IMG/VR virus record: IMGVR_UViG_3300025274_000042
Span: 1-30,027 of that record
DNA length: 30,027 nucleotides
Direction: 5' to 3' (one strand)
Source of the DNA: a virus
Shown here: in pieces, positions 1 to 30,027 of the stretch
How positions within the stretch are numbered: position 1 is the first letter of the stretch
Layout: each line of letters begins with the position of its first letter
The notes under the pieces: model-generated
Database searches by the model: none
Told to the model about the DNA's origin: nothing
What the model saw: only the letters and a program-made list of their open reading frames with translations
Position numbers and translations under genes: made by a program

Positions 1-30
1 CCTATAAAATCCAGAAGCCTGTGCTATTTT

Positions 31-48
31 ATTATAGTGAGACGAGGA
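31..48 (-). promoter_or_regulatory. Possible leftward promoter (T7-like core and TATAAT)
   Basis: On the minus strand this stretch reads CGTCTCACTATAATAA. The first 12 bases match the T7 promoter core CGACTCACTATA at 11 positions, and TATAAT is a perfect sigma70 -10 box without a good -35. Transcription would leave the left edge of the window. I see no other copy in the window, so this is weak. Confidence 0.2.
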
Positions 49-144
49 AGGTCGGAGATGAAAGAGCGATAAGACTGAGAAATCCAGACGCTTACGAACT
101 ACATAGTGTGGCTACTGTAAAGCCTAGATTAAATTCGGGGTAGG

Positions 145-164
145 TAGTCACACACTTTTTAATA
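145..164. repeat. 20-bp direct repeat, copy 1
   Basis: This 20-bp sequence (TAGTCACACAC followed by TTTTTAATA) recurs exactly at 348-367. It carries the 3' arm of a short stem (with 105-110) and a five-T run, so it could act as a terminator-like or processing element. A phage-specific promoter is another possibility. Confidence 0.85.
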
Positions 165-219
165 ACTGTCGTAAGGTAACACAGAGTTGAATAGACCGAG
201 AGTTATGAAACACAGTTAA

Positions 220-286
220 GCATGGCTAGGTGTTGCAGTATACCAAAGTTAGAATAAAAATGGGCAACCTCTAACCTTAGTCATGC
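220..286 (+). other. Long imperfect hairpin between the two repeat modules
   Basis: The outer stem pairs 220-230 with 275-286: eleven pairs with one G-U wobble and one bulged base. The inner stem GTTGC (232-236) pairs with GCAAC (264-268). The apical loop is AT-rich. This stability in AT-rich DNA supports a structured RNA here. Function unknown. Confidence 0.5.
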
Positions 287-347
287 ACAGTTTAAGTGTG
301 GCTCTAAAAAGCAGGAAGCGTAGAAGCTGAAGCTAAACTGATTATTA

Positions 348-367
348 TAGTCACACACTTTTTAATA
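348..367. repeat. 20-bp direct repeat, copy 2, abutting tRNA-Tyr
   Basis: Exact copy of 145-164. It ends one base before the tRNA acceptor stem, so it probably forms the 5' leader removed by RNase P. Its CACACTT can pair with AAGTGTG at 294-300. Confidence 0.85.
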
Positions 368-368
368 T

Positions 369-451
369 GGTAGAGATGCTGTTGGTTAAGTAAGCCGTCT
401 GTAAAATGGTTCTCTCTGAGTATGTAGGTTCGAATCCTACCTCTACCACCA
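369..451 (+). tRNA. tRNA-Tyr (anticodon GTA), class II, CCA encoded
   Basis: The acceptor stem GGTAGAG (369-375) pairs perfectly with CTCTACC (441-447), followed by discriminator A448 and an encoded CCA (449-451). The D arm has a 3-bp stem and a GG-containing loop. The anticodon arm 394-410 has loop CTGTAAA with anticodon GTA at 401-403, bounded by T400 and A404. The variable arm at 411-423 is long and can form a CTC/GAG stem, as expected for bacterial tRNA-Tyr. The T arm GTAGG/CCTAC (424-440) carries the canonical TTCGAAT loop. It heads the rightward early genes and probably comes from the same transcript as the structured RNA upstream. It would supply tyrosine decoding during infection. It looks intact and functional. 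Confidence 0.93.
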
Positions 452-474
452 GTTTTTAATAGAGGAGAAAACAA

Positions 475-660
475 ATGACTAAATATAGAGTAGAAGGAGA
501 ATACACTTATACAGTATTCAAGATAGTAGAAGCTAAGAACGAAGAAGAAGCAATACTTACTGCACAAGATAGTGAACCTTTATGTGCTTGGGAAACTGTT
601 GAAAAAAATGGTTACGAAGAATATGTAGAGAGTGCAGTTGAGGAAACACAAGATGCCTAG
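475..660 (+). CDS. Small acidic phage protein, 61 aa, unknown function
   Basis: First protein gene after the tRNA. The ATG follows a good ribosome binding site (AGAGGAG, 8 bases upstream). The product is acidic and soluble, with no signal peptide or membrane segment. Residues 12-30 follow a pattern common in small phage proteins, a beta strand ending in V-E-A, then a helix rich in E and A (NEEEAILTA). The C-terminal half of the 137-aa protein at 3909 has the same pattern (VVASSEDEA), so the two may share a small domain. The stop overlaps the next gene by 8 bases, which suggests coupled translation. Not assigned to a named family; an early host-interaction protein is a guess. Confidence 0.8.
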   Translation: MTKYRVEGEYTYTVFKIVEAKNEEEAILTAQDSEPLCAWETVEKNGYEEYVESAVEETQDA

Positions 661-1378
661 TTATAAATTATTATCACAAGGCAATCCTAAGACAGATAAG
701 AGCAATAAGATACAGGATAAATACAAAAGTAGGATTATGTATCTAGCTCCTAGTGATTTAGCAGATGGCAAGAGAACTGTTTGCCCTTATGCTAAGATAG
801 CTATGTGTGAAGAGCCTTGCTTAAATACTGCTGGTCGTGGTGGTTTCATTCCTAGCATTCAGAAGGCTAGAATTAGAAAGACTTTATTATTCCTTGATGA
901 ATATGAAACCTTTATGTCTTACTTAGTTGAGGACATCAACAAATTTATAAGAGAATGTCAGAGGGAGAACAAAATTCCATGTGTCAGATTGAATGGCACG
1001 TCTGATATTCAGTGGGAGCATCAAGAGTACAAAGATAAAACTGTATTTGAGATGTTCCCTGATGTAATCTTTTATGATTACACCAAGATACCTACTAGAA
1101 AGGTTGAGGGAATAACAAACTATCATTTAACATGGAGTTATTCAGAAGCTAATGAGAAATACTCAAAGCTGTTTGATAAAGTTCCGAACAACAAGGCAGT
1201 AGTATTCAGAAACTTCTTGCCTTCTATGTTCAAAGATGTTAAAGTGATTGATGGAGATGAACACGACATGAGATTTTTAGATGAACCGAATGTAGTAGTT
1301 GGTCTTAAAGCGAAGGGCAAAGCTATTAAAGATTATTCAGGCTTTGTAATTGATTTAATAGAAGCGAGGGCAGTATGA
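653..1378 (+). CDS. DUF7227 / gp88-like conserved phage protein, 241 aa
   Basis: I recognise the pattern of a conserved phage and plasmid family that I believe is catalogued as DUF7227, related to mycobacteriophage gp88-type proteins. Its marks are three clustered cysteines (C44, C52, C56) running into N-T-A-G-R-G, then RLNGTSDIQWE, then a P-D-V-x-F-Y-D-Y-T-K block, and VVGLKAKGKA near the C terminus. The cysteines suggest a metal or Fe-S site, but the biochemical function is unknown to me. I chose the ATG at 653 over an in-frame ATG at 632 because GAGG lies at the right distance and the family normally begins close to this point (MPSYKLLSQGN). The gene overlaps the previous one by 8 bases and the next one in an ATGA arrangement. 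Confidence 0.85.
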   Translation: MPSYKLLSQGNPKTDKSNKIQDKYKSRIMYLAPSDLADGKRTVCPYAKIAMCEEPCLNTAGRGGFIPSIQKARIRKTLLFLDEYETFMSYLVEDINKFIRECQRENKIPCVRLNGTSDIQWEHQEYKDKTVFEMFPDVIFYDYTKIPTRKVEGITNYHLTWSYSEANEKYSKLFDKVPNNKAVVFRNFLPSMFKDVKVIDGDEHDMRFLDEPNVVVGLKAKGKAIKDYSGFVIDLIEARAV

Positions 1379-1518
1379 GTAACCACTGGAACGAAATAAC
1401 AATGGAAAAACTCTTTGAAGAAGGACTTGAAGAAGGCGAGAAGCTAGGTCTACATGGAAATACATTAGAGTTCTTTGCAGAAAGATATGCGAAGAAACAT
1501 TTTAACGAGAAAGATTAA
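1375..1518 (+). CDS. Small acidic hypothetical protein, 47 aa
   Basis: The ATG overlaps the stop of the preceding gene (ATGA at 1375-1378), which points to translational coupling. The 47-residue product begins MSNHWNEITMEKLFEEGLEE and ends in FNEKD. It is charged, likely helical and lacks membrane segments. Position, tight overlap and charge pattern support a real gene; the family is unknown. Confidence 0.65.
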   Translation: MSNHWNEITMEKLFEEGLEEGEKLGLHGNTLEFFAERYAKKHFNEKD

Positions 1519-1560
1519 TAGTACTATTGATATAAATGATAGTAATAAAAAAGGAGAAAG

Positions 1561-1917
1561 ATGAAAGCAATACTAATAGATGTAAAAACCCAAGAGATAA
1601 AAGAGGTAGAACATGATGGTGAGATACAGAATATCTATAACTTAATAGATTGTAGAGCCTTTGATCTTGTAAGAATAGATGATGTCAACAGTATTTTTGT
1701 AGATGATGAAGGTATTTTGAAGGACAATTTATACTTTGAATATTCAGCTAGTGGTCGTGTCTTTCAATTAGCAGGTAGTGGATTAATACTTGGTGTTGAT
1801 GATGAAGGTAATAGTATATCTCCTACACTAACTGTTGAAGATGTTAAAGGTAAAGTTAACTTCTTACCAGAAGGATTTAAGATTGATCCTTACATAAGGG
1901 TAACAGCATGGGATTAA
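1561..1917 (+). CDS. DUF3846-like protein, 118 aa
   Basis: The N terminus (MKAILIDVKTQEIKEVE) followed by a block containing IYNLIDCRAFDLV, then DDEGILKDN and a glycine-rich LAGSGLILGVDDEG segment, matches the DUF3846 family as I know it from phages and mobile elements. DUF3846 proteins are small, soluble and of unknown role. The gene starts 42 bases after the previous stop behind a strong AAGGAG site. An imperfect hairpin (TACTAT / ATAGTA) lies in the gap. The 3' end overlaps the next gene by 10 bases. I am confident of the gene and fairly confident of the family. Confidence 0.8.
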   Translation: MKAILIDVKTQEIKEVEHDGEIQNIYNLIDCRAFDLVRIDDVNSIFVDDEGILKDNLYFEYSASGRVFQLAGSGLILGVDDEGNSISPTLTVEDVKGKVNFLPEGFKIDPYIRVTAWD

Positions 1918-2159
1918 TTTTTGGTTATGATTACAATGGTAAGAACATTGAATGGACTTGGAATGTTAGACCTAAAGATAAGGTGTATTGGAAGACTTGG
2001 AAACCTAAGAAGGAAAACATAAAGCTTTTAATATCCTTGACAAGCAAGGCAGAAAATGATAAACTTGTAGCAGAAATTTTTGAGGGAATTATAAAAGATG
2101 AACACCCAAAGGAAAAGAAACTAACAGGAATTTATAAGGAAAGAAAAACTAATGGATGA
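1908..2159 (+). CDS. Hypothetical phage protein, 83 aa
   Basis: Starts inside the end of the DUF3846 gene. The product has an aromatic, Trp-rich N-terminal half (IEWTWN, VYWKTWKPKK) and a lysine-rich tail, so it is basic. There is no membrane segment. A 4-base-class overlap links it to the next gene. I do not recognise the family. Possible functions include nucleic-acid binding, but only the charge supports that. Confidence 0.7.
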   Translation: MGLIFGYDYNGKNIEWTWNVRPKDKVYWKTWKPKKENIKLLISLTSKAENDKLVAEIFEGIIKDEHPKEKKLTGIYKERKTNG

Positions 2160-2427
2160 ATACATAATAACTATCATTGATAGTGATGATGAAACAGCTA
2201 ACATCAAAAGCTATGCAGAAACTATAGAAGAATTAGTAGACAATATAGTATGCATGGAAGCTATAAAAGCTATAGTCTCTGTCACCAGAGTAAAAGATAA
2301 ACAGACTTGGAACACTATTGACTCTGAATCTTTAACTCTGTTAAGGGAATATAGACAGGGCATAACAGATAATATTGGTCTTAGAGATATACTAATAGGT
2401 AAAGAGGAATTAAATGAGGAAAGCTAA
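2152..2427 (+). CDS. Hypothetical phage protein, 91 aa
   Basis: The ATG overlaps the stop of the previous gene and follows an AAGGA site. The acidic, soluble product starts MDEYIITIIDSDDE and is predicted by eye to alternate strand and helix. No known motif is visible. Its 3' end is overlapped by the basic ORF at 2414. Function unknown. Confidence 0.7.
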   Translation: MDEYIITIIDSDDETANIKSYAETIEELVDNIVCMEAIKAIVSVTRVKDKQTWNTIDSESLTLLREYRQGITDNIGLRDILIGKEELNEES

Positions 2428-2584
2428 AGGCTTTAAGGAGGTATCAAGAAATGAAAATAAACACAGGTTCAAGCATACCTCAATCGGAAGTGGAAAAAAC
2501 GTTCGAGTTAGAAACAAGCACAAAAAAAGAAGTAAAAAAGTTAGAGGAAATGGAAGACCTGCATACAGAGGACAAGGAAGATAA
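2414..2584 (+). CDS. Highly basic small protein, 56 aa, probable nucleic-acid binder
   Basis: An ATG preceded by GAGG (2404-2407) opens a 56-residue frame that is extremely rich in K and R: MRKAKGFKEV at the start, FKHTSIGSGK in the middle, NKHKKRSKK, and a C terminus PAYRGQGR. I recall very similar tiny basic proteins ending in YRGQG(R/K) in other marine phages, which supports reality, but I cannot verify it here. The charge suggests RNA or DNA binding. The gene overlaps the end of the 91-aa gene and shares 134 bases with the acidic ORF at 2451, read in another frame. One of the two may be spurious, or both may be translated. Confidence 0.6.
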   Translation: MRKAKGFKEVSRNENKHRFKHTSIGSGKNVRVRNKHKKRSKKVRGNGRPAYRGQGR

Positions 2585-2618
2585 AAAGAAATTATTTAAA
2601 TGGGAGTGGAAGTTATGA
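2451..2618 (+). CDS. Acidic/charged small ORF, 55 aa, overlapping the basic ORF in another frame
   Basis: Begins nine bases after a near-perfect Shine-Dalgarno sequence (AAGGAGG, 2435-2441). Its stop overlaps the start of the next gene as ATGA, both signs of real translation. The product is rich in E and K (residues 14-50) and would be helical. It starts MKINTGSSIPQSEVEK and ends LFKWEWKL. It shares most of its DNA with the basic ORF at 2414-2584. In AT-rich DNA a shifted reading of Lys/Arg codons tends to give Glu/Lys, so composition alone proves nothing; the SD and stop-start overlap are the evidence. Confidence 0.5.
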   Translation: MKINTGSSIPQSEVEKTFELETSTKKEVKKLEEMEDLHTEDKEDKKKLFKWEWKL

Positions 2619-3427
2619 GTGAAGATATTGAATTTACTAGAGAAGAACTTAAAGAAATCGAAAAATGTGTAGAAGTTGCTTATAAATCTAACAATAAAAA
2701 ACCAAAACCATTACCATTAACAGAAGAATATAACTACTCTAACAATAAACATGATTTACATAAATTGTTTGATGGCTTGGATATTGAGCCTATTAAAGAT
2801 GAAGTTGAAGCTTTATTTAATTACTTAACAGAAAAAAACTTAGGCGTTATGAGACTTTGTTGGAACACTTATGATTACCAACACACATTTGATAATGTGT
2901 CGAGAGATGGAGCAGATAAAGACAAGTGGAATTTTAAGGGTATAGATAATGAAGGTAATCCTAAGTTTATTAGATACACTAATGAAACTTTAAATAATGT
3001 TATATCTTTTTTAGATAAGAAAGATATAAAATATATTGTTAAAGAGAGGGCTTTAATGTTAAGTATTTATTCTTACGCTGACAGATATTCCTATTTTTAT
3101 ACAACAGGAACTTGGAACTGTAACAAAACCAACTATAAAAATTACAAAAAGACTTATAGTAGTAGAGGGATTAAAGATTTCTACACTAGGTTTTTGAAAC
3201 CAACTATAGACAGAGAGAAGAAAAACTTTAAAGAATTGTATGTTAATCCAAGATACATATATGATTATAAACACAGAAGCTTTCCACATTTACATTTGTA
3301 TCTTTATTTATTAACTTTATTTTCTAAAAAACCTACACCTTTTTTAAATAAAGATAAGATTGAGTACATACCAGACGAAGAACAGTATAAAATATACCAA
3401 ACTTATAGGAGTAAAAAAAATGATTAA
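2615..3427 (+). CDS. Hypothetical phage protein, 270 aa
   Basis: The ATG at 2615 overlaps the stop of the preceding ORF and follows GGGAG, whereas the alternative ATG at 2600 has no ribosome binding site. The product is soluble. It has an acidic N-terminal helix (SEDIEFTREELKEIEK) and a Tyr/Asn/Lys-rich central part with many aromatic residues (residues about 150-220). Its basic C terminus ends near YQTYRSKKND. I see no catalytic motif, signal peptide or membrane helix and do not recognise the family. It is the largest unidentified early gene here and is strikingly AT-rich. The next gene overlaps its end by 8 bases. Confidence 0.75.
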   Translation: MSEDIEFTREELKEIEKCVEVAYKSNNKKPKPLPLTEEYNYSNNKHDLHKLFDGLDIEPIKDEVEALFNYLTEKNLGVMRLCWNTYDYQHTFDNVSRDGADKDKWNFKGIDNEGNPKFIRYTNETLNNVISFLDKKDIKYIVKERALMLSIYSYADRYSYFYTTGTWNCNKTNYKNYKKTYSSRGIKDFYTRFLKPTIDREKKNFKELYVNPRYIYDYKHRSFPHLHLYLYLLTLFSKKPTPFLNKDKIEYIPDEEQYKIYQTYRSKKND

Positions 3428-3656
3428 AGAACAAGCAAGAAGGATAACTAAAGAAGCTAAGTATCTTACCTATCCTATTACTGAGATAGTAGTAAAGCTT
3501 TCTAGTCTTGCCGATGAACATGGATTAGAAAAAGAAATGGATTATGCTTTAGATGAAGTTAGGGAAGCACAAAGAAAATTAGAGAGTGCTTTCTTTAGAT
3601 GTGAAGATGTATTCTACGAATTAGAAATGAAAGAGAATGAGTATGACGAAGGATGA
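3420..3656 (+). CDS. Small coiled-coil hypothetical protein, 78 aa
   Basis: The chosen ATG at 3420 follows GGAG; an in-frame ATG at 3360 lies deep inside the preceding gene and has no site. The product (MIKEQARRITKEAKYL...) is helical. Residues about 38-78 are strongly charged, with heptad-like spacing of Leu and Ala, suggesting a coiled coil. It probably dimerises. No family recognised. Confidence 0.7.
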   Translation: MIKEQARRITKEAKYLTYPITEIVVKLSSLADEHGLEKEMDYALDEVREAQRKLESAFFRCEDVFYELEMKENEYDEG

Positions 3657-3723
3657 ATTAATTTTAATAACAGTCAATCTACTATTCGTTGCAATAGTTG
3701 GCTTGCTTATTTATTTTTTATAG
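3637..3723 (+). CDS. 28-aa single-span membrane peptide
   Basis: This short frame overlaps the end of the preceding gene. It begins MSMTKDELILITVN and continues into an uninterrupted hydrophobic stretch (residues 8-28, ending GLLIYFL). It would be a tiny inner-membrane peptide. Its stop (TAG) overlaps the TAGGAGAGGG site of the next gene, so it fits the operon spacing. The ribosome binding site is poor (GAAAGAG), and a second ATG at 3643 is possible. Function unknown. Confidence 0.45.
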   Translation: MSMTKDELILITVNLLFVAIVGLLIYFL

Positions 3724-3732
3724 GAGAGGGCT

Positions 3733-3912
3733 ATGACTGAGTATGACGCACATGAAATGTACCGACAAGAGATAGAAAAGAATAAAGTCTCTGCTGTTGA
3801 GGGTTCTAGTGGGAAAATAACTTATCATTTCAAAGATGGAACGATAGAGATTTGGAAAAGGAACAGGCTAGGAAGGCTATATAAATTTAAACAAAGAGGA
3901 GAAAAGATATGA
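3733..3912 (+). CDS. Small basic hypothetical protein, 59 aa
   Basis: The ATG follows AGGAGAGGG at ideal distance. The 59-residue product starts MTEYDAHEMYRQEIEKNK. It has a beta-like segment (KITYHFKDGTIEIWK) and a basic tail (NRLGRLYKFKQRGEKI). The stop overlaps the next start as ATGA. Soluble; no known family. Strong translation signals make it very likely real. Confidence 0.72.
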   Translation: MTEYDAHEMYRQEIEKNKVSAVEGSSGKITYHFKDGTIEIWKRNRLGRLYKFKQRGEKI

Positions 3913-4322
3913 CTGATATAGTACATATGAGAAACGATGTGATTGAAAGTATCACAAAAGGTATTCAAGTTTTATTTGAATACAAAGCTGATGGTGGTAT
4001 TGTTACAAGTAGAACTGTAACACCAGCGAAATTCTATTCGGATTTCACAGGCTTTACAGGCTACGATACTAATAAGAAAGAGGACAGGAACTTTAGATTT
4101 GAAAGAGTTGAGAAGTGGCATGGTCTAGATGATGCGAAAGAATGGGAGATAGAAATTCACCGAGAAGGTGTGCAACTAGAATCTTATACTGTTGTCGCTT
4201 CAAGTGAAGATGAAGCCAGAGAAATATTTGAATCTGGTGAATACAACTTTAATCTTAGTGATTACTTTACACCCGATAACGAGCCAGAAGATTCAGAAAT
4301 TCAAACCATAGAGGAAGTATAA
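3909..4322 (+). CDS. WYL-like domain protein, 137 aa
   Basis: Residues about 14-70 follow the layout of a WYL domain: a helix, I-Q-V-L-F-E-Y, then R-T-V-T-P-A-K-F, then a short strand ending FTGYDT, and FRFERVEKW. In WYL proteins the corresponding blocks are V-x-F-x-Y, R-x-V-x-P and F-R-L-D-R-I. WYL domains sense ligands, often nucleic acids, and occur in regulators of phage defence. Here the domain stands alone, without a DNA-binding helix-turn-helix. Residues 75-137 form a second, acidic part with a VVASSEDEAREIFE motif like that of the 61-aa protein at 475. A phage-encoded decoy or modulator of host WYL regulators is possible but is only inference. Confidence 0.6.
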   Translation: MTDIVHMRNDVIESITKGIQVLFEYKADGGIVTSRTVTPAKFYSDFTGFTGYDTNKKEDRNFRFERVEKWHGLDDAKEWEIEIHREGVQLESYTVVASSEDEAREIFESGEYNFNLSDYFTPDNEPEDSEIQTIEEV

Positions 4323-4558
4323 TGAAAACAAAACATTTAAAAAATAAAACAACTATAGAACTTACACCAGAAGAAACTAATAATTTTATTAAAAGAGTAC
4401 ATGACATAGATAATATGGCAGATACCATTATGGAATGTCAGGACTTATGGTTAAGTGATATTAGTAAATTACAAAAAGTTAAGTATGAGTTAATAGAACT
4501 GCTTAATTTACAATGGGATAGTGAAACTTATAGATATAGGATTAGAAATGACAAATAA
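4322..4558 (+). CDS. Hypothetical protein, 78 aa
   Basis: Starts at a TAATG overlap with the previous stop, behind GAGGAAG. It is mostly helical, mildly charged and soluble, with no recognisable motif; it ends RYRIRNDK. The next gene starts within its last codons, so the run is translated as a coupled series. Confidence 0.68.
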   Translation: MKTKHLKNKTTIELTPEETNNFIKRVHDIDNMADTIMECQDLWLSDISKLQKVKYELIELLNLQWDSETYRYRIRNDK

Positions 4559-4784
4559 CTTTGAAAGCACAATAGCTATGGAAAGGAAGAGGAGATTTCC
4601 TCTGACTAAAAAACAATACAAATTATGGGAACAGTTTGTTACTGATAACTATGAAACTATCTATAGCAATAAAGATACTCATGATGTATTACATACTCCT
4701 AACAGTCCTAGATATACTGTGACTGTTTTGAGAACCGAACAATCTGGAATGCAAGAATTTCTTGAGAATTTGCTTGCAATCTAG
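4548..4784 (+). CDS. Hypothetical protein, 78 aa
   Basis: The ATG at 4548 (MTNNFESTIAMERKRRF) follows AGGA. An in-frame ATG at 4521 is less likely because it lies deeper in the previous gene without a site. The product is soluble with a basic N-terminal third (MERKRRFPLTKKQYKLW). Not recognised. The gene ends just inside the promoter that drives the replication module, so it closes the first early transcription unit. Confidence 0.68.
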   Translation: MTNNFESTIAMERKRRFPLTKKQYKLWEQFVTDNYETIYSNKDTHDVLHTPNSPRYTVTVLRTEQSGMQEFLENLLAI

Positions 4785-4802
4785 GATAAAGTGTGGTATA
4801 CT
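4774..4802 (+). promoter_or_regulatory. Sigma70-type promoter with extended -10, upstream of SSB
   Basis: TTGCAA (4774-4779), a 17-base spacer, and TATACT (4797-4802) preceded by TGG, which is an extended -10 element. Transcription should start near 4808-4810, exactly at the base of the first leader hairpin. It overlaps the last codons of the preceding gene. This is the best host-type promoter I found in the window. Confidence 0.65.
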
Positions 4803-4807
4803 GCTTG

Positions 4808-4983
4808 GACTCAAAGATATGACCTTGATATTAAAGGCAATTTCCTTGAGTCATTAAGTAGTTATGCCCTCTATCTCCATCCCTCAAGGGCTACTTAATT
4901 CAGTTTACTGAGGTGATGGGGCAACTGGCTCATAGCCCCAACTGGCTATGGTTTTATAAATACTGTTTTAAAGGAGAAATATT
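4808..4983 (+). promoter_or_regulatory. Structured 5' leader of the SSB/replication operon
   Basis: Stem 1 pairs GACTCAA (4808-4814) with TTGAGTC (4846-4852), beginning at the predicted transcript 5' end. Stem 2 pairs TTAAGTA (4854-4860) with TACTTAA (4892-4898) and, inside it, GCCCT (4866-4870) with AGGGC (4887-4891). At the 3' end two stems exclude each other: GGGGC (4918-4922) with GCCCC (4935-4939), or CATAGCC (4931-4937) with GGCTATG (4944-4950). The second is followed by GTTTTAT, a weak terminator-like tract. A 9-base repeat CAACTGGCT occurs at 4922-4930 and 4939-4947. The layout resembles an attenuator or riboregulator, or a stand-alone small RNA. Confidence 0.5.
4931..4955 (+). terminator. 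Possible attenuator/terminator hairpin before SSB
   Basis: A perfect 7-bp stem CATAGCC / GGCTATG with a 6-base loop, followed by GTTTTA. The T run is short, so it may only attenuate. It competes with the upstream GGGGC/GCCCC pairing. Confidence 0.35.
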
Positions 4984-5397
4984 ATGGCAGTAGTAGAAGG
5001 AACTGCGTATTGGGCGAGTATTAAAACACCTAATACAAGGTTTGAACCAGTATATACAGTCAATCTTGTGGTTGATGAAGATACTGCAAATGATTTTGCG
5101 TCACGAGGACACAAGATCAAACAGATGGATGAAGGTCCATCTATAATTATCAAACGTAAAGTTAATGGACCTAATGGAATGGTTCGTGTCGCACCTAGAT
5201 TATTAGATGCTGACAAGCAGGAAGTTAACTATGCTGTTGGTAACGGCTCTAAAATTAGAGTTCAGTACAATGAGTACGAAGGTACTAATAAGTTTGGAGA
5301 CTATAAAGGCTTGGATTTACAAGCTATACAAGTCCTTGATCTTATTGAGTATCGTTCAGAAGATGGTGCTGAATTACTAGATGGGGAGGAGTTCTAA
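4984..5397 (+). CDS. Phage single-stranded DNA-binding protein, T7 gp2.5-like, 137 aa
   Basis: The length, an OB-fold-like alternation of strands (AYWASIKTPNTRFEP, YTVNLVVDED, KIRVQYNEYEG) and an acidic tail ending D-G-E-E-F match the phage SSB group that includes T7 gp2.5. In T7 the acidic tail with terminal Phe contacts polymerase and primase-helicase. The product would coat single-stranded DNA at the replication fork and aid recombination. The ATG follows AAGGAG. It is the first gene after the promoter and structured leader, and its stop overlaps the next start (TAATG). I did not confirm it by alignment, but position directly before the primase-helicase supports the call. Confidence 0.82.
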   Translation: MAVVEGTAYWASIKTPNTRFEPVYTVNLVVDEDTANDFASRGHKIKQMDEGPSIIIKRKVNGPNGMVRVAPRLLDADKQEVNYAVGNGSKIRVQYNEYEGTNKFGDYKGLDLQAIQVLDLIEYRSEDGAELLDGEEF

Positions 5398-5657
5398 TGG
5401 TTGATGAAGCTGTAGAACAGAAACCTTTTATCACGATTAATGATGTGCAAATAAATATTGAAGACCTACCTGAAGAAGGACAAGGAATCTTTGGTAGATT
5501 ACAACGATTGAATCAGAAGAAAGCTAATCTTGTCTTGGACTTGGAAGAGTTACAAGCAGGTATTAACTTCTTTTCTAATAGAATCGTGGACATTGTTAAT
5601 AATGAAGGCGAAGATACTCCCACAGAAGAAGCTGACGAAGCTGAAACTGAAGAGTAA
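5397..5657 (+). CDS. Small acidic protein, 86 aa, in replication operon
   Basis: Overlaps the SSB stop by one base. Residues 10-27 (PFITINDVQINIEDLPEEGQ) followed by a long helix (LQRLNQKKANLVLDLEELQAG) and a very acidic Glu/Thr tail resemble small phage proteins that I associate loosely with DUF6447. It is soluble and likely a helical oligomer. Function unknown; its place suggests a replication accessory role, which is inference. Confidence 0.72.
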   Translation: MVDEAVEQKPFITINDVQINIEDLPEEGQGIFGRLQRLNQKKANLVLDLEELQAGINFFSNRIVDIVNNEGEDTPTEEADEAETEE

Positions 5658-5667
5658 TATCATTAAC

Positions 5668-5704
5668 TAGAGGGTGGAGTAGTCTGCCCTCTATTTCTAG
5701 AGGG
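5668..5704 (+). promoter_or_regulatory. Three-segment RNA switch masking the primase-helicase ribosome binding site
   Basis: TAGAGGG (5668-5674), CCCTCTA (5687-5693) and TAGAGGG (5698-5704) lie in series. Segments 2 and 3 form a perfect 7-bp hairpin with a 4-base loop that hides GAGGG, the Shine-Dalgarno sequence four bases before the ATG at 5709. Segment 1 is identical to segment 3, so it can pair with segment 2 instead and free the site. This could tune primase-helicase translation to events upstream, such as ribosomes finishing the 86-aa gene. Confidence 0.55.
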
Positions 5705-5708
5705 AAAT

Positions 5709-7361
5709 ATGGATAGAAGTAATTGGGATAAACACAATCTACCCTGTCCGAAATGCGGTGGTAGTGATCCTGTCTCAACAAATAAAGATGGCTCTGGTCA
5801 TTGCTTTAGTTGTGACGCACATTGGGGAAACTATCAAGCAGCTTTGGATGGGAACATAGTAAATATGAATGCGTATAAAGAACCGAATACATTTTTAAAT
5901 TCGTACACAGGAACTTTTGGAGCTTTAACAGATCGCAATATAAGCGAAGACGTTGCCAGAAAGTATGGTGTAAGAGTTGTTTATAATAGAGAAGGCGAAA
6001 TAATAAAGCATGTCTATCCTTACTATAATAGTAACGAGATTGTATCAACTAAAACCAGAACTATAAGTACCAAAGGTTTCGTTGTTGACGGAGGTTATGA
6101 AGGTACAGGACTGTTCGGTGAACAACTCTTTGGTAAAGGTGGGAAGTATCTTACCATAACCGAAGGCGAATGTGATGCAATGGCAGTTTATGAAATGTTT
6201 GATAAGAAGTGGGCATCAGTTTCTATAAAACGTGGTGCAGCAGGTGCTGTTAGAGATATACGAGACAGTATTGAATTTGTAGAAGCATTTGATAATGTAA
6301 TCATTTGTTTTGACAACGACAAGGCAGGTCGAGAAGCAGCTAGAAAAGTTGCACGTATTATAAAACCGGGAAAAGCTAGAATAGTTTCTTTGCCTACTGG
6401 TTTTAAAGATGCTAACATCATGCTTGAAAAAGGGCAGTATGCTCAGTTTACTAGAGCATGGTGGGATGCCAAGACATATACTCCATCAGGAATTATGGAG
6501 TTATCAAGTGCTAAAGATAAATGGCTTCACAGGGAAATTAAAAAAAGCATAGCGTATCCTTACGAAGGTTTAAACAAAAAACTTTTCGGTATGAGAAAGA
6601 ATGAATTGGTTACTCTCACAGGAGGAACTGGTTTAGGTAAGTCTAGTTTTACTAGAGAACTTATTCATTATCTTATTAAAAATACAGAAGATAATGTAGG
6701 TATCATAGCTCTTGAAGAGAATTGGTTGAGAACTGCTGATGGTATTGTAGCTATAGAAGCTAATGATCGTATCTACTTAGAAGAGAAAAGAAATAAGTAT
6801 ACTGAAGAAGAACTTACTGAATTTTTTGATAAGATTATTAAAAAAGATAAGGTCTTTATTCATGCTCACTTAGGCAGCAATGATATAGATGAAATATTTT
6901 CTAAACTTAGATACATGATTATAGGTTGTGAATGTAGTTGGATAGTTATAGATCATTTACACATGCTGGTAAGTCAATTGACCGAAGGTGATGAACGTAG
7001 AGGTATTGATAATCTGATGAATCGTTTACGTTCTTTGGTTGAAGAGACAGGTGTTGGTATGTTTTTAGTATCACATCTTAGAAGAGCAGCAGGTGAAAAA
7101 GGACACGAACAAGGTATCGTAGTTTCGTTATCCCACCTCAAGGGCTCTCAAGGAATAAGTCAACTAAGTGATTGTGTAATAGCCTTAGAAAGAAACCAAC
7201 AAGCTGAAGACCCTGAAGAAGCTAACACAACTAAAGTAAGAGTTCTTAAATCTAGGTACACAGGTGATACAGGTTTGGCTTGTAGTCTACTTTATGATCC
7301 AGAAACAGGGCGTATGAGTGAAATTACAGATGAAGAAACTTTAGATGATGTACCATTTTAG
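5709..7361 (+). CDS. DNA primase-helicase, T7 gp4-like, 550 aa
   Basis: Synthesises RNA primers and unwinds DNA at the fork as a ring-shaped hexamer. The N-terminal zinc ribbon has C13, C16, C32 and C35. A TOPRIM primase centre follows, with EGECDA (E152) and FDNDKAG (D202, D204). After a linker comes the RecA-like helicase with Walker A GGTGLGKSS (K311), Walker B WIVIDH (D415) and a later SHLKGSQGISQLSD segment. The C terminus is acidic and ends V-P-F, like the T7 gp4 tail that contacts polymerase. Length is close to T7 gp4 (566). It sits between SSB and polymerase, and its ribosome binding site can be hidden by the hairpin at 5687-5704. All key motifs are present. Confidence 0.95.
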   Translation: MDRSNWDKHNLPCPKCGGSDPVSTNKDGSGHCFSCDAHWGNYQAALDGNIVNMNAYKEPNTFLNSYTGTFGALTDRNISEDVARKYGVRVVYNREGEIIKHVYPYYNSNEIVSTKTRTISTKGFVVDGGYEGTGLFGEQLFGKGGKYLTITEGECDAMAVYEMFDKKWASVSIKRGAAGAVRDIRDSIEFVEAFDNVIICFDNDKAGREAARKVARIIKPGKARIVSLPTGFKDANIMLEKGQYAQFTRAWWDAKTYTPSGIMELSSAKDKWLHREIKKSIAYPYEGLNKKLFGMRKNELVTLTGGTGLGKSSFTRELIHYLIKNTEDNVGIIALEENWLRTADGIVAIEANDRIYLEEKRNKYTEEELTEFFDKIIKKDKVFIHAHLGSNDIDEIFSKLRYMIIGCECSWIVIDHLHMLVSQLTEGDERRGIDNLMNRLRSLVEETGVGMFLVSHLRRAAGEKGHEQGIVVSLSHLKGSQGISQLSDCVIALERNQQAEDPEEANTTKVRVLKSRYTGDTGLACSLLYDPETGRMSEITDEETLDDVPF

Positions 7362-7369
7362 GAGGGAGT

Positions 7370-9112
7370 ATGAAAGAAATTGTAATTGATATTGAAACTA
7401 ATGGTTTAAAACCGGATAAGATATGGTGTATTGCAGCTAAACCTTTAGGTGAAGCTGTTGTTTCCTTCGGACCTAACAAAATAAAAGAAGGCATAGATTA
7501 TTTAAACAAAGCAGATTCGTTGATAGGTCATAACATTCTAGGCTTTGACATTCCTGTTATCAGTAAACTACATGGTATTGATTTATCAAAAACAAAGGTA
7601 ATAAAAGATACATTAGTTATGTCTCGTTTATTTAATCCTGTGCGTGAGAATGGACATGGTTTAAAAACGTGGGGATACAGAGTTAATATTCTTAAGAAAG
7701 ACCACGATGAATGGGATCGTTTTTCTAAAGAAATGCTAGAACGTTGTAAAACTGATGTACTTATAAATGAAAAGACATATCAATATCTACTGGAAGAGGG
7801 TGAAGACTTTGATGAAGAATCCTTAAAACTAGAACATGCAGTAACTTTGGTGTTAAAAGAACAGGAAGATACTGGTTTTCTTTTCAATGAGAAGGAAGCA
7901 CTTTTACTAGTGGCTTCTCTTAAAGAAAGAATGTTTGAAGTACGAGAGGAAGTTCAAAAGGTATTTAAACCTAAGATGGTAGATATAAAATTAGTAATAC
8001 CTAAACTTAAAAAAGATGGTACTTTATCCAAACAAGGTTTAACCAAAGAAGAATATGATGACCATATTAAAATGGATTGGTTAGCAGAATACAAACCCTT
8101 TATGAGACAAAAGTTACAAGAGTTTAATCTAGGTTCTCGTAAACAAATAGGAGAATATCTTACAGACTTTGGATGGAAACCAAATCGTTTTACACCTACA
8201 GGTCAACCAGTTGTGGATGAATCTTCTTTAGCTAAAGTAAAAAATATACCTGAAGCTAGTTTAATAGCAGAGTTTCTTCTGCTACAAAAGAGAATAGCAC
8301 AGATTGATTCATGGATCACAGCAGTTGATGATGATTCCAGAGTACATGGTTTTGTTATACCCACTGGTACTATAACAGGAAGAATGTCACATCGAGCACC
8401 TAACATGGCTCAAGTTCCTAGTTCAACTAGTGAATATGGTAAAGAATGTAGAGCCTGTTGGATTGTTAAAGATGGTTATAAATTAGTAGGTGTTGATGCT
8501 AGTGGATTAGAACTACGCATGTTAGCACATTACATGGACAACAAGGAGTACACAAAGGAGGTTACAGAAGGAGACATTCACACAGCTAATCAAAAACTTG
8601 CAGGTTTGAAATCAAGAGATAAAGCCAAGACTTTTATTTATGCCCTATGTTATGGTGCAGGAGATCAGAAACTTTCATCTATACTCGGTGGCAGCACTAA
8701 AGATGCTAGAAGAATTAGAGAACATTTCTTAGATAATCTCCCAGCATTTAAAAAACTTAAGAACAGAGTTGGAAAAGCAGCGAAGCGAGGCTACCTCAAG
8801 GGATTAGATGGTCGTAAGATATTTATTAGAAATGATTACGCAGCTTTAAATAGTTTACTTCAAGGTGGTGGAGCTATAGTTATGAAGAGAGCATTGATTA
8901 TGTTACAGGCTTTAATAAAACTACAAGCTTTAGATGCTAAGTTTGTTGCTAACATACATGACGAATGGCAAATGGAAGTTAGAGAAGATATCGTAGACTT
9001 CGTAGGAGAGTTAGCTGTAGGCTGTATTGAAAAGGCAGGAGAGTATTATAACATGCGTTGTCCTTTAACAGGTGAATATAAAATAGGAGGGAATTGGAGT
9101 GAAACTCATTAA
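7370..9112 (+). CDS. Family A DNA polymerase, T7 gp5-like, 580 aa
   Basis: Replicative polymerase with a proofreading exonuclease. Exo I is IDIETNG (D7, E9). Exo II is GHNILGFD (N55, D60). Exo III keeps D129, but the usual Tyr four residues before it is Arg125. Polymerase motif A is VDASGLELR (D376). Motif B is RDKAKTFIY...YG (R416, K420, Y424, Y428), and motif C is NIHDEW (H530, D531, E532). The C terminus IGGNWSETH matches the T7 ending. Y424 is equivalent to Pol I residue 762. Tyr there, as in T7, has been linked to lytic phages. At 580 aa it is about 120 shorter than T7 gp5, so the thioredoxin-binding loop is probably absent. The gene starts 8 bases after the helicase stop, with an AGGAGGG site. 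Confidence 0.95.
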   Translation: MKEIVIDIETNGLKPDKIWCIAAKPLGEAVVSFGPNKIKEGIDYLNKADSLIGHNILGFDIPVISKLHGIDLSKTKVIKDTLVMSRLFNPVRENGHGLKTWGYRVNILKKDHDEWDRFSKEMLERCKTDVLINEKTYQYLLEEGEDFDEESLKLEHAVTLVLKEQEDTGFLFNEKEALLLVASLKERMFEVREEVQKVFKPKMVDIKLVIPKLKKDGTLSKQGLTKEEYDDHIKMDWLAEYKPFMRQKLQEFNLGSRKQIGEYLTDFGWKPNRFTPTGQPVVDESSLAKVKNIPEASLIAEFLLLQKRIAQIDSWITAVDDDSRVHGFVIPTGTITGRMSHRAPNMAQVPSSTSEYGKECRACWIVKDGYKLVGVDASGLELRMLAHYMDNKEYTKEVTEGDIHTANQKLAGLKSRDKAKTFIYALCYGAGDQKLSSILGGSTKDARRIREHFLDNLPAFKKLKNRVGKAAKRGYLKGLDGRKIFIRNDYAALNSLLQGGGAIVMKRALIMLQALIKLQALDAKFVANIHDEWQMEVREDIVDFVGELAVGCIEKAGEYYNMRCPLTGEYKIGGNWSETH

Positions 9113-9497
9113 ACAACTCGTTTTATCTGATGATTTCGAGATTGAAGAAGATATAAATGAACAAGATAGTGATGGTCTTAATACAAACAGAAAAGGAGAC
9201 TTTGCAGAATACTATGCAGTCACTTGGTTATGGGATAGTGGTTATGAAGTCTTTCAAAATTCAGGATGTACTGGTCCTATAGATATGATAGCAATGGATA
9301 AGAAAGGAAATCTACTTCTTATTGATGTTAAGACAGCACAACCTGATCATAGAAATAGAACAGGTAAGAAAGTTATGTTTAAAAAAGGAAGAACAAAACA
9401 ACAAGAAAAACTAGGTGTAAAGTTTTTAATGTTTAATCCAGATACCAGAGAACTAAAATTTGCGGATCATGGAGTAAAGGGGAGACCTAAAAAATGA
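9099..9497 (+). CDS. PD-(D/E)XK endonuclease, 132 aa
   Basis: Residues 31-80 carry a nuclease fold pattern: RKGDFAEYYA (E37), then GPIDMIAM (D62), then LLIDVKTAQ (D76, K78). This is the E...D...DxK arrangement of small PD-(D/E)XK enzymes such as archaeal-type Holliday junction resolvases. It stands where T7 has its gp3 resolvase, so branch resolution or host DNA breakdown is a likely role. The start is GTG, supported by AGGAGGG upstream. It overlaps the polymerase by 14 bases and the next gene by 4. The basic C terminus (VKGRPKK) fits DNA binding. Substrate specificity is not known. Confidence 0.82.
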   Translation: MKLIKQLVLSDDFEIEEDINEQDSDGLNTNRKGDFAEYYAVTWLWDSGYEVFQNSGCTGPIDMIAMDKKGNLLLIDVKTAQPDHRNRTGKKVMFKKGRTKQQEKLGVKFLMFNPDTRELKFADHGVKGRPKK

Positions 9498-10369
9498 AAA
9501 AGAAATTAGAAAATATAGTACAAGATATATACAAAGCACTTAAACCTCTGTCAAAAGGAGATGGTCTTAAACTATCTGATGAAGATATAGATCAGTTTGG
9601 TGAGGATATGAAAGATGCTATTCGAGGTTGGGCAACAGCACAACCAAAAGACAAACCGACTTTGCGTATGTCTAACATAGGTAAACCTGCTCGTCAGCTT
9701 TGGTATGATAGAAATTCAAAGATAAAAGCTAAAGATTTACAGGCTACACTACTCATTAAGTTCTTGTATGGTCATTTACTAGAGGCACTGGTTGTGTTCT
9801 TTGTTAAATTATCAGGACATAAACTAACTGATCAGCAGAAAGAAGTAGAAGTGAATGGTATTAAAGGACATATTGATTGTAAGATAGATGGTGAAGTGGT
9901 TGATATTAAATCAACATCAGGTTTTTCATTCAACAAATTTAAGAATGGTACACTTCCAGACTATGATAGTTTTGGATACATGTCACAATTAGCAGGTTAT
10001 GAAACTGCTGAAGGTACAAACAAGGGAGGTTTCCTAGTTATCAATAAAGAAACTGGAGAATTATGGTTCTTTCAACCAGATGAACTTGACAAGCCTGATA
10101 TAAAGACTAAGATTAATACAAGGAAGACCCAATTAAAAAAGCCTGAACCACCTCCGTTATGTTATCAACCGATAGCAGACGGAACTCATGGTAATTTTAA
10201 ACTTCCAAGAGAGTGTGTGTGGTGTCCACATAAGATTGAATGTCATAAAGATTCCAACAATGGATTAGGACTACGAATATTTGATTACGCTAGAGGACCT
10301 GCCTTCTTTACAGAAGTAGCAGTTGAACCTAGAGTACAAGAGATTACAGATGAATGGGAAGAAAAGTAA
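9494..10369 (+). CDS. RecB/Cas4-like PD-(D/E)XK exonuclease with cysteine cluster, 291 aa
   Basis: The nuclease core is E97 in GHLLEAL, D128 in GHIDCKID, and DIKST (D137, K139), followed by a Y-x-S-Q-L-A-G-Y segment typical of RecB-family nucleases. C-terminal cysteines C241, C244 and C250 (CVWCPHKIEC), with C223 or C129 as a possible fourth, recall the Fe-S clamp of Cas4 and AddB. It probably acts as the 5'-3' or recombination exonuclease at the T7 gp6 position, degrading host DNA and removing primers. It is not a CRISPR component: there is no array or other cas gene. It overlaps its neighbours tightly within the replication operon. Confidence 0.85.
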   Translation: MKKKLENIVQDIYKALKPLSKGDGLKLSDEDIDQFGEDMKDAIRGWATAQPKDKPTLRMSNIGKPARQLWYDRNSKIKAKDLQATLLIKFLYGHLLEALVVFFVKLSGHKLTDQQKEVEVNGIKGHIDCKIDGEVVDIKSTSGFSFNKFKNGTLPDYDSFGYMSQLAGYETAEGTNKGGFLVINKETGELWFFQPDELDKPDIKTKINTRKTQLKKPEPPPLCYQPIADGTHGNFKLPRECVWCPHKIECHKDSNNGLGLRIFDYARGPAFFTEVAVEPRVQEITDEWEEK

Positions 10370-10598
10370 ATTAATTAGAAGACGAACATTAGAACTTCAG
10401 CTTGAATGGATTAATAGTTTATTAACTAAAGATCAAAAAATTACACCTGAACTTTTAGATCAAGCTCTACCTGATGATAAATATTATGTTAGTAGAGGAA
10501 CAATTCACCTTTCTTTTATGAATCATAAATGGATAGAGAAAAAATTAAAAAAAGATATTAACTTAAAATTAGAAAATTTAATAAATTCAAATGCCTGA
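10350..10598 (+). CDS. Hypothetical basic protein, 82 aa
   Basis: I chose ATG 10350 (MNGKKSKLIRRRTLELQ), inside the end of the exonuclease; another ATG at 10323 would overlap more and has no better site. The product is rich in Lys and Arg at both ends and helical, with no membrane span. Unknown family; charge and operon position suggest a nucleic-acid accessory protein, which is weak inference. Confidence 0.62.
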   Translation: MNGKKSKLIRRRTLELQLEWINSLLTKDQKITPELLDQALPDDKYYVSRGTIHLSFMNHKWIEKKLKKDINLKLENLINSNA

Positions 10599-10776
10599 GA
10601 TTCCTTTCCAAGAAGCTACTTTAGAAGACTTACTATTATTAATTGGTGGCTTGATCAATAGAGGTGGTCAGTTAGAAGATATAGATATGGACTTAATCAT
10701 GCGTCTACAAGAATTAATTGACTATGAAATAGAATTTAGATTAACAGGGATTCCGAGAGGAACACAAATACACTGA
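10591..10776 (+). CDS. Hypothetical acidic protein, 61 aa
   Basis: Its ATG overlaps the preceding stop. The product is acidic and Leu-rich (ATLEDLLLLIGGLINRGG, LIMRLQELIDYEIEF), probably two helices around a glycine turn. The Leu run is short and charged around, so I do not call it a membrane span. Function unknown. Confidence 0.62.
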   Translation: MPEIPFQEATLEDLLLLIGGLINRGGQLEDIDMDLIMRLQELIDYEIEFRLTGIPRGTQIH

Positions 10777-10784
10777 GGAGAGTT

Positions 10785-11075
10785 ATGGAATATAAATTTA
10801 ATGAAGAAGAAATACTATTATTAGTTCATAGACATATAAATAAAACATATGAACAACATTATGCGGATGGAAAGTATCAGGCTACAGATATGATTGTTGA
10901 CGCAGGACATGGAGAAGGTTTTTGTATGGGAAATATTATGAAGTATGCTATGAGATACGGAAAAAAGAATGGAAAAGATTATCAGGACTTGCTAAAAATT
11001 ATACATTATGCTATAATCTTACTTTCAACAAGTCACCAATCTAAAACAAATAAAGGATTATTTACCAATGACTGA
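10785..11075 (+). CDS. DUF3310-like protein, 96 aa
   Basis: The segment GFCMGNIMKYAMRYGKKNG followed by DYQDLLKIIHYAIILL matches the core of DUF3310 phage proteins (pattern GN-x-x-KY-x-x-R, then a helix with a Tyr). These occur near nucleotide-metabolism genes, and some annotations call them nucleotide kinase-like, but this copy has no P-loop and I would not claim kinase activity. The ATG follows GAGGAGAG. It overlaps nrdA by 8 bases, consistent with a role in dNTP supply. Confidence 0.72.
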   Translation: MEYKFNEEEILLLVHRHINKTYEQHYADGKYQATDMIVDAGHGEGFCMGNIMKYAMRYGKKNGKDYQDLLKIIHYAIILLSTSHQSKTNKGLFTND

Positions 11076-12942
11076 TTATTTAGGAATAGAAGTAGATTAT
11101 AATAAGGAATCCAAGCTGGATAAATTTAGTTTGGATACATTAAAAGATAGATATTTATGGGAGGAAGAAACTTATGCTCAAGAAGCTTTTGCAAGGGCTA
11201 GTATATTTGGTGCAACTTATAAAGGTAGGACTGACTTCGCTCTTGCCCAAAGACTTTATACGTACAGTTCCGATTGTTGGTTTATGTTTAGTACTCCTAT
11301 ACTTTCTAACGGAGGAACGACTCGTGGTTTACCTATTAGCTGCTTTCTCAATTACGTACCTGATAGTAGGCGTGGTCTCTCTGATCATTATGATGAGAAT
11401 ATATGGTTGGCGAGTTCGGGTGGAGGTATCGGTGGATATTGGGGAGATGTTAGGAGTAATGGGATTGCAACTAGGCATGGTTCTCGTTCTACTGGATCAA
11501 TTCCATTCATGCACGTAGTAGACTCTGAAATGCTTGCCTTCAATCAAGGTGTTACCAGACGAGGAAGCTATGCAGCCTATTCAGATATATCACATCCAGA
11601 GATTGAAGAATTTATAAACATGCGTAAGGAATCCGGTGGGGATATAAATAGGAAGTGTCTCAATATTCACAACGCAGTTAATATAACTGATGAATTTTTA
11701 AAAGCTGTGCGTGAAGATGCAGAATGGAGATTGATTGATCCTAAATCTGGTGAAGCTGTTAAGATAGTCAGTGCTAGAGCATTGTGGTGGCAGATATTAA
11801 ATGCCAGAGCAGAGACAGGTGAACCTTATCTAATTAACATTGATCGTTGTAATGAAGAATTACCACAAGGACAAAAAGATTTAGGTTTAAAAATTAATCA
11901 AAGTAATTTATGTTCCGAGATAGTACTACCTACTAATGAAGAACGAACTGCTGTGTGTTGTTTATCTAGTGTCAACTTAGAACATTTTGATAAGTGGAAG
12001 AAGAAGGAACAATTCATAGATGATTTAATAACTATGCTTGATAATGTGTTAGAACATTTTATCGAAGCGATTGTAGATACTTCAGGACTAGGTGGATACA
12101 ATGCAAACTTTAAGAGGTTTAAAAATTATGTTAAAAAAGAAAAAGAAGGAATGGTCAAAGCTGCTTATTCGGCTTACCGAGAGAGGTCGTTGGGGCTTGG
12201 AGCGATGGGCTTTCATGCTTATCTCCAAAGTAAAGGGCTTCCGTTTCAAGGTTTACAGTCAACTAGTAATAACCATGTCATGTTTTCGTACATCAAAAGA
12301 AAAGCTGTGGAAGCTACCAAGAGACTTGCTGAAGAGCGTGGCGAAGCTCCTGATGTACATGGCAGCAATCAGCGTAATGCTCATTTGTTGGCTATCGCTC
12401 CTAATGCCAGTTCTAGTATTATATGTGGTGGAACTTCCCCTAGTATTGAACCATTTCGTGCTAACTCGTTTACGCACAAGACGCTCTCAGGCAGCTATCA
12501 AGTCAGAAACAAATATTTAGATAAGCTACTAAAGAAGAAAGGACTTAACGTAGAGGAAAGAGAAAAGGTATGGAAAGATATAACAGGAACTAATGGTTCT
12601 GTACAACACTTGGATATATTAGACGAAGACGAGAAGGAGATATTTAAAACTGCTCCAGAGATTAATCAGATATATCTAGTAGAACACGCACACATGCGAC
12701 AGGAATATATTTGTCAGAGTCAAAGTGTTAATCTATTCTTTAACATGCCTAAAGCTACCGAGCCACAGGAAGTGCATGATGATTACCTACAGTATGTTAA
12801 TGATGTGCATTGGTATGCTATGCATAAACTTAAATCTTTGTATTACTTTAGATCGAATGCGGCTAGGTCTGCTGAGAATGTAAATATAAAAATACCTAGA
12901 GTTAAGTTAGAAGATGTTGAATGTTTAAGTTGTGAAGGTTGA
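11068..12942 (+). CDS. nrdA: Class I ribonucleotide reductase large subunit, 624 aa
   Basis: Reduces ribonucleotides to deoxyribonucleotides, using a radical from NrdB. The catalytic finger loop is N280-L-C282-S-E284. The redox cysteine pair is C92 (LPISCF) with C297 or C298 (AVCCLSS). The C-terminal shuttle pair is C619 and C622 (ECLSCEG). Further family blocks are NASSSIICGGTSPSIEP and a late RSAE segment. It lacks the N-terminal ATP cone of E. coli NrdA (761 aa), so overall dATP inhibition is probably lost, as in other phage enzymes. It partners the nrdB at 14439, from which it is separated by an oxygenase gene and three small genes. No thioredoxin or glutaredoxin gene is seen, so host reductants are likely used. 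Confidence 0.95.
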   Translation: MTDYLGIEVDYNKESKLDKFSLDTLKDRYLWEEETYAQEAFARASIFGATYKGRTDFALAQRLYTYSSDCWFMFSTPILSNGGTTRGLPISCFLNYVPDSRRGLSDHYDENIWLASSGGGIGGYWGDVRSNGIATRHGSRSTGSIPFMHVVDSEMLAFNQGVTRRGSYAAYSDISHPEIEEFINMRKESGGDINRKCLNIHNAVNITDEFLKAVREDAEWRLIDPKSGEAVKIVSARALWWQILNARAETGEPYLINIDRCNEELPQGQKDLGLKINQSNLCSEIVLPTNEERTAVCCLSSVNLEHFDKWKKKEQFIDDLITMLDNVLEHFIEAIVDTSGLGGYNANFKRFKNYVKKEKEGMVKAAYSAYRERSLGLGAMGFHAYLQSKGLPFQGLQSTSNNHVMFSYIKRKAVEATKRLAEERGEAPDVHGSNQRNAHLLAIAPNASSSIICGGTSPSIEPFRANSFTHKTLSGSYQVRNKYLDKLLKKKGLNVEEREKVWKDITGTNGSVQHLDILDEDEKEIFKTAPEINQIYLVEHAHMRQEYICQSQSVNLFFNMPKATEPQEVHDDYLQYVNDVHWYAMHKLKSLYYFRSNAARSAENVNIKIPRVKLEDVECLSCEG

Positions 12943-12943
12943 T

Positions 12944-13675
12944 ATGGAATTTAATGCAGAAGAAGTAAACTTACAGGTACATAATTTACCTGCTGTACTT
13001 ATGATGGAATGTCAATTACCTAAGAAGCTAATAAAAGATTTGAATACTTATCTAGATGTTTATAAAAAAGATAAAGATAGAAAATCTCTTTCACATACTT
13101 TGGTTGGACAGATACATCAAGGCGAACAGCTATTGATGGATCATACAGATGAAAAATTAAAAGACTACTATGAATTTATTACAGCTATGGGAGTGTTTTA
13201 TTTACAAGCTTTTGGCGATGTAACAGGACATTACTTTAACAATAAAGCAGTAGATATAGACGAGCTATGGTCAGTTCACAGTTATGAAGGGGATTACAAT
13301 CCTATACACGATCATGGTACTAAGACCCTTACTGGTATATCTACCACGACATGGACTAAAGTACCTAAACAGATTGGTAAGTTAGGTGAACATGAGCAAA
13401 GTAACGAAGGACTGTATTCATTATATGGAGCTTCAGGAGCTTGTGATGGCTTCTTAGCTTTCACTTATGGTCGTAATGAGATAATGAATACTAAAAGATT
13501 AAGACCACCACAATCAGCTTCAATAAAACCAATAGTGGGTAGACAACTAATGTTCCCATCATGGATGCAACACATGGTCTATCCTTTCTTTGGTAAAGGA
13601 GAGAGAAGAACTGTGGCAGCTAATTTAAATGTATGGGATACAGAACCACAAGAAGGAGAAAAGAATGAAAAATAA
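12944..13675 (+). CDS. 2-oxoglutarate/Fe(II)-dependent oxygenase-like protein, 243 aa
   Basis: Residues 110-225 follow the phage 2OG-Fe(II) oxygenase pattern that I associate with TIGR02466-type proteins. It has a Trp-Ser segment, then YNPIHDHG (H122, D123, H124 as candidate metal ligands), FPSWMQHMVYPF (H210 as distal ligand), and ERRTVAANLN (R221 or R222 to bind 2-oxoglutarate). Such enzymes hydroxylate or demethylate proteins, nucleic acids or small molecules; the substrate here is unknown. I prefer ATG 12944, with GAAGG just upstream, over GTG 12932. It lies between nrdA and nrdB, which hints at a link to nucleotide metabolism or DNA modification, but this is inference. Confidence 0.78.
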   Translation: MEFNAEEVNLQVHNLPAVLMMECQLPKKLIKDLNTYLDVYKKDKDRKSLSHTLVGQIHQGEQLLMDHTDEKLKDYYEFITAMGVFYLQAFGDVTGHYFNNKAVDIDELWSVHSYEGDYNPIHDHGTKTLTGISTTTWTKVPKQIGKLGEHEQSNEGLYSLYGASGACDGFLAFTYGRNEIMNTKRLRPPQSASIKPIVGRQLMFPSWMQHMVYPFFGKGERRTVAANLNVWDTEPQEGEKNEK

Positions 13676-13865
13676 TTTAATAGGTTTTACAATCGGTATT
13701 AGTCTTGGATTAATTGTAGTTATACTTCTATTGTTTTCTGATTTTACGAAGAAAGAAGTATTTGTTACTACAAATCTAGACAATGTTTGTGTAATTGATA
13801 AAGAGGTTATGCAAAAATTAATGTTTGTAATGAAACCTGCTGAAGAAGGAGAAAATAATGAGTGA
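13665..13865 (+). CDS. Small single-span membrane protein, 66 aa
   Basis: ATG 13665 follows GAAGGAG; an upstream in-frame ATG at 13629 lies inside the oxygenase gene. After a short basic start (MKNNLIGF) comes one hydrophobic helix (residues about 5-25), then a charged exported or cytoplasmic domain with one cysteine. It overlaps the genes on both sides by a few bases. Unknown function; a cell-envelope role is likely only because of the membrane span. Confidence 0.7.
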   Translation: MKNNLIGFTIGISLGLIVVILLLFSDFTKKEVFVTTNLDNVCVIDKEVMQKLMFVMKPAEEGENNE

Positions 13866-14070
13866 AGAACTAAGAAAAGAAAATAGAGTTGATGCTTTAA
13901 AAAGAAAGTATGAAGCAGATATAGCAATAGCTAAAGCAGAACTTGAAGTTTATTTTGAGTCTAGTGTTGGTGTAGCAGAACACCCACATATTATAGAGTC
14001 AATGGATATACTAATGACGCAACTAGCTACTGCTGAAGAGAAACTGAAGTGTTTGTTGGATAATTTTTAA
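13858..14070 (+). CDS. Small helical/coiled-coil protein, 70 aa
   Basis: Starts in an overlap with the previous stop, behind AAGGAG. It is almost entirely helical with alternating charge (ENRVDALKRKYEADIAIAKAE), a likely coiled coil. Contains no motif that I recognise. The next gene begins immediately after its TAA, suggesting coupled translation. Confidence 0.7.
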   Translation: MSEELRKENRVDALKRKYEADIAIAKAELEVYFESSVGVAEHPHIIESMDILMTQLATAEEKLKCLLDNF

Positions 14071-14442
14071 ATGTCTCAGATTAAAGAAAAACTTTACAGT
14101 GAAATCAAAGGCACATATGCTTTTGCTAAAGCCAAAGATTACTTAGGTAATTGGCACTACTTAGCTGCTGAGAATGAAGAACAAATTGAAAAATATTGTG
14201 AAGAGTATTCTCCTAGAGGAATGTATCCACATGAAAGTAATGGATTAGCTATTGAAGTTTGGATAAATTATGTTGATCCAATACAGGTATGTTTCTTCTT
14301 TACTTGGGTAGGTAAAAGACATAATCCTTTTGTAGTGGCAAAACCTTTTAACTATGATCGGACTAAGAAATATAAATGGACACCAAAGGTTAGAATGGTT
14401 GGACCATCAATGAAAACTTCATTAGTGGAGGAAAACAAATGA
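14071..14442 (+). CDS. Hypothetical protein, 123 aa, between oxygenase and nrdB
   Basis: The ATG directly abuts the previous TAA and has no clear ribosome binding site, so it is probably translated by re-initiation. The product is rich in aromatic residues (GNWHYLA, VWINYVDPIQVCFFFTWVG) and probably a small alpha/beta fold. The hydrophobic FFFTWVG stretch is too short for a membrane helix. Family not recognised. Placement in the nrd cluster suggests a nucleotide-metabolism accessory, but nothing in the sequence proves it. Confidence 0.7.
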   Translation: MSQIKEKLYSEIKGTYAFAKAKDYLGNWHYLAAENEEQIEKYCEEYSPRGMYPHESNGLAIEVWINYVDPIQVCFFFTWVGKRHNPFVVAKPFNYDRTKKYKWTPKVRMVGPSMKTSLVEENK

Positions 14443-15422
14443 GCTTATTAAAAAATAGAGACTATTACAAACCTTTCGATCATCAATGGATGTTCGATTA
14501 TTATGTACAGCAAAACCAAATGCATTGGCTACCTGAATCTGTGCCTCTGCATACAGATATCAAAGATTGGCAAGACTTATCAGACTCTGAAAAGAATTTG
14601 TTGACTCAAATATTTAGGCTATTCACACAGTCAGATGTAGATGTCGGTGCAGGTTATGTAGATAAATTTATGCCCATATTTAAAAAGCCTGAAGCTCGGA
14701 TGATGATGGGTGCATTTGTTAACATGGAATCCATACATCAACATGCTTACAGTTTGTTGTTGGATACAGTAGGTATGCCGGAAACTGAATACAAAGCTTT
14801 CTCAGAGTATGAAGAGATGGCAAACAAGCATGATTACATCAAAGACTTTAAGCCTACTCGTAAGAACAAACAAGCTATTGCTAAGACTTTAGCAGTCTAT
14901 TCAGCCTTCACCGAAGGACTGCAACTCTTTAGTAGCTTTGCAATCCTGTTAAACTTTCCTAGATTTGGCAAGATGAAAGGTATGGGGCAGATAGTTACGT
15001 ACTCCATACGTGATGAATCATTACATGTTGAGGCAATGACAAAGCTATTCAGGGATTTTATTAAAGAGAACTTGGATATATGGACAGATAAGTTTAAGAA
15101 GGAACTTTATGCTATCTGTCGGAAGATGGTTAAATTAGAAGATAAGTTCCTTGACCTTGTGTTTGCTATGGGCAACATTGAAGGTCTAACTAAAAAAGAT
15201 ATGTATGCTTATAACAGATACATAGCTGACAGGAGATTACTACAGCTTGGTCTTAGAACAAACTATGACCAACAAAACAATCCTTTGGATTGGCTTGATG
15301 AAGTAATCGGAGTTGAACACCAAAACTTTTTTGAAGGGAGAGCTACAGCGTATATGAAAGCTGGCTTGAGAGGAGATCACGGAAGTCTAACCTTTACAGA
15401 AATTCAAAATGAAAAAGAATGA
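14439..15422 (+). CDS. nrdB: Class I ribonucleotide reductase small subunit, 327 aa
   Basis: Holds the metal centre and radical that activate NrdA. The ligand set fits E. coli NrdB with the same spacings: D66 (QSDVD), E97 and H100 (MESIHQHAY), E159 (FTEGL), E193 and H196 (RDESLH). The radical tyrosine is conserved as Y104, four residues after H100, so this is a tyrosyl-radical type rather than a Tyr-less subclass. Length (327) is slightly shorter than E. coli (376). The ATG follows GGAGG and overlaps the previous stop. The end overlaps the 72-aa gene by 14 bases. Confidence 0.95.
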   Translation: MSLLKNRDYYKPFDHQWMFDYYVQQNQMHWLPESVPLHTDIKDWQDLSDSEKNLLTQIFRLFTQSDVDVGAGYVDKFMPIFKKPEARMMMGAFVNMESIHQHAYSLLLDTVGMPETEYKAFSEYEEMANKHDYIKDFKPTRKNKQAIAKTLAVYSAFTEGLQLFSSFAILLNFPRFGKMKGMGQIVTYSIRDESLHVEAMTKLFRDFIKENLDIWTDKFKKELYAICRKMVKLEDKFLDLVFAMGNIEGLTKKDMYAYNRYIADRRLLQLGLRTNYDQQNNPLDWLDEVIGVEHQNFFEGRATAYMKAGLRGDHGSLTFTEIQNEKE

Positions 15423-15627
15423 AGCCGTTTTAGTAAGCTATAAATTATTGATTGATACGAAAGGAAAAGTTATTACTGAACGAAGCGTCAGTGATATAGA
15501 TCAATTAGAAGAAAAATTTAATCCTGTTATTTTTAATACTTTAAAGACTACAATAAAATTAGCTCAAGTAGAATTTGATAAGATACACAATCTTATTGAA
15601 GCAAATCTTAATGCTCGAATACAGTAG
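15409..15627 (+). CDS. Hypothetical protein, 72 aa, last rightward gene
   Basis: Begins within the end of nrdB with a weak site, so translation is probably coupled. The product is soluble: a strand pair (VLVSYKLLIDTKGKVI) then a helical half (LKTTIKLAQVEFDKIHNLIEA). No family recognised. Its TAG at 15625-15627 abuts, with no gap, the stop of the leftward 39-aa gene, so the two operons converge exactly here. Confidence 0.62.
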   Translation: MKKNEAVLVSYKLLIDTKGKVITERSVSDIDQLEEKFNPVIFNTLKTTIKLAQVEFDKIHNLIEANLNARIQ

Positions 15628-15747
15628 TTACTCTTTACCTTGTTGTAACTCTTTCCAAGTTTTGAAAGTTTTTGTGGTGTGCTCCCAAAACTTTCCCTGA
15701 TAACAAGGTTCGCAATTTTTAGACGTAGTTATCCTACACTTCTCCAT
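15628..15747 (-). CDS. 39-aa CxxC protein, last leftward gene
   Basis: Minus-strand frame starting MEKCRITTSKNCEPCYQG and ending in WKELQQGKE. Three cysteines, with a C-E-P-C pair, suggest zinc or redox chemistry. There is a weak ribosome site (GTGGA). It follows the 51-aa membrane gene by 27 bases and ends exactly where the rightward genes end. The same DNA contains two nested 8-bp inverted repeats: ACCTTGTT (15637-15644) with AACAAGGT, and AAGTTTTG with CAAAACTT. These might act as a bidirectional transcription stop. The codon pattern and spacing look genic, but the size limits confidence. Confidence 0.5.
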   Translation of the reverse strand: MEKCRITTSKNCEPCYQGKFWEHTTKTFKTWKELQQGKE

Positions 15748-15774
15748 TGTGATTCCACTAAATTAATTTAAAAT

Positions 15775-15930
15775 CTACGAGTATGTCAATAATGAGATAA
15801 ATAAAGAGGACACGCATAATAATCCTGTGCCTACGAGCACGACTAATTCGATCTCTCTCTCCTTTTTTCTTTTCTTTAATTTCCGTTCTTCCGTTATACC
15901 ATTTACCAGCCATGTCTGAACTGATTTCAT
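15775..15930 (-). CDS. 51-aa single-span membrane protein downstream of hsp20
   Basis: The ATG (15930-15928) directly abuts the hsp20 stop codon, so it is probably translated by re-initiation. The product has a basic charged N-terminal half (TEERKLKKRKKEREIE) and then a clear hydrophobic helix (residues about 27-50, LVVLVGTGLLCVSSLFISLL). It would insert with the basic part in the cytoplasm. It could be an additional lysis regulator or envelope protein; no family recognised. A second frame on the same strand (ATG near 15912) also stays open but has a worse hydrophobic profile. Confidence 0.55.
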   Translation of the reverse strand: MKSVQTWLVNGITEERKLKKRKKEREIELVVLVGTGLLCVSSLFISLLTYS

Positions 15931-16359
15931 CTACGATTCAATCTTAATTTTTTTAGGCTTCTTCTCATCTGGAATAAACCTAGTTAAGTTAATACATAGA
16001 AGACCATTCTTCAAACTTGCACCAACAACTTCTATGTCATCAGCCAACTTAAATTGTCGTCTGAAAGAGCGTTGGGCAATTCCTTTGAAGAGTTTGCCTT
16101 CCTCCTTTTTTTCAGACGATTCGTGCATTATTGTTAAAGTATTTTCTTGTACTTCAACGTCTATGTCGTTATCGTCAAGCCCTGCTAGAGCCATTTCGAT
16201 AGTGTAGTTCTCTCCATCTCTACTCACATTGGTAGGTGGATAGGTAGGTACTGATACTTCAGTAGCCCTTGATAAGCTGTCGAACAACCTATCAAATCCA
16301 ACGAACATAGATGCAAATGAGGGTGAATAAAAATCCACCAAGTTATGTTTTATAACCAT
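15931..16359 (-). CDS. Small heat shock protein (Hsp20/IbpA-like), 142 aa
   Basis: Holdase chaperone that binds unfolding proteins. After an N-terminal arm with F-D-R-L-F-D-S-L comes the alpha-crystallin domain (about residues 40-130). Landmarks are PPTNVSRDGENYTIEMALAG, a VEVQENTLTIMHE strand, SFRRQFKLADDIEV, and NGLLCINL where the family usually has G-V-L. The C terminus ends KKIKIES, giving the I-x-I motif used for oligomer assembly. Marine phages often carry Hsp20, perhaps to help virion protein folding late in infection. It follows the lysis genes after a gap with several hairpins and has a strong AAGGAG site. Confidence 0.9.
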   Translation of the reverse strand: MVIKHNLVDFYSPSFASMFVGFDRLFDSLSRATEVSVPTYPPTNVSRDGENYTIEMALAGLDDNDIDVEVQENTLTIMHESSEKKEEGKLFKGIAQRSFRRQFKLADDIEVVGASLKNGLLCINLTRFIPDEKKPKKIKIES

Positions 16360-16395
16360 TTCTTTTCTCCTTAATTATAAGCGAGTTATTAATAC

Positions 16396-16426
16396 CTCTT
16401 AGACGCTCATAGAGCCGTTCTAAGAG
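16396..16426 (-). promoter_or_regulatory. Hairpin in the hsp20 leader, possible RNA thermometer element
   Basis: Perfect 8-bp arms CTCTTAGA (16396-16403) and TCTAAGAG (16419-16426) with an inner GCTC/GAGC stem. In the hsp20 mRNA the TTCTC beginning the 5' arm could instead pair with GAGAA of the ribosome binding site. Alternative pairing near a small heat shock gene recalls RNA thermometers, but this is untested. Confidence 0.3.
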
Positions 16427-16437
16427 AACTTTATAAA

Positions 16438-16470
16438 GCTAGACGTACCTGTGTATGCCTAGCAGTTTTT
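16438..16470 (+). terminator. Rho-independent terminator for rightward read-through
   Basis: GCTAG (16438-16442) and CTAGC (16459-16463) close a second 5-bp stem CGTAC/GTATG (one G-U) with a CTGT loop; only one mismatch interrupts the arms. AGTTTTT follows on the plus strand. It would stop rightward transcripts that run antisense through hsp20. On the minus strand the tract after it is TTTATAAAG, so it could act weakly both ways. Confidence 0.5.
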
Positions 16471-16486
16471 GAGCCTTAAACAGGCT

Positions 16487-16600
16487 CTATTTAGACTTCT
16501 TAAAAAAGCCTAAAATCTTGTTAAACCACTCTGGCTTTTTAGTATAGATTATAAATCCTACTAAAGCCAAAATGATTATCAATCCTATTAAATTATCCAT
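16487..16600 (-). CDS. 37-aa single-span membrane peptide
   Basis: Minus-strand frame MDNLIGLIIILALVGFIIYT followed by a short basic amphipathic tail (PEWFNKILGFFKKSK). One N-terminal transmembrane helix. It follows the holin-like gene by 8 bases with a GATAGGAA site, so it belongs to the lysis cassette. A small holin, pinholin or antiholin is plausible from size and location; not proven. Confidence 0.6.
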   Translation of the reverse strand: MDNLIGLIIILALVGFIIYTKKPEWFNKILGFFKKSK

Positions 16601-16608
16601 AGTTTTTC

Positions 16609-17040
16609 CTATCTTCTAACTAAACTGCCTCCAAAATACATACCCACTATAGCTGCTACTAAATTAGTATCCAGTGGTGTTATCACCAAGCCTGTAAAAG
16701 AAATCCATTTCAATACTTCTTTCTCAGCCACAAATAAAAATCCGGGTTTGAATTGAAGGTAACCTACAGTAACTTCAATGTCTGGATAGAATATTACTAC
16801 AACTTTAGGTAATAATACAATAGCAAAAATAGCAGTTAAAGCTATAATTCTTCTAGTCCATTGAAAGCCTGTGTTCTCATATTCTCTCGCAGCTTTAAAA
16901 GCTTTGTGTTGAATATCTGCTCTTGCCAATAACAACTGTTGCTGTAGTTGTCTAGCCTTTAATGACTGCGACCACATGCTCATAAACCCTGATATCAGAG
17001 TTGAGCCTAACATGGTTATTATTTCAAAAGGAAAAGACAT
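16609..17040 (-). CDS. Holin-like membrane protein, 143 aa
   Basis: Three hydrophobic segments are visible. The first is near the N terminus (FEIITMLGSTLISGFMSM), then a Gln/Ala-rich helix (LKARQLQQQLLLARADIQHK). The second spans about residues 65-87 (IIALTAIFAIVLLPKVVVIF) and the third is at the C terminus (NLVAAIVGMYFGGSLV). This arrangement resembles 3TM phage holins, and the gene lies two genes after the endolysin. It would form the membrane lesion that lets the endolysin reach peptidoglycan. The exact holin family is not established. Confidence 0.65.
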   Translation of the reverse strand: MSFPFEIITMLGSTLISGFMSMWSQSLKARQLQQQLLLARADIQHKAFKAAREYENTGFQWTRRIIALTAIFAIVLLPKVVVIFYPDIEVTVGYLQFKPGFLFVAEKEVLKWISFTGLVITPLDTNLVAAIVGMYFGGSLVRR

Positions 17041-17043
17041 TGT

Positions 17044-17196
17044 TTACTCTTCTTCTTCTGTGTATATTACTAACATCATATCTTCAAACATTATTCTAAA
17101 GTCTTCCAACTGCATAAAAGAAAAATCTTTTTTTATCTGATAATAACAATACTTTCGGTACGCATCTTCAAGTTGTTTCTCTGTATATAGTACCAT
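17044..17196 (-). CDS. 50-aa hypothetical protein between endolysin and holin
   Basis: Minus-strand frame, MVLYTEKQLEDAYRKYCYYQ, a central FSFMQLEDFRIMFEDMM and an acidic Glu tail. A GAGGT site lies at the right distance. Soluble, acidic, helical. The next gene begins 3 bases after its stop. Fits the lysis cassette by spacing; role unknown. Confidence 0.65.
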   Translation of the reverse strand: MVLYTEKQLEDAYRKYCYYQIKKDFSFMQLEDFRIMFEDMMLVIYTEEEE

Positions 17197-17210
17197 TATA
17201 GTACCTCTTA

Positions 17211-17675
17211 CTAATTTGTCAAGGTCTCGATAGCCTTAACAAAATCTTCCACCCTTACTGGTGTCTGTTCCTTCCATTTAGATTGTCCATTTGTACCAGA
17301 ACCTGTAGAAATTTGGTTGATGGCTTCCTCATAATCCCTAGCTTTCAAAGCTTTATAAGCTGAAGGAAACTTATGCTGCCAATTTGTACCAAGTTGAAAA
17401 TTCACTGAGCCTAAAGCCAATAAGAAATCCAGATTATTTATACCTAAGTCATGGAGTTGTTGGGCTGCTGAGTACCATGCTTTTTCAGCATCCTTTGATA
17501 GCCAAGTATCTAGTATGTCTGCTTCAATGACCTCACCTACAGCATACTGATCATTCTCTGCAGAGCTTAGTACGTGTCCAACACCACAGGTAGGATTGCC
17601 TAGTGTATCTAAATAGACCTCTTCCCTATAGCCTTCCCTGAGTTTAAGATGGTCTAAGAAGGTTTGATAGATCAT
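17211..17675 (-). CDS. Endolysin, GH24 (T4 lysozyme-like), 154 aa
   Basis: Cleaves peptidoglycan to release progeny. The catalytic triad matches T4 lysozyme in spacing: E14 (LREGYREEVY), D23 (YLDTLG) and T29 (NPTCGVGH). The rest contains the usual helical lobe (NNLDFLLALGSVNFQLG, KALKARDYEEAINQI). The length is close to T4 lysozyme (164). I see no N-terminal signal or anchor, so export probably needs the holin nearby. The start follows GGTGGTGA and lies 37 bases after the giant virion protein gene. Confidence 0.92.
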   Translation of the reverse strand: MIYQTFLDHLKLREGYREEVYLDTLGNPTCGVGHVLSSAENDQYAVGEVIEADILDTWLSKDAEKAWYSAAQQLHDLGINNLDFLLALGSVNFQLGTNWQHKFPSAYKALKARDYEEAINQISTGSGTNGQSKWKEQTPVRVEDFVKAIETLTN

Positions 17676-17711
17676 TCACCACCTTTGTCAAAGTCTTCTC
17701 TATCTTGGTCT

Positions 17712-20700
17712 TTAATCATTGTATGTAATTTTAGATTGATAAGACTTCCAAGTGTCTTCGTCCATAATGTCCGACACAGGAATATTTATTTTTATAGGAA
17801 CATAGTTAGCTTTTCGATTTTCTTTCTTTGCAGTCTCCTCATCAGGTAATACATAAGCACCATATTTTTCAGCTAGTCTCATTGCTCTTCGTTCTACAGC
17901 TCTGTAATCTCCAGTAAACATACTTTTTAATAAATTTATCCCTTGTTTTAAAAAATTATCCCTGCCACCCTGCCTATAATTAAAATCATATTCATCATAA
18001 ACTTCTATATTTGCAGAGTTATAAGGTTTTTTGTGTGCTATTTTTATAATGCTTGTTCCAAGAACTTGATACACAGGAAGAGTTCCTTCGCTCTGATACA
18101 GCCACTTATGAGGTATACTAATTGTATTAGCACTTGGGTCTATGTTTTTACTTCGGGTGGCAAAAGAACTTCGATATCTGTCTGGTCCAAATAGGGATGC
18201 TACGTCATCCTGTATTGATTCAAGCTCTTCTTTAGTAAACCAATCTTCTGTAATAGTTTCTTTTTTTCTTTTTATAACAGCATCTGAATATAATCTAAAA
18301 TCTGTACTTGATAGTATATCTTTAGTAGTTTGTGTGAACTCTTTACCTTTATCCAGTGATCGTTTTATGGTAGCAAGAAACTTATCTAAAACATTATCTT
18401 CTTCTGCTGAACTAGTTCCTTCAGCAAAGCCTAACCTATCCATCTGTCCTACTAGTCCACCTTCTTTCTTAAATAAACGAGCTGGTTTAGTTAATAAGTT
18501 TCTTCGTAGTTCATCAGTTAAAGTTATATAAGGTACTTCATAGGCTTCTGCACCTGTTGATTCTAAGAAATCAAACCAATCCATAATATCATCTATATTT
18601 TTTTGAGTTGTAGGTGGACTTAATGGTTGCCACAAGCCAGAAGGTGTTTCTCCAAAGTTTATGAGATCAGATAAAAATCTTACTTCTTCTCTAGTTAGGT
18701 TAAGTAAATGATAATCATCACCAAATTCTTTTTTAGCGTTTACTAGAATTTCTAATTCTCTTTTATCACGTTCTACATAAGGTACAATAGTATCAGCTAA
18801 ATCACGATCTCTTCTTCTAGTAGCTCTTTCCGAGCGTGTAGTACCTTCAAGAAAACCTGCTTGTTGTTTTATTCTTGCATCTAAATCATTTCTAGAAATC
18901 TTAAGCTCTTTACGTACCTTTTGTAGTCTTTGTAAAGTTCTGCGACCATCTTCTGAATCTTTGATAGCTTCTTCAAGCTTGTTTGGAGTACTTCCACGTG
19001 GGGCAGTTTCCTGCAATTTATTTTGTCTTGCCATCAAGCCAGCTAACTTCCTTTCCCACTCTGTAATAGCATCATCCAAACCGGGTATCATATATTCTTC
19101 AACAGGTCCAGTGTTCTTATAGACAAAAGCAGGAGCATCTTTTGTAGGGAGGAAAGGATACGTTTTGTATTGTACCTTACCACCAAACTCTTTGGCAACA
19201 TCTCTCATATCAGCTACAAACTGTCCTTTGGTTGGATGATACCACTGTGTTAACGATGCTTGAGGCACATGAATCCCTCCCATTGTATTAACAAGGTCCA
19301 TATGATTAAGAGCTACTTCATCTATGGAGGGATCGTTAGCTTCATGTCTCAACCGAGCCAGTAAAGCCATACGATAATCGTTGGATTTAAAAGGTTCTTT
19401 AATCAATCTATCTGTGCCATCACGTTGCAGTTCATCTATGAACTTGACATAGCCCTCTTTCTCAGTATCACCTTTCTTTCGTTTAGTTGCTCTGGTCCAA
19501 CCGATTGTCTTTGCACCAAAATGTGTCATCGGCATCTCCGACACACCTCTAGATTGCTTCCATAACTCTGCATCATTTAAATAGATTCTAACCACATCAT
19601 AGTCTGCTATATCTGCAGAGACTCCACCTAAGATAGCTTCTTCACCAGCACCTTGCTCTCTTAGTGCATTTGCTCTGTTTATGTGTTGTACTTTAATATC
19701 TTTTAGCTTATTAAAGACTCCTTGTGATGCTGCTACGATTTGTTCTTTAGTGAACTCTGGTTTAGGTGCTGTTTTTATTTGGTCCAATACTTGTATATTT
19801 TCTTTTACTTTTAGTAATCTTAGTTTCTCAAATTGCTTTGCTCCTGTTCCAAGCCTATCACCAAAGGTAATAGTTTCTATACTTTCATAAACAGAAGGTA
19901 AGTCCTCTGCACCTTTAGTTGTTCGTATAATTTCTTTAAACGCAGGTACTAAAGCCCTATATTCTCTCTCTAAAACTTCACCTAATCTACGTTCTTCTCG
20001 TGGTGCATAATTATATTCATCACTCAATTGATACATTTCATCTAAAATCTTAATCTCGTTTTGAATTTTTTCTGCCTTTTTAGGAAGTGTATCTGCTGCC
20101 AGATAATCTTTAACACCCTCAATCTCAGCTTTCTTTAGACCTGCCTTGCCTAATTGTTTTTCCATTCTCTCTACAGTTAATACTGGAATACCTTCTTTAT
20201 TCTTTATAAAGATTTTACTATTCTTTGGCAAGTTCTGCAGAGCTTCAAACGATTTTGAATACAAACCTAGTGGTGCTCCTTGAGTCCATTCAGTAAACCT
20301 TCCCCAACCTTCATCCCACTTGGCTTCAGCATATATATCCAAATCAGTTAAATCGCCCTCATAATACCCTTCCTCTCTTGCCATTATCTCTAATTCTTCG
20401 AGGTTTCTTTCGTACCACTCATCGAAAGACTCTGTGCCTCTTCCTAGTCTAGCTTCTTTTTCAGTTATTGGCTTATAACGAGTCATCTCGCCTTTTTCTT
20501 CTAGGTATTTACCAGTCTTTGTTGTTCTAAATTGGTTATTGTTGAAGAGGACATAGTTAGGTCTAGTACTTCCGGCAGTCGTATACCTGATACCATCGTA
20601 ACCTAATTCCTTTAAAGCGTTTCTTGCTTTAATACTTTGTTGGATATTGAATAGGTGTTGGTTAGCTTCAGTAGCTTTTCCTTGCCTAATAAGAAATTCA

Positions 20701-23700
20701 GTCTCATCATACTCATCAAGAAGATCAGAGACTATTCTTGAAGCAGTCTTGTTGGGGAGTAATGAGTTTTCTATAATATTGTTACGTCTTGTAACATTTG
20801 GGTTGAGAGAACGAACAAACTCTGCACCTAGTAACTCGCCTTCTTTTATTGGACCTAGATTTAAAGGATTAACCAGTCTCACTTTACCTGTGTGTACATT
20901 AGTCTTTGGAGCTCTTGTGATATCTCCGGTGAGGTCAACTGTTTCTGCTCGTAGATAAGGTCTAATTATGGAAGTACGTTCTCTTACTGCGTAGTCTAAA
21001 TCAGATTTTTGTCGACTGAGCATATCATCTAACCTTTCTTTATTCAAAGGAAATCTACTCTTCCCTTTCAACTCATTCATCTCTCTTATGTCTCCACGAA
21101 TATGGTTTATTCTTTTATTTAGCCGTAGTATTTGTTTCTTATCTTTTTCAGATAATTCTTTGCTGATTTTTAAACCTACTTTACTAACTGTACTTTTGTA
21201 GTTTTTGAAATTGTAATCCCGCATAAGACTATGCTGATAATGCTGAAGTTCTGCTCGTTCTAGAAGTGGGTCCAGATGTTGAGCTATGCCTTCAATAAAA
21301 TCTGCTTCTATTCTGTTCCCTACTCTTGTTAGTAGTTCTTCAGTACCCGGCTGACCTGCTATTCTTGAGCTAATTTCTTGTTGATCTCTTCTTATTATAT
21401 CACTTATTTCTGGAATAAATCCTTTTTCCTTATCTACATAAGATTCAACACCCTCTCTAAAAGTTTTCCCTACCAGCATACTTTCATCGCCCACGTGTGC
21501 TCCAACCATAGTGGAATATCTTAACTCTTCTTCCAGATCAGAAATTTTATTACTATACGAATAACGTAGCACATCGTCTTCATCAAAGTAAGCCGAGTCG
21601 TCAGCAAACTTCTTAGCTTCTTTAGGTGTATAAATACTAACTGTATCTTCAGATTGGAGAACTGGTGTATCCCTTCTCACATCTTGAGTTAAGTGTTGCG
21701 TGAGTTCATCCAGTTCTGGTTCTCTATCTAAACCGAGTAAAAGTTTTTTTAGTGACTTAGTAGGTGCAAAACGAGCTAAACGACTGGCAACTCCACCAAA
21801 AATAAAACCTAATCTTTCTTCTTCATCTTGGGCTAATATTCCTCCTTGTTCAGTATAAGGTCTACCAGTCATACGATCTATACGTTCATCAGGTTCAACA
21901 GGTACATTAGGTACATTATGAACTTCACCACCTTTTGCATAAAAAGCCTGTGTAACTTTTTTAGGTTTCTTATCTTTAGAACCTCTAGCAAATTTTCTTA
22001 TTGCTTCTCTCCATTCATAAGGATAGGCACTATAAAAAGGTAAATTTGTAGCACCAATTTCAGTAAATCCTTTTCGATAAAGAATAGCATCTACCACATC
22101 TTGAGCTACTGGACCGAAGGGAGTTTTAACCATTGCTCCGACTTGTCCACTACCATATTCTTTGTTTCTAATAAATCTTTCAACGTAATCAAAGGGACCT
22201 AAACCTCCCCATCTTTGTACAGCTTCAGTTATAACACGACCATCCTCTCGTTCTAAACTCCTGCCCTGACTCCTCATTGCATTGGTAAAAGTTGCCACAG
22301 CCGTCATAGCTAAAGCAGTACCAATAATCTTAGGTGATGTTTGTAATTTATGTTCAAAAGCTCCTTCATTGATCCAGCGTTTAAGAATCGTGTTATTAAA
22401 TACAGTTGGGTAACCTGCAAACTGTGAAAATATTTGTCCGGCTGGATGTGAGAACCACAAAGGTCTGTTCGCCTCTGCTGTGGAGGGATTCAAAATAATC
22501 TCTTTAGTAAATCTGCCAGCTCCTCTCAAATAACTATTCATATAAAAAGCAGCTCCTTTAGCTACGCCTTCATCAAATGTACCATCTGGTGTTAATGAAT
22601 TTTTATACCATTTCATTCCCTCTTTTTCATCAATACCCAATTCCCAAAGTTGTTTAGTTAAATATTCTCTTTTACTATTACTTAACTTAGCAGTACCTTG
22701 AACATCATCATGAAGTTTCTGTATATTCTCTCTGATTAAACGTTTACCAGTTGTGAAGGATGCTACTTGTACTGCTCCTGTCCACTGAGTTAAGAAGTTA
22801 GTTTTAAAGAAAGCATTTTGTACTTTTCTTAATCTCGGACTATGAGCAGCTTCACCATATAAACCTTCAATAAGACTTTGCACAGCTTGTTCCATTGCCA
22901 AGCCTGATTTGTACGCTTCTTCCCAATATTCATCACCAATATCTTTAAAACCTTTAACGTCTTTTCCACTGGTTCGTCTTACAAAGTCTGTGAATTTATC
23001 TATATCTTTTTTAACTCCTTTTACTAAAGCTTTACCTACTTCTTTAGCTGCTGGTAATTTACCGGTATCAATTCTAGTTAAAAGAATCATAGGCTCAGTT
23101 AAACTTGATATAGTTGCAAAAGGTAAGTGAGCCATCTGTTGTGATAACTTAAGAAAATCTGTGCCCCAACGTAAACCTCCTTTAAAAGCAATCTTATCAG
23201 TATCTAAACCAGTTATCCTTTCATGCATAATTCTAAGTCTTCTAATTGCTTCATTAATTTCATCTACTTCTACACCAGAATCTCCTAATTCTCTGCGTAT
23301 TGGATCAAGCCAATCTCTTTCAAAATCCTGTACAGTTCTACCGAAAAACTTAGTTCTGGTAGTAGCTCTGGCTGCGTCTGTTATGTAGTTGGTAAGTACG
23401 TCTTCAACATCTCCTTCTAAAAAAGGAGCTAGGTCCTGATCTGAAATTTTATCAAAGACTCTGTGTTGTAAAAAACTATGCCCTCCACCAGCATTATTTT
23501 TTGAACTGTATTGGAAGGGGCTAGTTTTACGATCTATGATATCTTGAACGATTGCTTCAGATTTTAAGCGTTTAGCTTTCTCCATATTACCTTCTGCATC
23601 CTTTAAGAAGTTTCTACCAAAAGATTCTTTATCAATTAAATCAGCATCGGCTCGAAGACCTTTTACTTTATTACCTACAATTTCTGTTTCTGTAGCATGA

Positions 23701-25331
23701 AGAATTTTATCAGTATCTATATCTTTTGCAAAGATTTCTATATAATCTTTTTGAGAATAAGAATTTTTAATATCAGCATGACCAGACTTATAGATTAAAT
23801 TTTCCAAGTCTTTTCTATTATCAACAACAGCCTGATATTTAAAGAAACGAGGAAAATATCCCTTAATATGTTGAGAATTAAATCTACCGGAAGCTAATAA
23901 GCCCTGATCAGCAGCCTGTTTAAAGATATTATCTAATAAGAGTCTAACATCTTTAGCTGCATCAATAACAACTCTATCTATAAGTTGTCCTTCATATTTA
24001 ACATTACCAGTACTTATAGCACGATCTAATAACTTTTTATCTCTTAATAAATAAGCAAGAGCATCGTTCTGATCTTGTCTAAGAGTATTTCTCCAAACAT
24101 CACTTCCTCTATAGAGATTATTTAATGCCTTTCTCATCTCATATAAATTTGTATGTAGAACATTACTTAGGTCTAAACCATAAGAGTCAGCCTCTACAGC
24201 TTGAGCACCTTTAGTAAATGTCCTAGCCCAATCATATCTAAACTTACCTAACAATTCCTGCATCTTAGCAGAGTTATCAGCAAAGCCTAAGAACTGTGCA
24301 ACAGGTTTACCAAAAGTTAGAGAAATAGCTCGTTTACCTTTTTCTAATTTTTTAGGAGGTTCTTTAACAGCATTATTTGCTGATAGAAGATCATAAGCTT
24401 CTGCTTCTGCTTTACGATCTACTTTTGTTGTTATAAGTTCACCTTCATTCGAAAATTTATTTAATTTTCTATAAAGAGCAGGAGCTAATACAGTTAAACC
24501 TCCAATAGTACCACCAAAAAAACCTCCAAGTGTTGTACCTAAAGCTGTAGAAATTGCAACTTGAGATTTATCCAGACTCTCTCTTAAACCTAATTCAACA
24601 TCTACATTTTGTAAAAAATAATCGTGTGATCCAACCCACGCTGCTCCTTCGGCTGCTCCTAATATAGCAGGTCTTTTAGCAGCTTCTAAAACTTCTTTAG
24701 TTGCTTTGGATTTGACGTATTTCTTGAGTCCTTGTTTGGCAGTCTGTTTAGCTGCAACGGCTGCAGCACCTGACATACCTCCAGTTAAAGGAAAGAAAGC
24801 GACAGCTAACCAGTTAAAAGGATCAGCTAACAGATCAACTGTAGCGTTGCCCATTAATTTCATGAATTGTCTGGTACTGCCTAGATCGGCATTTTGAAAG
24901 GTATCTTTAAGATAAGTATAATCTTGTTTTGCTTGATCTGACCATTCTCCAACTTCAGAAGCTAGGTTCATTGCGGAGTAGATGCTGAACTCAGGATCAC
25001 GGAGATACTCAAAGATTTCTTCATCTTTACCTATCTCCTCCATAAAGCGTTCAGCACGAAGTTGAAACTCAGGGTCTTTTTCTAAATCATCTAAGGTATA
25101 AGCTCCTCTGCGAGTGGAGGGCTGTAGTGGGGCATTTAGACTTTGAGAATATTTGTCTAAATAATTTTGAGTACCTATGTCTCGTGTAGGTCTATCTACT
25201 TCTGGTGTTATAGAATTTTGATAAGCACTATAAGCAGCTATAAAGTGAGGACTCTCTTTTCTTTTTTCTTCTTCTTCAGGTTCAGTAGATTGGAGAGCAT
25301 TAAGGTAATCGTTTAATACGTTATTTGGCAT
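17712..25331 (-). CDS. Giant internal virion / polyvalent ejection protein, 2539 aa
   Basis: Place and size fit the T7 gp16-type ejection protein, but no lytic transglycosylase motif is evident. Visible parts in order: an N-terminal helical region with hydrophobic or glycine-rich segments near residues 165-195 and 255-285; an LPD38-like region about 920-990 (GRFTKE, RPLWFSHPAGQIFSQF); and a linker with K-G-G and R-L-G-F near 1127-1175. An ART-PolyVal-like region follows at about 1235-1610 (GAHVGDES, VRLVNPLNLG, LGYDGIRY, YVLFNNNQF). About 1930-2060 resembles the EIQSD-type domain of phage polyvalent proteins (THFGAKTIGWTR, FIDELQRDG, AKEFGGKV). A second linker lies near 2286-2303 (GGLVGQMDRLGFAEG), and the C-terminal domain contains VYDEYDFN. 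Enzyme activity is not proven. It may be injected with the DNA and act on host proteins. Confidence 0.85.
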   Translation of the reverse strand: MPNNVLNDYLNALQSTEPEEEEKRKESPHFIAAYSAYQNSITPEVDRPTRDIGTQNYLDKYSQSLNAPLQPSTRRGAYTLDDLEKDPEFQLRAERFMEEIGKDEEIFEYLRDPEFSIYSAMNLASEVGEWSDQAKQDYTYLKDTFQNADLGSTRQFMKLMGNATVDLLADPFNWLAVAFFPLTGGMSGAAAVAAKQTAKQGLKKYVKSKATKEVLEAAKRPAILGAAEGAAWVGSHDYFLQNVDVELGLRESLDKSQVAISTALGTTLGGFFGGTIGGLTVLAPALYRKLNKFSNEGELITTKVDRKAEAEAYDLLSANNAVKEPPKKLEKGKRAISLTFGKPVAQFLGFADNSAKMQELLGKFRYDWARTFTKGAQAVEADSYGLDLSNVLHTNLYEMRKALNNLYRGSDVWRNTLRQDQNDALAYLLRDKKLLDRAISTGNVKYEGQLIDRVVIDAAKDVRLLLDNIFKQAADQGLLASGRFNSQHIKGYFPRFFKYQAVVDNRKDLENLIYKSGHADIKNSYSQKDYIEIFAKDIDTDKILHATETEIVGNKVKGLRADADLIDKESFGRNFLKDAEGNMEKAKRLKSEAIVQDIIDRKTSPFQYSSKNNAGGGHSFLQHRVFDKISDQDLAPFLEGDVEDVLTNYITDAARATTRTKFFGRTVQDFERDWLDPIRRELGDSGVEVDEINEAIRRLRIMHERITGLDTDKIAFKGGLRWGTDFLKLSQQMAHLPFATISSLTEPMILLTRIDTGKLPAAKEVGKALVKGVKKDIDKFTDFVRRTSGKDVKGFKDIGDEYWEEAYKSGLAMEQAVQSLIEGLYGEAAHSPRLRKVQNAFFKTNFLTQWTGAVQVASFTTGKRLIRENIQKLHDDVQGTAKLSNSKREYLTKQLWELGIDEKEGMKWYKNSLTPDGTFDEGVAKGAAFYMNSYLRGAGRFTKEIILNPSTAEANRPLWFSHPAGQIFSQFAGYPTVFNNTILKRWINEGAFEHKLQTSPKIIGTALAMTAVATFTNAMRSQGRSLEREDGRVITEAVQRWGGLGPFDYVERFIRNKEYGSGQVGAMVKTPFGPVAQDVVDAILYRKGFTEIGATNLPFYSAYPYEWREAIRKFARGSKDKKPKKVTQAFYAKGGEVHNVPNVPVEPDERIDRMTGRPYTEQGGILAQDEEERLGFIFGGVASRLARFAPTKSLKKLLLGLDREPELDELTQHLTQDVRRDTPVLQSEDTVSIYTPKEAKKFADDSAYFDEDDVLRYSYSNKISDLEEELRYSTMVGAHVGDESMLVGKTFREGVESYVDKEKGFIPEISDIIRRDQQEISSRIAGQPGTEELLTRVGNRIEADFIEGIAQHLDPLLERAELQHYQHSLMRDYNFKNYKSTVSKVGLKISKELSEKDKKQILRLNKRINHIRGDIREMNELKGKSRFPLNKERLDDMLSRQKSDLDYAVRERTSIIRPYLRAETVDLTGDITRAPKTNVHTGKVRLVNPLNLGPIKEGELLGAEFVRSLNPNVTRRNNIIENSLLPNKTASRIVSDLLDEYDETEFLIRQGKATEANQHLFNIQQSIKARNALKELGYDGIRYTTAGSTRPNYVLFNNNQFRTTKTGKYLEEKGEMTRYKPITEKEARLGRGTESFDEWYERNLEELEIMAREEGYYEGDLTDLDIYAEAKWDEGWGRFTEWTQGAPLGLYSKSFEALQNLPKNSKIFIKNKEGIPVLTVERMEKQLGKAGLKKAEIEGVKDYLAADTLPKKAEKIQNEIKILDEMYQLSDEYNYAPREERRLGEVLEREYRALVPAFKEIIRTTKGAEDLPSVYESIETITFGDRLGTGAKQFEKLRLLKVKENIQVLDQIKTAPKPEFTKEQIVAASQGVFNKLKDIKVQHINRANALREQGAGEEAILGGVSADIADYDVVRIYLNDAELWKQSRGVSEMPMTHFGAKTIGWTRATKRKKGDTEKEGYVKFIDELQRDGTDRLIKEPFKSNDYRMALLARLRHEANDPSIDEVALNHMDLVNTMGGIHVPQASLTQWYHPTKGQFVADMRDVAKEFGGKVQYKTYPFLPTKDAPAFVYKNTGPVEEYMIPGLDDAITEWERKLAGLMARQNKLQETAPRGSTPNKLEEAIKDSEDGRRTLQRLQKVRKELKISRNDLDARIKQQAGFLEGTTRSERATRRRDRDLADTIVPYVERDKRELEILVNAKKEFGDDYHLLNLTREEVRFLSDLINFGETPSGLWQPLSPPTTQKNIDDIMDWFDFLESTGAEAYEVPYITLTDELRRNLLTKPARLFKKEGGLVGQMDRLGFAEGTSSAEEDNVLDKFLATIKRSLDKGKEFTQTTKDILSSTDFRLYSDAVIKRKKETITEDWFTKEELESIQDDVASLFGPDRYRSSFATRSKNIDPSANTISIPHKWLYQSEGTLPVYQVLGTSIIKIAHKKPYNSANIEVYDEYDFNYRQGGRDNFLKQGINLLKSMFTGDYRAVERRAMRLAEKYGAYVLPDEETAKKENRKANYVPIKINIPVSDIMDEDTWKSYQSKITYND

Positions 25332-25334
25332 GTA

Positions 25335-27131
25335 TTAACTCTCTAAATATTTTCTAACCATTTCTTGCGTAGCGTTTCTAGGTAATCCTGCTCTTTCTAG
25401 TGCCTCATAAAATCTAGTCTCCCTACCATAAGAGCCTGTAGTTTTACCAGTAGTAGCAAACTTTTCTAAAGCTGCTCTATCTCCTGCTTCCCACTTAAGG
25501 TTTTCCCAGCCTTCACTTACTATTTTTCTACGTCTTGCTCCTTCCTCTGGAGAAGGACCAAAAGGTGTTACATTTCTATGGTATTCATCTTCTTCACCAA
25601 ATAAAAATTCATCATCTTCTTCAGCATCTAAATCTCTTATTGCTTTATCTCTTGTTACTTGAGATAGATCAGGGATAGTATCTAAAATTTTATCTTTCTC
25701 TTCTGTAGTAAAAGGTATCTCTTGATCTTGATGAAGGTCTTGAACATATCCTATTTGGTCCTCTTCTGTAACATTCCCGGATGGATTAGTAGGTGTTAAT
25801 TTACCATCCTTAAGTTCATAAGCAGGTTTGAGCAGGTTAGTTATGATTGAAAAATCAACATCAAAATTATCACCTTTATGTGGTTTTACATCCCACCTCC
25901 ACATACTTTGTTTATCTTTAAATGATGTTCCTATTACTGTCATAATAGCTATTTCTCGTGCTCCTATTGGAGTAGTTATTCTCTGTTCAAAGAGTTTAAC
26001 TTCATTAGAACTTGGTATTTCTTGAGTGTACTCTCCAGCAGCATATCTTTTTGTTATCTCTTTTCTGAAATTAGAATCACGTAAAAAACGATTAGCTAAT
26101 CCTCCAGATTTAGTAATTATATCAGATTTCAAAGAAGGATTATAATCTATTTGTGCTTTAGCTTCATCCCATCTATTTTTTCCTATAGAATGTGATAGAT
26201 TATTTCTTTCAAATTTCTCTTCATTTCCAGAAATCGAATCAAATAAGGTTTCTACTTTTCCATAATCTTCGACTGTTATATTTTCCCAGTTTCGATGAGT
26301 TGCTAATTTTGTACTAACTACTTCCATTAGTAATGCATCATGATCTATAAGTTTAACAACATTTTGAAAAGCAGCAATTTCAGGAGGAACATCACTTATT
26401 CGACTAAATATATTTCCTTCTTCTGTAGGTTTAATTAGTCCAAAACTTAATTTAGAAAATAAATTTCTAAGATTAGCTGGGCTAACAGGTGTTCCAGTCA
26501 TACGACTAACATGCTCATTAAAAATCTGAGCTTTACGAATATCAGTATCTGCAGGGTCCAGTGAAGTATATAGTTTAAGCATTTCATCATTACTTAATTC
26601 AGTTCCAGTAAATTCCAATAATCCTAAACGAAAAGCATCCCAATGTTTAAAACTTTCTTTAGCCATTTTTTCTGCTCCTGCAATTTCAAGAGGTCTATAA
26701 CTACTTACAAGGTCTGTTTTCTCGTATATACCAAAACCTTGTTGTCCTTCTATTAATGTATGAATTTTAGGTATAGTAAGATTTATAAATTCCTCTTTAC
26801 CCACATTATCTTTTTTCCAATTCTCATAGTTCGTTTCCCAATCTTGTCCTTCTTTTATATATGGTAATAAACTTTGATATAACTTAGATTGATAATTAAT
26901 TCTAGGTGTCTGTGCTTTAGTTCTTAACTGCGATAATTTATTAACTGAATCATATTCTTTCATACGTCTAGATAACGCACTTTGAAAAACACTTTGTCCA
27001 GCCATTAGAACTCCTAATGCCTGATTAATACGTTCATTCTTTCGACTTCGCTTGCGTTGACTTTTACGTATACTAGCCTGTTTAGCTAATAACGATTTTC
27101 CTATTTCATCTATGCTTCTTACTTCTGCCAT
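25335..27131 (-). CDS. Internal virion/structural protein, 598 aa (T7 gp15 position)
   Basis: I do not recognise a domain. The N terminus is strongly basic and helical (KQASIRKSQRKRSRKNERIN), followed by GVLMAGQSVFQSALSRRM. The middle is a long helical soluble part, and the C-terminal quarter is acidic (DLDAEEDDEFLFGEEDE). The gene lies 3 bases after the 210-aa gene and 3 bases before the giant protein gene, so the three are one translational unit. By order it corresponds to the middle ejection protein of T7-like phages. Mass spectrometry of virions would be the natural test. Start ATG follows AGGAAAT. Confidence 0.75.
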   Translation of the reverse strand: MAEVRSIDEIGKSLLAKQASIRKSQRKRSRKNERINQALGVLMAGQSVFQSALSRRMKEYDSVNKLSQLRTKAQTPRINYQSKLYQSLLPYIKEGQDWETNYENWKKDNVGKEEFINLTIPKIHTLIEGQQGFGIYEKTDLVSSYRPLEIAGAEKMAKESFKHWDAFRLGLLEFTGTELSNDEMLKLYTSLDPADTDIRKAQIFNEHVSRMTGTPVSPANLRNLFSKLSFGLIKPTEEGNIFSRISDVPPEIAAFQNVVKLIDHDALLMEVVSTKLATHRNWENITVEDYGKVETLFDSISGNEEKFERNNLSHSIGKNRWDEAKAQIDYNPSLKSDIITKSGGLANRFLRDSNFRKEITKRYAAGEYTQEIPSSNEVKLFEQRITTPIGAREIAIMTVIGTSFKDKQSMWRWDVKPHKGDNFDVDFSIITNLLKPAYELKDGKLTPTNPSGNVTEEDQIGYVQDLHQDQEIPFTTEEKDKILDTIPDLSQVTRDKAIRDLDAEEDDEFLFGEEDEYHRNVTPFGPSPEEGARRRKIVSEGWENLKWEAGDRAALEKFATTGKTTGSYGRETRFYEALERAGLPRNATQEMVRKYLES

Positions 27132-27133
27132 AA

Positions 27134-27766
27134 TTATTTCCTTTGTAATAGACTATCTACATCTTCAGTAACTTCTTCTTCTTCAACTGGTCTACCTAAA
27201 AGACTTGCTTCAATTTTACTGGTATCCACTTCTTCTAGTTTTTCTATCAACTCTGGTGGAATAGTTGCTGAACTAACTGTTGGTTTTAAATCAGACAAAC
27301 TTTGTGGTCTTCTTAATTCATCTTGAAAATTTTTAGTTATTCTTACATCTTCTGCAATATCTTCAGCATCCATTTCTTCTCTATCCATATGCTCATTTTT
27401 ATATATAGTTGGATTAGATATGCCTACTTTTTCTGCAATAGCTAATAACATATACATAGTTGGTTCAATAAGTAATGTCATTAGGTCAGGATTAAATTTA
27501 CCTTTAACAAAGCCTGTAAATAATAACATCTGAGCAATATCACTTATTGGCATTTCTTTAGCCATTAAGTCCACCACAGTTTCTAAATTTTCTTCTTCTA
27601 ATAAAGATAAGAATACTTTTTCAGTAGCTTCGGTTAGTCCTGTCATTTCTGGAGGTTGTTCCCAAGCCTGTTTACTATTAGGACTATTTGTTAAAGAACC
27701 ACCAGGAATCGGTCCATCCAAAGGATTAACTAATTCTAAAGCTTCTTGACTTAATTCTCTTGCCAT
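27134..27766 (-). CDS. Structural-type phage protein, 210 aa
   Basis: The N-terminal block VNPLDGPIPGGSLTNSP followed by AWEQPPEMTG resembles a motif (PIPG-x-SLT...P...PP) that I recall from virion proteins of marine cyanophages and pelagiphages. Helical segments follow (FLSLLEEENLETVVDLM, ISDIAQMLLFTGFVKG, LLIEPTMYMLLAIAEKVG). The second half is acidic. No enzyme motif. It lies among ejection-protein genes, so a minor virion or internal protein is likely. The exact role is unknown. Confidence 0.72.
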   Translation of the reverse strand: MARELSQEALELVNPLDGPIPGGSLTNSPNSKQAWEQPPEMTGLTEATEKVFLSLLEEENLETVVDLMAKEMPISDIAQMLLFTGFVKGKFNPDLMTLLIEPTMYMLLAIAEKVGISNPTIYKNEHMDREEMDAEDIAEDVRITKNFQDELRRPQSLSDLKPTVSSATIPPELIEKLEEVDTSKIEASLLGRPVEEEEVTEDVDSLLQRK

Positions 27767-27770
27767 TTTA

Positions 27771-28697
27771 TTATCCTATATTACTTATAAAGTACTCATC
27801 AAAATTAGTACCATAAGGAGTTATATCATTTATACTATTTCTTAATTGTAAGGATGGTAAAAATCCATTAGCCGTTATAAATCTATCCTTATAAAAATCA
27901 ATTTGATTATTTAATGGTTGTGCAAAATCTAAACTTATTGGAGTTGTTGGTAAAGTTCTTGAGCCCTGATCACTCGCAAGTGAGAGCATATTATTAGCAT
28001 CATCTAGATTTCTATTCCACCAACCACTTCCTAAGTCTGCATCAGTAGGATTAAAAGCATTATAGATTCCATAACCTTTAAAAGCTGTTGATGTTCCCCA
28101 CATAGCATCACCAACTGTTGTTTTAGTTCCTAGTATTGGTTTTTCTTTAATTCTTTTTGCCAAGTCACCTTTACCTGTAAAGAAGTCTTTTGCTTTCGCT
28201 AGTACACCTTTTTCTTCAATCCATTTTCCTGTTGTTTCATCTTTGACTAAACCAGCGTCTTCTGCTTCAAACTCATAAGGACTTTTATAAGATTCTGCAT
28301 CTATTAAAAATCCTTGCTCATCATATTTACCAGTATAATCACCACTAATAGAATCCCAATAGCTTCCTTCACGACCCAGTTTAGTTGTCATACCATTCCA
28401 TGCAGAACTTACCATATCAGTAATACTATCCCAAGTTCTCTTTGGAGCTTTAGCTACCCAATTCATTGCATCACCTGTAAATTTTACAAAGTTTCCAAAA
28501 CCTGTGGCTGCTTCACCTCCCCAAGTAGAAAAAGCCTGACCTGCCGGACCCATGAACATCATTAAAGCCATAGTTCCTAGAGGTCCTAATTTATTAGTGA
28601 TACCTCCAAAAACACCTTTAAAAGCTTTACCTATTTTCTTACCAATTTTCTTTATACCTCTACCAATTTTCTTAGCGAGTTTTTTTATTTTTCCCAT
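27771..28697 (-). CDS. Virion-type protein with cationic amphipathic N terminus, 308 aa
   Basis: The first 33 residues are a Lys-, Ile- and Gly-rich amphipathic helix (starts MGKIKKLAKKIGRGIKKIGK) very like membrane-active antimicrobial peptides, followed by a short hydrophobic stretch (GTMALMMFMGPAGQA). Residues 60-300 are glycine- and aromatic-rich with no known motif. Similar N termini occur in proteins of other marine phage virions as far as I recall. The likely role is membrane contact or penetration during DNA ejection. ATG follows AGGAGG and is separated by one base from the preceding stop. Confidence 0.72.
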   Translation of the reverse strand: MGKIKKLAKKIGRGIKKIGKKIGKAFKGVFGGITNKLGPLGTMALMMFMGPAGQAFSTWGGEAATGFGNFVKFTGDAMNWVAKAPKRTWDSITDMVSSAWNGMTTKLGREGSYWDSISGDYTGKYDEQGFLIDAESYKSPYEFEAEDAGLVKDETTGKWIEEKGVLAKAKDFFTGKGDLAKRIKEKPILGTKTTVGDAMWGTSTAFKGYGIYNAFNPTDADLGSGWWNRNLDDANNMLSLASDQGSRTLPTTPISLDFAQPLNNQIDFYKDRFITANGFLPSLQLRNSINDITPYGTNFDEYFISNIG

Positions 28698-28698
28698 T

Positions 28699-30027
28699 TT
28701 AACCTCCTCCTTCTAGAAAGCCATCAAACAACGAGGTAACAGCTTTCATTCTTGTTTCCCAATCAGCTTCTTCATAATTATCACTTTCGTTGCCAAGCAT
28801 AGCTATATACATGGAAGCTTTTCGTTGTTCATAGTTATCATAAGTTCTAAATGCATAGTCTGCTTGATCTCTTAATTCCTGCCACATAAATGCTTGAGCC
28901 TGTGTAGACAATTGAAAAGCATTCTGTGCATTGAATTGAACTACAGCATTTTTAGCTGCTGTATCTAATGTACTAATATCTCTTCGCCATTTTAAATCAG
29001 CTTGTAAAATTTGATTAGCAGAGGTAGTATTAAATTGTTCTCTAGCAAAATCTTGTTTAGCATTAAACTCATTTATAGTATTTTTCATTTGTGCATTAAA
29101 TTTCTCAACATCAGTTTCGTTAGCAACTCGTCTAGCTTCTGCAGCATTTTCTTGTTGCGTATTAAATTGTTCCATTGTATTAAGCTGTGTCTTATTATAT
29201 TGATCTGTTTGTGCAGCTAAATTAGCCATAAACTGATCTGTTTGCATTTGACTTGATGAATTAAATTGTTCAGCAGCATTAGTAGCAGATTGATTACTTA
29301 ACAGTCTTTGTTGATGTTGTTGTCCTCTTAATATTTCTGATTGTTGTCTTCTATCCAAATTTGACATATCCATAGCTAAGAAACTTTGAGCGTTCTGTGC
29401 AGCTAGTCTGGTATTAGAATCTAATTGAGCTACATCTAATTGTGCCATTGACGCAGCGTTTTGTAAAGTAGCCTTCTGTTCATTATCAGTATCAGTAAGT
29501 GTTACAGTCTGTAAAAATTTCTTATTAGATAATTCTCTTTGAACATCAGAACTAAACTGAGCTAAGTCTAAATCAAATACATTATCAGCATTAGATATAG
29601 CTGTCTGTGTTCCTAATTGTGCATCTAAACGTGAAGCCTGTGCTTCGATATCTCTTTGTTGTAAAACACTCTCTTTAATAGATGTTGCATTTGACTGTGC
29701 CATAGGCATAGCTGTTTGTACAATAGCATTAAATAAAGCATCTCTACCAACTGTAGAAACATCTAGTCCTCTCTCTGCCATAATCTGATTAACAGCAGCC
29801 ACAGCAGGATTTGCCCATTGTGGAATATTACCATCTTGAAGACCTGATAATAAATTATCCAGTTGTGTACTTACTAAAGCTTCGTTAGGTAATCCTTCTA
29901 CCATACCTCGCTCTGCTTCAGTAAAGTCCATTAAACGAGCTTCTAAGTCTGCAGGATTATTACCAATCTCTGCTATCATTTCTTCAGATAAACCTGCTCG
30001 TCTTAGTTGTTTCTTAGCTCGTAGAAC
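28699..30027 (-). CDS. Gln/Asn-rich hendecad-repeat virion protein, partial (N terminus beyond window)
   Basis: The frame is open to the right edge: 16 further codons lie upstream of the ATG at 29979, so the true start is probably outside the window and 442 residues are visible. Most of it is Gln-, Ala- and Asn-rich helix. A strict 11-residue repeat occupies about residues 235-350 counted from that ATG. Its mark is (D/E)(Q/K)(F/Y)N, as in EQFN, DQYN, EKFN and NEFN. The phase holds through the whole stretch, with Arg, Ala or Leu replacing the aromatic in three repeats. The position is that of T7 gp14-like internal proteins, so an ejection-channel role is probable. There is no enzyme motif. Confidence 0.78.
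   Translation of the reverse strand, partial: VLRAKKQLRRAGLSEEMIAEIGNNPADLEARLMDFTEAERGMVEGLPNEALVSTQLDNLLSGLQDGNIPQWANPAVAAVNQIMAERGLDVSTVGRDALFNAIVQTAMPMAQSNATSIKESVLQQRDIEAQASRLDAQLGTQTAISNADNVFDLDLAQFSSDVQRELSNKKFLQTVTLTDTDNEQKATLQNAASMAQLDVAQLDSNTRLAAQNAQSFLAMDMSNLDRRQQSEILRGQQHQQRLLSNQSATNAAEQFNSSSQMQTDQFMANLAAQTDQYNKTQLNTMEQFNTQQENAAEARRVANETDVEKFNAQMKNTINEFNAKQDFAREQFNTTSANQILQADLKWRRDISTLDTAAKNAVVQFNAQNAFQLSTQAQAFMWQELRDQADYAFRTYDNYEQRKASMYIAMLGNESDNYEEADWETRMKAVTSLFDGFLEGGG

Follow-up and report, generated by a model that had tools for sequence, protein, structure and literature searches.

A linker-less four-way junction with a pseudoknot in the leader of a single-stranded-DNA-binding protein gene of marine phages

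Structured leaders controlling the single-stranded-DNA-binding protein (SSB) of a phage are essentially known from T4-like phages. In T4, the gene 32 protein (gp32) nucleates on a leader pseudoknot located about 67 nt upstream and spreads over UUAA(A) repeats that extend up to the ribosome-binding site (PMC535899, PMC3014915), and a review of 2010 regarded this structure as perhaps the sole viral pseudoknot used for translational autoregulation (PMC3014915). A second pseudoknot found near SSB genes is STAXI (RF01728, Weinberg et al. 2010), which occurs in Enterobacteriales and is repeated there two or three times (PMC2864571). Exclusive 3' structures, as well as junctions with pseudoknots, are also features of terminator/antiterminator attenuators and of junction riboswitches such as SAM-I, a four-way junction with a pseudoknot; the lineage studied here resembles them in both respects. 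Finally, the DUF2815 RNA motif is a conserved RNA found close to DUF2815 genes in phages, and the fold of this protein family corresponds to that of the SSB described here (4klk). In the following we describe an RNA that shares its position with the gene 32 operator and differs in architecture from that operator, from STAXI and from the junction riboswitches.

The window (the whole stretch of DNA analysed, a 30-kb viral record) belongs to a marine phage with T7-like replication genes. Its SSB gene (4984-5397, on the + strand like all leader features given below) encodes 137 amino acids, is preceded by the Shine-Dalgarno sequence AAGGAGA (4971-4977), and is the first gene 3' of the leader, heading a run of replication and dNTP genes that continues to about 15627. 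Further genes of the phage are those for a primase-helicase (5709-7361), a DNA polymerase A (7370-9112), a Cas4-type exonuclease and the two subunits of ribonucleotide reductase, and the SSB leader stands at the head of ~10 kb of co-directional genes. The downstream protein can confidently be assigned to the SSBs of the T7 gp2.5/Enc34 fold and is not a gp32 homologue. Its best fold matches are T7 gp2.5 and Enc34 SSB (E 5e-7 to 3e-5), its PHROG assignment is gp2.5-like, and no gp32 entry is present among the 50 matches listed for its fold. A tRNA-Tyr gene (anticodon GTA) is located near the left end of the window, at 369-451.

The leader studied is the interval between the end of the preceding gene (4784) and SSB. 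An earlier note on this DNA had proposed that a promoter feeds directly into a folded leader with competing hairpins. A sigma-70 type promoter is present at 4774-4802, with TTGCAA at 4774-4779, a 17-nt spacer and an extended -10 of the form TG(n)TATACT (hexamer at 4797-4802), and the RNA start predicted near 4808-4810 coincides with the base of stem 1 (see below). Promoter-like sites in the window alone are not above chance (38 found vs 63.8 expected); among 47 distinct relatives a sigma-70 promoter lies just 5' of the RNA, 81% of them scoring at least 10 vs 2.8% in shuffles, and the position of the promoter is thus conserved. The leader also folds better than its dinucleotide shuffles (z of -3.3 and -3.1), which bears out the proposal of a structured leader. 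What the earlier note overlooked is a four-way-junction core and an invariant loop at 4866-4878, and the element is larger and better supported than was then seen.

Related loci were collected from SSB homologues in IMG/VR, by scans for the common 14-mer GCCCTCTATCTCCA and with a gapped RNA pattern, and several hundred were fetched. Their leaders fall into three groups: A (10 distinct leaders, the window and its close kin), B (L008, L019 and L043) and C, which comprises 47 distinct leaders that are less than 93% identical. All 125 matches found by RNA sequence alone precede SSB, with the start codon 37-59 nt downstream, and in the fetched contigs the computed linkage of the RNA to SSB in cis is exclusive. 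Among bacterial and archaeal genomes the only match is a single contig of a Pelagibacter MAG, from which the host cannot be concluded. The nearest SSBs of cultured phages, at 44-54% identity, are those of the Pelagibacter phages HTVC103P, 104P and 115P; the covariance model described below does not detect the RNA in any of the three, and a wider SSB search revealed no cultured phage that carries it. SSB-like proteins at 74% identity (L075, L076) likewise occur without the RNA, so that it is not indispensable for SSB control.

The core of the element consists of four helices, P0, P1, P2 and X, which follow one another without linkers and form a perfect four-way junction, together with an H-type pseudoknot, Y. 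In the window, the closing helix P0 pairs TGAGTCA (4847-4853) with TGGCTCA (4926-4932), and its counterparts in relatives read TGACTCA, GAGCCA/TGGCTC or GAGCCAC/GTGGCTC. P1, which carries the conserved loop, is formed by TTAAGTAG (4854-4861) and CTACTTAA (4891-4898), replaced in relatives by CCGAGTAG/CTACTTGG, and abuts both P0 and P2 with no nucleotide between them. P2 pairs TTCAG (4899-4903) with CTGAG (4908-4912). The short fourth helix, X (GT, 4913-4914, with AC, 4924-4925), comprises 2 pairs in the window and up to 5 in most relatives; it is weak in the window, where its presence is suggested by homology. The loop of X holds the 5' strand of Y, which pairs TGGGGC (4917-4922) with GCCCCA (4935-4940) and reads GAGAGT/ACTCTC in most relatives. 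The helix consensus of group C is GAGY/RCUC for P0, AACC/GGUU for P1, UGG/CCA for P2 and YRACU/AGUYR for X; these helices abut with at most 1 bulged base, i.e. as a linker-less four-way junction, and GAGAGU in the loop of X pairs with ACUCUC just past P0 to form Y.

Conservation of this fold was examined in several ways. A first covariation scan, with no preset structure, used 40 group C leaders in an anchored alignment and compared them with null alignments simulated along the tree of these leaders; of the 9 best among about 8,500 column pairs, 6 fall in P1, P2 and X, although none of the pairs reaches significance by itself (best E 0.2). The named structure was then scored on a second alignment, of 34 leaders and made without regard to structure, where 98.5% of the cells are paired, double changes occur at 11 of the 22 pairs and not one of 500 shuffles equals it. 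Its covariation there amounts to 0.281, vs at most 0.077 when the structure is slid along the alignment. Y taken alone is paired in 97.5% of the cells of these 34 leaders, with double changes at 2 of its 6 pairs. An automatic search of both strands of the window for any zero-linker junction with a pseudoknot identified the leader as the best-scoring place in the whole window, on either strand, with a score of 66.6, while the maximum reached by 2000 dinucleotide shuffles is 58.4. Finally, a covariance model trained solely on group C leaders, with the window's lineage left out, has 4847-4940 as its sole match in the 30 kb (E 8.8e-5), also finds most of the group A and B leaders, and reports a single copy per locus.

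The loop of P1, GCCCUCUAUCUCC, is nearly identical in groups A and C and is represented in the window by the motif GCCCTCTATCTCC (4866-4878). Its 3' half is complementary to the Shine-Dalgarno sequence of SSB (UAUCUCC/GGAGGUA in group C), although the complementarity in the window is weaker (UCUCC/GGAGA, 5 pairs). The mean energy of the loop-Shine-Dalgarno pairing is -9.4 kcal/mol vs -6.9 for loops permuted in common, 7 of 200 permutations being as low. L019, in which loop and Shine-Dalgarno sequence are both changed, is suggestive as one single event: its own pair reaches -9.2 kcal/mol, the crossed pairs -6.1 and -6.2. A comparison of native with crossed pairs over all leaders gave no significant signal of coevolution (p about 0.1). 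The loop may contact the SSB Shine-Dalgarno sequence functionally; a search for a target of the loop elsewhere in the window yielded nothing convincing.

In the lineage of the window the core is overlaid by a second set of pairings. Stem 1 (GACTCAA, 4808-4814, with TTGAGTC, 4846-4852) competes with P0 for 4847-4852 and is limited to group A and, in other letters, group B. Helix Z (CCATCCCTCA, 4877-4886, with TGAGGTGATGG, 4909-4919) excludes P2 and part of Y. A terminator-like hairpin (CATAGCC, 4931-4937, with GGCTATG, 4944-4950, followed by TTTT at 4952-4955) is incompatible with Y and with the 3' end of P0. As the earlier note had claimed, two 3' stems therefore exclude each other, GGGGC (4918-4922) with GCCCC (4935-4939) on the one hand and the hairpin of 4931-4950 on the other. 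That note would have abandoned its reading had the alternative pairs lacked conservation; both are kept in all 10 distinct group A leaders, the 3' hairpin as CATAGC...GCTATG with its T-run, and so is stem 1 (ACTCAA/TTGAGT). Compensatory changes are seen in the inner part of this 3' hairpin, which reads AACUC-GAAA-GAGUU, AACCC-GAAA-GGGUU or AACUU-GAAA-AAGUU in relatives and is shortened in the window.

Because stem 1 overlaps P0 and the 3' hairpin overlaps both P0 and Y, the leader has two mutually exclusive folds: the junction with its pseudoknot, and a fold I composed of stem 1, helix Z and the terminator-like hairpin. In ViennaRNA, fold I is the minimum-energy structure at -48.5 vs -23 to -29 for the nested part of the junction fold, a gap that does not decide between the two, since neither the pseudoknot (the Y duplex accounts for about -9) nor coaxial stacking in a linker-less junction enters the comparison. 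In group B, stem 1 and the 3' hairpin have counterparts that can be recognised by eye, with no clear T-run. Most group C leaders keep junction and pseudoknot and possess neither stem 1 nor a separate 3' hairpin, but 31 of the 47 have a U-run of at least 4 within 16 nt of Y (4 expected), which leaves about one third without a U-run. The exclusive pair of Y/P0 and hairpin is hence real, but it is a lineage-specific addition to the core and is not conserved across the whole RNA family. The attenuator logic of the earlier note thus stands as regards the exclusive pair in the window's lineage, while the conserved core of the element does not include its terminator part.

In view of the fixed partnership with SSB, the short and fixed distance to the ribosome-binding site, and a pseudoknot followed by an A+U-rich linker, an arrangement that recalls T4 gene 32, we propose autogenous control by SSB. 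We tentatively regard the leader as an SSB operator that acts in cis and is most likely autogenous, and to which the lineage of the window has added a terminator layer; our confidence in this reading falls a little short of even. The dedicated promoter would yield an RNA starting at or just before P0 (in this phage at stem 1), which would fold into the linker-less junction with its H-type pseudoknot. SSB present in excess over the single-stranded DNA of the phage would then, most likely, bind this folded nucleus and spread over the unstructured A+U-rich linker and the ribosome-binding site, limiting further SSB synthesis. The conserved P1 loop could in addition pair with the Shine-Dalgarno sequence and keep the start site closed. 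In the lineage of the window, the alternative fold should stop transcription early at the terminator-like hairpin, and the junction fold would prevent the terminator from forming. The group C linkers between pseudoknot and ribosome-binding site are 74% A+U, and TTAAC repeats occur about eightfold more often than expected in the linkers of the 47 group C leaders (36 vs 4.6). The UUAAA form of T4 is not enriched in these 47 leaders (TTAAA, 4 vs 10.1 expected), and the window's own linker contains one UUAA element only. Against an SSB operator speaks the nearly invariant 13-nt loop, which exceeds the needs of a sequence-tolerant SSB. Linkers with TTAAC repeats can be seen, for example, in L082, L112 and L170.

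The similarity to the gene 32 operators of T4 and RB69 comprises a pseudoknot in the SSB leader, SSB directly downstream and, less clearly, an A+U-rich segment of UUAA type leading into the ribosome-binding site. As in gene 32, the pseudoknot lies upstream of the SSB start; Y is paired, and none of the 2000 shuffles equals the parse of the window. The differences are, however, considerable. The nucleus of the T4 operator is a simple pseudoknot of ~28 nt, whereas the RNA described here is a ~95-nt linker-less four-way junction with a pseudoknot and an invariant 13-nt loop; the repeats are UUAAC vs UUAAA in T4; and the SSB has the T7 gp2.5/Enc34 fold, unlike gp32. We claim no relation in sequence to the leader of T4, and we consider the marine RNA to be an analogue, not a homologue, of the gene 32 pseudoknot operator.

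The main rival to autogenous control is a ligand-sensing attenuator, i.e. a riboswitch-like switch of transcription whose trigger would not be SSB but, for instance, a nucleotide, a host protein or the availability of ribosomes, with the junction as aptamer and its 3' strand as antiterminator. The mutually exclusive folds at both ends of the leader in the window's lineage and the excess of U-runs past Y would both fit such a switch. A nearly invariant loop on a multi-helix junction with a pseudoknot likewise resembles an aptamer, and the presence of both ribonucleotide reductase subunits in the gene run would fit as well. However, the third of leaders without a U-run and the majority without a separate hairpin do not fit a general attenuator, and the RNA precedes SSB only, not the metabolic genes that are usual for riboswitches. 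Unlike riboswitches of the SAM-I type, it has no known aptamer core and no joining nucleotides, its terminator is not family-wide, and even at lax thresholds Rfam offers no aptamer match. We consider this explanation less probable than autogenous control.

The remaining alternatives are far less probable. A structure directly 3' of a conserved promoter that heads ~10 kb of co-directional genes might be a nascent-RNA antiterminator of the HK022 put type, acting on RNA polymerase for read-through of terminators in the long replication operon; put RNA, however, consists of two simple hairpins, whereas this element is locked to SSB at 37-59 nt from its start codon and has a Shine-Dalgarno complementarity that polymerase antitermination does not require, which makes this reading improbable. 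Slightly less probable again is the stand-alone small RNA that the earlier note had considered, an RNA of ~145 nt ending at 4955 and acting in trans via its exposed pyrimidine-rich loop: a terminator-like 3' end and an invariant single-stranded loop would suit it, but no copy away from SSB exists in any fetched contig, no site complementary to the loop was found elsewhere in the window, and most relatives have no hairpin terminator. A DNA element (replication origin or hairpin) is very improbable, for although the structure adjoins replication genes and it has been proposed that the STAXI pseudoknots near ssb genes are single-stranded DNA (PMC2864571), the conserved pairs frequently include G-U (at one P0 pair, U-G is more common than any other form, 21 of 34), the conserved promoter points into the structure and the spacing to the SSB ribosome-binding site is fixed.

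By the Rfam scans and the literature searched, the RNA is a new family of a known kind, the SSB leader RNAs, with an unusual architecture. The linker-less arrangement of P0, P1, P2 and X, the pseudoknot Y, the loop GCCCUCUAUCUCC and SSB downstream were all found. At gathering threshold Rfam detects only the tRNA in the window, and no Rfam family matches the leader of the window or of nine relatives even at E up to 5-10, in agreement with the earlier note, which had recognised no known riboswitch class. Freshwater-2 RNA (RF02980), the one candidate considered, was rejected as chance (17.6 bits vs a gathering score of 49.9, E 2.5). A cmscan of all Rfam models gave no match to STAXI, and unlike that motif the RNA is not present in tandem copies. 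No earlier description of it was found in the literature searched.

An SSB family unrelated to gp32 thus has, in marine phages, an RNA at the corresponding position that differs from the T4 operator, is more elaborate and is well conserved, which allows a direct test of whether RNA-based autoregulation of SSB arose more than once. With slightly more reserve than for the operator itself, we suggest that it represents a new class of phage regulatory RNA, in which a linker-less junction with a pseudoknot, placed where the replication operon of widespread marine phages begins, would act as a sensor (of SSB vs single-stranded DNA, or of a ligand), with an anti-Shine-Dalgarno loop that controls translation in most lineages and a terminator switch added in one. 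One RNA core would then be combined with lineage-specific expression platforms of translation type and of terminator type.

Several other leaders and gaps deserve mention. The SSB leader of HTVC115P can be drawn manually in a junction-like fold; homology of the HTVC115P, 103P and 104P leaders was nevertheless rejected, as the covariance model finds none, and for HTVC115P also because the modules common to its close relatives at this place are different ones and the drawn fold lies 5' of a separate promoter. In these HTVC115P-like phages (L195, 1090-1500, and L199-L269), a long A+T-rich gap before SSB contains other shared structured-looking modules, for example ATAC-GTAATCCTG...GGA-TTGTATGTT...AACATTC and GGTTTGAGTAGTACC...ACTACTC, upstream of a TTGAC...TATAAT promoter. 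In L076, L077, L301 and L302, whose SSBs are ~74% identical, the leader is replaced by a promoter that runs straight into a short hairpin, CTGGCTGACACAACCAG, and a T-run. In the window itself, the gap before the primase gene (5673-5708) holds a hairpin, AGAGGGTGGAGTAGTCTGCCCTCT then ATTTCTAGAGGG, which includes GCCCTCTATTTCTA, 2 mismatches from the conserved P1 loop, and adjoins the ribosome-binding site of the primase gene.
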